DNA from: Anaerolineales bacterium HSG24
Lineage (GTDB): Bacteria; Chloroflexota; Anaerolineae; 4572-78; J111
Assembly (NCBI GenBank): GCA_030377895.1
Contig: JAUCGB010000005.1
Location: 1 to 64,000, forward strand
DNA length: 64,000 nt
Reading direction: 5' to 3'
The notes below the pieces were generated by a model, which was not told the origin of the DNA, did no database searches, and saw only the letters and a list, made by a program, of their open reading frames with translations. Made by a program: the position numbers and the translations under genes. Below are positions 1 to 64,000 of this stretch, one piece after another (within the stretch, counting starts at the first letter, position 1; every line of letters begins with the position of its first letter).

Positions 1-90
1 CGCAACGCCCAACTGATAACCGTTGATTGGCGTTTTACTACTCAAGATGCACGGCTTAAACTCAAACATCTTTATCCAAACAGAGCCTAA
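1..90 (+). pseudogene. IS630-like transposase, C-terminal scar
   Basis: The frame beginning at base 1 is open for 29 codons and ends with TAA at 88-90. Its residues include WRFTTQDARLKLKHLYP, the kind of ending I associate with IS630-family transposases. The rest of the gene lies left of the window or is gone. It runs directly into a fragment of a different transposase type in another frame, so this is probably a scar rather than an active element. Confidence 0.5.
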
Positions 91-565
91 TTCATCTTCA
101 ACTTATCAAAACTTTTGTGGTCAGGTACTAGCCTATCGAGACCAATACATAGCCGAGCGTCCCTTTGCCCGTCTCAAAGGCAAAATTATAAACCTACTTC
201 CACTTTATCTCCACCGAGATGACCATGCAACAGGTCTAATCCACATATTGACCATTGCCTTGAGAGTCATGAGCATCATTGAGTTTGTCGTGCGACGCAG
301 TTTGGCCGAAAATCAGGAAACCCTAGACAACATCTATGACGGCAATCCCAAACGTCAAACCGCTCGACCCTCCACCGAGTTGATACTCCATACATTTCGG
401 AAGATAAATTTGGATGTTTACTACGATCAAGATGGGCAGGTTATTGGAAAAAATTTAGACCTCTCAATCAAACACAAATACGAATACTGGAGTTGTCTGG
501 TTTTTCAGCAGATATTTACTATTGTTTGCAAGACATTTTGGTTAATTGGCCTATGCCCAAAATGA
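91..565 (+). pseudogene. IS1634/IS4-superfamily transposase, C-terminal remnant
   Basis: This stretch is open in the second frame and encodes the last part of a transposase: a YRDQYIAERPFARLKG block, then YLHRDDHATGL, then a hydrophobic IALRVMSIIEFVVRR helix and GNPKRQTARP. That order matches the C-terminal third of IS1634-like transposases from memory. The catalytic N-terminal part is missing; an upstream TTG at 23 could extend the frame only by reading the preceding IS630-like scar out of phase. No terminal inverted repeat was found on the right. It is probably inactive. Confidence 0.6.
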
Positions 566-653
566 TATATGAGGATACGGGCTTCATATGACCTGATGAA
601 CTCGACCTTTACAATTGAAAAATGAGAGATTTTTGTTTTCCTTTTATCAGAAT

Positions 654-686
654 AAAGGAGGGACATGTATTTCCCTGTCTCCTTTT
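654..686 (+). terminator. possible terminator hairpin
   Basis: AAAGGAG pairs with CTCCTTT across a loop, and a short T run follows. It lies in the 566-897 gap, which is AT-rich and otherwise holds nothing I can identify. Confidence 0.3.
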
Positions 687-897
687 GTTAGGATTCTTTG
701 TTTGGAGTAATTTTTATGAAACAAAAACAGACTAGATAAATTGCGGTTATATATTTATCAATTAATGATTTTTGTACCACTTCGATTTAAAGCTAATAAA
801 TGATGTTTTTTGCCTAAAATTCCCTGTTTCTGCCGAGTTGTATATTTAGCTTTTCTCAAAAAAACTGTCGAACAGGGCGTATCAAGAACTAATATAT

Positions 898-1665
898 GTG
901 ATTGAACAGTATTGGGAACAGGGAAAATACTTAACAACAGATGATCTTGTCAGTTACAGAAATGTTTGGAAACGAAAACAGAAGTCACTAAATAAAATTT
1001 CTGGACAATATGGAACTTCTGGACGAGTCAAAAAATCACCGATGAATGTAAGTGTTTTCAAAATGTCTTGGCAAGCTTTCTTTCAGCGGACTAAAAACGA
1101 CTCGGAGCATACTTTAAAAGGGAGATTAAAAGTTCTTAATACTGCAAAAAATTTATTTGAATCATATATTCATTTCAAAAATATGGATATAGATACTAGA
1201 CGAGGCATAGCAGGATTTGGCCCCGAAGAAGAAGTCCATTGGCATTGGTTTGGTAGTACAACAGCCGCTGGAAATTTCAAGCATGCAGTTATAGAAAACG
1301 ATGAACACATTTCTTTAGCTCTTGATCAGATTCCACTTCAAGGAGATGTGACAGAAAATCACTACCTCGCGTACGTAAAAGAGTTTGAGCATATTAAGGG
1401 CGGAGGGGTAGCTACTGCAACTAGATTATTAGCACTGAAACGTCCTGATTATTTCATCTGCCTCAATAATCAAAATAAAAATGGTTTGTGTACAGCATTT
1501 GAAATCCCCAAACATGTTACCCTGTCGAATTATTGGGAAGTTGTTATTGAGCGTATTATTGATTCTGTATGGTGGTCATCAAAAGAACCAACAAATGTTA
1601 CAGAGTTAGCAGTTTGGAAATATCGTGCAGCGTTTTTGGATGTGTTATTTTATGTACCTTCATAA
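898..1665 (+). CDS. unrecognised protein with helix-hairpin-helix-like motif
   Basis: A 255-residue protein starting at GTG, with no clear ribosome binding site. The middle contains HIKGGGVATATRLLALKRPD, which has the Gly-x-Gly-x-x-Thr-Ala pattern of a helix-hairpin-helix DNA-binding turn, followed by a Trp-rich C-terminus (NYWEVVIERI, SVWWSS, VWKYRAAFLDVLFY). I have a faint memory of this GVATATRLLAL...YWEVV...AAFLDALFY pattern in proteins near restriction or defence genes, but cannot name a family. Base composition is clearly more AT-rich than in the genes from 2 kb onward. Together with the transposase scars on the left this suggests acquired DNA. A DNA-binding or nuclease role is inference only. 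Confidence 0.6.
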   Translation: MIEQYWEQGKYLTTDDLVSYRNVWKRKQKSLNKISGQYGTSGRVKKSPMNVSVFKMSWQAFFQRTKNDSEHTLKGRLKVLNTAKNLFESYIHFKNMDIDTRRGIAGFGPEEEVHWHWFGSTTAAGNFKHAVIENDEHISLALDQIPLQGDVTENHYLAYVKEFEHIKGGGVATATRLLALKRPDYFICLNNQNKNGLCTAFEIPKHVTLSNYWEVVIERIIDSVWWSSKEPTNVTELAVWKYRAAFLDVLFYVPS

Positions 1666-1742
1666 ATATAACAGACAAGACAACAGCTATTCTTACAGAT
1701 TACTAACCAATTTCCGCCGTAAATATACATGGGTAACAGAAT

Positions 1743-1937
1743 ATGAGTGATACAACCACAACTATTGACAATGTTGGGCATGATTTATCTGGTAATGTAG
1801 CTGGCCGAGACATTAACCAGACTTTTATTAACCACAGAGGAAAAATAATTCGCTTTTTTTCTGTGAACCTCCGTGTTCCTATTTTATCCTTCCCTAAACC
1901 AGTTTGTCGGGTAGCAAGAGAAACGATAAACTTCTAG
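1743..1937 (+). pseudogene. truncated gene start, NVxGNVAGRDINQ-type N-terminus
   Basis: The first ~30 codons encode a Thr-rich start followed by LSGNVAGRDINQTFIN. That block is a recurrent N-terminal sequence of cyanobacterial and filamentous-bacterial multidomain signalling or defence proteins (TIR, NACHT and similar), where it precedes the effector. Here the original reading stops at about 1831, where a copy of the 180-bp interspersed repeat begins; the remaining codons to the stop are translated repeat. The start has no strong ribosome binding site. I read it as a gene severed by the repeat or by a deletion ending at it. Confidence 0.55.
1832..1918 (-). repeat. R-element copy 1 (partial)
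   Basis: Right half of the ~180-bp MITE-like repeat, ending GTCGGGTAGCAAG. The half carrying the CTTAGTACCCGACA end is missing. It truncates the small gene on its left and ends 24 bases before the glycosyltransferase start. Confidence 0.85.
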
Positions 1938-1942
1938 AACTT

Positions 1943-4900
1943 ATGCGAGATATACAGATTCGCCCCAAATACGGGGTGATTTTTTTTGTCGGCTTAGGTT
2001 TTGCCTGGCGAATTTATCAATTAAGCTTTCAACCATTGTGGGGCGACGAAGGATGGAGTTTCTATTTTGCCACCCATTCCGTCTCGGAACTAATCGCCCT
2101 GACAGCAACTGATATTCATCCGCCCCTGTATTATCTGTTACTCAAGGGCTGGTTTGCTCTGCTTGGCGTTAGCCCCGAATCGGCTCGTTTATTATCAGCA
2201 TGGATTGGCACATTGTGGCTACCCATTGTCTATCTGTTGGGGCGACGGATGTTTGGGTTATCTGTGGCCTTAGTTGCAACCGGATTGACCAGTGTTATGC
2301 CTATGGCCGTCTACTACTCGCAAGAGGTGCGAATGTATGGCTTGGTAACGTTACTGGGCCTGATTTCTATGTATGCCTTATGTCGAGTGAGTGATCGTCA
2401 ACTATTCTATAGAGATTCCCCTTTTTGGACGACGCTATACATCCTCAGTACTGTAGGCGCGCTTTATACCATGTATTACGCCGCCTTCATTCTTTTGGCC
2501 CAACTGCTGTACTTAAGCTGGTATTGGTTACTTAAAAATAGACTGCATCCTTATTCAACCGATCACCTAAAACGTTTCGTTTATCGCCTTATTGCGGTCG
2601 CCCTCTTATATTTGCCTTGGGTGATATACGCCACGCCACGCCTGCTCAGTTACATCAAAAACAAACGGGATGTTGAGGGCTATCTCCCCTTGTCTCCACT
2701 CGATTTTTTGACCGATCATCTCACCGCCTTTAGCGTCGGGCATCTATCCGACCCACTGCTATTGCTCGGTTGGGGTACGCTTCTTTTTGTCGGACTGTTT
2801 ATCGTCGGCCTTTTGGTGATGGGAAGCAACTATATTGAGGGTAACCCCTTTGCCCTACATTCTTTGAAAGAAAAGAAGACCAGTTGTAAATATTCAGCGA
2901 ACTCGCCAGAAAGAGCATCAGAAACCCGATTTCTCGAAAAAATTGGGTTCCTAGGCTACTTTACTGAACTTTTACAAGGGACTAACGAGAGGACTGATTC
3001 CCTTAAATCAACGACATTCGTCGCCAATCGTTTCTCCCATCAACGACTACTGTACTTTTATTTTTTTATCCCACTTTCTAGTGGCTATCTGATTAACCAA
3101 ATTTTTCCCTTTACCCCGCCCACCTACGAACGCACCCTGTTACTAATCACCCCCGTCTATTGGCTTTTTATCGCCGTGGGCCTTGTCTGGTTGTGGCATA
3201 AATGCTCGATAACCAGATTCCTCAGCATCAGCATAGCCATGTTAATGCTGATAATCACCCTCATCAGCCTGATTGGGTTTTACAGCCAACCCCGCTATAT
3301 CGACGAAGATTATCGCCCCTTATTGGCTGATGTAGCGAATCGAGCAACCGAGCAGGACAGTTTATTAGCCAGTTATCAATGGCAACTCGGTTTTTATCGA
3401 GCCTATTTGCCCGAGCCACGCCCCAACATTTTTTTAGTACCCGGTTGGGGACAAGGTTGGGACGCTGACGAGCATGGTGAGCGGACGCAGATGAAGCATG
3501 ATTTGAGCCGTCTGCTGGCTGATTCGCCTCGCCTCTGGTTTCCGGCTCATCAAACGGCGGGACGTATTTGGGAAGATGCCGCTGAGGAGGCCATCACCCA
3601 ACTTGGGTATCCCACCTTATTGACATGGTACAGCCCGCAAACCAAATTGACCCTGACAGGTGGTCATGATGACAATCAGATCAACCAAGCCTCAACCGCT
3701 AACTTTGCTAACTATCTATTTATGACACAGGCCATCGTTGGTCAAGCCAGCTATCAGTCGGGGCGAGGGATTATTCCGTTGGAGCTAACATGGCGCAGTC
3801 AACAACCCTTGCCCGACGAATATCAGGTCAGCCTACGTTTGGCCGATTTTGAGGGACGGACATGGGCCATTCGCGATAGTCATCCTCGTGGCGGACAGCG
3901 CCGATTCAGCCAACTTAATCCCACCGACACCCTCACCGACCGACATGGGCTACTGGTCGAAGCCGGTACGCCCCCCGGCCTATATCGCCTGCTGTTGAGC
4001 CTGCGTCGGCTTGAGGATGCTCATCCGCTAGACATGGTTGACGTGGCTAATCAGCCAGTAGGCGTTGAGCTACATCTGGCTGATGTGACCATCATCGACC
4101 CTCAACCTGCGATTGACAAGGGCGCGTTGCCGGTTGCCACCCAGACCAACATCCGTTTTTATGATAATGTCGCCAGTATGGTCGGACACAGTGTGCCGGA
4201 CAGCCCATTCAAAAGCGGTACTTATGTAGATGTAAACTTGTTTTGGCAAGCCTTGAATGATGTTAGCCAAACCTATATTGTCCAGATTCAACTCGAAGAT
4301 GAGGCCGGACAAATTCACTCAACTTATCAACGGCAACCGATTCGACCGACCACCGATTGGCGGAGAGACATGCTCTTGCGAGACCCGCATGAGTTTCCGA
4401 TACCGGCCACCATCTCAGCCGGACGCTACAATCTCCGCTTGAGCCTATTGTCAGGCCAGCAACAGCCACTCAATCTGTCATCTGCGGGTAGCAATCGACT
4501 TCTTGATCGATTCTCACCGATGACCTCAATCATACTGACCAGCATCAACCTCATTGAGCGTCTGAGAATCTATGATGCCCCTCAGCCTCAAAACCCGTTA
4601 CAGGCCGATTTTAATGGACAGGCCATGTTAGTTGGGCTTGATATGCCTTTCCAAACCTTCTCCGCCGGTGATAAATTACCCCTGACCCTGTATTGGCATG
4701 CTCAGACCGAGTTTGATCGTAGTTGGACAGTTTTTGTCCATCTGTTGGATGAACATGGCACGATGGTAGCTCAACACGATAAATTGCCGGGGGACGGTGA
4801 GTTTCCAACCACAAGTTGGTTGCCGGACGAATATTTGACCGATTCCTATACGATTGTATTACCATCAAACTTGCCTGCCGACACAAATTATACCCTAAGT

Positions 4901-5008
4901 TTAGGGTTTTACGACGCGAATGACTTCAGTCGCCTCCCACTTGTGATTGGGGGAGAGGTGGTTGGTGATCATCTATTACTAACCGATTGGCCAATTTTGG
5001 TTAAGTGA
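1943..5008 (+). CDS. PMT/ArnT-like membrane glycosyltransferase with C-terminal extension
   Basis: Probable polyprenyl-phosphate-sugar transferase of the GT-C fold, acting on the outer face of the membrane. The N-terminal ~450 residues hold many hydrophobic helices. The acidic pair in LWGDEGW (D35, E36) and IHPPLYYLLL (from residue 58) are the hallmarks of the PMT/GT39 superfamily (catalytic Asp in the first outer loop). Residues ~300-370 contain a long hydrophilic insertion that includes a palindromic GAAACCCGATTTCT repeat. The C-terminal ~500 residues form soluble beta-rich repeats ending in LYWHAQ, VFVHLLDEHG and LSLGFYD motifs, an extension I associate with Chloroflexota glycosyltransferases. 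I chose ATG 1943 because the 13 codons before it are largely repeat R1 translated in frame. The acceptor substrate is unknown. Confidence 0.85.
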   Translation: MRDIQIRPKYGVIFFVGLGFAWRIYQLSFQPLWGDEGWSFYFATHSVSELIALTATDIHPPLYYLLLKGWFALLGVSPESARLLSAWIGTLWLPIVYLLGRRMFGLSVALVATGLTSVMPMAVYYSQEVRMYGLVTLLGLISMYALCRVSDRQLFYRDSPFWTTLYILSTVGALYTMYYAAFILLAQLLYLSWYWLLKNRLHPYSTDHLKRFVYRLIAVALLYLPWVIYATPRLLSYIKNKRDVEGYLPLSPLDFLTDHLTAFSVGHLSDPLLLLGWGTLLFVGLFIVGLLVMGSNYIEGNPFALHSLKEKKTSCKYSANSPERASETRFLEKIGFLGYFTELLQGTNERTDSLKSTTFVANRFSHQRLLYFYFFIPLSSGYLINQIFPFTPPTYERTLLLITPVYWLFIAVGLVWLWHKCSITRFLSISIAMLMLIITLISLIGFYSQPRYIDEDYRPLLADVANRATEQDSLLASYQWQLGFYRAYLPEPRPNIFLVPGWGQGWDADEHGERTQMKHDLSRLLADSPRLWFPAHQTAGRIWEDAAEEAITQLGYPTLLTWYSPQTKLTLTGGHDDNQINQASTANFANYLFMTQAIVGQASYQSGRGIIPLELTWRSQQPLPDEYQVSLRLADFEGRTWAIRDSHPRGGQRRFSQLNPTDTLTDRHGLLVEAGTPPGLYRLLLSLRRLEDAHPLDMVDVANQPVGVELHLADVTIIDPQPAIDKGALPVATQTNIRFYDNVASMVGHSVPDSPFKSGTYVDVNLFWQALNDVSQTYIVQIQLEDEAGQIHSTYQRQPIRPTTDWRRDMLLRDPHEFPIPATISAGRYNLRLSLLSGQQQPLNLSSAGSNRLLDRFSPMTSIILTSINLIERLRIYDAPQPQNPLQADFNGQAMLVGLDMPFQTFSAGDKLPLTLYWHAQTEFDRSWTVFVHLLDEHGTMVAQHDKLPGDGEFPTTSWLPDEYLTDSYTIVLPSNLPADTNYTLSLGFYDANDFSRLPLVIGGEVVGDHLLLTDWPILVK

Positions 5009-5024
5009 ATTCCTTCACATGATG

Positions 5025-5053
5025 TTGACAACTCTATTCGTTTGTGGTAAATT
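5025..5053 (+). promoter_or_regulatory. sigma70-type promoter for HNH gene
   Basis: TTGACA (5025-5030), a 17-base spacer, then TAAATT (5048-5053). It lies between the glycosyltransferase stop and the HNH gene at 5120. Confidence 0.55.
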
Positions 5054-5119
5054 GACATCGGCTATGCCAAATTTGCAAAATAATCATCTAGTTGTCAACT
5101 AAGTCGGGAGAAGGTCATC

Positions 5120-5638
5120 ATGGCAATTCTATTACTCAATGCAAGTTATGAACCCTTATCTGTTATCACCCAACGGCGGGCGATGTCGTTGATGCTGCGG
5201 GAGCGGGTCGATGCGGCCACCCAAGATGCGGTGACGATTCGTAGTACATCAGGTAGTTTGGCAATTCCAACCGTTATCCGCTTACGGCGATATATCAACG
5301 TGCCTCGTCGCGGGGCGCGCTGGAGTCGGAAAGGGGTTTTACAACGGGATGAGTATCAATGTATCTATTGTGGGGTTAAAGCCGGTGAACGCAAGGGAGG
5401 ACAAATTCTTGGCCGAAGCAGTTTTACGGTGGATCATATTATTCCCCGTAGTCGAGGTGGGCGGAGCAGTTGGGTCAACACGGCCTGCGCCTGTCCCATT
5501 TGTAACAATCGTAAAGCGAATCGGACTCCGCATGAGGCGGGCATGATTATGCGCTGGGAGCCAAAAACTCCTCGAGTCACATACTTGATAGCCTCTGGAG
5601 AGATTCCTGCTGCTTGGAAAATCTATCTGGAGATGTAA
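5120..5638 (+). CDS. HNH endonuclease family protein
   Basis: A 172-residue protein with a textbook HNH fold: zinc pairs C81/C84 (CIYC) and C125/C128 (CPIC), the catalytic DHIIPRSRGG block (D105, H106), N120 in SSWVNT, and CNNRKANRTP. The N-terminal part (LLLNASYEPLSVI) is the usual start of the small stand-alone HNH proteins found in Actinobacteria, Cyanobacteria and Chloroflexota. A good ribosome binding site (GGGAGAAGG) precedes the ATG. Members are DNA-binding nucleases of unclear cellular role. No restriction-modification partner is nearby. Confidence 0.9.
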   Translation: MAILLLNASYEPLSVITQRRAMSLMLRERVDAATQDAVTIRSTSGSLAIPTVIRLRRYINVPRRGARWSRKGVLQRDEYQCIYCGVKAGERKGGQILGRSSFTVDHIIPRSRGGRSSWVNTACACPICNNRKANRTPHEAGMIMRWEPKTPRVTYLIASGEIPAAWKIYLEM

Positions 5639-5693
5639 TCAACTCTCATAAAAGGGTGTTCAGTTCTAATCCATGTAGGCATAATCGTGACAC

Positions 5694-5867
5694 CTTGCTA
5701 CCCGACAAACTGGTTTCGAGAAAGTTAAAACAGTAACACAGAGGACACAGAGGGACACAGAGTTTCACAGAGGAAAGAATAACTTGCTTTTTCTCTGTGA
5801 AACTCTGTGTTCCTCTGTGAAACTCTGTGTTAATTAGTTCAGACTAAATTTTTCGTCGGGTACTAAG
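5694..5867 (+). repeat. R-element copy 2
   Basis: Complete element from CTTGCTACCCGACA to GTCGGGTACTAAG, with the inner arms made of short CACAGAG/CTCTGTG blocks that fold back on each other. It fills the gap between the convergent HNH and priA genes. Confidence 0.9.
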
Positions 5868-5944
5868 TCCCATCAGACTGAACCAGTGCCCAAAATAAAC
5901 CAGGCCTAGATTTGAAACTTGCAGGTGTATGACGACAGACTCGC

Positions 5945-5986
5945 CGAATCGCTGACTCACCAGAATCGCTGACTCGCCCAATCACT
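5945..5986. repeat. short direct repeats AATCGCTGACTC
   Basis: Two copies of GAATCGCTGACTC plus a degenerate CCAATCACTG run into the priA stop codon. A similar GAATCGYTG array sits at the 3' end of the homoserine dehydrogenase gene (11249-11287). Confidence 0.6.
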
Positions 5987-8900
5987 GTATCGACACCGGA
6001 TCAACATCGATCTTCCAGCCGAAGGGTAACGGCATGAGCGGACGGAGTAGTTCTGGTGGATTGGTGGCTCGGACGAGGATAAACCAGCGGAACTGGGTGC
6101 GGAGGCGCGGCACGTAATGCGGGGTCGGGCCGACGATTTCGACATTAGGAAGCCCCAAACGGGTCATATAGCGGCGCAACTGCTCGGCCATGTTCTCGGC
6201 CTCTGCTTTGGCCCGTTCCTCACCAGCCCCACTGTACAGCAGAACCGCCAGCCGCTTATATGGCGGATACTGTTGCTCCCGCCGAAACTTAATCTCCATG
6301 TTATAAAAACTCAAATAGTCATACCGAGCCGCAGCCTGAATGACCGGCTGTTCGAGGTTGTAACTTTGGATAATCACCCGCCCACCCAAGGGACTACGCC
6401 CGGCCCGTCCGGCTACCTGCACCAACATCTGAAAAGTGCGCTCGGCCGCTCTAAAATCAGGCAAAAAGAGGGAGGTATCGGCAGAGATTACCCCAACTAG
6501 CGTCACCAGTGGCAAATCTAACCCTTTGGTGACCATCTGCGTGCCAACCATGATGTTGGCCCGTCCCGACATAAAATGTTGCAGGAAGATGTCATGACTG
6601 CCTCGCTTGCGGCTGACATCCTGATCCCACCGAATCGATGTGGCGTATGGAAAATTATGCCGCACCGCCTCCTCAACCCGTTGCGTACCCAAGCCAAAAT
6701 AGCGAATTCGTTTATTTTTACATTCGGGGCAAATCTGAAACGGTAGTTGCCGATAACCGCAGTAGTGACAAATCAACAATTCGCCCTGTCGATGGTGGGT
6801 TAGCGTGGTGTCACAGTGTGGGCAACGCTGAACATAGCCACAATCTCGGCAATTAACAAATGTGGCATTTCCTCGCCGATTGAGAAACAGAATCACCTGC
6901 TCGCCCCGTTGCAGAGTTTCATACATGGCCTCCTGCAAGGCTCGGCTGAAAATCGTCCGATTGCCCGCCTTTAGCTCCTCCCGCAAATCGATCAGTTCCA
7001 CCGTCGGCAGGGGAAGCGAGGTCAGTCCTGCCGCGTCCGCGCCCCTGCCAAAGGGCACTGTCCTCCCCTTTGGGGCTAGATTCTGAATCAACCTCTTCTG
7101 CACGTTCACATGGTCAACATGGGCCAACACTCGCTTGGGCAGACTCATCAGTTTATAGTTGCCCAGTTTGGCTTGATGATAGCTGACTACATCCGGCGAG
7201 GCACTACCCAAAATCACCAGTGCGCCGGTCAACCGTCCCAACTCAATCGCCGCATGTCGAGCATGAAATAAGGGCGGACGCTCCATCTGTTTGTAGGCCG
7301 CGTCATGCTCCTCATCAACCACAATCACACCCAAATTTTGCAACGGTGCAAACAGGGCCGAGCGCGCCCCAACCACTAGCGACAACTCCCTGTTTCGCAC
7401 TCGATCCCAAGCATCGTACCGCTCGCCGGGTGACAGCGCAGAATGCCACAAGGCCACCTGCTCTGGAAACCGAGCCGATACCCGCGCCACCGCTTGCATC
7501 GCGAGGGTAATTTCCGGCACGAGCATCAAGGCATGTTGACCCGCTTTGAGGGCCACATCAATCGCCCGCATATAAATCTCAGTTTTGCCGGAGCCAGTCA
7601 CGCCATGTAATAAAATCGGCGTTGGGGCAATCGGTTTTTGTCTCTGATGACGCTGATGATTGGCTCGTTGGCTGGCCTGCCAAATTTGGAGAATTTTCCG
7701 CCAAACATGCTCTTGCTCAGGCGTTAAATCGGGCCGATTCTCTAAGGTAAATATCTTGTCAACGAGTGGGTCACGCCAGCGACGGGTAGCATCCAGACTA
7801 ATCAGTTTCGCCGACTCCAAATCACGCAAAACCTTAAGATTGGCCTCGGTTTGAGCATAGACCCAACCAATCCACAACGGCCCATCCTCCGAAGCCAGCA
7901 GACGTAGCACCGAAACATGCCGCTCGGCATGGCGCAGAGTGATTATGGCTGCTAACACCTGCTCCGGCGGCAGATTCAGCCGTACCCGTGTCGGTTCGAT
8001 AAATCGGCCCAGCAGACCTTGTTCGATTAACGCCTCAATCGTGTGGGTAACGGGTATCTTGCCTGCGTCCGTGGAATTTTCCATTGGAGACGCTTTGTCG
8101 AGCTGTGCTAGTTGAATGAGCAGTTCCGATTCCAGTTGCGGGGGCTGTTGAGCCAGCATGGTCAACAGCGTTTTGGCCGAATCGGAGAGAGTCTCATCAG
8201 CCAAAACCTCTTTGAGACGGGATTGCATGGTCGGGGCAATCGCCAGCCGATTTTCCGCCGGAACAACGGTCAGCCAGCCCCGCTCGGTGAGGGAGTTGAC
8301 TCCGCTTTCGGTTTTATAACCAATGGCGTTCAACACCTCATCCAAGGGCGGAAATGGGTCGTCACATTCGACCAGATAGGTCAGCAAATCGGCCTGTTTT
8401 GAGGCTCGGCCTACCGTTGGCAGGACGACCTCCACTTGGTCAGGCGGAATCAGCAGTTCGACAGTGCGATCCATTTTGGGGCCGACTTTAGGTTTGCTCA
8501 AGACCGATTCTCGTTGCGCCAGCCCCGTCGCCATAAGGGTACGGGCCGCGTTTTGGTCAATCTCTTTCCAGCGCGCCCCCCCTTTTTGTTGCAAAAATGT
8601 AAAGAGTAGTCGAGCGGGGGCGGCCAAACTTTCGGCTCGCCAACGATTGGCTGGAGTGATGTTCGGTTTGAGGATATATTCTGACTTGTGATGAGAGCCA
8701 GGGGGTAAAAAGGCACGTAAACATGTCGCCAAAGCGGTCAAATATTGGGCTGAGAGCCAATGAGCCAACTCGATTTGAGCCGGTGTAACCACCGGAGTCG
8801 GGTCTAAAATCTCGAAGATAGGACGAGTCACATCAAGCAGGGAGGTTTGTTTGATGGCGACGACGATGGCGGGCAGTTTCTCGGTGCGTAGGGGGACGGC

Positions 8901-9089
8901 GACCAACTGCCCAACTTCGATTTCGGGCCTGAGTTGGGGCGGGACATGGTAGTCGAAACTGGTTGCTAGTGGGTTTTCAGCCGCGTCGATATCCGGCTCA
9001 GCCAAGACGCGGTGCGACGCGGCTTCGGTAGAGTTGGGTGGGGTAATCGGTTTTATGATTGGGCGACTAAGCACAACTTCGACGTACAT
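5982..9089 (-). CDS. priA: primosomal protein N' (replication restart helicase)
   Basis: PriA reloads the replicative helicase at stalled forks. At 1035 residues it is longer than the usual ~730-800. Visible in order: an N-terminal DNA-binding domain (YVEVVLSRPI, FDYHVP), a central winged-helix region enlarged by ~200 residues, Walker A GVTGSGKTEIY, DEEHDAAYKQ, GSASPD, a zinc-binding block (CRDCGYVQRCPHC and CHYCGYRQ...CPEC), and C-terminal helicase motifs GTQMVTKGLD and GRAGRSPLGG. Between DEEH and the helicase lobe is an insertion (LAPKGRTVPFGRG) encoded by a palindromic CCAAAGGGC...CCCCTTTGGGG repeat at 7047-7079. I took ATG 9089 (MYVEVV) because the 15 codons upstream are non-homologous. 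It lies downstream of gmk and the rhomboid gene. Its partners DnaB, DnaD and DnaC are encoded at 53-58 kb. Confidence 0.95.
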   Translation of the reverse strand: MYVEVVLSRPIIKPITPPNSTEAASHRVLAEPDIDAAENPLATSFDYHVPPQLRPEIEVGQLVAVPLRTEKLPAIVVAIKQTSLLDVTRPIFEILDPTPVVTPAQIELAHWLSAQYLTALATCLRAFLPPGSHHKSEYILKPNITPANRWRAESLAAPARLLFTFLQQKGGARWKEIDQNAARTLMATGLAQRESVLSKPKVGPKMDRTVELLIPPDQVEVVLPTVGRASKQADLLTYLVECDDPFPPLDEVLNAIGYKTESGVNSLTERGWLTVVPAENRLAIAPTMQSRLKEVLADETLSDSAKTLLTMLAQQPPQLESELLIQLAQLDKASPMENSTDAGKIPVTHTIEALIEQGLLGRFIEPTRVRLNLPPEQVLAAIITLRHAERHVSVLRLLASEDGPLWIGWVYAQTEANLKVLRDLESAKLISLDATRRWRDPLVDKIFTLENRPDLTPEQEHVWRKILQIWQASQRANHQRHQRQKPIAPTPILLHGVTGSGKTEIYMRAIDVALKAGQHALMLVPEITLAMQAVARVSARFPEQVALWHSALSPGERYDAWDRVRNRELSLVVGARSALFAPLQNLGVIVVDEEHDAAYKQMERPPLFHARHAAIELGRLTGALVILGSASPDVVSYHQAKLGNYKLMSLPKRVLAHVDHVNVQKRLIQNLAPKGRTVPFGRGADAAGLTSLPLPTVELIDLREELKAGNRTIFSRALQEAMYETLQRGEQVILFLNRRGNATFVNCRDCGYVQRCPHCDTTLTHHRQGELLICHYCGYRQLPFQICPECKNKRIRYFGLGTQRVEEAVRHNFPYATSIRWDQDVSRKRGSHDIFLQHFMSGRANIMVGTQMVTKGLDLPLVTLVGVISADTSLFLPDFRAAERTFQMLVQVAGRAGRSPLGGRVIIQSYNLEQPVIQAAARYDYLSFYNMEIKFRREQQYPPYKRLAVLLYSGAGEERAKAEAENMAEQLRRYMTRLGLPNVEIVGPTPHYVPRLRTQFRWFILVRATNPPELLRPLMPLPFGWKIDVDPVSIQ

Positions 9090-9223
9090 ATTGTGAAACA
9101 TGATACGTGATACGTGAGGGGTTATGGGCATCACGCGGGCTAGAGTTTTTGTATATCCGGCTTCAACAGCTTCGATTAAGGAATCGACAGCGTAGCAGAC
9201 TTAATTCAGGGCTTTTCACGAGA

Positions 9224-9985
9224 CTAACTCCAAAACTGAATGGCGAGTTGGGTCAGCGTGCCAAGTATTAGCACCGCAAAAGCCGTCACCCACCAGCGAT
9301 TATACAGGCTGATTGTGTCAACCAAATGGGCATCATAGGTGCCGGGATTCTGCACATTGTAGCGGGGAGCTAATCCTAAGCCCATCAAAAACCCAGCCGC
9401 CAAACCGCCCATGTGGGCCATGTTATCAATATTGGGCATGGCCAGTCCAAACATAATATTGATACCTATGATCATCAGAATACTAGATACCCGCTGCCGA
9501 CCAAATTGGCCCATTTGCTTTCTATGGATCAAAAAATAGGCCAAATTCATGCCGATAATGCCAAAAATCGCGCCAGATGCCCCCACCGAAAAGGTGTTGA
9601 TCCCGTTAGTGGCAAAACTGGTTAAACTACCAAATAATCCTGATAGCGTGTAGATGACTAGATAGCGATCTGCCCCGAAAATTCGCTCCATCTCTAGGCC
9701 AAAAATGAACAGGGCGTAGGCATTAAATAATAAATGGGCAGGACTGCCATGCAAAAACATGGAGGTGAAGAATCGCCACACCTCTCCCTCAACAATATAC
9801 TGTCCAAAGTTGGCTCCGTAGATAATCAGCATGCTGCTATAGAGACGAGTTCCAGTTCCGCCTGCCTGAAACGCGAAAATTCCAAATACTAACACAATCA
9901 CCCCAATCATGGGGTAGGTGACGACAGGTTTGTTGAAAGGGATGGATAAATATTGTTGGGGTTGTACATCATGTTCAAAACTCAT
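9224..9985 (-). CDS. rhomboid family intramembrane serine protease
   Basis: A 254-residue protein with about six to seven membrane helices. The catalytic dyad is visible: S137 in SVGASGAIFG and H191 in NMAHMGGLAAG. The HGSPAHLLFNAY block (H84, N88) is the conserved oxyanion helix. Rhomboids cleave single-pass membrane proteins within the bilayer. The ATG overlaps the gmk stop as ATGA (9985-9982), indicating coupled translation. The frame could be extended by ten codons into gmk, but the coupled ATG with GAGAGATAG upstream is the better start. Substrates cannot be predicted; the single-TM proteins at 17.7 and 21.1 kb are only formal candidates. Confidence 0.93.
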   Translation of the reverse strand: MSFEHDVQPQQYLSIPFNKPVVTYPMIGVIVLVFGIFAFQAGGTGTRLYSSMLIIYGANFGQYIVEGEVWRFFTSMFLHGSPAHLLFNAYALFIFGLEMERIFGADRYLVIYTLSGLFGSLTSFATNGINTFSVGASGAIFGIIGMNLAYFLIHRKQMGQFGRQRVSSILMIIGINIMFGLAMPNIDNMAHMGGLAAGFLMGLGLAPRYNVQNPGTYDAHLVDTISLYNRWWVTAFAVLILGTLTQLAIQFWS

Positions 9986-10605
9986 AGGGCTATCTCTCTT
10001 TGATTGACGCGGCATTTTTCAGCCATGATAATCGCCATAATTTTTTTGCAGGTTTCCTCTATTTGATTATCGGCATTAATCACTACATAATCAAATAGGT
10101 CGAGTCGTTTTAGCTCCTCACGAGCGGTAGCGATTCGTGTCTTGAGTTGATCTTCCGACTCGGTTTCGCGCTCTCGTAACCGCTTGACCAGCGCATCCTC
10201 CGACTCGGCGGAGAGGTAGATGAACAGGGCTTCCGGCACTAAGCGTCGGATGGTTTGCACGCCCTGCACATCAATCCGCATAATCACATCCTTGCCCGAA
10301 TCGAGCGCGTGACGGACTTGCGCTTTGGGGATGCCTTTGTAATCTCCGTAGACTACGGCATATTCTAACAGTTCACCCTGCTCAATCATTTTGGAAAACT
10401 CAGTCATAGAGATGAAGAAATAATCTACTCCATCCACCTCGCCGAGGCGTTGCGGGCGGGTGGTGGCGGTGATGACAAAATGAAAGGATTGGCCTAACTC
10501 CTTGAGACGAGAGAGCGTTATGTCCTTTCCGACTCCCGACGGGCCAGAGATAACGACCAGTAACGGGGCTTCGCGATGATTGTATGGCTCAATTTTGTAA
10601 CTCAA
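9982..10605 (-). CDS. gmk: guanylate kinase
   Basis: Phosphorylates GMP to GDP with ATP in the cytosol. It has 207 residues, normal for the family. P-loop GPSGVGKDIT (21-30), the GMP-binding TTRPQRLGEVDGVDYFF segment, VIMRIDVQGVQTIRR, and the lid RLRERETESEDQLKTRI are all present. Translation starts at TTG (10605) behind a strong AGGAG at 8-base spacing; no ATG fits the family N-terminus. It leads the gmk-rhomboid-priA transcription unit. Proximity of gmk and priA is common in bacteria, usually with rpoZ and coaBC between them; a rhomboid gene takes that place here. Confidence 0.96.
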   Translation of the reverse strand: MSYKIEPYNHREAPLLVVISGPSGVGKDITLSRLKELGQSFHFVITATTRPQRLGEVDGVDYFFISMTEFSKMIEQGELLEYAVVYGDYKGIPKAQVRHALDSGKDVIMRIDVQGVQTIRRLVPEALFIYLSAESEDALVKRLRERETESEDQLKTRIATAREELKRLDLFDYVVINADNQIEETCKKIMAIIMAEKCRVNQREIAL

Positions 10606-10632
10606 AATAATGACTCCTGTTTTAGATGTTTA

Positions 10633-10816
10633 CTTAGTACCCGACAGAAAATTTAATCTGAACTAATGAACACAGAGTTTCACAGAGAAACACGGAGGTT
10701 CACAGAGAAAAAACGATTTGTTTTTCTTTTGTATTACTCTGTGTCACTCTGTGCTTCTCTGTGAAACTCTGTGTTCCTGTTTTAGTCTTCCCTAATCAAC
10801 TTTGTCGGGTAGCAAG
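10633..10816 (-). repeat. R-element copy 3
   Basis: Complete copy from CTTAGTACCCGACA to GTCGGGTAGCAAG. It lies just upstream of the gmk TTG start and downstream of the DGC-domain gene. Confidence 0.9.
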
Positions 10817-10868
10817 ATAAGTTGCGCGTTTCGGCATCGACAAGCTCTGGCGGCGCGAACAACCTTTT

Positions 10869-11228
10869 TCAATCACGTAAAAGTACCTCAGCCTTAGCTT
10901 TAACCGTAGCAACATTCTCGTCGGTAACGGATGTACTGCCTTTCTTCATTCCAAGATTGGTTACTGTGAAATGTTCAAAATTATCAAAACCAGCTCGTTG
11001 TAGCGAGCTTTTTACGCAATTTAAGGGACAACCATCAATTGCAAGAATTTTAGATGCTTCTCGTGTGATTCTTATAATTTTCTCGACATTTCCACCAATT
11101 CCAGCCATACAAAACATTCTTCCAGTACCTTCTTTGGTGAGTTTACGTGCCGTTAAATCTGCAATATTCCCTACATCAGCAGCTCCAGAGCAGGGAAAAA
11201 TTAATTTTGACATATCATCTTTAGACAT
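10869..11228 (-). CDS. DGC-domain putative zinc-binding protein
   Basis: A 119-residue cytosolic protein of the DGC family (named for its Asp-Gly-Cys motif). Conserved cysteines lie in FPCSGAADVG (C13), MFCMAGIGG (C40), and IDGCPLNCVK (C67, C71, containing the DGC triad). Four Cys suggest metal binding; the reaction is not known. Members often accompany one-carbon, arsenic or redox genes. A clear AGGAG precedes the ATG. The gene follows homoserine dehydrogenase by 59 bases that carry short GAATCGYTG repeats, so they may be co-transcribed. Confidence 0.8.
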   Translation of the reverse strand: MSKDDMSKLIFPCSGAADVGNIADLTARKLTKEGTGRMFCMAGIGGNVEKIIRITREASKILAIDGCPLNCVKSSLQRAGFDNFEHFTVTNLGMKKGSTSVTDENVATVKAKAEVLLRD

Positions 11229-11248
11229 TTTTGTCTCCTAAGTTAGTT

Positions 11249-11287
11249 AAATCGTTGAATCGCTGAATCGTTGAATCGCACAATCGC
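11249..11287. repeat. GAATCGYTG tandem repeats
   Basis: Four or five degenerate copies of a 9-mer directly follow the homoserine dehydrogenase stop. They are like those at the priA 3' end. Confidence 0.6.
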
Positions 11288-12328
11288 TCAAATCTGCCCA
11301 CGAGCAATGTTAATCAGATCAATCAGAATTGAGAAGCCAGTCTCTACTCGACCCGCTCCCGCGCCGACCAAGGTGATTGGGCCAGCCAAGTCGCTCTCGT
11401 AGGTGATGGCGTTGGTCGCGCCCATGATGCTGGCTAAGGGGTCTGTCATCGGAATCATCTCTGGGGCAACGGAACCGCTGATCCCGTTCTCATCCTTTTT
11501 GACTCGACCAATCAGCTTCCAGCGTTTGCCTTCACGAGTGGCTTGCTCAATATCGGCGCTGGTCAAATGGCTGATACCTTTGCATGGCACGTCACTCTTT
11601 TTCAGAGGTTGCCCCATAATCACGTTAGCTAAAATCACCACCTTACCCATCGCATCATATCCCTCGACATCGGCGGTTGGGTCGGCCTCGGCATAACCAA
11701 GTTGTTGAGCCTGTTGTAAAGCGACCTCATAATCCAACCCTTTTTCCATTTCGGTAAGAATGTAGTTGGTTGTGCCGTTAAATATGCCCCGCGCCTCACG
11801 AATATCGGTGCCGGTTAAGGCCGTTAAAGGCATACGAATGGCTGGTGTGCCACTCATCACCGTGCCTTCAAAGCCAAAACGAACATTGTTCTCTTCGGCT
11901 AAACGAGATAGCTCCTCGTAAGCCAAAGCGACGGGGCCTTTATTGCTCATGACGGCATGTTTACCGCTTGTAAACGCGGCCCGACAATGATCAATCGCTG
12001 GTTGTCCGGTTTCAATATCGGTATAACTGACCTCCACAATCGAGTCAGCGTTGGTCTCTTGAATCGTTTTTAGGCTGTCCCAACCTCGTTCTAAGCCGAG
12101 CTGGTCTGGATAATCATCTAAATTGCCTGTTTTTTTGATAACATCCAACAAAGTAGCAATATCTAACCCGTCGGGGTGATAGACTGCCCCTTTTAGCAGG
12201 TCAGAAATAGCCACAATTTGGGCCTCAAAGCCAATTGTGTCGCGAAGGGTGTCGGCTTTGTCGAGCAAAATCTCAGCCAATCCCTGTCCTACTGTGCCAA
12301 AACCAATTAATGCGAGTTTATGAATCAT
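11288..12328 (-). CDS. homoserine dehydrogenase (ACT-less form)
   Basis: NAD(P)-dependent reduction of aspartate semialdehyde to homoserine in the threonine/methionine pathway. It has 346 residues: nucleotide-binding LIGFGTVGQGLAE at the N-terminus, HAVMSNKGPVAL, the substrate-site GTVMSGTPAIRMPL and GIFNGTTNYILTEM, and the family signature YAEADPTADVEGYDAMGK. The ~90-residue C-terminal ACT domain of the enterobacterial and Bacillus-type enzymes (~430 residues) is absent, so threonine feedback may be missing or indirect. I set the start at ATG 12328 (MIHKLAL) behind GGAG; the 37 in-frame codons upstream are partly R-element translation. No other threonine or methionine genes are in view. Confidence 0.9.
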   Translation of the reverse strand: MIHKLALIGFGTVGQGLAEILLDKADTLRDTIGFEAQIVAISDLLKGAVYHPDGLDIATLLDVIKKTGNLDDYPDQLGLERGWDSLKTIQETNADSIVEVSYTDIETGQPAIDHCRAAFTSGKHAVMSNKGPVALAYEELSRLAEENNVRFGFEGTVMSGTPAIRMPLTALTGTDIREARGIFNGTTNYILTEMEKGLDYEVALQQAQQLGYAEADPTADVEGYDAMGKVVILANVIMGQPLKKSDVPCKGISHLTSADIEQATREGKRWKLIGRVKKDENGISGSVAPEMIPMTDPLASIMGATNAITYESDLAGPITLVGAGAGRVETGFSILIDLINIARGQI

Positions 12329-12383
12329 ATCAAATCTCCAAAGATGTTTTTTATAGAACAGAAGTTTATCGTTTCTCTTGCTA

Positions 12384-12558
12384 CTTGCTACCCGACAAAC
12401 TAGCTTAGGGAAGGCTAAAACAGGAACACAGAGATACACAGAGGAACACGGAATTTTACAGAGAAAAAGCGATTTATTCTTTCCTCTGTACCCCTCTGTG
12501 CCCCTCTGCGTGTTTCTGTGTTAATTAGTTCAGACTAAAAGTTCTGTTGGGTACTCAG
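12384..12558 (+). repeat. R-element copy 4
   Basis: Complete but diverged copy, with GTTGGGTACTCAG at its right end. It sits in the 591-base gap between hom and the lipM-like gene. Confidence 0.88.
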
Positions 12559-12562
12559 TCCG

Positions 12563-12597
12563 AAAAATCTGTAGTTCGACGAATCGACAAACTTTTG
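12563..12597. repeat. 35-bp repeat S, copy 1
   Basis: Contains TAGTTCGACGAATCGACAAA. Inverted-orientation copies occur at 25816-25850 and 61272-61306. Confidence 0.6.
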
Positions 12598-12727
12598 CTA
12601 GAGGTTGCTATTATAGAATGGCTAGTACAAAACATCAAACCATCACCACGATGATGAACCACAGTAGTATCCAATTTATTGGGTTACAGGCCCCATTTCA
12701 ATGGAGGGGACTACGAACTGAACGTAT

Positions 12728-12782
12728 TGTCACGCTACAAGCGTGACCTCCAATTATCGTAGGTGACGCTTGTAGCGTCACA
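12728..12782. repeat. 22-bp inverted repeat
   Basis: Arms at 12728-12749 and 12761-12782 share the core ACGCTACAAGCG and pair at about 20 of 22 positions across an 11-base loop. It could be a mobile palindrome or a terminator without a U-run. The rest of the 12329-12920 gap, outside R4 and this repeat, shows nothing I recognise. Confidence 0.6.
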
Positions 12783-12920
12783 TGAAAATCTTTTTCTGAA
12801 GGGCTGTAGGTTTGGGAAATTCTTCGCAAACTACGTTTAGAATGACATGGTGAGTGATGACCGAAACGAAGACCATAGCCCTAATTTTTTATTTTTGCCC
12901 GCCTTTGCTACAATATCAGC

Positions 12921-13754
12921 ATGATCAACTATCCGCCAGCCACATGGCGATTACTGGTTACGCCGCCCTTAAATGGAGCGACCAACATGGCGATTGATGA
13001 GGCGATTTTGTACGCCTTGGCCGCCCAACAAACTCAGCCCACTCTGCGATTTTATCAATGGCAACCGGCCTGTTTGAGCTTGGGGTACAATCAAAAATGG
13101 GCTGAGGTCAATCAAACTGAATGTGTAATCAAGGGAGTCACATGGACTCGTCGAGCCACTGGTGGCAAGGCGATTTTTCATACCGATGAACTAACCTACA
13201 GCCTGATTACCCATAAAGATGATCCTCGCATTGCTGGCGGAATCTTGAAATCATACAGAGTTTTAAGTCAGGCTCTGTTGCAAGGGCTGAGGCGATTGGG
13301 TGTTGATGCCCATCAGGCTGAAAAGCGCGCCCAACCTCGCACTCAAGCCGACCGGAAAAGCCCGGTCTGTTTTGACACTCCGGCCCAATATGAGCTTATT
13401 TGGCAAGGCAAAAAGTTGGTCGGGAGCGCGCAATTGCGTCGGAAAAATATAGTTCTGCAACATGGTAGCTTGCCTCTGCATGGCAACCTAAAACGGATAC
13501 TCGATCTGCTTCACCTCTCAACAGAGGAGCGGCAACGCCAAGAGCAAATTCTCCTCCAACGAGCCACCACCCTAGAGCATGCCGCCGGACACATCATCCC
13601 CTTTGAGGCGGTCAAAGCGGCCTTCATCGTCAGTTTTGCCGAGCAGTTTGACTTGACCTTTGTTGAGTCGGACTTAAACGCCACTGAGGAATCGTTGACC
13701 GAACAGTTATGGGCCAATCAATATGCGAATGATGCATGGAATAAACGGGTTTAA
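12921..13754 (+). CDS. LipM-like octanoyltransferase / lipoate-protein ligase family
   Basis: Probable octanoyl- or lipoyl-transfer enzyme of the BPL/LplA/LipB fold, supplying lipoyl groups to GcvH or 2-oxoacid dehydrogenase E2. It has 277 residues. RRATGGKAIFH (77-87) is the lipoyl-binding signature, and GKKLVGSAQLR (163-173) carries the conserved Lys. VCFDTPAQYEL places a cysteine at residue 150, as in the catalytic Cys of LipM-type octanoyltransferases, which favours LipM over ATP-dependent LplA. A TACAAT at 12909-12914 lies only seven bases before the ATG, so a leaderless transcript is possible, though the -35 is poor. No lipA or GcvH gene is in the window. Confidence 0.82.
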   Translation: MINYPPATWRLLVTPPLNGATNMAIDEAILYALAAQQTQPTLRFYQWQPACLSLGYNQKWAEVNQTECVIKGVTWTRRATGGKAIFHTDELTYSLITHKDDPRIAGGILKSYRVLSQALLQGLRRLGVDAHQAEKRAQPRTQADRKSPVCFDTPAQYELIWQGKKLVGSAQLRRKNIVLQHGSLPLHGNLKRILDLLHLSTEERQRQEQILLQRATTLEHAAGHIIPFEAVKAAFIVSFAEQFDLTFVESDLNATEESLTEQLWANQYANDAWNKRV

Positions 13755-13837
13755 GTATCGGGCAACACCTGCGATACCCATTCGGGCATGTGGGAGAAAA
13801 ACAGACCTTGCAGGAGAATCACGTTTCACGCCTCACG

Positions 13838-13866
13838 TTTTCACCTTTTCACGTTATGAGTATAAT
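13838..13866 (+). promoter_or_regulatory. candidate promoter of the SPFH operon
   Basis: TTTTCA, a 17-base spacer and a perfect TATAAT (13861-13866), about 48 bases before the ATG at 13915. Confidence 0.45.
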
Positions 13867-13914
13867 CAAAACAAAGTTGTCTCAATAATTATATTACGGT
13901 AAGGAGTATTTTTA

Positions 13915-14436
13915 ATGACCGATTATCAAGACGCGGTAGATAATGAACAAGGCTGGGGAGAATGGCTGATTGGCAAAATTCCCGGCTATAGCGGCTACAA
14001 AGAAAAAGAGATGCGCCGCGAAGCTGATGCGTTATTACGCGAAAAATTAACGGATGATCTGAACGCTCAGTTGACCAAGGCCGAGGATGTGACCAGTCAA
14101 CTGTTGACCGGGCCGGGCATAGCTCAACTCGACGACATGGGCAAGGGCAACACTCGCCTGCAAACCTTAATCGACAAGGTCAAAACTGCGGCGCAAGGCT
14201 ATTCTGGTTTTTTTGATGCGATTCGGGTCAAAGAAGAGGATTTGGAAGCTCTGTACGAGTTTGACCACAGCATGTTGGCTCAGGTCAACCAAATTGGTAA
14301 GGCAATTGATACGGTACAGGATGCCGTGGATTCAGGTGATGGTCTCGCCAAAGCAGTGCGAGGCTATATTCAAGCTGTGACCAATCTGTCTGAACAGTTT
14401 GATGGTCGCCGCGAGCGAATGATTGCGTTAGGATAG
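13915..14436 (+). CDS. coiled-coil protein paired with SPFH protein
   Basis: A 173-residue soluble, highly charged, probably all-helical protein. An N-terminal IPGYSGYKEKEMRREAD motif precedes long heptad-like helices; there is no signal peptide or membrane segment. The IPGYxGYKEKExRREAD start recurs in uncharacterised Chloroflexota and cyanobacterial proteins as far as I recall. AAGGAG lies at good spacing before the ATG. It is 37 bases upstream of an SPFH-domain gene in the same direction, an arrangement reminiscent of Bacillus operons where a small helical PspA-like protein precedes YdjI-type SPFH proteins. A membrane-scaffold partnership is inference. Confidence 0.75.
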   Translation: MTDYQDAVDNEQGWGEWLIGKIPGYSGYKEKEMRREADALLREKLTDDLNAQLTKAEDVTSQLLTGPGIAQLDDMGKGNTRLQTLIDKVKTAAQGYSGFFDAIRVKEEDLEALYEFDHSMLAQVNQIGKAIDTVQDAVDSGDGLAKAVRGYIQAVTNLSEQFDGRRERMIALG

Positions 14437-14473
14437 TATTTTTTACTCAAATTACACAACGGAGATAACAATT

Positions 14474-15562
14474 ATGGGATTTTTTAGTAGCGGCAAGATT
14501 GCCGAAAAAATTGAGTATACCCAAGAACGTAAAGACGAAATTGTGCGCCGAGTACCTTATGACAAGATTCGGCTTGGCTCACAGTTGATTGTTCATCAAG
14601 GCCAAGCCTCTGTCTTTTACCGAGATGGCAAATCGTTGGATACCTTTGGCCCCGGTCGTCACACCTTGGTGACGGCCAATCTGCCATTGGTGACGAACTT
14701 GATGGAGCGGGCCACAAACTATGCCTTTGGTGATGATAGTATTTTCTCAGCGGTGGTCTATTTTGTGGCGATGCGTGAGTTTCCTCAAGAAGGGTGGGGG
14801 ACGCGTCAGCCGATTGCCATGCAAACTCCCGGCATCGGGCTAGGTTGGTTGCTGTTGGGCGCGCATGGCACTTATGGCTTTGAGATTAGTGATGCCAAAC
14901 GAGTGGTTGATACTTTTGTCGGCGGGGGGCAGGATTCGCTGAATCTGAAACAGGTCAAAACCCGTCTGACCAACGCGATTGTGCAAGCTGGCACCGACTG
15001 GTTTGCTGAGGTGAATCCGGGCAATCTGATGAAGGCTCAGTCGATGATGGATGAGATGGCGACGGCAATTAAGATTAAGGCCAAAGACCAGTTTGAGGCC
15101 ATGGGCATGACCCTCAAAAATATCACCATCGGTGGTCTTAGCCCGCTCGAAACCTCTGCCGACAAACTGCGTAATATGGGTCTGCTGGATGCGGGCATGT
15201 ATGAGCGCATGTACGCTATGGACAGCATGCGAGATGCCGCTCAAGGTGGTGAAGGCGGTAGCGCGGCAGGCATGGGAATGGGCATGGGAGCCGGGATGGG
15301 CATGGGGCAGATGATGTCCGGCATGTTTGGCAACATGCAACAACCTCAACAACAACAGCCTCCCCAACAAGCCGCTCCCCAAGCGGCGGCGGGGCCAAAA
15401 CAGTGGTCGGCCATTATGGGCGTATCCGAAGCGGCGGAATATATCGGCGTTGAGGTGGAAGACGTGGTTGAACTGTGCATGTCGGGTGAGTTAAAAGCCA
15501 AGAAAATTGGTAGTAAATACCGTATCAGCAAAACTGCGATTGATACGTTTATGAGTGCGTAG
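14474..15562 (+). CDS. SPFH-domain (YdjI-like) protein fused to excisionase-type HTH
   Basis: A 362-residue protein. Residues ~1-250 form an SPFH/band-7 domain of the virion-core/YdjI type: KIEYTQERKDEIVRRVP, LIVHQGQASVFYRDGK, FGPGRHTL, then the long helix ending in GMTLKNITIGGLSP. Next comes a Gly/Met-rich segment (~255-290) and a Gln/Pro stretch. The last ~50 residues (IMGVSEAAEYIGVEVEDVVE, then KKIGSKYRISKTAI) are a HTH_17/excisionase-like winged helix. Relatives I know end in a zinc ribbon or other short adaptor, so a DNA-binding-type tail is unusual. SPFH proteins build membrane-associated assemblies. ACGGAGATAAC precedes the ATG. A 12-bp hairpin follows the gene. Confidence 0.85.
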   Translation: MGFFSSGKIAEKIEYTQERKDEIVRRVPYDKIRLGSQLIVHQGQASVFYRDGKSLDTFGPGRHTLVTANLPLVTNLMERATNYAFGDDSIFSAVVYFVAMREFPQEGWGTRQPIAMQTPGIGLGWLLLGAHGTYGFEISDAKRVVDTFVGGGQDSLNLKQVKTRLTNAIVQAGTDWFAEVNPGNLMKAQSMMDEMATAIKIKAKDQFEAMGMTLKNITIGGLSPLETSADKLRNMGLLDAGMYERMYAMDSMRDAAQGGEGGSAAGMGMGMGAGMGMGQMMSGMFGNMQQPQQQQPPQQAAPQAAAGPKQWSAIMGVSEAAEYIGVEVEDVVELCMSGELKAKKIGSKYRISKTAIDTFMSA

Positions 15563-15583
15563 AGCAGGTTACACATAAAGGAT

Positions 15584-15614
15584 ACACATGGAGGATACAG
15601 ATTCCTCCATGTGT
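15584..15614 (+). terminator. 12-bp perfect hairpin after SPFH gene
   Basis: ACACATGGAGGA pairs perfectly with TCCTCCATGTGT around a 7-base loop, 22 bases after the SPFH stop. It lacks a T-run, so it may act as an mRNA 3'-end protector rather than a classic terminator. Confidence 0.5.
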
Positions 15615-15684
15615 TGGAAACATGATTGAAAAATATGGTAGTCCTGCACGTCAGAATCTGGTTTGCGGAGTCGGCTGTGTAAGC

Positions 15685-15849
15685 CTCAGTACCCGACAGA
15701 AAAGTTAGCCAAAACTAATTAGCACAGAGTTTCACAGAGGAACACGGAGATTCACAGAGAAAAAGCGATTTATTTTTTCCTCTGTGCATCTCTGTGAAAC
15801 TCTGTGTTCCTGTTTTAGCTTTCCCTAAACTACTTTGTCGGGTAGCAAG
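15685..15849 (-). repeat. R-element copy 5
   Basis: Complete copy beginning CTCAGTACCCGACA and ending GTCGGGTAGCAAG, 19 bases before the cyclase ATG. It fills most of the 15563-15868 gap. Confidence 0.9.
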
Positions 15850-15868
15850 ACTGTACATAAGGATAACA

Positions 15869-17344
15869 ATGCACCTTGTCCCCTCGGATATCCATGCCCA
15901 AATTTTGTGTCACCTCAAGGTTGGCTATCTCATCATCGATGAGGCATTGGTAATTTTAAGCAATAACAACACCATAGAAACATGGATTGAGGATGAGTTT
16001 AAACCGCTTGTGGGACAAGAATTATCCACGATTTTCCCTGAAATCATCGGCTACGAAGATGTTTTTGCGGAGTTGTTAACCACCCCACAAGAGATTTTTA
16101 CCCTATCCCTCATCTATCGCATCATACCCACCAACGAAGAGCGGTACTTTACTCTACAAATCAAAGCTATGCCAGAGTTTGCCTCAATTTTGTTGATTAT
16201 CGTCAGCGATGTTACTGAGCAAGGGTATTTAACCCAAGCTCTAACTCAAAAACGGAACGAGCTAAATTTAGAGGCTCTTGAACGTCAACAAATCGCCAAA
16301 GCCCTTGAGAAAACGTTGCTAGAGGTTGAACAGGCTAAAAACGAATGGGAGACAACCGCAGATGCGCTGTTTGAGTTTGTCTGCCTGCTTGACCGTGACG
16401 GCTCTATTTTACGAGCTAACCGAGTGGTTGAACATTGGGAATTAGGGCAACTTTATGAGATTAGGGGACAGAAACTTGAATACTTATTTGCCCCTTATCG
16501 AACCGATTTTTGGCAACATGTATGGGCCGAACTCGCTGAAGGACGAGCCATTGATCAAGAGATTGAGGATAAAGCCTTACAACGTTTTCTACATATTCAG
16601 ATTCGACTCATTACTCATGAAAAACAATGTCTTGATACCACCTACGCCGCAGTCATTATTGAGGATATTACTGAGCGTAAAGAGACCGAGCAAGCCTTAC
16701 ATAATGAACGCGAAAAATCGGAACGACTGTTGTTGAATGTTCTGCCTCAAGCAATTGCAGAACGATTAAAAGATAATACCCAGAAAATTGTTGACCATTA
16801 TGATGAGGTGACGATTCTGTTTGCCGACATTGTTGGCTTTACCAAACTTTCGACCAAACTATCACCTCTGGAATTGCTTGAACTACTCAATAAGATATTT
16901 TCTGCCTTTGATGAATTTGCAGATCGTTATGGCCTAGAAAAAATCAAAACGATTGGCGATGCCTACATGGTTGTGGGAGGACTACCCGTCCCTCATCCTG
17001 ACCATGCAGCAATGATGGCTGAGATGGCCTTAGCCATGCTGGAAGAGATTCAGGAGCTTAAAAAAGACTTTAACAAGTCGATTGATATTCGGATTGGAAT
17101 TAATAGTGGGCCTGTTATTGCGGGGGTGATTGGTCGCAAAAAATTTATTTATGATTTGTGGGGTGACACGGTTAATATTGCCAGCCGCATGGAATCACAT
17201 GGCTTGGCCGGACAGATTCAAATCACTGAAATGACCCGTCGTTATCTACAAGATAAGTACCTGTTAAAAAAGCGAGGCATCATTAAGGTAAAAGGGAAAG
17301 GCGAGATGACAACCTATTTACTCATAGGGCATCTTGCTACCTGA
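15869..17344 (+). CDS. PAS-containing class III adenylate cyclase
   Basis: Predicted to make cAMP from ATP in the cytosol. It has 491 residues. Two PAS-like sensor regions (~10-125 and ~160-270, the second ending in the PAC-like VIIEDITERKETEQAL) precede a signalling helix (ERLLLNVLPQAIAERL) and a class III cyclase domain. Metal aspartates are D320 (LFADIVGFT) and D364 (TIGDAYM). The base-selecting positions read K360 (EKIKTIG) and D429 (YDLWGDTVN), the Lys/Asp pair of adenylate rather than guanylate cyclases. No membrane segment is seen. I chose ATG 15869 (after GGATAAC); 25 codons upstream are R5 translation. The stop codon comes from R6: its CTACCCGAC end is mutated to CTACCTGAC, giving TGA. 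No CRP-type receptor is in the window. Confidence 0.92.
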   Translation: MHLVPSDIHAQILCHLKVGYLIIDEALVILSNNNTIETWIEDEFKPLVGQELSTIFPEIIGYEDVFAELLTTPQEIFTLSLIYRIIPTNEERYFTLQIKAMPEFASILLIIVSDVTEQGYLTQALTQKRNELNLEALERQQIAKALEKTLLEVEQAKNEWETTADALFEFVCLLDRDGSILRANRVVEHWELGQLYEIRGQKLEYLFAPYRTDFWQHVWAELAEGRAIDQEIEDKALQRFLHIQIRLITHEKQCLDTTYAAVIIEDITERKETEQALHNEREKSERLLLNVLPQAIAERLKDNTQKIVDHYDEVTILFADIVGFTKLSTKLSPLELLELLNKIFSAFDEFADRYGLEKIKTIGDAYMVVGGLPVPHPDHAAMMAEMALAMLEEIQELKKDFNKSIDIRIGINSGPVIAGVIGRKKFIYDLWGDTVNIASRMESHGLAGQIQITEMTRRYLQDKYLLKKRGIIKVKGKGEMTTYLLIGHLAT

Positions 17345-17516
17345 CAAAGTGGATTAGGGAAGACGAAAACAGGAACACAGAGATTCACAGAGAAGCACAG
17401 AGTGACACAGAGTAATACAAAAGAAAAATAAATCGTTTTTTCTCTGTGAATCTCCGTGTTCCTCTGTGAAACTCTGTATTAATTAGTTCAGATTAAATTT
17501 TCTGTCGGGTACTAAG
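17333..17516 (+). repeat. R-element copy 6
   Basis: Complete copy that begins inside the last codons of the cyclase gene and provides its stop codon. It ends GTCGGGTACTAAG. Confidence 0.9.
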
Positions 17517-17608
17517 TAGGGCATAAGGAAATGAGGAAATGAGTATCAATAAATACCTATAAATTGATACGTTGTGCTTTTGTGTTGGTGTTAGCATGGC
17601 ATGTACAT

Positions 17609-17636
17609 TTGACACCCCCCTTAGCTAAAATAAAAT
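17609..17636 (+). promoter_or_regulatory. promoter of SH3 membrane protein (twin A)
   Basis: TTGACA (17609-17614), 16-base spacer, TAAAAT (17631-17636). The whole block, TTGACACCC...TAGCTAAAATAAAATGAA, is nearly repeated at 19578-19606 before the GTPase gene. Confidence 0.65.
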
Positions 17637-17700
17637 GAATTTCTTTGATGCAACAATTCAAATTTCACATAATACCTAATTAAGGTCTTACAAAATTACC

Positions 17701-19311
17701 ATGTCTAATACGCCAGATAAATTTCAACAAGGTATTGACGAGTTACGGTCACTCCTGTTTAAGCCAGAAGAGATGGCGAATGGGATGAAGCCATACCTCA
17801 ACCAAATATTAGCCACGCAGATGGATGAGACGCGACGGCAAATCACCGAGACAGTGGCTCCGGTATTGGGTGAGGCTCTACGCCGAGTGGAACGCAAAAG
17901 TGAGAAGCAAAACCTCGCCACTCAGCAGATAACCCAAACCGTCATGAATGAAGCGGTAAACAAGGTTGAGCAGATTGCCGCCGAGCAAACTAAGGACACG
18001 CAAAAAATTGGGCTACTGTTGCAACAACTTGCCCAAGCCGAGCAAGCGCGGCAACAGATGGTGCATCAATTAGATGATACCTTAACCGAAGTTAAAGCCA
18101 TTAGTGACCAACAACAAAAACTGGCTGATAACATGACCACTTTGCCGGCCCCAGTACCGCCCCCTCCAACCGTTTCACCAGTCGAGCAACGCCGCGAGAT
18201 TGTGCAGGCTATCTATCCAGCTATCCATCAGATGGTTGATGATGCTGTATTTCAGGCCACCGAAAAAATGGAACAATCGTTATTGCGAGAGCAAGAAGCC
18301 GTCCGTAAGGCAGAAGAACGCTCCTCGTTTTGGTTTAAGCTACTAACCATAGTGATTGTGTTATTATTGTTGTTGTTAGGTGGGGTGTTTTGTGCGTGGG
18401 CTTCATCTATCAATCAAGCGATTAATGATTTACAACTATCTAAACATGCTACCAGTACGGCTAAAGCCATTGCCCTGCTTGCTACCGCAACCAATACACC
18501 TCCAGCCACACCTGATTCAGCTACTCCCTCACCAGTTACAGAAGATGATAACGCCGATAATCTCACTGAGCAAGATGATACCTCAAACAACGCCGATAAT
18601 CTCACTGATCAAGATGATGCCTCAAACAACACCGATAATTCCACAGGGCAGGATGATACCTCAAACAGCACCGATAATTCCACAGGGCAGGATGATGCCT
18701 CAAACAACACCGATAATTCCACTGAGCAAGATGATGCCTCAAACAGCACCGATAATTCCGCAGGGCAGGATACTACCTCAAACAACACCGATAATTCCAC
18801 AGGGCAGGATACTACCTCAAACAACACCGATAATCTTACTGAGCAGGATACTACCTCAAACAACACCGATAATTCCACAGGGCAGGATACCTCAAACAAC
18901 ACCGAGTCAACTCACCGCAACTCTGAAACCGAGCAGGGAGATACAAAGGAATCTACGTCTCTGGCATCGACAGATGAGGAAACCAGTCAAATCACAGCCA
19001 ACAATAGTACCAACGCCAATCAGTTTAATCCAACACCAACTAACCAAGATAACCACGCTAGCCCCAATATCAGTATAACAGGGACAATCATTGCTAATAT
19101 TACTCCCCTTGATGCACCTAACGGTCAAGCTATCGACACAACCTTATTATCTGCTACCGATGTAACCGTTGTCGATGCTAAGGATAAATGGTATCAGCTT
19201 GCATTTTTATTGCCCGAAACGGGCGCACAATTCGGCTGGATTCCGGTGGAGTATGTACAGTTACATGAAGCATTACCCGCGTCGTTTTTACCCAAAACAG
19301 GAGACCGTTAG
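17701..19311 (+). CDS. single-pass membrane protein with tandem-repeat stalk and SH3-like tail
   Basis: A 536-residue protein of unknown function. A cytosolic coiled-coil region (1-205) opens with GIDELRSLLFKPEEM, a motif also found in the two other non-GTPase proteins of this locus. One membrane helix lies at ~208-233 (WFKLLTIVIVLLLLLLGG). Outside, residues ~281-402 form a low-complexity stalk of about ten 12-13-residue units of the type DNSTGQDDTSNNT. A C-terminal SH3b-like domain (~455-525, VVDAKDKWYQLAF, FGWIPVEYVQL) probably binds the cell envelope. Its start has no strong ribosome binding site. Its promoter matches that of the downstream GTPase operon, so it is probably part of one system. 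Confidence 0.8.
   Translation: MSNTPDKFQQGIDELRSLLFKPEEMANGMKPYLNQILATQMDETRRQITETVAPVLGEALRRVERKSEKQNLATQQITQTVMNEAVNKVEQIAAEQTKDTQKIGLLLQQLAQAEQARQQMVHQLDDTLTEVKAISDQQQKLADNMTTLPAPVPPPPTVSPVEQRREIVQAIYPAIHQMVDDAVFQATEKMEQSLLREQEAVRKAEERSSFWFKLLTIVIVLLLLLLGGVFCAWASSINQAINDLQLSKHATSTAKAIALLATATNTPPATPDSATPSPVTEDDNADNLTEQDDTSNNADNLTDQDDASNNTDNSTGQDDTSNSTDNSTGQDDASNNTDNSTEQDDASNSTDNSAGQDTTSNNTDNSTGQDTTSNNTDNLTEQDTTSNNTDNSTGQDTSNNTESTHRNSETEQGDTKESTSLASTDEETSQITANNSTNANQFNPTPTNQDNHASPNISITGTIIANITPLDAPNGQAIDTTLLSATDVTVVDAKDKWYQLAFLLPETGAQFGWIPVEYVQLHEALPASFLPKTGDR
18541..18906 (+). repeat. in-frame tandem repeats (36/39-bp units)
   Basis: About ten units alternating GATAATTCCACAGGGCAGGA and CTCAAACAACACC blocks. 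Unit length varies by one codon (with or without an extra Asp), indicating slippage or unequal exchange. Long open frames on other strands here are only repeat translation. Confidence 0.9.
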
Positions 19312-19328
19312 ACTCAGGAGGTAATCAA

Positions 19329-19418
19329 ATGATAAAATTCCCTTACGGCGATGCCGATTTTTACAGTATTATTACCGAGAACTATTTTTTTATTGATCGA
19401 ACTGATAAAATTCGGTAA
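19329..19418 (+). pseudogene. 5' remnant of an AAA-ATPase-like (DUF1703-type) gene
   Basis: A strong AGGAGG site precedes ATG and 29 codons reading MIKFPYGDADF then ITENYFFIDRT, then stop. This matches the start of the AAA-ATPase-like/PD-(D/E)XK proteins (KLPYGIADFEKIRTENYYYVDKT). The ATPase P-loop and everything after are missing. It begins 10 bases after the SH3 protein's stop. The rest of the gap up to 19577 shows nothing recognisable. Confidence 0.6.
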
Positions 19419-19577
19419 GGGGTATCTGCGGCTACGAACTTACGCGGTGGTCTCAGTGGGGTATGATAGGTTACTGTGGGAAGAAATGTGATTGGAATGA
19501 ACTAAAAATAGAAATTTATAGGATTTTGCAATACACATCAGGCAAATTATTGACCAGTTTGTTCGCAGTGAAAACAC

Positions 19578-19606
19578 TTGACACCCTTCCTTAACTAAAG
19601 TAAAAT
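19578..19606 (+). promoter_or_regulatory. promoter of GTPase operon (twin B)
   Basis: TTGACA (19578-19583), 17-base spacer, TAAAAT (19601-19606), near-identical to 17609-17636. It lies about 120 bases before the GTPase ATG, leaving a long untranslated leader. Confidence 0.65.
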
Positions 19607-19726
19607 GAACTCCTTAATCCTTAATATGAGTTGGACTGTTCAGATAGACATGAACTCTAGTCAACATGCCTCACAACTCTACTAAATTTCTATTAGCAAG
19701 AATTTGCCTCTTGCAAGGTGTCATAC

Positions 19727-20242
19727 ATGTCATCACTACAGAAAAAAGTTTGTCTACTTGGTGAGTTTGCCGTTGGAAAAACAAGCCTCGTGCGCCGGTT
19801 TATCGAAGGTGTCTTTGAAGATAAATATCTAAGTACCATCGGTACCAAAGTTAGTCGTAAAAAATTTCAATTCAGCAAAGGCACACAAAATATTGGTCTC
19901 ACCATGTTGATTTGGGATTTGGCTGGTGGTGAAAAGTTTGACCGTATGATGCGGAACTACTATCGTGGCTCTGCGGGCGCTATTATAGTTTGTGATTTAA
20001 CTAGACCAGAAACCACTCAGGCATTGGAGAGATATGCTCAAGATTTTTGGAGCATTAATGCCAATGCCCCATTAGTTGTTGTGGGTAATAAAGCCGATTT
20101 GGTGGATGAGCGTCGAGTTTCTGATGAAGAATTGGCCGTTGCTGCCAAAAAATGTCAAGCAAATTATTTTGTCAGTAGTGCTAAAACAGGTAAAGATGTC
20201 GAAACACTTTTTGAGGCATTAGGGCAAAAAATTATTGCATGA
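19727..20242 (+). CDS. Ras/Rab-like small GTPase
   Basis: A 171-residue single-domain GTPase of eukaryote-like Rab/Rho type. G1 GEFAVGKTS (12-20), G2 Thr in STIGTKV (37-42), G3 WDLAGGEKF (63-71), G4 NKAD (121-124), G5 SSAK (150-153). The catalytic Gln after the G3 glycine (WDTAGQE in Rab, Ras Q61) is Gly68 here, so unaided hydrolysis should be slow and a GAP or longin-type partner may be needed. There is no lipidation motif or membrane segment. I preferred ATG 19727 (AAGGTG upstream) over the in-frame GTG at 19718. It is followed by the coiled-coil and longin-like membrane protein genes. Confidence 0.93.
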   Translation: MSSLQKKVCLLGEFAVGKTSLVRRFIEGVFEDKYLSTIGTKVSRKKFQFSKGTQNIGLTMLIWDLAGGEKFDRMMRNYYRGSAGAIIVCDLTRPETTQALERYAQDFWSINANAPLVVVGNKADLVDERRVSDEELAVAAKKCQANYFVSSAKTGKDVETLFEALGQKIIA

Positions 20243-20259
20243 GATTTATATAATGTAGA

Positions 20260-20312
20260 AAATTTAAACCCACATTGTTCCCAAACTCAGTTTGATAACA
20301 ATGTGGAAATTC
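20260..20312 (+). promoter_or_regulatory. long hairpin between GTPase and coiled-coil genes
   Basis: CCACATTGTT (20270-20279) pairs with AACAATGTGG (20297-20306), and inside it CAAACT pairs with AGTTTG. There is no T-run, and the next ribosome binding site follows 13 bases later. It may be an RNA processing or stability element that sets unequal expression in the operon. Confidence 0.5.
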
Positions 20313-20330
20313 TTATTTAAGGAGAGAACT

Positions 20331-21092
20331 ATGGCTGAAGAATCAACACCTACGAGAGCAGAGAATGCACCAAAAGCCTCTGCTCAAGCACAATCGGGAG
20401 GGACACAGCAAGGAGAGTTAGACCGAGTACGTGAGCTTATTTTAGGCTCAGACTCAACTACAGAGACCTCCCAAGCTGCGCCTCGTATGCGTAAAACTGA
20501 GGTAGACCGCCTACGTGAAATTCTGTTTGGGGCGCAGATGCAAGATTATGAACGTCGTTTTATCGACATTCGGCGTGAGATTGAGCGAACTATGAGCGAC
20601 ATGCGAGTTATTCAAGACCGTGTTGGTGAGTTTGAGAAAAATCAGGCTAAACAAATCGAAGGCTTGGAGCGACAATTACGTCAATCTCATGATGAAACAA
20701 AACGTGAGTTGGAGCGACTTCGTAATCAAGAAACCATGGTCCAACAACTGGCTAACCAAAGTCGTCAGCAGGATATGTTGACGCAAGGATTGTCAAAAAA
20801 GGGTACCGAAGTTACCGCCGCGTTGTCTAAACAAGAACGAGATTTGCGTTCGATACGCAATACGATGAACGAACAACGAGAGCAGTTTGAGCGCAAACTC
20901 AACACCCTCAAGCGAGAAGCTCGACAGGGCGAGGATGGTTTATGGGCTGAGATTCGTCGGGTGGCCGATCAACTTGGCGACCAGAAAACAGACCGAAAAG
21001 CGTTATCTGGCATGCTCATGGAGATTGCTACACGGTTGGAAACAGGTAGTTCGGTTACAGGTTTGCTAGAAGGCTTATCAACTCAGGATTAA
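20331..21092 (+). CDS. coiled-coil partner protein of GTPase locus
   Basis: A 253-residue soluble protein. A low-complexity Ala/Gln/Ser start carries two copies of the locus motif, GELDRVRELILGSD and TEVDRLREILFGAQ, followed by an almost unbroken coiled coil (about residues 70-225, rich in E/R/Q heptads) and a short C-terminal helix (LSGMLMEIATRLETG). No enzyme motif is visible. AAGGAGAG precedes the ATG; the 13 in-frame codons upstream lie in the hairpin and have no site. It ends three bases before the next gene. It likely acts as an adaptor or effector bridging the GTPase and the membrane protein; I recall similar proteins next to small GTPases in cyanobacteria, unverified. Confidence 0.8.
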   Translation: MAEESTPTRAENAPKASAQAQSGGTQQGELDRVRELILGSDSTTETSQAAPRMRKTEVDRLREILFGAQMQDYERRFIDIRREIERTMSDMRVIQDRVGEFEKNQAKQIEGLERQLRQSHDETKRELERLRNQETMVQQLANQSRQQDMLTQGLSKKGTEVTAALSKQERDLRSIRNTMNEQREQFERKLNTLKREARQGEDGLWAEIRRVADQLGDQKTDRKALSGMLMEIATRLETGSSVTGLLEGLSTQD

Positions 21093-21095
21093 AAG

Positions 21096-22451
21096 ATGGC
21101 TACTGATTCGTCTGAATTTGTTGATGTATTGGGTGAAGTTGATGAGATTAGAGACATCTTACTTGACCAAGATTCGTTAGTCTCTCGTATTAGCGACGTT
21201 ATCTCTGAAATTTTGGATCAGAAAATCGCTAGTTCGCGTGATGAGTTAGCGCGCTCATTTGGCCCTGTGATTAGTGAAGCAATTCGTCATCAAGTCTATC
21301 ATGCTCGGGCCGATATTATTGACGCGCTTCATCCAGTGATGGGCGATTTAATCAACAAAGCGGTTCGAGAGGCGATTCGGAGTCTAGCTCAAAACATTGA
21401 TAATCGGGTACGGCAAGATGCCAACCCAGTTAATATTGGTCGACGTTGGAAAGCCCAATTCGTAGAAGGGATTCCAGCCTCAGAATATCGTTTACGAGAG
21501 GCACTTCCTTACACTGTACAGGAAGTGTTTCTGATTCATCGGGAATCGGGCTTACTGATTCATCATTTTTCCAGAGATCAAGAGAGGGCAGAAGATCGCG
21601 ATTTAGTCAGTGGCATGCTAACTGCCATTCGTGATTTTGCTCGGGAGGCGTTTGGGCGTGGCTCAAGCGGTGAGTTGGGCGCGATTGAGTATGAAGACAA
21701 GAACATTATTTTGGAAGCAGGCGGGGCGGCTTATTTAGCGGTCGTGATTGATGGTATTGAACCACAAGGCTTTCGTGAGCAAATGCGCGCCGTGTTGTTT
21801 GATCTCCATGAACAACATTATGAGAGCTTAAAAGAGTTTGACGGAGGGGATGAGAGCTTAAATCAAACCGCAGAAACAGTCATCGTTAGCTCTTTTCAAA
21901 AGGAAGCGGGACAAAAAAAAGCGACAGAACCCATCTCTTTTTTTCAGAGAACTATTTTACTTGTAATAGCGTTTTTGTTGATGTTTCTACTCTGTTTACC
22001 CATACAGTTATGTGGTATGTGGATTATGCGAGTTGAAAACAGTCTGGCGGCCTTAGCCAACAGCACACCTCAAACAATCATGCTTCCTGTAACCGTTGTT
22101 CCGCCCCCTGACCCAACCGCCACACCTACAGCAACCCCTTCCCCTTCCCCTTCACCTGTCCCGACTGATACCCCTACATCAACCCCAACGCTAATACCAA
22201 CCCCTACGTCAACCCCAGTCGAGGTGAATGGTATTGTTAACACGCAAAATCCCTATCTTCGATCCAAGCCAATTCCTACAGGTAATGTTTTGTTAGCACT
22301 CTCGTATGGAGACCAGATTACAGGTATCGCTCGTGATTCAGAGGGCGCGTGGATTTACGTAACGACACGGTTAGGGGTTTCGGGCTGGGTTTATGGGCCT
22401 GATGTAACATGGGATGGGGATGTGAATTTATTAGTAGAGGTGCAATATTAG
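21096..22451 (+). CDS. longin/roadblock-like single-pass membrane protein with SH3 tail
   Basis: A 451-residue protein. The N-terminus has the locus motif GEVDEIRDILLDQD, then helices DELARSFGPVISEAI and HPVMGDLINKAVREAI. Residues ~125-245 (VQEVFLIHRESGLLIHHF, DLVSGMLTAIRDFAREAFG, YLAVVIDGIEP) look like a longin/roadblock-type alpha-beta domain, a fold that commonly binds small GTPases. One membrane helix lies at ~285-312. A Pro/Thr-rich extracytoplasmic linker (~330-372) leads to an SH3b-like domain (~375-447, YLRSKPIPTGNVL, GVSGWVYG). Cyanobacterial relatives, as I remember them, end in OmpA instead. It probably links the cytosolic GTPase with the envelope. It converges with the OmpR regulator, with five bases between stops. 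Confidence 0.82.
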   Translation: MATDSSEFVDVLGEVDEIRDILLDQDSLVSRISDVISEILDQKIASSRDELARSFGPVISEAIRHQVYHARADIIDALHPVMGDLINKAVREAIRSLAQNIDNRVRQDANPVNIGRRWKAQFVEGIPASEYRLREALPYTVQEVFLIHRESGLLIHHFSRDQERAEDRDLVSGMLTAIRDFAREAFGRGSSGELGAIEYEDKNIILEAGGAAYLAVVIDGIEPQGFREQMRAVLFDLHEQHYESLKEFDGGDESLNQTAETVIVSSFQKEAGQKKATEPISFFQRTILLVIAFLLMFLLCLPIQLCGMWIMRVENSLAALANSTPQTIMLPVTVVPPPDPTATPTATPSPSPSPVPTDTPTSTPTLIPTPTSTPVEVNGIVNTQNPYLRSKPIPTGNVLLALSYGDQITGIARDSEGAWIYVTTRLGVSGWVYGPDVTWDGDVNLLVEVQY

Positions 22452-22456
22452 AAGCG

Positions 22457-23170
22457 TTAGTCAAACTTGTTAAAGCGATAACCCACACCTCGTTCGGTGA
22501 CGATGTATTGGGGCTTGTTCGGAGTGGTTTCAATCTTGTGGCGCAGACGGTGGATATGCACCCGTAGCGTATCGGCAAACATCTCGTCTAAGGGCCATAA
22601 CCGTTGTAATAAAAACTCGGTGGTGATAATCTGGTTACTATTTTGGACTAAAACATGAAGTAATTTGTTCTCTATAGGGGTCAATGAGATAATTTTTTTT
22701 GCGACATTCGCCTCTCGTTTGCCAAAGTCAATCGTTAAATGGGCATCAATTTTTATAGTTCGACTAAAACTTTGCGGTGATCTATAGGCTCGGCTTAAAA
22801 TCCGTCGTACTCGAGCCAGTAATACACGAGGACGGAACGGTTTGATAATATAATCCTCGGCATAATATTCAATCCCTTTAACGAGTGTATCTTCATCATC
22901 CATCGCAGTTACTAAAATAACGGGTAAATCAATAAAGGCTTGAATTTTCTCGCAAAGTTCTAAACCACTCATCTTGGGCATGTTAATATCCACAATAGCC
23001 AGATGAAGTATACCTTGATTGGCGATAATACCTAACGCCTCTTGGCCTGATTTAGCCACCATCACCTCAAAATTAGCCAAGACTAGGATATCTTGAAGTA
23101 ATTGGCGCATCAACGGTTCATCATCAACGACTAAAATGCGGGGTGTGATTTTCGTGAAATTGAATGACAT
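22457..23170 (-). CDS. OmpR/PhoB-family response regulator
   Basis: A 237-residue cytosolic transcription factor: receiver domain (residues ~11-125) with VVDDE, phospho-acceptor D61 (IVDINMP), T89 and K111 (IIKPFRP), then a winged-helix effector domain (~145-235) with LTPIENKLLHVL, HIHRLRHKIE and TERGVGYRF. All key residues are intact. No cognate histidine kinase is adjacent; the nearest kinases are at 28.6 kb and beyond. Its 3' end faces the longin-like protein gene. Its targets are unknown; the twin promoters at 17.6 and 19.6 kb would be natural ones to test. Confidence 0.95.
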   Translation of the reverse strand: MSFNFTKITPRILVVDDEPLMRQLLQDILVLANFEVMVAKSGQEALGIIANQGILHLAIVDINMPKMSGLELCEKIQAFIDLPVILVTAMDDEDTLVKGIEYYAEDYIIKPFRPRVLLARVRRILSRAYRSPQSFSRTIKIDAHLTIDFGKREANVAKKIISLTPIENKLLHVLVQNSNQIITTEFLLQRLWPLDEMFADTLRVHIHRLRHKIETTPNKPQYIVTERGVGYRFNKFD

Positions 23171-23190
23171 AATTTTTTAGAAACGGGAAT

Positions 23191-23297
23191 TTCAGTACCC
23201 GACATGTTGATTTAGTTAAAGTTAAATTTAGACAGGATTAAAGACGAAACCTTGCTACCCGACAAAGTGGTTTAGGGAAGGCTAAAACAGGAACACA
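23191..23297. repeat. R-element copy 7 (scrambled)
   Basis: One end (TTCAGTACCCGACA, 23191-) is followed by degraded sequence and then the opposite end in plus orientation (CTTGCTACCCGACA, 23251-23297). It is cut at GGAACACA where an M2 element starts, so the M2 element has apparently disrupted it. Confidence 0.75.
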
Positions 23298-23299
23298 TG

Positions 23300-23451
23300 G
23301 TAGGGGCTAGGCAGGGCGGTCTAGACTTAGAATGTGCGACCATCTCCGCTCCGCCCCTGCCTCGCCCGTCATTCCGTGGATTCAGGGCGAGGCAAGGCGG
23401 ATTGGAGTTCTGATTTCAAACCAACGCTACACCGCCTTGCCTAGCCCCTAC
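23300..23451. repeat. M2 palindromic element, copy 1
   Basis: About 150 bp bounded by GTAGGGGCTAGGC and GCCTAGCCCCTAC (inverted). Inside are GGGCGAGGC-type inner palindromes. Copies lie at 26072-26222 (inverted) and 49703-49853. The right flank (AAACGCGCAACTTATTTAGG) is shared by all three. Confidence 0.88.
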
Positions 23452-23506
23452 GATTACCAAACGCGCAACTTATTTAGGACTCATTCCTGAGTCAAAGGTT
23501 ATACGC

Positions 23507-23839
23507 ATGAGTTTTTTCGAGGCAATCAAATCTTTTTTTAGTACAGGCATGCCCCAAGATAGTCTGTTCCCAATCCATGTTCGTTGTCGGCGATGTGGTG
23601 AGATTGTCACCACCAGAGTGAATACAGATAATGACCTGAGCAGTCAAGATGATGGATATGTGGTTCGTAAAACCTTAATCGGTGATAAGCTCTGTTTTGA
23701 ACGGATAGAAGTGGTGTTAACATTTGACCGGAACAAATCACTCATTGACCATGATGTTATCCGAGGTGAGCTTGTTACCCCTGAGGAGTACGAGGCCATC
23801 ATGAATCCGCCTGACGAGCCTGATACGACACAGTCGTAA
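23507..23839 (+). CDS. small conserved Cys-pair protein, unknown function
   Basis: A 110-residue protein with VRCRRCGEIVTTRVNTDNDLS near residue 25, one CxxC that could bind zinc with another ligand, then YVVRKTLIGDKLCFERIEVVLTFD and a GELVTPEEYEAI tail. I recall this CxxCG...NDLS...RIEVVLxFD pattern as a small conserved protein in Chloroflexota, with no assigned function. The start lies just beyond the M2 flank and has only a weak ribosome binding site. It converges with the 7TM receptor gene. Confidence 0.7.
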   Translation: MSFFEAIKSFFSTGMPQDSLFPIHVRCRRCGEIVTTRVNTDNDLSSQDDGYVVRKTLIGDKLCFERIEVVLTFDRNKSLIDHDVIRGELVTPEEYEAIMNPPDEPDTTQS

Positions 23840-23881
23840 GCTGTTATGACTGGGAACGTAGGCATCGCCTGCGTTTCTAGT

Positions 23882-25795
23882 CTACTCCGTTGGTTCTATA
23901 TCACCATTCCCGTGCGCTTCCATATCTTTTAAGGTACGGGCCACCTCCTCAATCGCTAACCATTGTTTGCGATACAAATCCGATTCGCTCATGGCTAGAC
24001 GATGGGCAACATCTCTAACTCGCATCCCCTGTATAAACTTCAAATCCAAAATATTATAAATTAACCATTCGGTGGCATTCATTTGGCGCTCCCCATTGGG
24101 TCGTTGTTTTTCTATGGCTTCGTTGAGAACCGACCGTAAAGCGCGTACTGAATTATCATCATTTTCCTTCAAATTATCCTTAACCACTTTTAAATCGAGC
24201 AGGGGGCTACTGGTTAATTTTGGCCCTCCCCAATAATGTTTAAGCGCGTCCCGCACCAGTTGGGTAAAATCTGTTTTGTGAATCGGACTGTCCTTTTTCA
24301 CGATTAACTGAGTTGTACCGGGGTATGGAATCGCCCGACGTAACTGTTGCACTCGCTCCATTTCGGGGATGATGTTCTTTAGAGCGACAAACACCTCTTG
24401 TTGCAGTAGCCTGTCCTCTAAGGCTAGTTCAGCCTGAGCTAATAGCTGACCGGCCAACTCAGCCTGATTGAGGGTTAGGTCTTGGCTTTCGGTCTGAGTT
24501 TCAATGCCCAATAATCCGAGCGACTGACTACGAGTTTTGTTTTTTAGAATCACAAACCAAAAGTTGTTTTGTCGGACAAATTGATGTTCTGCCTGTCCAT
24601 TTTTAGGGTCAATCAGGGCCGCAACATCAATATCGGTTAAAGCATCGTTAATCTGCTCGGTTGAGCCAACTTGGGCCTCTAAGCGAGTGCCTTGCTTGGT
24701 TTCTAGGTTGTAGATAAATCCGGTTTCGACCCGCAACAGTTCACACAGGGTAATCAGAATGTTCTCTAGGGCTTGTTGCAGATCAGTGGTGGTCAGCAAT
24801 CGGCGGTCGAGTTCACTAATCCAAGCAATTTCTAGTCGGTCTTGGTAAAATAGGAGTTGGTCAATAAATGGTTTGCCCAAATCAATCAGCAATTGCGAGA
24901 CGATAAACACAACCACAATCGAACTCTGCAAAATAAAATTACGTGGTAGGCCCCAAATTTGTGGTTGTTTGGGTAACACCTGAATAATGACAATGATCAT
25001 GGTGGCAACCATCGTGCCACGTAACAAAAAGTGAACCAAGTTGTGTTTAACCACTCGTTCGGGGTTTAATACGCCCACAAAGGCCACACTATAGGCCATC
25101 AACATAATCATAATAGCGATGACGATATTGCCACAAAACATGGTAAACAATAATACAGGTGGAGATAGGGTGGGGGTGCTGGCGATGAGCATGTAAGGGT
25201 ACACGCCCAAGGCCGGAGCGGCAAACGAAATCGACAGATAAGTCATGCGTCGCCGTGTGGCCGAGGTTAAGGCTCGGTTACGGGCTAAAAATATCTTGTA
25301 AGCCCCCCATATTAGGGTGGCATAAAAGTAAAAGGTAAAAACTGGAAAGAATGGCCCGGCCCGAAACTGGGTCACACTTTGGGACTGAAACGGATCATGT
25401 ACCAGATATTCGGTTTGTAGAACAAGGAGTAAGAGCAGAAATCCAAATAAATAGGCGGTGAACACAGCAAATCTACGCCGTGATGAATAAGCATTCGTAG
25501 TGCGTAGAATCGCATCGGCAAAATGGAGATAGGCTGCTGGAACAAAAGCGATGCCAATCCATTGAAATTTAAGCCAAAGGAGCGCATCGTCCACATTCGT
25601 CACCCGAAACAGAGCCACATCACCTGCGTAGGTAAAACAGACACCAGCTAACAGCATCACGAAGGCTTTTCCAACGGCACTTTTGAAATTATGCACCAGC
25701 ATGTAAACAAACAAAGAAAATGCCAAAATAGTGATGGTTGAGGCGAGGATTTGATTGAAACCGGACAAAATATAAATTACATCAATGTTGACCAT
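23882..25795 (-). CDS. 7TM-type receptor with GAF domain, no kinase core
   Basis: A 637-residue protein. The N-terminal ~330 residues form about eight membrane helices resembling the histidine-kinase N-terminal 7TM sensor region (FQWIGIAFVPAAYLHF, then YLSISFAAPALGVYPY). A GAF-like domain follows (~345-470, LDRRLLTTTDLQQALENIL, VETGFIYNL). The C-terminal third is soluble and helical, ending in a helix-turn-helix-like MRVRDVAHRLAMSESDLYRKQWLAIEEVART. No H-box or ATP-binding domain is present, so it is not a kinase by itself. I set ATG 25795 because the 24 codons upstream come from repeat S. It could be a receptor that signals through an HTH-like or protein-binding tail. Confidence 0.78.
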   Translation of the reverse strand: MVNIDVIYILSGFNQILASTITILAFSLFVYMLVHNFKSAVGKAFVMLLAGVCFTYAGDVALFRVTNVDDALLWLKFQWIGIAFVPAAYLHFADAILRTTNAYSSRRRFAVFTAYLFGFLLLLLVLQTEYLVHDPFQSQSVTQFRAGPFFPVFTFYFYATLIWGAYKIFLARNRALTSATRRRMTYLSISFAAPALGVYPYMLIASTPTLSPPVLLFTMFCGNIVIAIMIMLMAYSVAFVGVLNPERVVKHNLVHFLLRGTMVATMIIVIIQVLPKQPQIWGLPRNFILQSSIVVVFIVSQLLIDLGKPFIDQLLFYQDRLEIAWISELDRRLLTTTDLQQALENILITLCELLRVETGFIYNLETKQGTRLEAQVGSTEQINDALTDIDVAALIDPKNGQAEHQFVRQNNFWFVILKNKTRSQSLGLLGIETQTESQDLTLNQAELAGQLLAQAELALEDRLLQQEVFVALKNIIPEMERVQQLRRAIPYPGTTQLIVKKDSPIHKTDFTQLVRDALKHYWGGPKLTSSPLLDLKVVKDNLKENDDNSVRALRSVLNEAIEKQRPNGERQMNATEWLIYNILDLKFIQGMRVRDVAHRLAMSESDLYRKQWLAIEEVARTLKDMEAHGNGDIEPTE

Positions 25796-25815
25796 AATCA
25801 GATTTGCGTATTTTA

Positions 25816-25850
25816 CAAAAGTTTGTCGATTCGTCGAACTACAGATTTTT
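25816..25850. repeat. 35-bp repeat S, copy 2
   Basis: Inverse of the 12563-12597 copy (GTCGATTCGTCGAACTAC core). It lies directly upstream of the 7TM receptor start. Confidence 0.6.
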
Positions 25851-26017
25851 TGGACACGGATAAACACAGATTGACACGTTTATCTGTGTCCCATATTTAA
25901 CCTTGTTTAGAAATGATAAACTTCTGATTTTAATCTGAAATGGATTTTTTATCCATAATTTATAAATCGCAAACCTTTAGGCATGAGCATTAATTAACTA
26001 CGTCGAAGGCGATGTCG

Positions 26018-26064
26018 AAACGCGCAACTTATTTAGGAATGAGTCCTAAATAAGTTGCGCGTTT
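26018..26064. repeat. perfect 21-bp inverted repeat
   Basis: Arms 26018-26038 and 26044-26064 are exact complements around a 5-base loop. Each arm is the AAACGCGCAACTTATTTAGG flank found beside the M2 elements. Together with M2 copy 2 it fills most of the 25796-26280 gap. Confidence 0.85.
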
Positions 26065-26071
26065 GGCAATT

Positions 26072-26222
26072 GTAGGGGCTAGGCAAGGCGGTGTAGCGTT
26101 GGTTTGAAATCAGAACTCCAATCGCCTTGCCTCGCCCTGAAACTATGGAATGACGGGCGAGGCAGGGGCGGAGCAGAGATGGTCGCACATTCCAAGTCTA
26201 GACCGCCCTGCCTAGCCCCTAC
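26072..26222. repeat. M2 palindromic element, copy 2
   Basis: Inverted relative to copies 1 and 3. An in-frame open stretch through it (26104-26424) is repeat translation, not a gene. Confidence 0.88.
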
Positions 26223-26280
26223 AATAATCTCCGACGCAAACGCGCAAGTTATTAAAATCCCGTTCTTTAATTCCGATTCT

Positions 26281-26853
26281 TTAGGCATGACCCGAAAAGA
26301 AAAGGGCAATATCACCATTCACATAGTACTTCTCATTGTACCCACAAAATTCAAACCCATGCTTTTGAAAAAAGGAGATGGCAGGATGGTTTTTGGTCTG
26401 CATCTCAACCGTGAGGCGATGTAAGCCGTGGTAAACAGCCCATTGTTTAGTTGCTTTGAGGAGTTCTGTACCGATGCCTTGCTGACGGTGGGGGCGGTCA
26501 ATGACAAAATTAAGCACGGTGAGTTGTTCCTGCCAAGGTTCTGGGTAACCATCGACAAACCCCAATACCTCACCTAACTCATTGTATGCGACCAAAAAAC
26601 ATGCTTGTCGTTGCCAGTGGGAGGTAAGTTCGGCAGAATCGCGGGGATAGTCAACCGGCATGGCTCTAGGTAAGCGAACCGAATCGAAGCGCAAATTGAT
26701 GCTCCGGTCATAATCACGGGCATGCACTTGCCAAACATATTCGGTTGTGTATGACATGTCAAGCTGAGAACACAACTCAATATCTACTAATTCGGCAGTA
26801 TGAATCGGTATTTGGGATAAATTAACGGTTTCTACACCACCTTCACGTATCAC
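26281..26853 (-). CDS. GNAT family N-acetyltransferase
   Basis: A 190-residue cytosolic acetyl-CoA-dependent transferase. The acetyl-CoA loop is in VIDRPHRQQGIGTELLKATKQWA, and the C-terminal motif AISFFQKHGFEFCGYNEKYY is typical of GNATs. The substrate is unknown. The frame starts at GTG 26853 without a convincing ribosome binding site and opens inside a short TCACGTTTCACGCC repeat, so the true start may be further in. M2 copy 2 lies 58 bases after its stop. Confidence 0.88.
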   Translation of the reverse strand: MIREGGVETVNLSQIPIHTAELVDIELCSQLDMSYTTEYVWQVHARDYDRSINLRFDSVRLPRAMPVDYPRDSAELTSHWQRQACFLVAYNELGEVLGFVDGYPEPWQEQLTVLNFVIDRPHRQQGIGTELLKATKQWAVYHGLHRLTVEMQTKNHPAISFFQKHGFEFCGYNEKYYVNGDIALFFSGHA

Positions 26854-26915
26854 GTTTCACGCCTCGCTTCTTCCCACACCAACCTATTTTTGCCGAGAGG
26901 CACATACTTAAATTC

Positions 26916-27006
26916 GGTAGTCCTGCATAGGTAGTGGTCAGCTACCCGCAAGTTTAGAACTTGCGGGTAGCTAACGGATCCGTATCACTACTTCTGCACC
27001 ACTACC
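26916..27006. repeat. M3 palindromic element, copy 1
   Basis: Ends GGTAGTCCTGCA and TGCACCACTACC. The centre is a 14-bp hairpin (GCTACCCGCAAGTT) that differs from the GGAGTGCAAG centre of the other M3 copies. Confidence 0.75.
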
Positions 27007-27080
27007 TTAAATTCAATCAATATATCCCACAACGTTGAGCGATGTAGCTCTGGTCTGACCAACATAATCAGCAAAATTTA

Positions 27081-27126
27081 TCCTACAAGTGATAATTAAC
27101 GAATTTTTTGATTGGCGATCATATCT
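27081..27126. repeat. 45-bp repeat M5, copy 1
   Basis: CCTACAAGTGATAATTAACG...GATTGGCGATCATATC; the second copy is at 35934-35978. With M3 copy 1 it occupies the 26854-27181 gap. Confidence 0.65.
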
Positions 27127-27181
27127 TGTTGTTCCTGCGCCCATGAAACTTGCGGGAAGGAAAATATTGCAATACTCATCC

Positions 27182-28102
27182 TTAAGGAATGGCATAACGC
27201 GATACTTCTAAGCCGTCTTTGTCACGGAGTATGACACTTGTGCCTGCGGGCCAAGCCGATTCTGATTGACCGAGATACAGGTCGCTAGGGGTGCTTTGAC
27301 CCGCTTTGGTGTGGATTCGGATTGTCCCGCCACTAAAAATAAAGATGTCGGGAAAACTGAACGTGCCAATCGGCGAACCCTCTAATGTCCAATTTTTTAG
27401 GCTAGTGCCGACCCCTTGGTTGAAAATGGATAGCCGCTCTTGGTCGATATTACCAGCTTCAATCACTTCGGTAATATTAACAATGATACCTGTAAACTCG
27501 GCGGGCGTTGAGGTTGGCGTAGCTTGCGGTGGACTTGTCGCGGTGGCCATGGGTTGACCCTGCCCCTCATCCACTGGGCTACCTGACGAGGCTGTGACTG
27601 TGGGAAACGGTGTGGGTGGCTCAAAGGCGATAACCTCGGTTGGGGTGGCGGGCATGGCCGTAAATGTGGGCGTGGGTGTTGGTAGCCCACCAAGTGGGAT
27701 GATCAATTGTTGGTCAACCTGAATAAAGTTCTCGTTGGTTAAGTTATTGGCGATCATCAAATCATACAGAGGCACCGAGAACTTCGTCGCGATAAAACTG
27801 AGCGAATCACCGGCTCGCACTTTGTAGATAATCGTATCGGGGGTCACTTGTGGATTTTGCTCCGCACCGATTTCGACTGGCTCTGCGGTTGACGAGATGA
27901 CATCTGGCTCTGGCGATACGACTGGCGCGGTTGGACTCGCACGCCAATTAATCAGCAATACCACACTCACGCTGATTAATAATGATATGACCGCATTAAC
28001 CCCGATAATGAGGGCTAATTGGCTGGGCGGTAAACCTAAACCCTCCTGCTCTGGATAGTCTTGGTACTCTTCATAGGCTGGTTCGTAGTTAGATTCTTCC
28101 AT
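27182..28102 (-). CDS. membrane-anchored LysM + lamin-tail domain protein
   Basis: A 306-residue surface protein. An acidic cytosolic N-terminus (EESNYEPAYEEYQDYPEQE) precedes one membrane helix (~28-53), then an extracytoplasmic LysM domain (~92-136, YKVRAGDSLSFIATKFSV, IQVDQQLIIP), a Pro/Thr linker, and a C-terminal lamin-tail-like domain (~200-306, VNITEVIEAG, LSIFNQGV, LKNWTLEG, VILRDKDGLEVSRY). LysM binds peptidoglycan or chitin-like glycans; LTD domains occur on secreted proteins. Type II topology is inferred. I used ATG 28102 because the longer frame runs into an M3 element. I recall the LysM-PT-LTD arrangement from Chloroflexota. Confidence 0.85.
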   Translation of the reverse strand: MEESNYEPAYEEYQDYPEQEGLGLPPSQLALIIGVNAVISLLISVSVVLLINWRASPTAPVVSPEPDVISSTAEPVEIGAEQNPQVTPDTIIYKVRAGDSLSFIATKFSVPLYDLMIANNLTNENFIQVDQQLIIPLGGLPTPTPTFTAMPATPTEVIAFEPPTPFPTVTASSGSPVDEGQGQPMATATSPPQATPTSTPAEFTGIIVNITEVIEAGNIDQERLSIFNQGVGTSLKNWTLEGSPIGTFSFPDIFIFSGGTIRIHTKAGQSTPSDLYLGQSESAWPAGTSVILRDKDGLEVSRYAIP

Positions 28103-28111
28103 AGTTATCTT

Positions 28112-28212
28112 GGTAGTGGTGCAGATGTAGTGAGAAGAGTGCAAGGCTTGCTTTGCATGCAAGGCAAGCCTTGCACTCCGGATTCCCCTATCACTACTTG
28201 TGCAGGGCTACC
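28112..28212. repeat. M3 palindromic element, copy 2
   Basis: Ends GGTAGTGGTGCAG and TGCAGGGCTACC. The centre is a large palindrome AAGGCTTGC...GCAAGCCTTGCACTCC. It starts 10 bases upstream of the LysM gene's ATG. Confidence 0.85.
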
Positions 28213-28303
28213 GTTATCTTCACCTAAAAATATTGGTAGTACTGACCTATTATATTATGTCTAATTATACTCTAACTTGACAGGGCTGACAATGTCTTTA
28301 TTG

Positions 28304-28387
28304 TCAAAAGTAGCCAGCCGCGTCATCAGCAACTGCTTCTGTTTCGTCATCAGCAAAAATGCCGTCGAAAAGATCGCTATCATTCAT
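28304..28387 (-). pseudogene. duplicated 5' fragment of a hybrid kinase gene
   Basis: 27 codons starting MNDSDLFDGIFADDETEAV and ending at a stop. They correspond to the first codons of the hybrid kinase at 35241 (MNDNDLFDNIFADD). As there, R-element end CTTAGTACCCGACA directly precedes it. It is the left edge of a decayed tandem duplication. Confidence 0.85.
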
Positions 28388-28570
28388 CTTAGTACCCGAC
28401 AGAAATTTAATCTGAACTAATTAACACAGAGTTTCACAGAGGAACACAGAGATTCACAGAGAAAAAACGAATTATTTTTCTTTTGTATTACTCTGTGTCA
28501 CTCTGTGCTTCTCTGTGAAACTCTGTGTTCCTGTTTTAGTCTTCCCTAATCAACTTTGTCGGGTAGCAAG
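28388..28570 (-). repeat. R-element copy 8
   Basis: Complete copy lying exactly between the kinase 5' fragment and the stop codon of the next kinase (28571). Copy 10 occupies the equivalent position at 35259. Confidence 0.9.
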
Positions 28571-30454
28571 TCATTCATTGGTTAATTCTGTATCTAATGG
28601 TACTAAAATTATAAACAGCACCCCATCACCAAGCTCACTTTCGCAATTTATCGAACCGTTCAGCTTTTGGGTGACAATATTATAAATAATATGCAATCCC
28701 AAACCCGTTCCGATTTGTTTGTTGGTGGTAAAGAAAGGATCGAAAATTTTGACCAGATTATCAGCCGAAATGCCTCGACCATTATCTCGATACTGTAAAC
28801 ATAACTGCTCATTTTGACTGATGGACAAAGCACATTCGATGGTTATTTGTCCTTCGTTTTGGCCTCGAAAACCGTGAACAATGGAATTAATAACCAGATT
28901 AGTTATTATTTGGGCAAACACGCCCGGATAGCTATTCAATTCTAGATTTTCATCGCAGTCAAGCACAATTTGGATGGACGTTGTGTTGAGTTGTGGTTCC
29001 AAACTACGGATAACATCTTGTAGATAAGCCTTCACCTTGAACTGCCGGCGCGATTCGACAGCTTGATCAACCGACACCTGCTTGAAACTTTTAATCAAAT
29101 CGCCTGTTCGTTGCAAATTACTCAACAGTATTTGAGTGGTTTGACGGACGAATTGCAGATAGTTTTCCAAATCGGCGCGTTTCATTGCTTTATCTTGATA
29201 CAGAGCAGAAAGTTGTTGGCTTCTATTAATTACCGCAGAAGTCGCCATAATGCTATTGCCGACAGGCGTGTTTATTTCGTGGGCTACCCCGGCCACCAGA
29301 TTGCCAAGCGCGGCCATTTTTTCGGATTCTACTAATTGTTGCTGGGTTTCCTGTAGTTCTTTCAGAGTTTGAGCCAACTGATTCTTCTGGGCTGTAAGTT
29401 GCTGATATTTACGTGCATTGTCAATAGCCAAACCGCACACCCCCACAAAGGAGACGGCTAGGTTAAGGTATCGCTCCTTGTACTCCGGAAAGGCAATCCC
29501 ATTGACCTCCAATATGCCCACAGTTTCATCACGATAACCAATTCGCAGGATAAAACTGGCCTCTGCTTCGACCCATGCATATTCTCCCGCAAAGTTCTCT
29601 AAGCGATTTTGGACAGCGGCACTATCGGCAATCCATCCCGAATGTGAACGAACTTGTTCCGCCGGTTTTCCATTCTGTATGGACAAATAAAATAGCTCTT
29701 TGGGAGCAAAGAGCATACTGAACAGGTCGAAGATGCGTTCGATGGCATCCACCTCGGTCAACACCTGAGCCAAATCGCTGAATACATCCATCGCCATCGC
29801 ATAATCGGTCATTTCTCGCCGACTTTCGTTCAAGGCAGTCGTTGCTTGTTCCTTTTCATCTTTCAGTCGCCATTCCAAGACGATTTTTGTCATGAATAGT
29901 CGCAAAAAATCTAACCCAATCGGTACAATATCAAAAGGAAGTCCGACAAAATCGGCAAATACTTGCAGGCGTTCATTACTTTTTTTATCCACTCCAGTAT
30001 CCAGTAACAATAATTTGCTGGCGGATTCAGTAAAAAACTCGCGCAATATTTCGCCGTCATTCTCATCGTCAAATCCCAACTCATTCACTCTAGCTCGCCA
30101 ACCAGCCAACCAGCCGGGAGTTAGCAAGTACGCCTTTTCCTTAAGATAACTATTGATGATATCTTGATTGGTGAGCAGGGAAAAGCATTGAGTCATACAA
30201 TGAACCTGACAGCCCTCCATCTCTTTGGTTATATTTTGTAATCTGGCTAAACAGTAACTGCCCACTACTATAATTTGACTGTAATCCATGTCGGAGGGAA
30301 GAGTTTTGGCTATATCATCCCATTCGAGTTGCGGCCCGTAGCATCTTGCCGGAAAGGTGGCAACCGTCACATCATTAAAATCTTCCGATTTGAGGACGGT
30401 TGCCACTTCTCTTTTTATAAACGGGCAGACAAGAACACCCAGTTTATTAGTCAT
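28571..30454 (-). CDS. histidine kinase with DUF1638-like Cys-rich sensor and GAF domain
   Basis: A 627-residue cytosolic sensor kinase. Residues ~1-200 resemble DUF1638-type proteins found near corrinoid methyltransferases (LTPGWLAGWRARVNELGF, KLLLLDTG, PIGLDFLRL) and contain C10, C38, C68 and a C82-x3-C86-x3-C90 cluster that could bind a metal or cofactor. A GAF-like domain (~220-350) follows, then a coiled coil, H-box GNLVAGVAHEINTPVG and HATPase (RDNGRGIS, FDPFFTTN, GTGLGLHI). There is no receiver. Its ATG overlaps the methyltransferase stop by eight bases, so the three genes form one coupled operon. I infer that it senses the corrinoid or methyl state of its partners. A decayed copy of its 3' end lies at 35430-35690. 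Confidence 0.85.
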   Translation of the reverse strand: MTNKLGVLVCPFIKREVATVLKSEDFNDVTVATFPARCYGPQLEWDDIAKTLPSDMDYSQIIVVGSYCLARLQNITKEMEGCQVHCMTQCFSLLTNQDIINSYLKEKAYLLTPGWLAGWRARVNELGFDDENDGEILREFFTESASKLLLLDTGVDKKSNERLQVFADFVGLPFDIVPIGLDFLRLFMTKIVLEWRLKDEKEQATTALNESRREMTDYAMAMDVFSDLAQVLTEVDAIERIFDLFSMLFAPKELFYLSIQNGKPAEQVRSHSGWIADSAAVQNRLENFAGEYAWVEAEASFILRIGYRDETVGILEVNGIAFPEYKERYLNLAVSFVGVCGLAIDNARKYQQLTAQKNQLAQTLKELQETQQQLVESEKMAALGNLVAGVAHEINTPVGNSIMATSAVINRSQQLSALYQDKAMKRADLENYLQFVRQTTQILLSNLQRTGDLIKSFKQVSVDQAVESRRQFKVKAYLQDVIRSLEPQLNTTSIQIVLDCDENLELNSYPGVFAQIITNLVINSIVHGFRGQNEGQITIECALSISQNEQLCLQYRDNGRGISADNLVKIFDPFFTTNKQIGTGLGLHIIYNIVTQKLNGSINCESELGDGVLFIILVPLDTELTNE

Positions 30455-31496
30455 CGTTTTCTACCCAATTTAACGGATAGCGTCCCCATTTGTGAACTGC
30501 TTCCGAAATGGCCATCAATATTTCATCCGGCACTTGCCAAGGAATTTCGCCATGATTATCCGACAGAATAAAACCTCCGCCCGGGCCAGCTTGGGCAATG
30601 ACATCTTTGACAATTGTCTCTGTTTGTTCCGGTGTCCAGCGGCGCATTTCGATACCATTCAAGTTGCCCAGAACCGTCAGTTTGTTCTGACATGCGGCTT
30701 TGATTTCGGCTAGGTCTTCGAGAACGCTGACCCCAATAATTGCCGTTCCGGTCTGAGCCAAATCACCCACAATAGGCAGACAGCGGCCTGAAGCCATAAG
30801 CGTTGCCGTTGGCCCTTTGATTTGAGCCAGCGTTTGTTGAGCCACCTTGAAGCCGGTTTTCAGATACATTTCACGGGAAGTGATAGTTGTGGATGAAATC
30901 GGGTCAACATAGGCAATTGCCGTTGCCCCGACCTCTAATTGGGCATTTGACCAGGCTACGCAGAACGCCTCATTTATCTTCATCAACCGCTCGAACAAAT
31001 CAGGTTGTTCAACCATCAATTCGATGTATTTATCAAAGCCCATTTGCATCACCGGCAGAGAAAAGGGAGATATGGCAACCCCAATAATGGGAGCCTCATC
31101 GCCCACTTTGGCTTTCAATAACTCGGTGGTTTTTAACACTTTCAGCAAACAAGCCGTCTCTTCAATTTTTGGCGGTTCCAAATGTTTGATATCCTCCGCG
31201 CTACGGATAATCGGCATACCAGAATTTGGAGGGCCATCATCGCAAAAAACCACCTCAGATCCCCAGGCTTCTACTTCGATGGCAACGTAAAAGAAACTGG
31301 TGAGGCAATCGTGACGGTATTTGGCCCGCATCCTAAGTTGCCCCTCTACCACGTTCTCCGCTTTGGAAAAGTATTCCTTAATTGACAATCCTAACTCTTT
31401 CGCGCCGTGCATGGTTGCTAACAAAAAGAAAGGAACACGATCCGGTTCTTTATGCCCTAAAGTAGTTAAAACACGCTGTAAAGATGTCTGTGTCAT
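30447..31496 (-). CDS. MtaA/CmuA-like (UroD-fold) methyltransferase
   Basis: A 349-residue protein of the uroporphyrinogen decarboxylase fold used by methylcobamide:thiol methyltransferases. Family features include RVLTTLGHKEPDRVPFF, AISPFSLPVMQMGFDKYIELM and GFILSDNHGEIPWQVPDEIL. The zinc site of MtaA-type enzymes (His-x-Cys plus a later Cys) is altered: the first pair reads SGRC (C239), and the position of the last Cys reads DNHGEIP (H315). It could use a different metal set, another acceptor than coenzyme M, or act as a sensor. Start ATG 31496 overlaps the corrinoid protein stop (ATGA); the 28 upstream in-frame codons lie inside that gene. True haem UroD activity is unlikely given the neighbours. 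Confidence 0.82.
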   Translation of the reverse strand: MTQTSLQRVLTTLGHKEPDRVPFFLLATMHGAKELGLSIKEYFSKAENVVEGQLRMRAKYRHDCLTSFFYVAIEVEAWGSEVVFCDDGPPNSGMPIIRSAEDIKHLEPPKIEETACLLKVLKTTELLKAKVGDEAPIIGVAISPFSLPVMQMGFDKYIELMVEQPDLFERLMKINEAFCVAWSNAQLEVGATAIAYVDPISSTTITSREMYLKTGFKVAQQTLAQIKGPTATLMASGRCLPIVGDLAQTGTAIIGVSVLEDLAEIKAACQNKLTVLGNLNGIEMRRWTPEQTETIVKDVIAQAGPGGGFILSDNHGEIPWQVPDEILMAISEAVHKWGRYPLNWVENDD

Positions 31497-32119
31497 GATT
31501 TTTCTCCTGTTATTTGAGTGATAATATTTACCGCTTCCGATGCTGTTTTTCCCATTGCATCTGCTCCTATTTCTTGCCATAGTTGGTCGTCAAATCGAAA
31601 CGGCGCACCACCAACTACAATCTTCACATCGCCGTTCAATCTGTCTCTAACCTCTTTGATTCGCAAAGCCGATGGAAACATAAGTGTTGAGAGCAAGAGT
31701 ACCCGCACACCATCAGCTTTGACCCGCTGAATGAGACCCTCGGTTTCCACCCGCCCATAGTCCAACAATTCAAATCCACTGGCCCGCAACATCGAATAAA
31801 CAATGCGTTTGCCCAGCATGTGATGATCCTCAAAAACGGCAACAGCCATCTTGGGTTTTTCTTTTCGATCCGGATCGCCCGGCGGAAGGAGGGCATCCAC
31901 TATTCCCTCGCAAATACGCCCGCTCATGTAAACCTGAGACAGGGCAACGCTTCCGTCTTCCCATCCCTCCCCCACCTCTTCTAGGGCAGGAATAACCACT
32001 TTTTCTACAAATTCAGGAGGCGATAGACGCTGCCTCCCCTCGGCTGAAATTCTTTTGGCTGCTAATCGATCAAGCATTAACAGTGCTTGCTTAAACTCAC
32101 TTACAAGGGCTTTCGTCAT
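31493..32119 (-). CDS. corrinoid (B12-binding) methyltransferase protein
   Basis: A 208-residue protein of the MtaC/MtbC/MtgC type. It has an N-terminal helical cap (~1-88, FVEKVVIPALEEVGEGWEDG) and a Rossmann-like B12 domain (~90-205) with the lower-axial-ligand motif DHHMLG (D98, H100, G103), LLLSTLMF and VVGGAPF. Such proteins shuttle methyl groups on cobalt between a substrate-specific methyltransferase and an MtaA-type partner, which follows immediately. No substrate-specific methyltransferase or reductive activator is in the window. AAGGAAAAT precedes the ATG. First gene of the three-gene operon. Confidence 0.9.
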   Translation of the reverse strand: MTKALVSEFKQALLMLDRLAAKRISAEGRQRLSPPEFVEKVVIPALEEVGEGWEDGSVALSQVYMSGRICEGIVDALLPPGDPDRKEKPKMAVAVFEDHHMLGKRIVYSMLRASGFELLDYGRVETEGLIQRVKADGVRVLLLSTLMFPSALRIKEVRDRLNGDVKIVVGGAPFRFDDQLWQEIGADAMGKTASEAVNIITQITGEKS

Positions 32120-32190
32120 TTTATTTTCCTTATTCCTTTATTCGATATAATTTAATATTTACAATTATGGTGGTGTTGCTATGCTGAAAA

Positions 32191-32269
32191 CTCAGTACCC
32201 GACAAAAAAGTTAGCCAAAACTCTGTGTTCCTGTTTTAGCCTTCCTTAAACCACTTTGTCGGGTAGCAA
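32191..32269 (-). repeat. R-element copy 9 (internally deleted)
   Basis: Both ends are intact (CTCAGTACCCGACA, GTCGGGTAGCAA) but the middle ~90 bases are missing, joining GCCAAAACT to CTGTGTTCCTG. It ends two bases from the hybrid kinase stop. Confidence 0.88.
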
Positions 32270-32271
32270 AT

Positions 32272-35241
32272 TCATAAAAACTGTGCCACAAATTCACAAA
32301 TATCATCCGCATCAAACGATTCTACAAATCCTTGCATATGTAGCACAAATGGTTTGTATTTCTTATCCATTGCCTCAATACAAGCTAACTGTTCTGCAAT
32401 CTCTATGAAATCAAACATCTGCGCTGATTCCAAAAGAGATACTAATTCGGTGACGGGTGGAGGGATAATATCGGCTTGATCAACTAAGTCAAGAGCATTA
32501 TGTTCCTCTTCTGTTTCATAAATCCATGTCAATTTCAAGTGTGTCTGTAGCTTGTGAAAAAGTTCAGTCATGTAAATTGGCTTTTGTAGATAATCATCGC
32601 CCGGTGGCTTTTTGTGAATATTCGCCGTAACCCGTGATGAATCGGCTGACACGATAATCACTTTTGTATCGGGCTGATTCTTCTTGATACGTTGGGTCGC
32701 CTCATACCCATCCATAATCGGCATAACCAAGTCCATCAAAATTAGGTCAGGCCGAAATTCAATGGCTTTATTCAATCCCTCCTGACCATCATTAGCGGCT
32801 ATCACTTTAAAACCCAGCGGCTCTAAGATATTGATCAATACCCCTTGATTATGAAACACATCATCCACCACCAAGATTGTTCGTTCTTCGCCTTCAAAGC
32901 CGATAATATGTTGTTTTTCCACCTTTTGAGTATTTTGCCAGGCTTCTACTTCGTCAAGATTCAAATCAAACCAAAAGGTACTGCCTTCCCCAAGCCGACT
33001 CTTTACTTGCAGTTCACCACCTAATAATCGAGTCAATTTACGACTGATTGCCAAGCCAAGTCCCGTCCCTTCAATCATTAAGGCTTGTTCACCCACTTGT
33101 TTGAAGGGAGAAAAGATGTCAGTCAATTTATCTGACGGAATCCCGATACCTGTATCGGTAATTTGAAAGCAGATTTTTCCAAAAGAGTTCGGAACTTTAG
33201 AAGTAGCCATCTCCCTAACCTCCTCCCAAAGGGCGGGAGAACTGGCTTCCTCCCCTTTGGGGGGACTAGTCTCTGTACTCTCCGTCCGACGATAAACCGA
33301 AAAGGTAATGCCGCCATGCTCAGTAAATTTGATGGCATTGTTGAGTAGATTAATGATAACTTGACTCAGCCGTTTTTCATCACTGCGAACGGCAACAGGT
33401 AAATTTGGCTCAGCCTCAAAGTTAAGTCGTATATCTTTCTTATCGGCTCGAACCTTAACCATTGCCACAATATTTTCGATGAAGGGTAGAAAAGCAAAAC
33501 TACTTTCAAAGAGTTCCATACGCTCGGCTTCCATTTTAGAAAAATCCAAGATGTCATTGATGAGATTGAGTAGATGATTGCCACTTTGTTGGATGATATC
33601 CAGTTTGGTTTTATGATCATCATCGAGCCTCTTGTCCCGTTCCAAAATTTGAGCATAACCCAGAATACCATTGAGCGGAGTTCGCAATTCATGGCTCATG
33701 TTGGCAATAAACGCGCTCTTAGCTCGGTTGGCGGCTTCAGCGGCTCTTTTGGCGTTTTTCAATTCATTTTCAGCCTGCTTGCGTTGGGTGATGTCGCGCA
33801 CGACAGCTAGAATCACCATCTGCCCATACTGCTCAACGATATTCGAGTTGATTTCGACGGGGAACTTCTCTCCCGATTTTTTGATATGAACCCCCTCAAA
33901 GACCATTTGACCTGTTTCAAGCAGTTTCTGGTGTTGATCTGGCGCGACATGTTGCTCGGCATCCACCTTTTTTGTGATATCCTTGGCGGTAAGTTTGAGA
34001 AGTTCCTCTCTGGAATAGCCGTAGCGTTTACAGGCAACATCATTAACTTCAATGAACGAGGCGAATCCCTCCTGCCGTAGAGGATACACAAATATCGCAT
34101 CATCGACAGAATTAAAGAAGATTCGGAACCGCTTCTCTTGCGCTCGTGCTACCTCCTCCATCCATTTTTGATCGGTAATATCACGATTACTGCCGCGTTG
34201 TCCTAAATAATCTCCGTTCTCACTGTATACCGAATTGCAAACATGGCTGATCCAGCGTGCCTTGCCACTACGGGTGATAATGCGAAATTCGATTGGCTCT
34301 ATCTCGCCTGTTTCTGTCACTAAATGCTTGTGGCCAATGATCGTTTTTCGGTCATCTGGGTGGATAATGCTCTCTAGTATCACCTGGTTTTGGATGAATT
34401 CATCAGCGCTATAGCCAGTAATCCGCTCGCATGATGGCGAAGCATAAACATGGTTTCCGGTGGGGTCAACCCAATACTCCCAAGCATAAGTAAAATCCGC
34501 CACCGTACGATATTGTTCTTCCTTGACCGCTAACTCTCTGGTTCGTTCTTCAACTTTTCGTTCCAATCCCTGACGATAACCTTCCACGGTCATGATTGTT
34601 TTGTAAGCCCGTAAACTCGACATAACAAAAGAAAATAGTTTATTAACGGTCAATTCTGTTTTGGTTATGTAACCGTCAATGTCATAAGAAACAACAACTT
34701 CCCTCTCCGGCGCATCGCCAGGATACCCAGTTCGCAAAACAAGGCGAATAAATTGATTGTGCAACGTTTTCCGAACAAACCTCGCCAAATGCAAACCTGC
34801 ACTATGCGATTCCATCACCACATCAAGCAAAACCAGCGCAATGTCGGGTTGTTCGGTCAGAATTTGCTGTCCTTCTTTCCCAGAATAAGCCCCCATTATT
34901 TGCAACGGTTTATTATCAAAAATAAAGTTATCGAGCGACAATCTAGTTAAAGTATGCACATCCTCATCGTCATCGACAACCAGCATCTTCCATTCTTTTA
35001 TATTTTCGATATTTCTACTAGTCGTAGGAAACGGACTATCAACGTCTGAAATCTTCCATTTTTCGATACTTTCATCTGTCGCAAAACTTGCTCCATCTAC
35101 ATCTTCAACAACTGCTTCTGTTTCGTCAGCAAAAATATCGTCGAAAAAATCGTCCGCAGAGCTTGACCTATCTGCATCTTCAACAACTGCTTCTATTTCG
35201 TCATCAGCAAAAATGTTGTCGAAAAGATCGTTATCATTCAT
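32272..35241 (-). CDS. REC-PAS-PAS hybrid histidine kinase (paralogue A)
   Basis: A 989-residue cytosolic hybrid kinase. The acidic N-terminus (1-55) is a duplicated ~27-residue unit (FDNIFADDE / FDDIFADET). Then receiver (~70-200, VVDDDEDVH, LLDVVMES), PAS (~240-360), PAS (~370-490), HisKA with NMSHELRTPLNGILGY, HATPase (FQITDTGIGIP, GTGLGLAISR), a second receiver (VVDDVFHNQG, LMDLVMPIMDG) and a tail with FDADDICEFVAQFL. A repeat-derived loop (SPPKGEEASSPALW, 33211-33275) interrupts the HATPase before its G1 box. AGGAG precedes the ATG. The C-terminal ~480 residues are almost the same as in the next two kinases. The cognate output regulator is unknown. Confidence 0.93.
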   Translation of the reverse strand: MNDNDLFDNIFADDEIEAVVEDADRSSSADDFFDDIFADETEAVVEDVDGASFATDESIEKWKISDVDSPFPTTSRNIENIKEWKMLVVDDDEDVHTLTRLSLDNFIFDNKPLQIMGAYSGKEGQQILTEQPDIALVLLDVVMESHSAGLHLARFVRKTLHNQFIRLVLRTGYPGDAPEREVVVSYDIDGYITKTELTVNKLFSFVMSSLRAYKTIMTVEGYRQGLERKVEERTRELAVKEEQYRTVADFTYAWEYWVDPTGNHVYASPSCERITGYSADEFIQNQVILESIIHPDDRKTIIGHKHLVTETGEIEPIEFRIITRSGKARWISHVCNSVYSENGDYLGQRGSNRDITDQKWMEEVARAQEKRFRIFFNSVDDAIFVYPLRQEGFASFIEVNDVACKRYGYSREELLKLTAKDITKKVDAEQHVAPDQHQKLLETGQMVFEGVHIKKSGEKFPVEINSNIVEQYGQMVILAVVRDITQRKQAENELKNAKRAAEAANRAKSAFIANMSHELRTPLNGILGYAQILERDKRLDDDHKTKLDIIQQSGNHLLNLINDILDFSKMEAERMELFESSFAFLPFIENIVAMVKVRADKKDIRLNFEAEPNLPVAVRSDEKRLSQVIINLLNNAIKFTEHGGITFSVYRRTESTETSPPKGEEASSPALWEEVREMATSKVPNSFGKICFQITDTGIGIPSDKLTDIFSPFKQVGEQALMIEGTGLGLAISRKLTRLLGGELQVKSRLGEGSTFWFDLNLDEVEAWQNTQKVEKQHIIGFEGEERTILVVDDVFHNQGVLINILEPLGFKVIAANDGQEGLNKAIEFRPDLILMDLVMPIMDGYEATQRIKKNQPDTKVIIVSADSSRVTANIHKKPPGDDYLQKPIYMTELFHKLQTHLKLTWIYETEEEHNALDLVDQADIIPPPVTELVSLLESAQMFDFIEIAEQLACIEAMDKKYKPFVLHMQGFVESFDADDICEFVAQFL

Positions 35242-35258
35242 TAGTTACTCCTGTATGT

Positions 35259-35422
35259 CTTAGTACCCGACAGAAAATTTAATCTGAACTAATTAACACA
35301 GAGTTTCACAGAGGAACACGGAGATTCACAGAGAAAAAACGAATTATTTTTCTTTTGTATTACTCTGTGTCACTCTGTGTTCCTGTTTTAGTTTTCCCTA
35401 AGCCACTTTGTCGGGTAGCAAG
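35259..35422 (-). repeat. R-element copy 10
   Basis: Copy upstream of the hybrid kinase start and equivalent to copy 8. It lacks one CTTCTCTGTGAAACTCTGTG block. Confidence 0.9.
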
Positions 35423-35429
35423 CTGTATG

Positions 35430-35690
35430 TATCTAATGGTACTGTTATTACAAACAGCACCATCCCCAAGCTCATTTTCGCAATTTATCGAACTGTTTGT
35501 TTTTTGGATGACAATATTACAAACAATATACAGTCTCAAATCTGCTCCATTTTATTTAGAGTTGTTTTGTGCAGAATACCCCATAGAGCCTTTGCTTGTT
35601 GGTGTAAAGAAAAGGTCAAAAAATTTTGACCAGATTATCAGCCGAAATCCCTCGGCCGTATTCTGTCTGTTGCAAATCTCACCCTATTGT
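35430..35690 (-). pseudogene. decayed 3' end of the DUF1638-type histidine kinase
   Basis: Aligns by eye with 28595-28820: shared segments include ACAAACAGCACC, TTCGCAATTTATCGAACTG and TTTTGACCAGATTATCAGCC. Substitutions and indels break the frame. It represents the HATPase end of the kinase. Confidence 0.8.
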
Positions 35691-35747
35691 CGAGTTTCAT
35701 CGTTTCATCGTTTCATCGGGGCGTGTGAAGCTATTCATGAGTCTAAA

Positions 35748-35797
35748 CATTTTCTACAAACTCACAAATATCGTCTACATTAAATGTTCTGCAAGAT
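35748..35797 (-). pseudogene. fragment of a hybrid-kinase 3' end
   Basis: Reads NVDDICEFVENV on the minus strand, matching the FDADDICEFVA tail of the hybrid kinases. There are no flanking coding parts. Between 35690 and 35747 only TTTCATCG triplets are notable. Confidence 0.6.
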
Positions 35798-35832
35798 TTG
35801 GTACTGTTGCCATGTCTATGCACATGTAGCGA

Positions 35833-35880
35833 TCCGGAGTGCAAAGCTTGCTTTGCCTGCAAGGCAAGCCTTGCACTCCA
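35833..35880. repeat. M3 element core, copy 3 (partial)
   Basis: Central palindrome CCGGAGTGCAAAGCTTGC...GCAAGCCTTGCACTCC without the outer GGTAGT ends. Confidence 0.75.
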
Positions 35881-35933
35881 GTTGACGCGAACGAGTCACC
35901 TCCGACAATAGACCTCTTTTTGGCCCAAAATCT

Positions 35934-35978
35934 GCCTACAAATGATAATTTGCGAGTTTTTTGATTGGCGGTCATATC
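35934..35978. repeat. 45-bp repeat M5, copy 2
   Basis: CCTACAAATGATAATTTGCG...GATTGGCGGTCATATC, same orientation as 27081-27126. Confidence 0.65.
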
Positions 35979-35999
35979 CCCCCGAACCGTGATAATTAT

Positions 36000-38900
36000 T
36001 CAGAATAAATATTGCCCCAAAACGTTACAAATTCCATCCGCATCAAGCGATTTTACAAGTTCTTGCATACGTACCACAAATGGTTTATATTTCTTATTCA
36101 TTGCCTCAATATGAATTAGCCGTGTTTCAATCTCTATAAATTCAGACATCTGCGCTGATTCCAAAAGGGATAATAATTCGGTGATGGGGGGGATAATATC
36201 GGTTGACTCAACTGACTCACTGAAATCGTCTTCCTCTTTTCCTTCATAAATCCATGTCAAATCTAAATGTGTCTGTATCTTGCTAAAAAGTTCTGCCATT
36301 TGAACCGGCTTTTGCAGATAATCGTCACTGCCTGATTTTTTTTGCACATCCGCTAAAGCCTGTGATGAACTGGCTGATACGATAATCACTTTTGTATCGG
36401 GTTGTTTCTTCTTGATAAACTGGGTCGCCTCAGCCCCATCCATCATCGGCATAACCAAATCCATCAAAACCAAGTCGGGTTGAAATTTAATGGCTTTCCT
36501 CAACCCTTCTCGACCATCATTGGCAGTTATCACATCAAAACCCAACGGCTCTAAAATATTGACCAGTACCCCTTGATTGTGGAAGACATCATCCACTACC
36601 AAGATTTTTCTTTTTTCACCTTCAAAACCGATAATATTCTGTTTCTCTATTATTTGAACCTCTCGCCATGTGTCCACCTCATCAAGATTCAAATCAAACC
36701 AAAAGATGCTACCTTCGCCAAGCCGACTCTTTACATGTAGCTCACCGCCCAGTAGTCGCGTCAAATTACGACTGATGGGCAAGCCAAGTCCCGTTCCTTC
36801 AATCATTTGAGCTTGCTCACCCACTTGTTTGAAGGGTGAAAAGATGTCGGTTAATTTATCTTGGGGAATTCCAATACCTGTATCAGCAACTTGAAAGCGA
36901 ATTTTTCCGGCACCTGAGTTCGGAACTTTAGAATCAGCCCCCTCCCCTTTGGGGGGACTGAGGGCGGGGGAACTAGCTTCCGAGGCTGAGGGGCTACTTT
37001 CTACCCGACGATGAACCGAAAAGGTAATGCCGCCGTCTTGCTCAGTAAATTTGATAGCGTTGTTGAGTAGATTAATGATAACTTGGCTCAACCGTTTTTC
37101 ATCACTATAAATGGCAACAGGCAAATTTGGGTCGGCTTCAAAAGTAAGCTGTATATTTTGACTGTCGGCTCGAACCTTAACCATTGCCACAATATTTTCG
37201 ATGAAGGGTCGGAAAGCAAAACTACTTTCAAAGAGTTCCATACGCTCGGCTTCTATTTTAGAAAAATCCAAGATGTCATTGATGAGATTGAGTAGATGAT
37301 TGCCACTTTGTTGAATAATGCCCAATTTGGTTTTATGGCTATCATCGAGCTTTTTATCCCACGCCAAAATCTGCGTATAGCCCAGAATACCATTGAGCGG
37401 GGTTCGCAATTCATGGCTCATGCTAGAAATAAAAGCACTTTTGGCTCGGTTGGCGGCTTCAGCGGCATCTTTGGCTTCTTTCAACTCATTTTCGGTCTGC
37501 TTACGCTCAGTAACATCATAATTGATTCCAGTTATACGGGTAGGTTTACCGTCATTATCCCGCATGATGACCGCGGATGCTTTGATATGCCGGATGGCAC
37601 CAGTTGGCTGGACAATACGATATTCCATGTCAGCATATTTTTCTTCCCGAATAGCCTGTTCAATTTTTTCGTTGACTTTGACCAAATCGTCAGGATGTAG
37701 GTATTTTATGAATTCGTCGTAGCGACCTTCGAAACCCTCTGGGTCAATACCAAAGATGCGGAATATCCAATCGTCCCACATCAGTTTGTTCTTGATCATG
37801 TCTATATCCCACACACCAAAACCAGCTGAATCCGCGGCTAAGGTCATGCGCTGATTTACTTTCCAAATCTCTTGTTCCATTTGCTTGCGGTCGGTGATAT
37901 CCTGAAAGGATACAACACCGCTGATAATTTCATCGTCTAAATCACGCACTGGCGTGGCATTGCAGAGGATTGTCCTTTCGATACCATCTGCGCTACGCAG
38001 AAACATCTCCTCATTGTAAGTCTCCACTCCCTGCCACACTGCTTTTGACAACGGCGAATCCTTCACAAGCCATGGCGTTCCATCAGGATAAAACATCTCC
38101 AATCCTATTTTTTCTGGATGCCATCCATCAAGTTGAAATACATCCTCGCGCTTGGCTCCGCTAATTCGTTCCGCCTCCCGATTAGCTAGAACAATCTGGC
38201 AGTCGGGCAACTTGCCGGATAGTATTCCTACGGGAAGGTGTTCTATCAGAGTTTCGAGGAAAACCTTTGACTGTTCGAGAGTCTTCTCGGCCTGTTTGCG
38301 TTCGGTGATGTCAATCCAATTGAGTACCACATTCGTCAACTCACCTTCTGGATTGTGAATCGGAAACATAGTAGCTTCAACGCTGACCGAGTTGGAACCT
38401 TTCAAATCCAGAGTCGGGATATCGTTACCATCCCAATCGCAAGTAAAATTCACGGTCTGACCTTCCTCGTAAACAGTGCGAATACACGGTATCAAACCAT
38501 GACGCTTGGCCACTGTATCTTGAAAAACATTATACTTGCCCACTAGCTGTTCATCCGTAAGATTTACAAATCTCTTCAACGCAGGATTGGCATGCTGTAA
38601 TGTGCCTTCTGCATCCGATATCCAAATTGCAAAGGGACTCTGATCAATGATACGCTCAAGAAATGCCTCTCTAGCTTGCAAAACCGCTTCGGCATGCTTG
38701 CGCTTGGTGATGTCATGGGCCATGCCGATAACCACATCTTCTTTAAGTGGAATGACTGTTAGGATTGCAACCCGTTCTGTGCCATCCGCTCTTACATAAG
38801 TGACTTCACCAACTTTTTTAGTTGTTTCAAGTATTGCTGACTGATTAAGTCTTTGTTTTGCTCCTGCGGGCGTTAAATCCTTTGTTGTTTTTGTTTTTAG

Positions 38901-40115
38901 CTCGGATAAAGAATACCCTGTTAACTGTTCTGCCGCTTGGTTGGCATCGATATATTGCCCTGTCTGTGTATCAACTAGGAAGATAGCATCATTGGAACGT
39001 TCAAATAATGTGCGGTATAGTTCTTCGCTTTCCCGTAATGCTTCCTCTACCTGCTTGCGTGTGGTAATATCTTCTCCTGTTCCATCGAGATACAGTATCT
39101 TCCCCTCTTCATCAAAGATGGCCTGAATGTTTGTCGAAATCCATATTAGACTCCCGTCCTTGTGTTTGACACATACTTCAAAATTTTCGATGTCTCCCTC
39201 TTCCATGAGACGTGCGAAAAGCTCTTCGCGATGCTTGGGATCATGGTAGATATCCGGCATAAGGATTTTCTTCAATTCACTCGCCGATTCGTAACCGAGT
39301 ATTTGTACAAATGCTCGGTTGACAGAGAGCAACTTACCCTCCAAGTTCGAACGGAATATGCCGACAGGAACATTCTCGTAGAGGTTTCTGTATTGCTCCT
39401 CACTCTCATGTAATGCCTTCTCTACCTGCTTGCGTATGGTGATGTCACGTAACGTAAGTTGAATTGCGATCACTTTATCATCTTTTAATATGGGAATATA
39501 TGTATATTCAACAGGAAATGGTTTTCTATTTTTTGGCTTGAATAAAAACTCAAATTTTCCACTTTGCCGAGTTATTAAAACCTTTGCAAGCAGGTTAGTA
39601 GCATGTATAAGGTCTGTTTTTTTCGCAAAATATTTCGACATGCTATTCCCAATTTCGCTTTTCGGATCGTATCCGCTAAATTCTTTAATACCTGAGCTAA
39701 CATATAATATCTTCCAAGTCGGTGAAAGCCGGACAATAACATCTCTCATTGTTTCTGCTAATAAGCGGTATTCTTCCTGCTCTTCTTGAGGGAACCAGCG
39801 TTTGAGCAATAGCGCAATCACAATAATCGTGATAAGTACATTTAGCAGTTTGGGGATAATAACCATTTCAGGGAGCGTAAGAAATTCGCCAATACCAATG
39901 GGGATTAATCCAGACAAGGATGTATACCAGATACCAAAGTAGATACTCTCAAACAGAGTACGGAACGCGTCAAGGGCAAGTATGCTCATTAACGTAAATA
40001 AACGCCTTGTTTTGTCACTCCATATTTTTTTGATGCAAAAATAAAGAATAAAAGACCATAAGACAATCAAAATCCAGTAAGTAACTGGTGTTAACAAGTT
40101 AAAAATATTAGACAT
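36000..40115 (-). CDS. membrane multi-PAS hybrid histidine kinase (paralogue B)
   Basis: A 1371-residue hybrid kinase. About three to four membrane helices occupy the first ~110 residues (YWILIVLWSFILYFCI, LLNVLITIIVIALLL). Six PAS/PAC units follow to ~residue 880 (starts such as YRLLAETMRDVIVRL, YRNLYENVPVGIF, YRTLFERSNDAIF, LERIIDQSPFAIW, LETLIEHLPVGIL, MTLAADSAGFGVW), then HisKA (SMSHELRTPLNGILGY), HATPase with a repeat-derived insertion (36939-36998), a receiver (VVDDVFHNQG, LMDLVMPMMDG) and the shared tail (LDADGICNVLGQYLF). GGGAGAA precedes the ATG. The sensor half is unlike paralogues A and C, while the kinase half is nearly the same. Confidence 0.93.
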   Translation of the reverse strand: MSNIFNLLTPVTYWILIVLWSFILYFCIKKIWSDKTRRLFTLMSILALDAFRTLFESIYFGIWYTSLSGLIPIGIGEFLTLPEMVIIPKLLNVLITIIVIALLLKRWFPQEEQEEYRLLAETMRDVIVRLSPTWKILYVSSGIKEFSGYDPKSEIGNSMSKYFAKKTDLIHATNLLAKVLITRQSGKFEFLFKPKNRKPFPVEYTYIPILKDDKVIAIQLTLRDITIRKQVEKALHESEEQYRNLYENVPVGIFRSNLEGKLLSVNRAFVQILGYESASELKKILMPDIYHDPKHREELFARLMEEGDIENFEVCVKHKDGSLIWISTNIQAIFDEEGKILYLDGTGEDITTRKQVEEALRESEELYRTLFERSNDAIFLVDTQTGQYIDANQAAEQLTGYSLSELKTKTTKDLTPAGAKQRLNQSAILETTKKVGEVTYVRADGTERVAILTVIPLKEDVVIGMAHDITKRKHAEAVLQAREAFLERIIDQSPFAIWISDAEGTLQHANPALKRFVNLTDEQLVGKYNVFQDTVAKRHGLIPCIRTVYEEGQTVNFTCDWDGNDIPTLDLKGSNSVSVEATMFPIHNPEGELTNVVLNWIDITERKQAEKTLEQSKVFLETLIEHLPVGILSGKLPDCQIVLANREAERISGAKREDVFQLDGWHPEKIGLEMFYPDGTPWLVKDSPLSKAVWQGVETYNEEMFLRSADGIERTILCNATPVRDLDDEIISGVVSFQDITDRKQMEQEIWKVNQRMTLAADSAGFGVWDIDMIKNKLMWDDWIFRIFGIDPEGFEGRYDEFIKYLHPDDLVKVNEKIEQAIREEKYADMEYRIVQPTGAIRHIKASAVIMRDNDGKPTRITGINYDVTERKQTENELKEAKDAAEAANRAKSAFISSMSHELRTPLNGILGYTQILAWDKKLDDSHKTKLGIIQQSGNHLLNLINDILDFSKIEAERMELFESSFAFRPFIENIVAMVKVRADSQNIQLTFEADPNLPVAIYSDEKRLSQVIINLLNNAIKFTEQDGGITFSVHRRVESSPSASEASSPALSPPKGEGADSKVPNSGAGKIRFQVADTGIGIPQDKLTDIFSPFKQVGEQAQMIEGTGLGLPISRNLTRLLGGELHVKSRLGEGSIFWFDLNLDEVDTWREVQIIEKQNIIGFEGEKRKILVVDDVFHNQGVLVNILEPLGFDVITANDGREGLRKAIKFQPDLVLMDLVMPMMDGAEATQFIKKKQPDTKVIIVSASSSQALADVQKKSGSDDYLQKPVQMAELFSKIQTHLDLTWIYEGKEEDDFSESVESTDIIPPITELLSLLESAQMSEFIEIETRLIHIEAMNKKYKPFVVRMQELVKSLDADGICNVLGQYLF

Positions 40116-40147
40116 TACTTTTCTCCCATGTTCAATGTAATAATATT

Positions 40148-40321
40148 CTCAATACCCGACAAAAAAGTTAGCCAAAACTAATTAGCACAGAGTTTCACAG
40201 AGGAACACAGAGTTTCACAAAGAAAAGCGAATTATTTTTTCCTCTGTGCCCCTCTGTGCGTCTCAGTGAAACTCTGTGTTCCTGTTTTAGCCTTCCCTAA
40301 ACCACTTTGTCGGGTAGCAAG
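40148..40321 (-). repeat. R-element copy 11
   Basis: Complete copy from CTCAATACCCGACA to GTCGGGTAGCAAG, between hybrid kinases B and C. Confidence 0.9.
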
Positions 40322-40393
40322 ATAATATTTGCCAATCTCGTGAAACGTAAGGCATACGTAAGGCGTGATGACATTCCCAATCTCCAGATTGCC

Positions 40394-43300
40394 TCAGAAT
40401 AAATACCGCGCCACAAACTCACAAATATCATCTGCATCAAATAATTCTACAAATTCTTGCACACGTGCCACAAATGGTTTGTATTTCTTACCCATTGCCT
40501 CAATCTGAATTAATTGTGTTTCAATCTCCATGAAATCAGACAGTTGTGCCGATTCCAAAAGAGGTATTAATTCAGTAATGGGTGGGGGGATAATATCGGC
40601 TTTTTCATCTGACTTAAGGTTATAATGTTCCTCTTCTTTCTCGTGAATCCATGTCAAATTCAAATGTATTTGTAGCTTGCTAAAAAGTTCTACCATACGA
40701 ATCGGTTTTTGCAGATAATCATCACCGCCTACTCTTTTTTGCACATCCGCTAAAGCCTGTGATGAACGGGCTGACACAATAATCACTTTTGTATTGGGCA
40801 GATTCTTCTTTACAAGCTGGGTCGACTCAACCCCATCCATAATCGGCATAACCAAATCCATCAAAACCAAGTCGGGTTGAAATTCAATGGCTTTACTCAA
40901 ACCTTCTCGACCATCATTGGCGGTTATCACATCAAAACCCAACGGCTCTAAGATATTGACCAATACCCCTTGATTGTGGAAGACATCATCCACCACCAAG
41001 ATTTTCCTTTTTTCACCTTCAAAGCCGATAATATTCTGTTCCTCTACTGTTTGAACCTCTCGCCATGTGTCCACCTCATCAAGATTCAAATCAAACCAAA
41101 AGGTGCTACCTTCCCCAAGCCGACTCTTTACATGTAGCTCACCGCCCAGTAGTCGCGTCAAATTACGACTGATGGGCAAGCCAAGTCCCGTTCCTTCAAT
41201 CATTAGAGCTTGCTCACCCACTTGTTTGAAGGGTAAAAAGATGTCGGTTAATTTATTTTGGGGAATCCCGGTACCTGTATCAGCAACTTGAAAGCGGATT
41301 TTTCCGGCAACTGAGTTCGGAACTTTAGAATCAGCCCTCCCCCTAACCCCCTCCCAAAGGGCGGGGGAACTGGCTTCCTCCCCTTTGGGGAGACTGAGGG
41401 GGGAATTTTTTACCCGACGGTGAACCGAAAAGGTAATGCTGCCTCGCTCAGTAAATTTGATGGCATTATTAAGTAGGTTGAGGATAATTTGGCTCAATCG
41501 TTTTTCATCACTATGAACGGCAATAGGTAAATTTGGCCCAGCCTCAAAGTTAAGCCATATATTTTTCTTGTCGGCTTGAAGCTTAACCATTGCCACAATA
41601 TTTTCGATGAAGGGTTGGAAAGCAAAGTTACTTTCAAAGAGTTTCATGCGCTCGGCTTCCATTTTAGAAAAATCCAAGATGTCATTGATGAGATTGAGTA
41701 GATGATTACCATTTTGTTGAATAATCTCTAATCTGGCTTTATGGCTATCATCGAGCTTTTTATCCCACGCCAAAATTTGGGTATAGCCCAGAATACCATT
41801 AAGCGGGGTTCGCAATTCATGGCTCATGCTAGAGATAAAAATAGTTTTGGCTCGGTTGGCAGCTTCAGCGGCATCTTTGGCCTCCCGTAATTCGTCAAAT
41901 AGACGAGATGTCTCGATAGCTCCAGCGATTTGAGCGGCAATTGTTTCTGCTAGACTTATTTCTGAGGGAGTGAATATCCGACCAGTCTGATCAGTGCCAA
42001 TACTGAGGGTGCCAATCGCTTTGCCACGAGTCAGCAAAGGCAAAATCATCACGCTGTAGATATTGCGCTCTTTGAACTGCTTCTGAGCCATCTCATCTAG
42101 CAGATCAAGAGTATCTGGTGTTACCAAAACAGAGCGTTTGGTTTCTATAACTTGCCAGCCCGCTCGGTTACTGTGTAAAGGGAAAGTGAGGCCAGTTATA
42201 TTCATCGAAGTTCTATCTTGATCGTGATAACTAATCACTACCAGTTCTGTGCCAGCCTGATTAAGCATAGCAGCAATACTATTTCTAGCCTTAAAAAACT
42301 GTACCATTGTCTTGTTTAGCGTTTTTAGGTTGGCTTCTAGATCGATTACAGTAGACAATTTTTGGCTGATTTGGTTAAGGGTTGACAATTCCTCAACGCG
42401 CTGGGCTAATTGATTATTGGCATTTTGTATGGCTTTTTCTGCTCGCTTGTACTCGGTGATATCTAGCGACATACCAATAACGCCGACAACATTCCCTTGC
42501 AAATCTATGTTGGGTGAGAAAAAAGTTTCAAAGAAGAGTTCACCAAATTTAATGATCCCTTCGACTAACTCACCATTCAAAGCCGTCTTAAATGCCTTTA
42601 TCGTGTCTGGATAATCTTGATATAACTCAAATACAGACTGCCCCACAACTTCCCCCGGTCTCAGCCCCACCACCGACAGCATCTTGCCCTCAGAGAGAAG
42701 AATCGTTCCCTCTCTATCGAACATGAACACTATCGGTGTGCTATTTGTAACAATGGTACGGAACCGTTCCTCGCTTTCACGCAGTGCATTCTCCATTTGT
42801 ATACGCTCGCTAATATCATTCATCATAAACAGCAAATGACTTTGATCCTCTGACGGAAAAGGGATAAAATGACAATCAAGCGACACGAGTCTTCCAAATG
42901 TTGAGACAATATGTAACTCATGACGTTTCTTGATGTTTTCCGAGATAGCCTCCTTTGCTTTATCAAATAAACCGGATTTTTTCCATGATTCGATCTCTTT
43001 ATAATTTTGCTCAAGAACCTGCTCTCTGGTCGCTCCAATCAGTTTTCCGATTGAATCATTTGCGGCTACACATTGTCCAGATGTGTCGTAAATCGATATT
43101 CCAATTGGCGACTCAGAAATGATCTTTTTGTTGAACTCTGAAACCTCGCGAAGCATCTCTTCTGCCCGCTTGCGTTCGCTAATTTCTTGTTCAAGTTGGG
43201 CAACAGCCTCTAGGAGTTCGACAGTGCGCGTTTCGACAAGTTCCTCAAGATGATCGCGGTATTTCTGCAACGTCTCCTCTGCTTGCACCCGCTCGGCAAT

Positions 43301-43735
43301 CTCCTGTTGTAGTTGGGTATTAGCCTGATTGAGGTCAGCCGTCCGCTCTTCCAGAGCCTTAATGTAAGTCTGGATGGCTAGCGCGGATTCGACACGCGCT
43401 TTAAAAACCAGATTCTGGACGGGCTTGGTAATAAAATCAGTGGCTCCGTATTCAAAGCAATTAGCCAGCACGCGCTCAGCCGCCTCTACCGTCAACATAA
43501 TCACTGGGATAGTCTGGTAGGGCGGAGTGGATCTGAGTTGTTTGAGCAGAGTCACTCCATCTGTACTCGGCATATTGATATCCAGTAAAATAAGACTAAA
43601 CTCCTCCCGCTCCAATTTAGGAAACAGGTGTTCGGCTCTGGTTACAAAACCGGACTCATAGCCAAATCCAGCCAACAATTCTCTGACCTGCTGAATGAAG
43701 TGCCGATCATCATCTACAATTAGTATCTTTGTCAT
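40394..43735 (-). CDS. REC-PAS-PAS-GAF hybrid histidine kinase (paralogue C)
   Basis: A 1113-residue cytosolic hybrid kinase: N-terminal receiver (~1-120, ILIVDDDRHF, LLDINMPSTDG), coiled coil (~125-195), PAS (~200-320), PAS (~325-440), GAF (~460-625, SVMILPLLTRGKAIGTLSIG), HisKA (SMSHELRTPLNGILGY), HATPase with repeat-derived insertion (41336-41402), receiver (VVDDVFHNQG, LMDLVMPIMDG) and the shared tail (FDADDICEFVARYLF). The ATG overlaps the upstream propeller kinase stop as TAATG, so the two are coupled; the N-terminal receiver is well placed to accept phosphate from that kinase. Confidence 0.93.
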   Translation of the reverse strand: MTKILIVDDDRHFIQQVRELLAGFGYESGFVTRAEHLFPKLEREEFSLILLDINMPSTDGVTLLKQLRSTPPYQTIPVIMLTVEAAERVLANCFEYGATDFITKPVQNLVFKARVESALAIQTYIKALEERTADLNQANTQLQQEIAERVQAEETLQKYRDHLEELVETRTVELLEAVAQLEQEISERKRAEEMLREVSEFNKKIISESPIGISIYDTSGQCVAANDSIGKLIGATREQVLEQNYKEIESWKKSGLFDKAKEAISENIKKRHELHIVSTFGRLVSLDCHFIPFPSEDQSHLLFMMNDISERIQMENALRESEERFRTIVTNSTPIVFMFDREGTILLSEGKMLSVVGLRPGEVVGQSVFELYQDYPDTIKAFKTALNGELVEGIIKFGELFFETFFSPNIDLQGNVVGVIGMSLDITEYKRAEKAIQNANNQLAQRVEELSTLNQISQKLSTVIDLEANLKTLNKTMVQFFKARNSIAAMLNQAGTELVVISYHDQDRTSMNITGLTFPLHSNRAGWQVIETKRSVLVTPDTLDLLDEMAQKQFKERNIYSVMILPLLTRGKAIGTLSIGTDQTGRIFTPSEISLAETIAAQIAGAIETSRLFDELREAKDAAEAANRAKTIFISSMSHELRTPLNGILGYTQILAWDKKLDDSHKARLEIIQQNGNHLLNLINDILDFSKMEAERMKLFESNFAFQPFIENIVAMVKLQADKKNIWLNFEAGPNLPIAVHSDEKRLSQIILNLLNNAIKFTERGSITFSVHRRVKNSPLSLPKGEEASSPALWEGVRGRADSKVPNSVAGKIRFQVADTGTGIPQNKLTDIFLPFKQVGEQALMIEGTGLGLPISRNLTRLLGGELHVKSRLGEGSTFWFDLNLDEVDTWREVQTVEEQNIIGFEGEKRKILVVDDVFHNQGVLVNILEPLGFDVITANDGREGLSKAIEFQPDLVLMDLVMPIMDGVESTQLVKKNLPNTKVIIVSARSSQALADVQKRVGGDDYLQKPIRMVELFSKLQIHLNLTWIHEKEEEHYNLKSDEKADIIPPPITELIPLLESAQLSDFMEIETQLIQIEAMGKKYKPFVARVQEFVELFDADDICEFVARYLF

Positions 43736-46700
43736 TATGTGTGTACCTCTTGCACTAATAGCTTAAATTGTTCTTCATCACCATCAAAGACGGCATCTTC
43801 TATTTTAGTTAAAATCACTGGATAAGGAGAATCAAATCCTTGGCATAAGGTGATCATTTTGTTGATTTGATCCACAATCCGCTCCCCATCAAGGATGGAA
43901 AATTGGGCCAGTTCGGTGAACCCGACCAATATCTGTTTTTCAAGATGTTGGGGCAAAGTCAGAATAGCTCCGGCTACGGGCACATCTGTCGCCTGATCTT
44001 GACGCAAATATTTGATCAGAACAGGAAAGAGTTTGCCGAAATCAAGCGGTTTGCTTAGAGATTCGGAGATACCGACCGACAGTGCGGCATCTAGCTGGTC
44101 GATAAAAACATCTGCCGAAACCAGAACAATCGGGGTTTCGTCCCCTGCCTGCCGAATCTGTTGAGCCACGGCCAGACCATCCATATCCGGCATGTGCATA
44201 TCCAGCAATATCAAATCCGGTTTCAATTCCAGCGCCCTTTCCACCCCAATCTGACCATTGCCCGCCACCTGAAGGTCCAGATTCAAAGTGTGAAACAGAG
44301 CTATGAGCATATCCTGATTCATCATATTATCTTCGACCAATAAAATAACGTTATCCTCGGCAAAATTAAACCGATCGGGGTCGATTTCCGCATGTTCGAT
44401 GAGTGAAGCAACGGATTCGACCAGAGGAATCCTGACCGAAAAGATTGAGCCTTGGTCGAGAATACTTTCTACCTGTATCTCTCCTCCCAACAACTCAACC
44501 ATTGTTTTGGTGATGGACAGACCGAGGCCGGTGCCACCAAAACGGCGGGTGGTGCCAGTCTCGGCTTGCTCAAAGGCTTCAAAGATGACCGTCTGCCGCT
44601 CCAAGGAAATACCGATACCCTCGTCAACGACCTGAAAAAAAACAAAGTCGCCATCTTTCATCGCTTTGAGTTGTACTGTTTTCCCTTTCGGTGTAAATTT
44701 GAGGGCGTTACCGACCAGATTCATCAAAATCTGGTTAAGTTTGGTCCGATCCGAGCGGATCAGCGTTGGCAAATTGGGAGCCAGATGATAGTTGAAATAA
44801 ATGCCTTTAGTGAGGGCCTGAGCTTTATTGATATGATAAATGCCCTGCACCAGCAGTTTGAGATTCAGGTCTTGTTCCTCTATGCTCATTTTGCCCGCCT
44901 CGATCTTAGATAAATCCAACACGTTATTGATCAATTCCGATAGATTTTGCCCGCTGAGCCTAACGTTATCTAGGAATTGTTGAAACTCTCTGGGTAAGGT
45001 CAGTTCGCGGCTCTGATGCTGTAAAAGCTGGCTAAAGCCAACAATGGCATTAAGCGGAGTGCGGATTTCGTGGCTCATATTGGCCAGAAATTGCGATTTG
45101 GCTTTGCTGGCAACCTGGGCGACATCTCGTGCTTTTTCCAGTTCCCGGGTGCGTTCCATCACCATTTGCTCCAATTTACGTTGTTGTACTTTCATCGTTT
45201 TGACGCGGAGGGCCAAAGTTCCCACCACACCGCCGGCCAAGAAGAGAGTTATGATGATTCTAAACCACCACATTCTCCAAAATGGAGTAACCACTTGGAT
45301 TGTTAGCGACAGTCCTTCCTCATTCCACACACCATCGTTGTTGGAGCCTTTAATTCTCAGCGTATGCGTGCCATCAGGCAAATTGGTATAACGTCCATGA
45401 CGCTTTGTACCTGCATAATACCATTCGGTATCTACCCCTTCCAGCATATAGGCGTATTGATTTTTCTCTGGCAAGATATAGTTAAGGGCCACGAACTCGA
45501 ATTCAAAAAAGTTGTGTTGCCAATCCAGAAACACTTCTTCCAGTCGTTCAGGCGATTGGGAGAAATTTTCACCCCCTTGGGTGAAAGAAGTCAACACTAT
45601 GGGCGGAACATAAGGATTATCCACCAATTTATCGGGATAAAAACTGTTGACACCCTTCGTTCCGCCGAACCACATTTGACCGTCTCTGGTTTTTAGCGCG
45701 CTGCCATAGAAAAAAATGTCTCCTTGCAATCCATCGCTTTGGGAGTAACGCTTTTCGACCATTTCGGTTTTCGGATTAAACATTACGATGCCTTCATTGG
45801 TGCTCAACCAGAGATTGCCATCCGGCGACGCATCATCCTCAAGAATTGATAGGACATCAGCAGGAATACCATTTTTTGCCGTATAAGGCACAAATATTTC
45901 GGTCTGTGTATCGAATTTATTCAGGCCACCACCTTGTGTGCCAATCCACAAAATACCGAGTGCGCCTTGATAAATGGCCGTAATTGAATCAGCAGATATG
46001 CTATGTGGATCATCAGGATCAGACACATAATGCGTAAACATCTCAGTTTGTTTGTCAAATTTACTCAATCCTCCCCCATACCAAGAACCAAGCCAAATCA
46101 CCGATTCATTCCGATCATGAAAAACCTCGTAAATGTAATCGTGGCCCGGCCCAGCAGATGGACTAACTGAGTCAAATTTATAGAATGTAAAGACTTGCGT
46201 TTGCTTATCAAATCTAGCAAATCCCATAAAACGAGTCCCTAGCCAAAGAATATTGGGGTCATCTGGGTCTTGGACAATGCGCGTAAAACTTTCGGCGATC
46301 GTTGCGTAACGCTTGATAATGCTACCCGTTTCACCATCAAAGCGGATTAGAGGCCCATTCAAGAGAGAAATCAAGAAATCTCCAGACGAGTCTTCAAATA
46401 TGCCCAGTATATAATCAGTGCCCAAGCCTTTAGGGTCATCTGGATCGGCAGTATAATTGGTAAATTTGCCGCTGGCTTGATCCAGGCGACTCAACCCTCC
46501 CTGAGTCCCCAACCAAATATCATCCGCGTCTTGATAGATTGTAGTGACGGCGCTATTCCCCAAACTATCCGGATACTGGGGAATATTTTGGTAAAGTTCA
46601 AACTTTCGATTATGATAGTCAATTTTATCCATCTTACCAGAATACGTTGTGATCCAAAAAATACCAGAACGATCTGGATAAACATTCACAACTAAGTCAT

Positions 46701-47718
46701 CACTCAAACTGTAGGGATTTCTCGAATCATGCCTATAATTGACAAACTTCTCCGTATGCTTGTCAAACACAGTTAAGCCATTGTCAGATATAAAACCACC
46801 TAACCAAAGCATACCCTGCCCATCATCATATATTAAGCCGATCAAGCCCTCTGGAACGCAGTTAGCGTCATCTGGATCATGCGGGTAGTGCCTGAAAATT
46901 CCTGTTTGCTTGTCGAACTTTTCGAGTCCATTGGCCGCAGTTCCAAGCCACAAAATATTCGGGTCATCTTTGTCCTGCATGATTGCGGAAATGAAATTAT
47001 CTTCAGTTCCTAAGCTATTGAGGTCTTGCGGATCGTGGGTATAATGAATAAAGGTTTCGGTTTCCGTGTCGAATTTATCAAGCCCGCCACCAACGGTCCC
47101 CAACCATAGAATATTGGCATCATCGTCTTGAACAATGCGCCAGATTTCGGCCGCATTAGGACTATTCGAATTATCGGGATCATGCTCATAACGAGTAAAA
47201 GTTTGGTGTTCCTTGTCAAACTTATTCAATCCTTGGAGTGTTCCAATCCATAGGATATTAGGATTACTCCTATCTTGAACGATTTCGTCAATTGCATTAT
47301 AACCCAAACTGATTGGGTCATCAGGATTATGCACATAATTTTTAAAGGTCTCGGCCGCTTTATCAAAGCGGCTTAGTCCGCCAGAAGTACCGATCCAAAA
47401 TATGTTAGGGTCTTGCGGATCCTCAACAATCCTAAAAATAGAACCACTAGGCAGCAATTCGGGACCAGCCCCATAATTTTTCAGCTCATAACCATCATAG
47501 CGAAAAATCCCGCCGCCCTCTGTGCCGACCCACAAAAAGCCGTCATTGTCCTGCAACATCGTCTGCCCGCCCGGAGAACCTAAATCAAAGACATGGTCAA
47601 ATTGTAGGTCAAATACATCCAATGTATCTGGCACTTGGGCATAAACATGCCACTCTAAGCAGAACAACATACAAATAACCAAAACAGTAATTCTACTTAA
47701 TACAATTATTGATTTCAT
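43735..47718 (-). CDS. beta-propeller (HTCS-like) hybrid histidine kinase
   Basis: A 1327-residue one-protein two-component system. Signal peptide (1-27); periplasmic two-component-regulator propeller (~30-700) with a dozen or more repeats of the form DPNILWLGT..GGLxKFDxxT; a Y_Y_Y-type domain (~715-785, [29 protein letters not shown]); one membrane helix (~790-815); HisKA ([16 protein letters not shown]); HATPase ([18 protein letters not shown]); receiver ([21 protein letters not shown]); and a short helical tail. Bacteroidetes HTCS relatives sense polysaccharide fragments and end in an AraC domain, which is absent here. The extended DPDDPNSLG inter-blade loops are unusually regular. AAGGAGA precedes the ATG. 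Confidence 0.93.
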
Positions 47719-47749
47719 CTATTCTCCTTTTCATTCATCGTTCATCATT

Positions 47750-48014
47750 CTTGCTACCCGACAAAGTGGTTTAGGGAAGGCTATCAACGTAAGCCGAGAC
47801 ATGTAGCACATGCTTCAGCCTGTGCCGCACAGTCTAAAGAATGTGTTACGATATTATCTGTCGCACGTTAAGTTGGTAGCCTTTAGGGAAGGCTAAAACA
47901 GGAATACAGAGATTCACAGAGGAAAAAATAATTTACTTTTTCTCTGTGAATCTCCGTGTTCCTCTGTGAAACTCTGTGCTAATTAGTTCAGACTAAATTT
48001 TCTGTCGGGTACTT
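47750..48014 (+). repeat. R-element copy 12 with nested insertion
   Basis: The usual ends CTTGCTACCCGACA and GTCGGGTACTT enclose an extra ~112 bases. The segment TTTAGGGAAGGCT occurs on both sides of the insert (47770-47782 and 47882-47894), like a 13-bp target duplication. The insert holds GTAGCACATGCTTCAGCCTGTGC. Confidence 0.85.
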
Positions 48015-48034
48015 CATTCTTCATTCCTCATTCT

Positions 48035-49330
48035 TCATTCTTCATTCCTCATCCCTGCATTTACCAAAAACTGAATAACCACAATCGTTAAATCGTCATG
48101 AGGTTCGGCATTACCAGCAAACGCCATGATCTCACGCTTGATATGCTCCACCATGAGATCGGCAATTCCCAAAGAAAGCTGTTCTTTCCTGCGAGGTATG
48201 CCGTCGATATTGTGGTCAAGACTTTCAAGAGATGAAACCGAAAATGACTCTACCGCCTGCTCAAATCGATCAAAACCGAACATTTCGTCATGCTCATTCA
48301 TTGCCTCGACCACGCCATCACTGCACAAAATTATCATATCCCTATGACGCAATTCGATTGCTTCTTCCATGTAACCCAATTCGCTCTCCAAACCTACACC
48401 CAGTGGCAGACCGCCCACATCGACCCATTGGCTCGAACCCTCATGTCGTTTGATGATTGGGAGCAGGCAACCCGCATTAACAAATGTAGCCAACCCTACC
48501 TCTTCCTCCGACACCAGAGAGGAAGATTCAGGGAAAGTAATTTTCACATAGATAAATGCACAATTTTGATTATACGGTTGCAGGTAAGGGGCAAGAGCTT
48601 TGTCTAGCGTTTCAACAAACGACTTTGGTGAAATATGGGGCATGATATACGAGTCAAATTGAGTCAGACATGTTGCCATCAACAACGCCGCCGGAACACC
48701 TTTACCAGATACATCACCGACCGCAATACTACAACTATTGTTTTCTGGAAAATAGCGATAATTATAAAAATCACCCCCGATTTGACGTGCCGCTTTCGTA
48801 TAACAGACCACATCAAAGTTATTCCAACAGGCATGGTCGGTAAGCAATAAGCCATGTTGGATATGACGTGCCATATTCAAGTCGCGCAATATATGTTTTT
48901 GGGCATCTTTGAGGGCTTGGTTTTTTATCTCCAACTGTTTTTGGACTGTTCGCAATTGGATATGAGTCTTGATTCGGGCCAAAACTTCCTCTTGCTGAAA
49001 CGGTTTGGTGATATAATCCACCGCGCCCATTTGAAGTCCTTTGATTTTGTCTACCGTGTCAGACAAAGCACTCATGAAAATGATCGGAATATCTTGCGTA
49101 GCCGGGTTATCTTTTAGTCGCCGACACATTTCGTAACCATTCATACCCGGCATCATAATATCCAGTAAAACTAAATCAACGGATTGTTTCTGTAATAAAT
49201 TCAACCCCTTCTCAGCATCTTTTAGGGGAAACACCTTAAAACCCAATGATTTTAAATAATTGAATAAAACGCCTAAATTGGTGGGATTATCGTCCACGAT
49301 TAAAATCGAGGATTTGCTTTCTTGGTTCAT
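48035..49330 (-). CDS. REC-PP2C (SpoIIE/RsbU-type) phosphatase
   Basis: A 431-residue cytosolic response regulator with phosphatase output: receiver (~8-125) with IVDDN, D57 (LLDIMMPGMNG) and TKPF; a helical linker; PP2C-type SpoIIE domain (~190-425) with QIGGDFYNY, VGDVSGKGVPAALLM, ILCSDGVVEA and DDLTIVVIQF (metal aspartates present). Such proteins dephosphorylate anti-sigma-factor antagonists in partner-switching cascades; no STAS or anti-sigma gene is in the window. It lies upstream of the propeller kinase in the same direction, so the kinases may phosphorylate its receiver. The ribosome binding site is weak. Confidence 0.93.
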   Translation of the reverse strand: MNQESKSSILIVDDNPTNLGVLFNYLKSLGFKVFPLKDAEKGLNLLQKQSVDLVLLDIMMPGMNGYEMCRRLKDNPATQDIPIIFMSALSDTVDKIKGLQMGAVDYITKPFQQEEVLARIKTHIQLRTVQKQLEIKNQALKDAQKHILRDLNMARHIQHGLLLTDHACWNNFDVVCYTKAARQIGGDFYNYRYFPENNSCSIAVGDVSGKGVPAALLMATCLTQFDSYIMPHISPKSFVETLDKALAPYLQPYNQNCAFIYVKITFPESSSLVSEEEVGLATFVNAGCLLPIIKRHEGSSQWVDVGGLPLGVGLESELGYMEEAIELRHRDMIILCSDGVVEAMNEHDEMFGFDRFEQAVESFSVSSLESLDHNIDGIPRRKEQLSLGIADLMVEHIKREIMAFAGNAEPHDDLTIVVIQFLVNAGMRNEE

Positions 49331-49362
49331 AACTATTATCCGATTACTAAAAGTTAGTTGAG

Positions 49363-49418
49363 CGTAGCCTGAGCCAATCGAAGTCCTATCTGTCAGCCTT
49401 CGACAGGCTCAGGCTACG
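49363..49418. repeat. 13-bp inverted repeat CGTAGCCTGAGCC
   Basis: Arms 49363-49375 and 49406-49418, with an internal CTGTCAGCCTTCGACAGG hairpin. It is a REP-like palindrome upstream of the phosphatase gene. Confidence 0.7.
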
Positions 49419-49446
49419 TTTTATGATAATTTTTTGAGAGTTCGAA

Positions 49447-49621
49447 CTTGCTACCCGACAAAACAGGAACACAGAGTTTCACAGAGATGCACAGAGGGGC
49501 ACAGAGTAATACAAAAGAAAAATAAATCGTTTTTTCTCTGTGAATCTCCGTGTTCCTCTGTGAAACTCTGTGTTCATTAGTTCAGATTAAATTTTCTGTC
49601 GGGTACTAAGTCGGGTACTAA
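49447..49621 (+). repeat. R-element copy 13
   Basis: Complete copy to 49610, with the terminal TCGGGTACTAA duplicated in tandem to 49621. The left arm lacks the TTTAGGGAAGGC segment. Confidence 0.88.
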
Positions 49622-49702
49622 ATGAATCGACAAACTTTTGTTATTTAATCCAAATCATTAGGAATGGGCATTAATTAACGTGCATTTGCGTCGGAGATTA
49701 TG

Positions 49703-49853
49703 GTAGGGGCTAGGCAGGCGGTCTAGACTTGGAATGTGCGACTATCTCCGCTCCGCCCCTGCCTCGCCCGTCATTCCGTGGATTCAGGGCGAGGCAAGGC
49801 GGATTGGAGTTCTGATTTCAAACCAACGCTACACCGCCTTGCCTAGCCCCTAC
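49703..49853. repeat. M2 palindromic element, copy 3
   Basis: Same orientation as copy 1. Its flanks (GCGTCGGAGATTATG on the left, CACGCAACTTATTTAGGAC on the right) match the other copies, so the full unit is longer than the 151-bp core. Confidence 0.88.
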
Positions 49854-49894
49854 GATTGCCAAACACGCAACTTATTTAGGACTCATTTCTTAAC

Positions 49895-49967
49895 GGAGTG
49901 CAAAACTCGCTTTGCAGGCAAGACTTACACTCCTTATTATAGTACTACTTTTACACCACTATTCAAA
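49895..49967. repeat. degenerate M3 element, copy 4
   Basis: GGAGTGCAAAACTCGC...TTACACTCC followed by a decayed TACACCACTATT end. Another half copy (AGTGGTGCAGAGTAGTG) is at 50020-50065. Confidence 0.5.
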
Positions 49968-50092
49968 TAGTTGCTTGACTTTGGCATGTCGCTCACTCTA
50001 ACGGGCTGGACTCGCGCAAATAGTGGTGCAGAGTAGTGATAAGGAGTCCAAAGCTTGCTTTGTTAATTAATTCCTATTCCTAAACGGCATGA

Positions 50093-50153
50093 AACTAAAA
50101 CTGCCATCAAAGAGTTCCATGCGCTCGGCTTCCATTTTAGAAAAGTCCAAGAT
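50093..50153 (-). pseudogene. fragment of hybrid-kinase HisKA region
   Basis: About 60 bases matching the segment around 33495-33555 (AAGAGTTCCATGCGCTCGGC, then TTCCATTTTAGAAAA). On the minus strand it encodes LDFSKMEAERMELF, the helix after the H-box of paralogues A-C. It lies outside the kinase genes, next to M3 and M2 debris. Confidence 0.75.
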
Positions 50154-50182
50154 ATAATGGTGATCTTGCGACGTATAACAAA

Positions 50183-50255
50183 AAATGGCGTATAGTGTTT
50201 TACGGTGAGACCTTTGCTCTAACAGTAGGCTCACAGCAAAAGTTATACACCATTT
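50183..50255. repeat. inverted repeat upstream of M50-like gene
   Basis: AAATGGCGTATA (50183-50194) and TATACACCATTT (50244-50255) pair except at one position. It may be a repeat element or a control site for the gene 21 bases downstream. Confidence 0.5.
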
Positions 50256-50275
50256 CCATTTGACAGGAGTATTTC

Positions 50276-51082
50276 ATGAAAAACCTATTATTAGCATCAA
50301 AAAATAGTAAACTATCCACGCAACAAACTCTGGCCCTCATCGGCTTTGCTGGACTAACTACCGTGCTGATGATGGTCGTTCCCGTTTTAAGTTGGTTTAA
50401 CTACCCGTTTCGTCTATTGTTGACCATGGTACATGAACTGAGTCATGGTTTGGCCGCAGTCTTAACAGGTGGCAATTTTGTCCGATTTATTATCGAGCCG
50501 AACGGCGCGGGGTTGGCCTATACCGCGGGCGGATTACGTTTTATAGTGATTCCAGCCGGATACTTGGGAACGGCTTTATTCGGAGCAGTGCTGATTTTGC
50601 TAGGCCGCAACCATCGCTGGTCACGCTGGGCAATCGGCCTGATTGGAGGCGCGTTTTTTCTATTTGGGCTGATATACGGTCTGCCCGGTATCTTTACCGG
50701 CTTGGTCACTGGAGAGGCAGGCGGGGCAATTTTGGCAACGATCAGTGGTTGGCTGTTTGGCCTTATTTTTCTCATCATTGCCCTTAAAGCGAATCCGAGT
50801 GGCATTATCTTCTGGATTCACTTTTTGGCAATTCAAGCCGCTTTAACCACATTTTCAGATTTGTGGGGTTTGATCGGTTTGACCACCCAAGGTGGTCAAA
50901 TTCCAGCCAACGATGCCCTATCCATGTCCAATTTGACCTATATTCCAGCCATAATATGGGCCATGTTGTGGGTACTCATAGCGATTGTCCTCATCGGCGG
51001 AGCGATTTGGCTGACGTGGGTTCAGCCGGTTATGCGGGGCTACCAAAAATCCAATTTAATGGATAATTGGCCTACTAAATAG
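50276..51082 (+). CDS. M50B-like membrane zinc metalloprotease
   Basis: A 268-residue protein with about seven membrane helices. HELSH (H53, E54, H57) in MVHELSHGLAAVLTGG is the zinc and catalytic motif of the peptidase M50B-like group; LAYTAGGLRFIVIPAGYLGTALFG is the expected following region. Related M50 enzymes act in regulated intramembrane proteolysis, but M50B-like proteins are largely uncharacterised. CAGGAG precedes the ATG. Its 3' end overlaps the convergent lipoprotein gene by 27 bases. Confidence 0.85.
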   Translation: MKNLLLASKNSKLSTQQTLALIGFAGLTTVLMMVVPVLSWFNYPFRLLLTMVHELSHGLAAVLTGGNFVRFIIEPNGAGLAYTAGGLRFIVIPAGYLGTALFGAVLILLGRNHRWSRWAIGLIGGAFFLFGLIYGLPGIFTGLVTGEAGGAILATISGWLFGLIFLIIALKANPSGIIFWIHFLAIQAALTTFSDLWGLIGLTTQGGQIPANDALSMSNLTYIPAIIWAMLWVLIAIVLIGGAIWLTWVQPVMRGYQKSNLMDNWPTK

Positions 51083-51691
51083 CCCCTGTGGTGGACGAAT
51101 AAGCGGTTTGTTAGACTGAGCCTTAAGCAAAATATTCTCTCGAGCGGTTATAAGTTCGATTCGCAGGGGCAGTTTTGTTTTTACGTCTAACCAAAAAATT
51201 AGCCTCGTTTGGTCGGCTAATAGCAACTCAATTTTTTTTGATGCCCCCTCTAAGGTCGATGTGACTTGTTGCTGGGCTGACAAACTGGTCGAGTAATGGA
51301 GTAACCTGTCTATCATGCTGAACAAATCGGTCACGGGCGAGAGTTGAGACGACGTGGTTTCGACGAGGCTTATTTCATCTAACTCAAATAACTCAAATCG
51401 ATTGTAGCGACATATTGAGTTGCCATTAGAGATAAGGGTCTCGCCCACTAATCGCGTTGAGGTAGATTCCAAAATCTCAAATCTGTACTGATTATCGAAT
51501 TGCCAATACTCTACCACAATTACCCCACCGATTGGCGCAGTAGGCCAATTTATTTCCCACACCGTATGCTGATTTGCCTTCCACGCCTTTTGTAAATCCT
51601 GTTGAGCTATCTCTGGTTCAATGGCGTGGGGAGCCTGACAAGCAATAACGCCTATAAAAATTAGCTGAAATATCATAAAAACACGTAACAT
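51056..51691 (-). CDS. predicted lipoprotein, LolA-like fold possible
   Basis: A 211-residue exported protein. The hydrophobic N-terminus ends in IGVIAC (Cys18), a lipobox. The mature part is beta-rich with YWQFDNQYRFEIL, VGETLISNGNSICRYNR and LIFWLDVKTKLPLRIEL; the last of these resembles the end of LolA/LppX-type proteins (WLDxxTxLPLRxE). It is therefore probably an outer-surface lipoprotein that binds a hydrophobic ligand, by inference. The gene converges on the M50-like gene with a 27-base overlap, so antisense interference is possible. Confidence 0.72.
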   Translation of the reverse strand: MLRVFMIFQLIFIGVIACQAPHAIEPEIAQQDLQKAWKANQHTVWEINWPTAPIGGVIVVEYWQFDNQYRFEILESTSTRLVGETLISNGNSICRYNRFELFELDEISLVETTSSQLSPVTDLFSMIDRLLHYSTSLSAQQQVTSTLEGASKKIELLLADQTRLIFWLDVKTKLPLRIELITARENILLKAQSNKPLIRPPQGLFSRPIIH

Positions 51692-51719
51692 TGTCAGCCC
51701 ATTATAACAGTTAAACTAC

Positions 51720-51748
51720 TTGTAAGCGAAAATATCATGTGGTATAAT
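51720..51748 (+). promoter_or_regulatory. candidate promoter for BFN gene
   Basis: TTGTAA, 17-base spacer, perfect TATAAT (51743-51748) inside a small palindrome TGTGGTATAATCCACA. The M4 element lies between it and the gene. Confidence 0.4.
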
Positions 51749-51866
51749 CCACACATCCATCAATCAATCAGAAGTTTATCGTTTCTCAACAAGATTATAT
51801 TCTGGAGTCCACGGAAAAAACTGGGTTTCTATAAAACGACAAACTTTTGCATCCATTTAATTTATA

Positions 51867-52002
51867 AGGCAATTCCAGAAAAATAAATCTCCCAACGTTC
51901 CCTGAGTTTGCCGAAGGGGATTGGCTTCGACAGGACTTCGGCGTGAGCTAGTCGAACGCTCAGCCAACGATATTTGGGAGAATTTAAAAATTGGAACTGC
52001 CT
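51867..52002. repeat. M4 palindromic element, copy 1
   Basis: About 136 bp bounded by AGGCAATTCCAG and TTGGAACTGCCT, with CTCCCAACG/CGATATTTGGGAG inner arms and a CTTCGACAGGACTTCGG centre. It ends 19 bases before the BFN ATG. Confidence 0.8.
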
Positions 52003-52021
52003 AAATAGAGGCTAAATATAA

Positions 52022-52540
52022 ATGATTGAAGTCGAAATAGATAGTATTCGTGTTAGCTTAATGTCTCAACATCGGGTAGTTGTCCTCAGAGAATCAGATT
52101 CTAACCGTTACTTGCCCATCTGGATTGGCCCCTTTGAGGCCGATGCAATTACTATTCAGTTACAAGATGTTCAAGTTGCTCGCCCCCTTACCCACGACCT
52201 CTTAAAAGGTGTCATAGATAAAATGGGTGCCAAAATATCTCATATTACAGTCAATGAGCTTAAAAATGATACCTTTTTTGCTCAGATTGTGATGGATGTG
52301 GCGGGTAAAAGCACCGAAATAGATGCTCGTCCTAGTGACGCAATTGCCTTAGCTGTTCGGGTTAACGTTCCTTTATTTGTGGCCGATGAGGTCATGGATA
52401 TGGCTTCCATTGTCCCAGAAGCCAGTATCGAAGAACTTGACGAAGAGCCAGAACCTGTCACCGAAGAGGAACAAGAAAAACTATCCATCTTCCGAGACTT
52501 TATTAACGACCTTGACCTCGACGACTTAGGCAAAAATTGA
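52022..52540 (+). CDS. bifunctional nuclease (BFN) family protein
   Basis: A 172-residue cytosolic protein of the BFN/DUF151 family: VVVLRESDSNRYLPIWIGPFEADAI, RPLTHDLLKGVIDKMGA, FFAQIVMDVAGKSTEIDARPSDAIALAVRVNVPLFV. These blocks are nearly invariant in the family. Some plant homologues have nuclease activity; the bacterial role is unsettled. An acidic C-terminal tail (EELDEEPEPVTEEEQE) follows. No clear ribosome binding site is visible because the M4 element lies immediately upstream. It is flanked by M4 copies on both sides. Confidence 0.92.
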   Translation: MIEVEIDSIRVSLMSQHRVVVLRESDSNRYLPIWIGPFEADAITIQLQDVQVARPLTHDLLKGVIDKMGAKISHITVNELKNDTFFAQIVMDVAGKSTEIDARPSDAIALAVRVNVPLFVADEVMDMASIVPEASIEELDEEPEPVTEEEQEKLSIFRDFINDLDLDDLGKN

Positions 52541-52703
52541 GTTATCTGAATGTGTTCAAATTTTCAACTAAAACTGAACACACCCATCTGATTGTTACAG
52601 GAAATGAATAGCTTGACAACGTTAGGCCTTGATATTTGTTTAGGCCATGTCACTCTGAATGTAACGATATAGAGTGAAGAGTCCTGCATGATGATGGTAT
52701 TTT

Positions 52704-52812
52704 AGGCGATTCCAATTTTTAAAACCTCCCAAACGGAGAGTTGGCTTCCAGTCAACATGTCGGCTAGGATCCGCCCTCCATTGATCGTGGGAGATTTATT
52801 TTCTTGGAACTC
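52704..52812. repeat. M4 palindromic element, copy 2
   Basis: AGGCGATTCCAATTTTT...TTATTTTCTTGGAACT. It is shorter than copy 1 and has a different centre. Between 52541 and 52703 nothing is recognised. Confidence 0.72.
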
Positions 52813-52901
52813 CCTTCGAGTGGACACTTTGCTTTGTTCAGTGCGACGTTGTAATCTAACATTGTCAATATAGACTGCCATCGAAAAAATAATTGATCTT
52901 A

Positions 52902-52936
52902 AAAGCGGAACTTTGTGCATCACAAAGCTCCGCTTT
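52902..52936 (+). promoter_or_regulatory. 16-bp hairpin in the dnaB leader
   Basis: AAAGCGGAACTTTGTG pairs with CACAAAGCTCCGCTTT, one mismatch, 3-base loop. It ends 22 bases before the dnaB ATG. It could be a terminator of upstream transcription or an attenuator. Confidence 0.55.
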
Positions 52937-52958
52937 ATTATCTAAGTCTTAAAAAGAA

Positions 52959-55900
52959 ATGAGCAAAAACTTAGATCACTCTGATAATAAACCGCTCTTA
53001 ACTCCTGACGCACTACAACCCCATAATGTTGAAGCTGAACAAGCATTATTAGGCTCGTTACTCATCGATTCTGATTCCATTATGCGGGTCTCTACATTTT
53101 TGAATGCAGAAGATTTTTTTGTAGAGCGTCATGGTTGGGTCTATGAAGCGATTTCTTATCTTTATGAAAAACGAGAGCCTTCTGATTTAGTCACCCTCAG
53201 TGATGAACTGGAACGACGTAATCAACTTGAGCAGATTGGTGGGCCGGCGCAACTGACCAGCCTGATTAACGCCACCCCCACCTCGATTCATGCCGAGTTT
53301 TACGCTCGCATCATCGAGCGAACCGCCGTATTGCGCCGCCTCATTGATGCGGCAGGCCGAATCGCCCGTTTAGCTTACGAGGATGAGGCCGATGTTGATG
53401 AAGTCGTTGACCGAGCGGAAGAAATTATATTCAATATTTCGGCCCGGCGAGTTGATCGTGATTTACGCTCGATTAGCCAAATTATTGAAGAATATAATGA
53501 CCGCTTAGAATATCTATATCAGCATCAGGGTGAGGTAGTTGGAATCCCTACCGGCCTAACTGATCTTGATAAAATATTGGGCGGCTTACAGCGTTCCGAC
53601 ATGGTTGTCATGGCCGGAAGACCGGGAATGGGTAAATGTGTCAGTGCCGATACGCTTATGGTAAACCCAACTACAGGCGAGTTGGCAACGATTGAAACGT
53701 TAGTACAACAGCGTCAGGCCAACTTATTAACCTTAACCAATGAGTACAAATTGCAATCTGCTCAAGCCAGCGATTTTGTTGATGATGGCCTCAAACCAAC
53801 TTACCGAGTTCGGACAGCATTAGGACGGGAAATAAAAGTTACCTTAACCCATCCATTTTTGACCGTCAATGGTTGGCAGGCTTTAGGTGACTTAAAAACG
53901 GGTGACTATATTGCCGTACCGCGAATTATTCCAGTTTTCGGTCAATACGATGCCCCAGCCCATGAAGCCAAACTGTTAGCCTATTTGTTAGGAGATGGTT
54001 GTCTCACCAGTAATATTCCGCAATTTTCAAGTAATAATCCGCGTTTGCGGGATGATTTTATTGCAGCCAGTCAAAATTTCCCCGGTATCAAAACTCACTT
54101 GGAGGATAGTCAAGGCCAGCGAGTTCCAACCGTCTACGTATCTGGCAACCAAAATTTTATCGAAACTGATCGTCATGAATTTGCCACAAATTTGCCACAA
54201 ACCATGCACCATGCCAAACTAGCTCAGGCAATTGAGGTTAGCCCGACATTGGTCAATAGCAAAATTGTTCCTACCACAGATACATTTATCTCCCTATGTA
54301 ATATTTTGGATGTATTACCGAAGCAGTTAGCCCCTGATGGCCTACCAGCTATCAGCCATAATAGCCCCAATAGTCTCACCATGTGGCTTCGTGAACAAGG
54401 GATCTGGGGAAAATTAGCTGATCAAAAAGAGATACCAGATTGTGTATATCGTTACACTCGACCTAAATTAGCTCTCTTCTTAAATCGTCTTTTTGCTTGT
54501 GATGGCACTGTTTATCTTCAACTTGACAAACAAGCTGTCATCTCTTATAGTACCATTTCGTTGAAATTGGCTCGTGGAGTTCAACACCTGCTCCTTCGGT
54601 TTGGAATTATCGCCAAATTACGGCATCGACAGATAAAAAATGCTGGCAGTTACCGCCCCGCCTATCAGCTACGGATTACAGGTATACCCAATTTACGCCT
54701 GCTTGTTGAGCAAGTTGGCGCGTTTGGCAAAGAAGAAGCCATCACTCAGGTAGAAAAATATATTCAACGCACCTCAGCCAATACGAACACCGATACTATT
54801 CCCTTAGATATTTGGGATGATATAAAACAGGTCAAAAAAGAACGTATTTATGACGACATGGGACTGCCTCAGCATGCTAACATTCATGTTGACAAACGTG
54901 CCCCCAGCCGAGACAGATTATTAGCTATCGGACAGGCGATTCAATCAGAAGAGCTTATTAATCTGGCTCAAAGTGACCTATATTGGGATAAAATTACTCA
55001 GATTGAGTATCTGGGAGAACAGCAAGTTTATGATTTAACCGTACCAGAGACGCATAATTTTGTAGCCGATGATATGATTGTCCACAATACGTCGCTTGCT
55101 TTGAGCATTGCCCTGCAATCGGCTCGGCGGTGGACGAAACGAATTGCCATATTTAGTTTGGAGATGAGCGGTGAGCAGTTGGTGCAACGGCTTATTTCTG
55201 CGGAAACCGGCATCAGTATCCAACGCCTGCGGGTAGGGGATATTAAAGAAAACGAATGGGCCACCTTTATTCAGGCGGCAAACGTCTTATCAAATACCAA
55301 TATATTTATTGATGATACGCCCGCGATTTCGGCTTATGAACTGCGGACTAAATCTAGACGATTGCATGCTGAACATGGGATAGACATAGTCATCGTCGAT
55401 TATCTGCAACTCATGCGTGGAGAATCACGGAGCGAAAACCGTCAACAGGAGATTAGCTTCATCTCTCGTTCCATCAAATCATTAGCGCGGGAGTTAAACG
55501 TGCCGATTTTGGCCCTAAGCCAGTTATCTCGGCAGGTTGAGTCTCGGCAAGATAAACGTCCTATACTTTCGGACTTGAGGGAATCAGGTTGTTTAACGGG
55601 CGATACATTGGTTAATTTGGCTAATGGTAAACAAATCCCGATATGTAATGTTCAATCTGGTAGCGAAGTGTTAACATTAAATGAGAGTACCTTGAAAATT
55701 GAGTTATCTCTTGTCTCAAACATGTTTTCTACAGGCGTTAAACCCGTTTACAAATTGACGACTGCAATGGGAAGAACTATCCGGGCCACTGGAAATCATA
55801 AATTTAGAGCTTCTACCGGTTGGACACGTTTGGATAACTTAGATATTAAACATCGAATTGCTGTACCGCGGCGTGTTGTTGCAATCAATGAACAAACAAT

Positions 55901-56225
55901 GAGTAGTTCTGATATTTACTGGGATAAAATTGTTTCTATAGAACCGGATGGAGAAGAGGAAGTATTTGACTTAACAATTCCAAGCAATCACAATTTTTTA
56001 GCCAACAACATCATTGCCCATAATAGTATCGAGCAAGACTCGGACATCGTCATGTTTATTTATCGCGACGAAGTCTACAACGAAGATACCGAATTTCCGA
56101 ACATCGCCGAGATTATTGTTGGGAAACACCGTTCTGGACCTACTGGAAAAATTTCGGTGTTCTTCCAAAAAGAGCTAACCAAATTTACTGATTTAGAAGT
56201 AACTAAACAATCATTGGATTACTAA
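52959..56225 (+). CDS. dnaB: replicative DNA helicase with two inteins
   Basis: The hexameric helicase that opens the replication fork. The precursor has 1088 residues; removing the two inteins (484 and 145 residues) leaves 459, the normal DnaB length. Extein features: PHNVEAEQALLGSLLID, the N-terminal DnaB domain, GIPTGLTDLDKILGGL, Walker A GRPGMGK interrupted after the Lys, then TSLALSIA, IFSLEMSGEQLVQRL, IVIVDYLQLM, ALSQLSRQVESRQDKRPILSDLRESG, SIEQDSDIVMF, GKHRSGPTG. Splicing is required for function because intein 1 splits the ATP-binding loop. The ribosome binding site is weak. The stop overlaps the dnaD-like ATG as TAATG. Primosome partners follow directly. Confidence 0.97.
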   Translation: MSKNLDHSDNKPLLTPDALQPHNVEAEQALLGSLLIDSDSIMRVSTFLNAEDFFVERHGWVYEAISYLYEKREPSDLVTLSDELERRNQLEQIGGPAQLTSLINATPTSIHAEFYARIIERTAVLRRLIDAAGRIARLAYEDEADVDEVVDRAEEIIFNISARRVDRDLRSISQIIEEYNDRLEYLYQHQGEVVGIPTGLTDLDKILGGLQRSDMVVMAGRPGMGKCVSADTLMVNPTTGELATIETLVQQRQANLLTLTNEYKLQSAQASDFVDDGLKPTYRVRTALGREIKVTLTHPFLTVNGWQALGDLKTGDYIAVPRIIPVFGQYDAPAHEAKLLAYLLGDGCLTSNIPQFSSNNPRLRDDFIAASQNFPGIKTHLEDSQGQRVPTVYVSGNQNFIETDRHEFATNLPQTMHHAKLAQAIEVSPTLVNSKIVPTTDTFISLCNILDVLPKQLAPDGLPAISHNSPNSLTMWLREQGIWGKLADQKEIPDCVYRYTRPKLALFLNRLFACDGTVYLQLDKQAVISYSTISLKLARGVQHLLLRFGIIAKLRHRQIKNAGSYRPAYQLRITGIPNLRLLVEQVGAFGKEEAITQVEKYIQRTSANTNTDTIPLDIWDDIKQVKKERIYDDMGLPQHANIHVDKRAPSRDRLLAIGQAIQSEELINLAQSDLYWDKITQIEYLGEQQVYDLTVPETHNFVADDMIVHNTSLALSIALQSARRWTKRIAIFSLEMSGEQLVQRLISAETGISIQRLRVGDIKENEWATFIQAANVLSNTNIFIDDTPAISAYELRTKSRRLHAEHGIDIVIVDYLQLMRGESRSENRQQEISFISRSIKSLARELNVPILALSQLSRQVESRQDKRPILSDLRESGCLTGDTLVNLANGKQIPICNVQSGSEVLTLNESTLKIELSLVSNMFSTGVKPVYKLTTAMGRTIRATGNHKFRASTGWTRLDNLDIKHRIAVPRRVVAINEQTMSSSDIYWDKIVSIEPDGEEEVFDLTIPSNHNFLANNIIAHNSIEQDSDIVMFIYRDEVYNEDTEFPNIAEIIVGKHRSGPTGKISVFFQKELTKFTDLEVTKQSLDY
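53637..55088 (+). other. DnaB intein 1 (Walker A site), LAGLIDADG endonuclease type
   Basis: Residues 227-710. It starts with Cys directly after GMGK and ends HN before Thr (the +1 nucleophile). Splicing blocks: CVSADTLMVN, TLTHPFLT (TxxH), and VYDLTVPETHNFVADDMIVHN split as LTVPETHNF and DDMIVHN. Two endonuclease helices are LLAYLLGDGCL and LFLNRLFACDG, each with its acidic residue, so homing activity may persist. The insertion point is the DnaB-a site known from other bacteria. Confidence 0.93.
55590..56024 (+). other. DnaB intein 2 (RESG/SIEQD site), mini-intein
   Basis: Residues 878-1022, 145 in all. It starts CLTGDTLVN, has RATGNHKF (TxxH), and ends LTIPSNHNFLANN then IIAHN before Ser. 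There is no endonuclease domain. It sits at the same site as the cyanobacterial DnaB intein used as a mini-intein. Confidence 0.93.
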
Positions 56226-56926
56226 TGACCACGTTTAATGGCTTCCCTAGTGAAGATATGCGTTTTGTGGGTATTCCCGACCTGTTTTTTACCCAACTTT
56301 TGCCCCAAATAAACGATCCAGTTGAAATAAAAATTATTCTCCATTTTTTATGGCTTCATGCCCGACATCAGCATCATGTCATTTCACTTGCCGACCTGCT
56401 GAGTGACGAAACCTTGGTGCAAAGTATCGCCTTTTTTGGCGATGATGTGACTCAAATTGTTGAGCATGGTTTGCTTCAATCGGTCACTCGAGGCACACTA
56501 TTGTATACTCAGATTGAGGATGATGCGGGGCGACATGACCTCTACTTTTTGAACAGTGTGCGTGGACGGCAGGCTCAAATAAAGATTGAGTCTGGAGAAA
56601 TGGCATTTGTCACCAAAATCAACGCTGAACTGGCTATCCCGCTCAAACGGGCTAATATCTTTGAACTATATGAGGATAATATCGGCCTGATCTCGCCTAT
56701 TTTGGCCGATGAATTGAAAGAAGCGGAACTACTTTATCCGGCTGAGTGGATTGAAGATGCCTTTAGAATCGCAGCCGAAAACAATGTTCGACGCTGGAAC
56801 TATGTGCGAGCCGTGTTAGAAAAAATGACCAAAACGGGCCGAATTGGGGATAAACAGGCCCAAACTAATCAAGATGATAAACCTTGGTATACTGAGGATG
56901 AGTTTCGGGATATATTGCTCCATTAA
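56225..56926 (+). CDS. DnaD-like primosome protein
   Basis: A 233-residue protein. The N-terminal part (FVGIPDLFFTQLLPQINDPVEIKIILHFLWL) is a winged-helix region, and the C-terminal part (IFELYEDNIGLISPILADELKEAELLYPAEWIEDAFRIA split over 150-188, then RRWNYVRAVLEKM) is the DnaD/DnaB_2 domain that binds DNA and recruits the helicase loader in Firmicutes. It is translationally coupled to dnaB (TAATG) and followed by the loader, so the helicase and both loading factors are made together. Confidence 0.9.
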   Translation: MTTFNGFPSEDMRFVGIPDLFFTQLLPQINDPVEIKIILHFLWLHARHQHHVISLADLLSDETLVQSIAFFGDDVTQIVEHGLLQSVTRGTLLYTQIEDDAGRHDLYFLNSVRGRQAQIKIESGEMAFVTKINAELAIPLKRANIFELYEDNIGLISPILADELKEAELLYPAEWIEDAFRIAAENNVRRWNYVRAVLEKMTKTGRIGDKQAQTNQDDKPWYTEDEFRDILLH

Positions 56927-56940
56927 CAACGAGTACGGTT

Positions 56941-58425
56941 ATGAAAATTGCTGAAATTACGAAAAATATAACAGAATCACAGAGTGACGGCTATCGATTC
57001 GCATCGTCAAGATTTCAGAAACGGTCGATAGAGACCCTTTCATCTCTCCATACTTCGGATGATGATGATAAACCATGCCCTCTCTGTCTTGATAGGGGCT
57101 ATTTGAGACGCGACCTTCCCGTCACCCATCCTGATTTTGGAAAGCCGGTATTATGCGATTGTCGTGAATCTGATAGCAAACAGTTTGATGCTTTACAAAA
57201 TATTAGCAATTTAGATGAGTTGGGACGCTTTACCTTTGATACTTTTAGGCCAGAAGGATTTGGTTTGTCAGATACCTATCGTCAAAATTTACAAAGGGTT
57301 TATAATGTAGCCTATAATTTTGCTCAAAACCCGTATGGCTGGTTAATTTTGCATGGTGGATATGGTTGCGGCAAAACCCATTTAGCAGTGGCGATTGCAA
57401 ATTATGTGATTTCCAAAGATGAAACAGCTTATTTTATTGTCATCCCTGATTTGTTTGACCATTTGCGGGCAACTTTTAGCTCGCATAGTCCAGCTAGTTA
57501 CGAAGAACGATTTGAGAAAATTCGTTCTTCTCCATTATTGATTTTAGATGATTTAGGGACCCATAGCTCAACCTCGTGGGTAGAAGAAAAACTGTTTCAA
57601 CTGTTTAATTACCGATATAACGCCCAACTACCAACCGTGGTCACTACAAATCACAAATTAGAGCAGCTTGATCCACGGGTTCGGTCTCGCATGAGTGAGC
57701 GCGGCTTCTCGCAAATACAACAAATTTCTGCCCCTGATTTTCGTCAAAGTGGTGTTGATGCTAGTTATTCTCATTTATCAAGTTTACCTCTTTATAAAGA
57801 CAAAAGATTTGATACTTTTTTTGTTGATCGAACTGATTTAGATGGAACTCAAAATAATAATTTAAAACGGGCTATGAACTTAGCTTCAGATTATGCGAAA
57901 TGTTTACAAGACTGGATCGTTTTTTCCGGCCCTTATGGGTGTGGTAAAACCCATTTAGCCGCGGCGATTGCCAATGAGGTTTCTGCATCCCGCGAGCCAG
58001 CTCTTTTTGTGACCGTGCCAGACCTGTTAGATTATCTGCGGGCCGCCTTCAGTCCAAACAGTTTAACCCCTTACGATAAACGATTTGAAGAGGTTCGTAC
58101 AGCAACGCTATTGGTTTTAGATGATTTAGGTACAGAGAGCGCTACGCCTTGGGCTACCGAAAAACTGTATCAGATTTTTAACTATCGCTACCATGCCAGC
58201 AAACCAACCGTGATTACCATGGCAAAAAATGCCAATATCCACCCTCGCCTTAAATCCATGCTTCTTGATCAATCAATCTGTACGACTTTTGCAATTACAG
58301 CCACAAGTTACCGAGGTTCACCAGATAATCTTATAGGAAAAAATAAGTATTCCGACTATAATATTACCGAGAACCGTAATTATTCCAATCACAACAAACG
58401 ATTTTCTTTTTCTACAAGGCGATGA
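56941..58425 (+). CDS. tandem DnaC/DnaI-like helicase loader ATPase
   Basis: A 494-residue protein with two copies of the DnaC-type AAA+ module; ordinary loaders have one (~250-330 residues). The N-terminal Cys block CPLC...CDC (C46, C49, C72, C74) likely binds zinc. Module 1: Walker A GGYGCGKT (139-146), Walker B LLILDDLG (199-206), Arg-finger region PRVRSRM (245-251). Module 2: Walker A GPYGCGKT (330-337), Walker B LLVLDDLG (390-397), but the equivalent finger reads PRLKSML (435-441), losing both late arginines. The C-terminal ~50 residues are Asn/Ser/Tyr-rich. Module 2 probably binds ATP but may not hydrolyse it in trans. It starts 15 bases after the DnaD-like gene. Confidence 0.9.
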   Translation: MKIAEITKNITESQSDGYRFASSRFQKRSIETLSSLHTSDDDDKPCPLCLDRGYLRRDLPVTHPDFGKPVLCDCRESDSKQFDALQNISNLDELGRFTFDTFRPEGFGLSDTYRQNLQRVYNVAYNFAQNPYGWLILHGGYGCGKTHLAVAIANYVISKDETAYFIVIPDLFDHLRATFSSHSPASYEERFEKIRSSPLLILDDLGTHSSTSWVEEKLFQLFNYRYNAQLPTVVTTNHKLEQLDPRVRSRMSERGFSQIQQISAPDFRQSGVDASYSHLSSLPLYKDKRFDTFFVDRTDLDGTQNNNLKRAMNLASDYAKCLQDWIVFSGPYGCGKTHLAAAIANEVSASREPALFVTVPDLLDYLRAAFSPNSLTPYDKRFEEVRTATLLVLDDLGTESATPWATEKLYQIFNYRYHASKPTVITMAKNANIHPRLKSMLLDQSICTTFAITATSYRGSPDNLIGKNKYSDYNITENRNYSNHNKRFSFSTRR

Positions 58426-58440
58426 TAATTTTTTCAAAAT

Positions 58441-58535
58441 CACTGATACCAGAGAAAATCATCAGTGTCAACTTAACAGGCGATTCATCGCCTTCAAACG
58501 GCACCAAAGTACCTACTACAAACCCTTAAGTTGAC
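58441..58535 (+). promoter_or_regulatory. structured leader of the JAMM-ThiF unit
   Basis: Three nested stems: CACTGAT/ATCAGTG (58441-58467), an outer GTCAACTTAA/TTAAGTTGAC (58467-58476 and 58526-58535), and inside it AGGCGAT/ATCGCCT (58478-58493). It ends 10 bases before the ATG. It could be a terminator-antiterminator or an RNA sensor; the class is not recognised. Confidence 0.4.
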
Positions 58536-58544
58536 GGTCATGCC

Positions 58545-58973
58545 ATGAAAATCACCGATGCTCAACTCAAACAGATTTATGCCCATGCCGCTGAGAGTTA
58601 TCCCCGTGAATGTTGTGGATTTTTATTAGGTAAATTTACTGATAATGGTATTGTTTACGAGATTCACCGAGCCACCAATCAGCATCAAGAACGAACTGAT
58701 AGGTTTGTCATCAGTCCGGAGGAGTTTGCCAAAGCACATAATTCGGCTGATGACGCAGAGTTGGAAATCATTGGCATTTATCACTCCCACCCCGATTGGC
58801 CGCCCATCCCCTCCCAAACTGACATGGAAAACGCTTGGAAAGATGTTTTCTATCTAATTGCCTCTGTCCATGAAAAGATGCCTCTCAACACCAACGTTTG
58901 GCGTTTGGTCGATGATGGTATCCGACGATTTGAGTTTGTACCATTGGAAATTATAGATAAAAACGAATTGTAG
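58545..58973 (+). CDS. M67 (JAMM) family metalloprotease
   Basis: A 142-residue cytosolic zinc isopeptidase-type protein. JAMM residues: E22 (SYPRECCGFLLG), H80 and H82 (IYHSHPDWPP), S90 and D93 (IPSQTD). Bacterial relatives such as Mec+ cleave the C-terminal residue from sulfur-carrier proteins so that they can be activated by ThiF/MoeB enzymes. Here a ThiF/MoeB-like gene follows 49 bases downstream, supporting such a role, but no ubiquitin-like carrier gene is visible in the window. Confidence 0.92.
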   Translation: MKITDAQLKQIYAHAAESYPRECCGFLLGKFTDNGIVYEIHRATNQHQERTDRFVISPEEFAKAHNSADDAELEIIGIYHSHPDWPPIPSQTDMENAWKDVFYLIASVHEKMPLNTNVWRLVDDGIRRFEFVPLEIIDKNEL

Positions 58974-58980
58974 ACCATCA

Positions 58981-59010
58981 GACCCTAAAAGTTTCTAAAA
59001 CTTTTGGGTC
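58981..59010 (+). terminator. hairpin between JAMM and ThiF genes
   Basis: GACCCTAAAAGTTT pairs with AAACTTTTGGGTC, with one bulge and a 2-3-base loop. It lacks a T-run. It may reduce read-through from the protease gene. Confidence 0.45.
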
Positions 59011-59022
59011 TAGTTACTTAAT

Positions 59023-60039
59023 ATGTCACGTTATCTCCGTCAGACCCTATTCCCCGGTATTGGAGAATCCGGACAACAAAAACTCCTCTCAGCCCATGTG
59101 GTTATTATTGGCTGTGGAGCCACAGGCACAGTCATCGCCAATCATCTGGCCCGCGCCGGAATCGGTCAGTTAACCATTGTAGACCGCGACTTTATCGAAC
59201 TAAACAACCTGCAACGTCAACTACTGTTTGACGAGCAGGATTTGGCCGAGCAGTTGCCCAAAGCGATTGCCGCGACGCGTAAACTGCGCCGTATCAATAG
59301 TGAGATTAAGGTGGAGGGAATCGTGACCGACGTAAACGCCGAAAATATCGAAACGCTCATCGGCGGGGCTGATTTGGTGATGGATGGCACCGACAACTTT
59401 GAGACGCGTTATCTACTCAACGATGCCTGTATCAAACATAATATCCCGTGGATTTATACTGGGGCGGTATCGAGTTATGGCATGAGTCAGACGATTATTC
59501 CGAGTGAAACAGCCTGCCTACGTTGTTTGATTGAAACCATGCCCTTACCCGGTAGTAGTGCCACCTGCGACACCGCAGGCGTGGTCGGTTCGGTTGTGGG
59601 AACTGTGGCTAGTATCAGTACGACGGAAGCGATTAAATTACTTGTGGGAGATGGTGAGATTAATCGGGGAATTATTTATGTCGATTTGTGGATTAACAGT
59701 TTTGAGCAGTTCAACAACAGCGGGCCTCGACCCAATTGCCCCACCTGTCAACAGCATGAATTTGAGTTTTTGAACCAGAATCTGGTTAGCCAGACCGTCA
59801 ATCTGTGCGGACGTAATTCTATACAAATTCATCCTCTACAGAAACAAAATTTGCCCTTAGCCGATTTAGCGAACCAACTGGCTAAGGTTGGGCAGATTAT
59901 CGCTCAAAATGAGTATCTAATTCGTTTCTCAATTGACTCTTATGAGATAACCCTGTTCTTAAACGGGCGAGCCATTATTAAAGGCACTGAGAATGAGGCA
60001 ATCGCTCGGAGTTTGTATGCGAGATATATCGGCAATTAG
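59023..60039 (+). CDS. MoeB/ThiF-like E1 adenylyltransferase
   Basis: A 338-residue enzyme that adenylates the C-terminus of a ubiquitin-like sulfur carrier (ThiS, MoaD or CysO type). Nucleotide loop VVIIGCGATGT (26-36), D54 in IVDRDFIELNNLQRQ with R65, zinc cysteines C165/C168 (CLRC) and C239/C242 (CPTC), and the conserved C182 in SATCDTAGVVGSVVG. Residues 250-338 form an additional domain (SQTVNLCGRNSIQIHP, TLFLNGRAIIKGTENEAIARSLYARYI) that looks ThiS-pathway-related rather than rhodanese. Which cofactor it serves cannot be told. Confidence 0.9.
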   Translation: MSRYLRQTLFPGIGESGQQKLLSAHVVIIGCGATGTVIANHLARAGIGQLTIVDRDFIELNNLQRQLLFDEQDLAEQLPKAIAATRKLRRINSEIKVEGIVTDVNAENIETLIGGADLVMDGTDNFETRYLLNDACIKHNIPWIYTGAVSSYGMSQTIIPSETACLRCLIETMPLPGSSATCDTAGVVGSVVGTVASISTTEAIKLLVGDGEINRGIIYVDLWINSFEQFNNSGPRPNCPTCQQHEFEFLNQNLVSQTVNLCGRNSIQIHPLQKQNLPLADLANQLAKVGQIIAQNEYLIRFSIDSYEITLFLNGRAIIKGTENEAIARSLYARYIGN

Positions 60040-60064
60040 TTTTGTTATGCGGAGTCTTCAATAT

Positions 60065-61216
60065 TCAATATGCTTTGGGCAGAACGAAATAGAACTCACT
60101 TCCGTGACCGACCGTGCTTTCTACTCCCACCTCACCGTTTAAACGGTTCATAATACGGCGTACAATCGACAGCCCTAGCCCATTCCCCTCTAGCCGAATT
60201 TCGCCTAAACGAGTAAATTCAGTAAATAATTTCAATTGTTGTTCTTCACTAAGACCCATACCATTATCTCGCACCCACAACCGAACCGTACTATCATCTA
60301 GCTCGGTATAGCCAAGTTTTACACTTGGTGGCGATCCACCATATTTTAAGGCATTACTGATGTAATTTGCCCAAACTTCCTCTAGCCAAGGAGCATATCC
60401 AATCACAATCGGCCAATCCTCGGCAATAGTCACCTCAGCCTTATACTCTTCAATCATTATCTTTAACCGATTTTTCGTTTGACAAACAATCTCTAACATA
60501 TTAACCGGACTAGGTTCAACCTCTTTTTTTCTTACACCTGCCAAGAGCAATAGTTCATCAATAATGTTGGTTGCCTTTTGTCCTGCTTGCCGTAACTGCT
60601 CAAAAATAGGCCGAAGTTCCTCACTATCCATGCCCATAGGATCATTGATAAGATAATCCGTATAACCAACCACAATCCCTAACGGGCCTTTTAGATCATG
60701 AGCAACCGTATGAGAGAACGCGTCTAGCTCCTTATTCTGTAGCTGTAGAGCCTCCTCGACCGCTTTTCGTTCTGTAATTTCCTGAGAAAGTTGAAGATTT
60801 CTCTCTTTTAGGTTGTTTTGCAAACGACGAATATCCAGATGAGCATTAACCCGTGCAATCACCTCTGTATGGTTAAACGGTTTGATGATATAGTCCACCC
60901 CACCAACTGAAAACGCCTTAACCTTATCCATGGATTGATTCATGGCGCTAATAAAAATAACTGGTATATCTCGAAGCTGTTCATCAGCCTTTAGTTTTTC
61001 GCATAAATCATAGCCCGACATATCTGGCATCATAATATCTAGTAAAATAATATCGGGTAGTTCCTCTGCCAGAGCAGCTAAACCGGTTTCACCGTCTTTA
61101 GCTAACATAATCTTAAACCCTTCTTTTTTTAGAATTAGGCCTAATAAATGTCGATTATCACTCGCATCGTCAATAACCATCACCGTTGATTGTTCAGTTT
61201 CTTTTAAGTTGTCCAT
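60065..61216 (-). CDS. REC-histidine kinase (single-protein sensor)
   Basis: A 383-residue cytosolic protein: N-terminal receiver (~10-130) with MVIDDAS, D60 (LLDIMMPDMSG), KPF; coiled coil; HisKA with H172 (SHTVAHDLKGPLGIV); HATPase (NALKYGG, VRDNGMGLS, GNGLGLSIVRRIM). Receiver-first kinases of this kind relay phosphate from another kinase. The promoter is probably at 61518-61545, separated from the gene by an M3 element and repeat S. It is divergently transcribed from the GlnE-like gene. Confidence 0.93.
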   Translation of the reverse strand: MDNLKETEQSTVMVIDDASDNRHLLGLILKKEGFKIMLAKDGETGLAALAEELPDIILLDIMMPDMSGYDLCEKLKADEQLRDIPVIFISAMNQSMDKVKAFSVGGVDYIIKPFNHTEVIARVNAHLDIRRLQNNLKERNLQLSQEITERKAVEEALQLQNKELDAFSHTVAHDLKGPLGIVVGYTDYLINDPMGMDSEELRPIFEQLRQAGQKATNIIDELLLLAGVRKKEVEPSPVNMLEIVCQTKNRLKIMIEEYKAEVTIAEDWPIVIGYAPWLEEVWANYISNALKYGGSPPSVKLGYTELDDSTVRLWVRDNGMGLSEEQQLKLFTEFTRLGEIRLEGNGLGLSIVRRIMNRLNGEVGVESTVGHGSEFYFVLPKAY

Positions 61217-61271
61217 AACTTTGATGAGTAAACGTCACGTCACCGCCCTTTACTCTATCCTTAAAATTAAT

Positions 61272-61306
61272 CAAAAGGTTGTCGATTCGTCGAACTACGG
61301 TTTTTT
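61272..61306. repeat. 35-bp repeat S, copy 3
   Basis: GTTGTCGATTCGTCGAACTAC core, same orientation as copy 2, upstream of the REC-kinase gene. Confidence 0.6.
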
Positions 61307-61334
61307 TTCAGACACCGATTAACACAAAAAAATT

Positions 61335-61419
61335 GGTAGTGGTGCAGATAAGGAGTGCAAAGATTGCTTTGCATGCCTTGCACTCCGGATTTCTCCATCA
61401 CTACATGTGCAGGACTACC
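61335..61419. repeat. M3 palindromic element, copy 5
   Basis: GGTAGTGGTGCAG...GTGCAGGACTACC with the GGAGTGCAAAG/CTTGCACTCC centre. It lies in the leader of the REC-kinase gene. Confidence 0.85.
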
Positions 61420-61517
61420 AAAATACAAAATACGACAAACGACAAACTTCTGATTAATAGACACCGAGCAGATTAATAACCCTGCTATTCCCGATTTGTT
61501 AGAACCGTTTAACTACT

Positions 61518-61545
61518 TTTATACTTGAATAACTATAAATGTCAA
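61518..61545 (-). promoter_or_regulatory. divergent promoter, REC-kinase side
   Basis: On the minus strand TTGACA (61545-61540), 16-base spacer, TATAAA (61523-61518). It mirrors the plus-strand promoter at 61578. Confidence 0.6.
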
Positions 61546-61605
61546 GTTGTCGGGGATACCACTATATATACCGATAGTTGACATTTAATAATTGTCCAAT
61601 ATAAT
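61536..61605 (+). promoter_or_regulatory. strong promoter and inverted repeat of GlnE-like gene
   Basis: TTGACA (61578-61583), 16-base spacer, TATAAT (61600-61605), both consensus. The expected transcription start (~61612) nearly coincides with the ATG at 61615, predicting a leaderless mRNA. An inverted repeat with arms TAAATGTCAAGTTGTCGG (61536-61553) and CCGATAGTTGACATTTA (61571-61587) contains both divergent -35 boxes, making it a likely operator. Confidence 0.7.
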
Positions 61606-61614
61606 GAAATTATT

Positions 61615-64000
61615 ATGCCTATGGTCAATGCAATTCAAATTCGTGAACTATTATACCATAATGATTTGAGCGATAACGCCATATATCATCGTCTCTCTGC
61701 GGTAGGATTTTCCGATTGGCAACACGCCTACCAGTGTATCAGAAATATCCCTCAAAAAGAAGCGACGCGCGTTGCTTTTGCGGATAACTTGCCTCACCTT
61801 TTGCGATTTTTAGCTACCTCTCCTGCCCCAGACCAAATTTTAGTCAAATTTGAACGCCTCATAAAAAGTAGCACCGAGCAACTTCATCTGCTGAAACATT
61901 TGGCAGATAATCCCCGTACCATTGAAATCCTTGTCACCTTATTTACCAGCAGTCAATTTTTAACCGAAATATTACTCCGTTATCCTGAACATGTTGAGCA
62001 TCTCACCGAATATAAACGTACATCTCAACCTAAAACGGTTGACGAACTATATCAAACAGCGCAGAATATTGTCCGACCATTTTTGCCCAGTCAAACCTCA
62101 ATCACGAGTTCAGGGAATACCTCATTTATCCCGATCAATCCCAGTATTATTCCGGCATTGGATGCCCTACGTCGCTTTCAACGTTGGGAATTACTTCGGA
62201 TTGGTACGGCTGACCTGCTCGGCTCGTTTGACCTACCCACCGTAACCAGCCAAATCTCATGCCTAACCGACAGCATGATTCAAGCCTGCTTAACCCTAGT
62301 TTCTGAACATACCAAAATATCAGCCGACGAATTTGCCGTGATTGCGATGGGCAAATTGGGCGGAGAAGAGTTAAATTACAGTTCTGATATCGATCTCTGT
62401 TTTATCTCTCAGGATACTCCACGCCAATATATTCGTCTGGGACAAGCCTTAATTGACGCACTAGCTCGAGTAACCTCAGAAGGTTTCCTCTATCGGGTCG
62501 ATATGCGCCTACGACCTTGGGGTAAATCGGGCGCTCTAGTCTCAAGTTTAGACGGCTACCTTCTTTATTTAGAACGAGATGCCCGTTTGTGGGAGAAACA
62601 AGCCTTATTGAAAGCGCGCACCGTCGCCGGAAATCAGAAGCTGGGTCAGATGTTTTTAAGACGGATTCAATCCCATATTTTTGACATCTCTCCCGAAACG
62701 GTACGCCTTGAGGTGCATGCCCTAAAACAGCGAATTGAGAAACAATTGAAGCAAAAAGGGCGTGATTGGGGCGAAATTAAGCTAGGCGCAGGTTCGATTC
62801 GGGATATTGAGTTTGTGACTCAATACCTACAGTTAGCGCATGGCAAAATCCATCATAATGTCCGTAGTAGCAACACACTCGACGCGTTGTCAAAACTGCT
62901 CCGCTGGCAATTTATTACCTCGCAGGAGCATCAGGTATTGACCGAAGGTTACATATTTTTGCGGACAGTCGAACACCATCTGCAACTGATGCACTATCAT
63001 CAAACCCACACTCTGCCACAAGAACCGAAGGCTCTAAATAATCTGGCCCATCGTTTAGGATTTCAAGGTAGAAATATTGGAGCAAGATTTATTGAACTAT
63101 ACCAAAAGCATACGACTGTAATTCGGGTGCTCTACCAACAACATTTGGCTGATGTTGACGTGACCAATCCTGACTCCGCGGCCAATATATCCACGGGAGT
63201 ATCGAACCCCGATTTGTTGCCCCACCTCATTCGGATGCATGCCAGTTATGTGATGGCATTTAACGATAACGACATCGCCCACCATGCCTCTTTGGTACGA
63301 AAACTTACCTCAAATACGCCAGTGCAAATCGACGCAGTTCCAATTGAGGGAGGTTATTGGCGGGTGACAATTGTCGGTTACGACTATATCGGCAAGTTGT
63401 CGATTATTTGTGGTCTCTTGCTGGTGCATGGGTTTAACATTGTCGATGGGCATGTTTTCAGCTACGGCCCTTCGATTGATGAGCCATCAGCCGCCCCCAA
63501 ACCACGCTTAAAACACAAACGTCGTCGCCGTCGTCCAATAAACAAAGTCAAAGCCAAAGTCAATCAAAACCGTCGCAAAATTGTAGATGTTTTTACCGTC
63601 CTTCCTTTTTTTGATAAGATTGATCCCGATTGTTGGTCGTTATATCAGCAAGATTTTGTCAAACTTAGCCGAAAATTGCAAGCTGGTCAACAGCGTAAGG
63701 CTCAAGCAGAATTGGCGAAACGAGTAGCCTTATTGTTAAAGGATATTAATGAACCGCAAACCACCCTATTGCCAATCGATATTGAGATTGACAATGAGGC
63801 ATCTCGACGGCACACGGTTTTGCAAATTAACGCTCCCGATACAGTGGGCTTTTTATACGAATTTACCAATGCACTCGGCTTGCATGGCATCAACATTCGG
63901 CGGATGAGCGTTGATACGGTCGGTAATCGGGTGCAAGATATTTTATACGTCACCGATGCTCATAATCACAAAATCACCGCCCCGCATAAACAGCGAGAAC
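61615..64000 (+). CDS. GlnE-type adenylyltransferase with ACT domains (3' end beyond window)
   Basis: Open from ATG 61615 to the window end (795 codons, incomplete). Residues ~1-550 match the N-terminal half of GlnE, the glutamine synthetase adenylyltransferase: MGKLGGEELNYSSDIDLCF (245-263, nucleotidyltransferase motif), RVDMRLRPWGKSG (~294), KLGAGSIRDIEFVTQYLQL (~388) and a GlnD-UR-like helical domain. Instead of a second GlnE half, ACT domains follow: one at ~580 (VTIVGYDYIGKLSII) with a very basic insertion KHKRRRRRPINK (~633), and one at ~738 (LQINAPDTVGFLYEF, IRRMSVDTVGN). ACT domains bind amino acids, so direct glutamine sensing is plausible. It may modify GlnA or PII. An alternative start is ATG 61621. 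Confidence 0.88.
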   Translation, partial: MPMVNAIQIRELLYHNDLSDNAIYHRLSAVGFSDWQHAYQCIRNIPQKEATRVAFADNLPHLLRFLATSPAPDQILVKFERLIKSSTEQLHLLKHLADNPRTIEILVTLFTSSQFLTEILLRYPEHVEHLTEYKRTSQPKTVDELYQTAQNIVRPFLPSQTSITSSGNTSFIPINPSIIPALDALRRFQRWELLRIGTADLLGSFDLPTVTSQISCLTDSMIQACLTLVSEHTKISADEFAVIAMGKLGGEELNYSSDIDLCFISQDTPRQYIRLGQALIDALARVTSEGFLYRVDMRLRPWGKSGALVSSLDGYLLYLERDARLWEKQALLKARTVAGNQKLGQMFLRRIQSHIFDISPETVRLEVHALKQRIEKQLKQKGRDWGEIKLGAGSIRDIEFVTQYLQLAHGKIHHNVRSSNTLDALSKLLRWQFITSQEHQVLTEGYIFLRTVEHHLQLMHYHQTHTLPQEPKALNNLAHRLGFQGRNIGARFIELYQKHTTVIRVLYQQHLADVDVTNPDSAANISTGVSNPDLLPHLIRMHASYVMAFNDNDIAHHASLVRKLTSNTPVQIDAVPIEGGYWRVTIVGYDYIGKLSIICGLLLVHGFNIVDGHVFSYGPSIDEPSAAPKPRLKHKRRRRRPINKVKAKVNQNRRKIVDVFTVLPFFDKIDPDCWSLYQQDFVKLSRKLQAGQQRKAQAELAKRVALLLKDINEPQTTLLPIDIEIDNEASRRHTVLQINAPDTVGFLYEFTNALGLHGINIRRMSVDTVGNRVQDILYVTDAHNHKITAPHKQRE

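Follow-up and report, generated by a model that had tools for sequence, protein, structure and literature searches.

The window analysed here, a stretch of 64,000 nucleotides on contig JAUCGB010000005.1 of Anaerolineales bacterium HSG24, contains three consecutive genes on the reverse strand. They encode a B12 protein (31,493-32,119; 208 amino acids), a UroD-like protein (30,447-31,496; 349 amino acids) and a histidine kinase (28,571-30,454; 627 amino acids). The mechanical open reading frame of the UroD-like gene begins at 31,580, but the true start is the ATG at 31,496, which overlaps the B12 gene by four nucleotides (ATGA). The kinase gene overlaps the UroD-like gene by eight nucleotides, so that the coordinates bear out the three-gene coupling described in an earlier note on this sequence. 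As that note had also said, substrate methyltransferases and RamA are absent from the window. A promoter and terminator scan between the genes gave no signal above noise. A hybrid kinase with the Pfam domain order REC-PAS-PAS-HisKA-HATPase-REC (32,272-35,241, reverse strand, 989 amino acids) is encoded 152 nucleotides upstream of the B12 gene.

The B12 protein combines a helical cap (Pfam B12-binding_2, 9e-13) with a Rossmann B12 domain (B12-binding, 2e-14). It contains the residues D98-x-H100-x-x-G103, S144 and G170-G171, and the DxHxxG, S and GG elements are invariant across 39-40 relatives. Both domains and the full residue pattern of methyltransferase corrinoid proteins are thus present. 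As all corrinoid-binding residues are kept, the protein is predicted to bind a corrinoid. The cap, which carries Trp53 and Tyr64, aligns to CarH, in which the Trp is also present, and this match ranks ahead of those to methyltransferase corrinoid proteins. Together with the phototrophs among the organisms that carry these genes, this might suggest a light sensor that uses adenosylcobalamin in the manner of CarH. However, the Glu-His residues that are important in CarH are replaced by Val63-Tyr64, sulfate reducers and methanogens also carry the genes, and the UroD partner would be unexplained. We consider light sensing extremely unlikely, and a CarH-like mechanism was rejected because of the missing Glu-His.

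The UroD-like protein clearly has the UroD fold (PF01208, URO-D, 7e-55). Its best curated relatives are MtaA and CmuA, but the scores are well under the cut-offs (98.4 bits against 235.4 for the NCBIfam model mtaA_cmuA, and 102.3 against 244 for PRK06252). The AlphaFold2 model superimposes on MtaA (4ay8) with TM scores of 0.84/0.87. The earlier designation as an MtaA-like methyltransferase describes the fold well, but probably not the chemistry. The zinc site of MtaA, HxC...C, is absent, and the family has H-x-A-S-G ... D-N-H-G-E-I-P instead, with few single changes in either motif among 34 aligned sequences. Because the zinc-site cysteines are gone, MtaA zinc-thiol chemistry is not expected in the barrel, and a plain MtaA-type methyltransferase was rejected. 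The window protein is itself an exception to the family motif: residue 233, the first His position of H-x-A-S-G and a His in 33/34 relatives, is a Leu (codon CTT, 30,800-30,798).

The kinase is a cytoplasmic protein that lacks any strongly hydrophobic stretch. It consists of a DUF1638 domain (about residues 1-180), a long helix (182-228), a GAF domain (about 230-355), HisKA and HATPase_c (514-621). The earlier assignment of the N-terminus to DUF1638 holds: Pfam PF07796 matches residues 56-185 with 1.4e-13 and 51.5 bits, against a gathering cut-off of 27, and the domain occupies 29,915-30,454 on the reverse strand. There is no other DUF1638 match in the host genome. Six cysteines lie within the first 200 residues (10, 38, 68, 82, 86 and 90). 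Cys10, Cys38 and Cys90 are near-invariant, and Cys68 is kept by most relatives. The GAF domain (29,390-29,767, reverse strand; AlphaFold2 pLDDT 90), which was overlooked in the earlier note, resembles the GAF domains of PDE5A, PDE6 and KdpD (VIA-align Z 15-16) and takes up the match list of fold searches with the kinase. A DUF1638-GAF profile found no credible match among PDB sequences. HATPase_c is well supported (4e-20), whereas the HisKA profile is weak (0.014); the histidine kinase boxes are present as AHEINTPVG at 391, NLVINSI at 519, DNGRGI at 557 and GTGLGLHI at 582.

The same arrangement is found far beyond this genome. A collection scan seeded by the kinase GAF motif, and hence blind to neighbouring genes, yielded 40 named loci. 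At 36 of them the corrinoid and UroD genes lie directly upstream of the sensor gene, and the B12 and UroD genes usually overlap by about four nucleotides. Of the remaining four loci, two run into contig ends, UroD alone is missing at a third (L110), and the last is an additional GAF copy with a full module nearby. As these loci were fetched independently, the gene order is far beyond chance. No identical kinase without corrinoid genes, which would have spoken against the earlier proposal, was seen among the 40 loci where enough sequence was available. In the reverse direction, a scan by UroD alone in about 1,190 genomes from three phyla placed 17 of 19 strong matches in the module, while most weaker matches lay outside it. 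Carriers belong to Chloroflexota, Aminicenantes, Desulfobacterota, Pseudomonadota, Myxococcota, Synergistota, Bacillota and methanogens, with mat phototrophs and sulfate reducers among the bacteria.

What varies between loci is the signalling end. The module is joined to HisKA, HisKA_2, HK-REC, GGDEF or SpoIIE outputs, or ends in GAF alone, and a UroD tree covering seven named phyla and Aminicenantes requires at least seven changes among these six output types. An unfused four-gene form (B12-UroD-DUF1638-GAF/PAS-HK-REC) exists in one genome (G612). Pairwise distances of B12, UroD and DUF1638 are correlated (rho 0.75-0.85), and none of 500 permutations reached values as high. No part of the module is universal, since Desulfobacteraceae forms lack DUF1638, L110 lacks UroD, and one locus (L153) has the module-type UroD alone.

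A constant input to which different outputs can be attached is the hallmark of a sensory module. The idea that the methyltransferase pair is the sensing part therefore holds in outline, and it does so well beyond the window locus. It is likely, in our view, that the three genes form one cytoplasmic sensory module, in which the B12 protein and UroD detect, while DUF1638-GAF reads the condition of this pair and adjusts the activity of the fused output, here a histidine kinase. It can be argued against this that UroD and B12 could be catalytic and share no more than their regulation with a sensor for another signal, and that the window UroD-like protein carries Leu at the otherwise conserved His.

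An ordinary catabolic or anabolic methyl-transfer operon with its own regulator, in which the B12/UroD pair is metabolic, would fit the fold families, and the mec cassette shows that such mixtures exist (PMC9768040). We nevertheless find it quite unlikely. Neither RamA (PF14574) nor MTTB (PF06253) was matched in the host assembly (75% complete), and the combination of substrate MT1 and RamA that marks a catabolic corrinoid methyltransferase operon is missing by these profiles. Ten of 24 carriers gave no RamA match; three Chloroflexales (99-100% complete) and four Thiocapsa are among these ten. MTTB was not found in 22 of 24, in a search for substrate methyltransferases that was confined to PF06253. 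Since both are missing from many carriers, near-complete ones among them, a catabolic operon is argued against, and a methylotrophy operon was rejected. Nor would a metabolic pair explain why outputs swap while B12 and UroD stay constant, and a pathway regulator would hardly be expected to act through GGDEF or SpoIIE.

For the sensory module, we suggest the following model. The B12 protein would hold a His-ligated, base-off corrinoid, as its residues indicate. The UroD barrel may dock on the corrinoid face and present or test a ligand or methyl donor. DUF1638 would contact the corrinoid protein and tell corrinoid states apart, for example Co(II) or unloaded from alkylated. From there the long helix and GAF would carry the signal to the kinase, and a phosphorelay would take it on to a REC protein, for which the neighbouring hybrid kinase is a candidate. 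The N-terminal REC region of this 989-aa protein is 48% identical over 182 amino acids to that of an 806-aa kinase encoded immediately downstream of the module in a genome of the same genus (G001), which makes it a possible relay partner. On the strength of this REC region common to module-flanking kinases, the earlier idea that signals pass to receivers next door is no more than suggestive.

Three versions of the module differ in the signal. The first is a methyl-donor sensor, as the earlier note had suggested in outline: a specific methylated or halogenated compound serves UroD as donor for methylation of the corrinoid, and methyl-Co(III) is what the kinase reads. This version is possible but doubtful, given the lost HxC...C site and the ten carriers without detected RamA to make Co(I). 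The Methanocalculus carriers, being hydrogenotrophic, also count against it. Its supports are the UroD fold, which is nearest MtaA, a diverged branch beside rdhA genes (see below), and the mec dichloromethane cassette, with kinase, corrinoid protein, UroD-type MTI and response regulator in a row (PMC9768040). In the second, the kinase reports whether the corrinoid is in the Co(II) or the Co(I)/alkyl state, and hence cell redox or oxygen, with the DUF1638 cysteines as docking or redox element. The near-invariance of Cys10/38/90 and the range of carriers (mat phototrophs, sulfate reducers, methanogens) are consistent with this, and free DUF1638 genes adjoin RamA at many loci and have fitness profiles in common with it (PMC5764234). 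However, this version leaves unexplained why a UroD barrel with invariant D-N-H-G-E-I-P is kept in nearly every module, and we regard it as equally doubtful. Finally, the sensor could respond to the loading of the B12 protein itself and so adjust B12-dependent metabolism to how much B12 is available. All corrinoid-contact residues are kept and a donor would be unnecessary, but UroD would be left jobless and the cobalt-ligating His is lost in a Dehalococcoidaceae homologue, which makes supply sensing very unlikely.

The Dehalococcoidaceae branch consists of a B12-fold protein without the His ligand, a DUF1638-PAS-kinase and a response regulator, and it adjoins reductive-dehalogenase genes (rdhA) in 13/13 loci read. 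It corresponds to a subset of the RdhS/RdhP systems of Dehalococcoides and Dehalogenimonas (PMC13390414). As in the module, a cytosolic DUF1638 kinase has a B12-fold gene directly upstream, but the partner lacks the cobalt-ligating His and PAS replaces GAF. No UroD gene was found at the RdhS loci read, and these genomes have 1-3 DUF1638 matches each. One may speculate about a widespread sensor class whose detecting part, a corrinoid protein plus a repurposed methyltransferase barrel, reacts with the small methylated or halogenated molecule that it senses. DUF1638 would read the corrinoid state into various outputs, and the Dehalococcoidaceae dehalogenase regulators would be a diverged branch. 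We judge this unlikely as a whole. If true, it would account for an intracellular recognition of chlorinated substrates by Dehalococcoidaceae. Independently of this wider reading, the module provides a candidate input for those RdhS kinases of the DUF1638 type that adjoin dehalogenase genes important in bioremediation.

The trio with its swapped signalling end, spread over at least eight phyla, is probably an undescribed B12-based sensor. The open-access literature, to which our search was limited (subscription papers lay outside it), contained no account of the module, and we found no published experiments on any of its members. DUF1638, a domain for which a corrinoid-linked phenotype is known but no function has been proposed, would gain a place as an input domain, and a corrinoid-plus-enzyme module would join the short list of B12-based sensors.

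Known systems share parts of this design. Methanogen MtaC/MtbC with MtaA/MtbA are the same fold pair, a DxHxxG corrinoid protein and a UroD-fold MT2, but in the module family HxAS...DNHGEIP takes the place of HxC...C, and the window operon lacks MT1 and RamA and includes a linked signalling gene. In CarH/LitR photoreceptors and the B12-binding GGDEF-annotated entry 8j2y, a corrinoid-binding domain is likewise the signalling input; the module differs from these in its separate corrinoid protein, UroD barrel and DUF1638, and the CarH Glu-His is not conserved. MsmS of Methanosarcina senses heme. MsmS and RdmS are, like the window kinase, cytoplasmic sensor kinases tied to corrinoid methyltransferase genes, but, according to PMC11784639, they lack the H-box that the window kinase has and do not act as autokinases. 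In dichloromethane degraders, MecA-D are a PocR-histidine kinase, a corrinoid protein, a UroD-superfamily MTI and a response regulator, and other mec cassettes also carry the corrinoid-reactivation genes MecGH (PMC9768040). Kinase, corrinoid protein and UroD-type protein are thus encoded in adjacent genes here as well, but the mec kinase has PocR instead of DUF1638-GAF and the genes lie inside a catabolic cluster. Free DUF1638 proteins such as Phaeobacter PGA1_c13340 have the same domain (PF07796), a similar Cys pattern and an association with corrinoid proteins and RamA; they lack a signalling domain and are linked to methionine synthase reactivation, and in Phaeobacter the genetic link is to RamA-like corrinoid reactivation (PMC5764234).

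In the window strain, whose genome is 75% complete, three minus-strand genes encode a corrinoid protein of 208 aa (31493-32119; Pfam B12-binding_2 and B12-binding), a UroD-fold protein of 349 aa (30447-31496; URO-D) and a kinase of 627 aa (28571-30454; DUF1638 and HATPase_c). Their coordinates agree with the overlaps of 4 nt and 8 nt reported in the earlier note, and Pfam likewise bears out its assignment of the kinase N-terminus to DUF1638. When modelled with AlphaFold2 (29 sequences, mean pLDDT 90), kinase residues 1-355 fold into an alpha/beta domain, then a long helix (182-228) and then a GAF domain. The last is firmly identified, residues 209-355 of the model matching PDE and KdpD GAF domains with Z of about 15-16. 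H-, N- and G-boxes are present in the kinase sequence, which contains no strongly hydrophobic stretch.

A scan of the genome collection, with only one GAF motif of the kinase as key, returned 40 named loci, several of them from metagenome bins. Thirty-six of the 40 have the gene order B12, UroD, sensor, usually with about 4 nt shared between the first two genes. Of the remaining four, L110 has a B12 gene with two DUF1638 genes but lacks UroD, L133 is a second GAF copy on the same contig as the full module L128, and L140 and L142 are contig ends. At L111, a second B12-binding protein (8900-10015), with an unassigned N-terminus of 150 aa, is encoded immediately downstream of the DUF1638 kinase. 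A reverse search by UroD alone yielded 19 strong matches (E < 1e-100, centre genomes counted in) among 400 Chloroflexota, 395 Desulfobacterota and 398 Bacillota genomes. Of these matches, 17 lie within the module; one (G320) adjoins B12 and a kinase of PAS-HK-REC type that has no DUF1638, and one (G578) is isolated. Weaker matches in these phyla lie mostly outside such a module. The module is sparse, occurring in about 1-2% of the sampled genomes of each phylum. More distant UroD-like genes, with the motifs W-S-x-G and H/N-Q-x-E/D-I-P, adjoin a GAF-HisKA kinase without DUF1638 at L144, L145 and L146, the first and last of which also have a B12 gene.

The output is a kinase with HisKA in the window, L103, L110 and L111, a HATPase kinase in Methanocalculus and relatives, HisKA_2 in L108, kinase-REC in L104, L106 and some Bacillota, GGDEF in Chloroploca, Oscillochloris, Viridilinea, Thiocapsa, Methylobacter, Synergistaceae and some Bacillota, and SpoIIE in Sporomusaceae (L134); in Desulfotignum, Desulfamplus and Desulfobacula a GAF protein stands alone, adjoining hybrid kinases. 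At least seven output changes are required on the UroD tree. B12, UroD and DUF1638 show correlated pairwise distances (rho 0.75-0.85; 0 of 500 permutations as high), to which the shared ancestry of the carriers contributes. DUF1638 accompanies the B12/UroD pair even when unfused, since B12, UroD, DUF1638 and GAF/PAS-HK-REC can form four overlapping genes (G612; L155:4470-8879, with 4-nt overlaps). Because the input is constant and the output exchangeable, the three genes are probably best read as a sensory module. This context favours the part of the earlier proposal that cast the methyltransferase pair as the sensing part; candidates for the corrinoid property that is read are methylation, redox state or supply.

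A catabolic operon was rejected, as profile searches of 24 carriers (including four Dehalococcoidaceae) did not find the corrinoid activator RamA (PF14574) in 10 or the substrate methyltransferase MTTB (PF06253) in 22. The RamA-negative carriers include Chloroflexales genomes that are 99-100% complete and four Thiocapsa. Free DUF1638 genes, in contrast, often adjoin RamA, in agreement with Phaeobacter genetics: methionine rescues a DUF1638 mutant, whose fitness pattern matches that of a RamA-like protein, no function having been proposed (PMC5764234).

The next signalling partner in the window may be the REC-bearing hybrid kinase encoded upstream, since in the same genus a kinase whose REC region is 48% identical is encoded immediately downstream of the module. 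The window also encodes a 661-aa protein (23882-25867, minus strand) with a 7TM histidine-kinase N-terminus, a C-terminus that looks HTH-like and no match to HisKA/HATPase, and, in this bacterial host, a Ras-like small GTPase (19718-20242, plus strand; PF00071, 1e-37).

Dehalococcoidaceae genomes carry one to three copies of DUF1638 (E 2e-14) fused to PAS-HK, of which L084 (insertion element) and L086 (frameshift) are broken and look inactivated. In all 13 loci read, a gene for a roughly 200-aa protein lies immediately upstream, and a response regulator gene follows in most. By profile comparison this protein is distantly related to B12-fold proteins (E 7e-8, probability 94.6); it lacks the cobalt-ligating His. 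An rdhA-like gene is found within about 8.5 kb in 13 of 13 loci, a proximity that alone is weaker than apparent because rdhA is abundant in these genomes; in about eight of the 13 the system is directly adjacent to rdhA. Published work treats these RdhS kinases as cytosolic proteins without a known input (PMC13390414).

Across 39-40 sequences, the DxHxxG, Ser and GG positions of the B12 domain do not vary; in DUF1638, Cys10, Cys38 and Cys90 are kept nearly everywhere and Cys68 in most relatives. UroD residue 233 (30798-30800, minus strand), the position of the first His of the H-x-A-S-G motif, is His in 33 of 34 module sequences and Leu (CTT) in the window, a one-base change that is either real or an assembly error. 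In its cap, the B12 protein has a Trp in common with CarH, without the Glu-His of the latter. MtaA gives the best structural superposition of the UroD protein; however, where MtaA has its zinc ligands, HxC and Cys, the module has H-x-A-S-G and D-N-H-G-E-I-P. The mec cassette has consecutive genes for an HK, a corrinoid protein, a UroD-type MTI and an RR (PMC9768040), and MecC, which has no assigned role there, might serve as a sensory partner by analogy with the UroD protein of the module.
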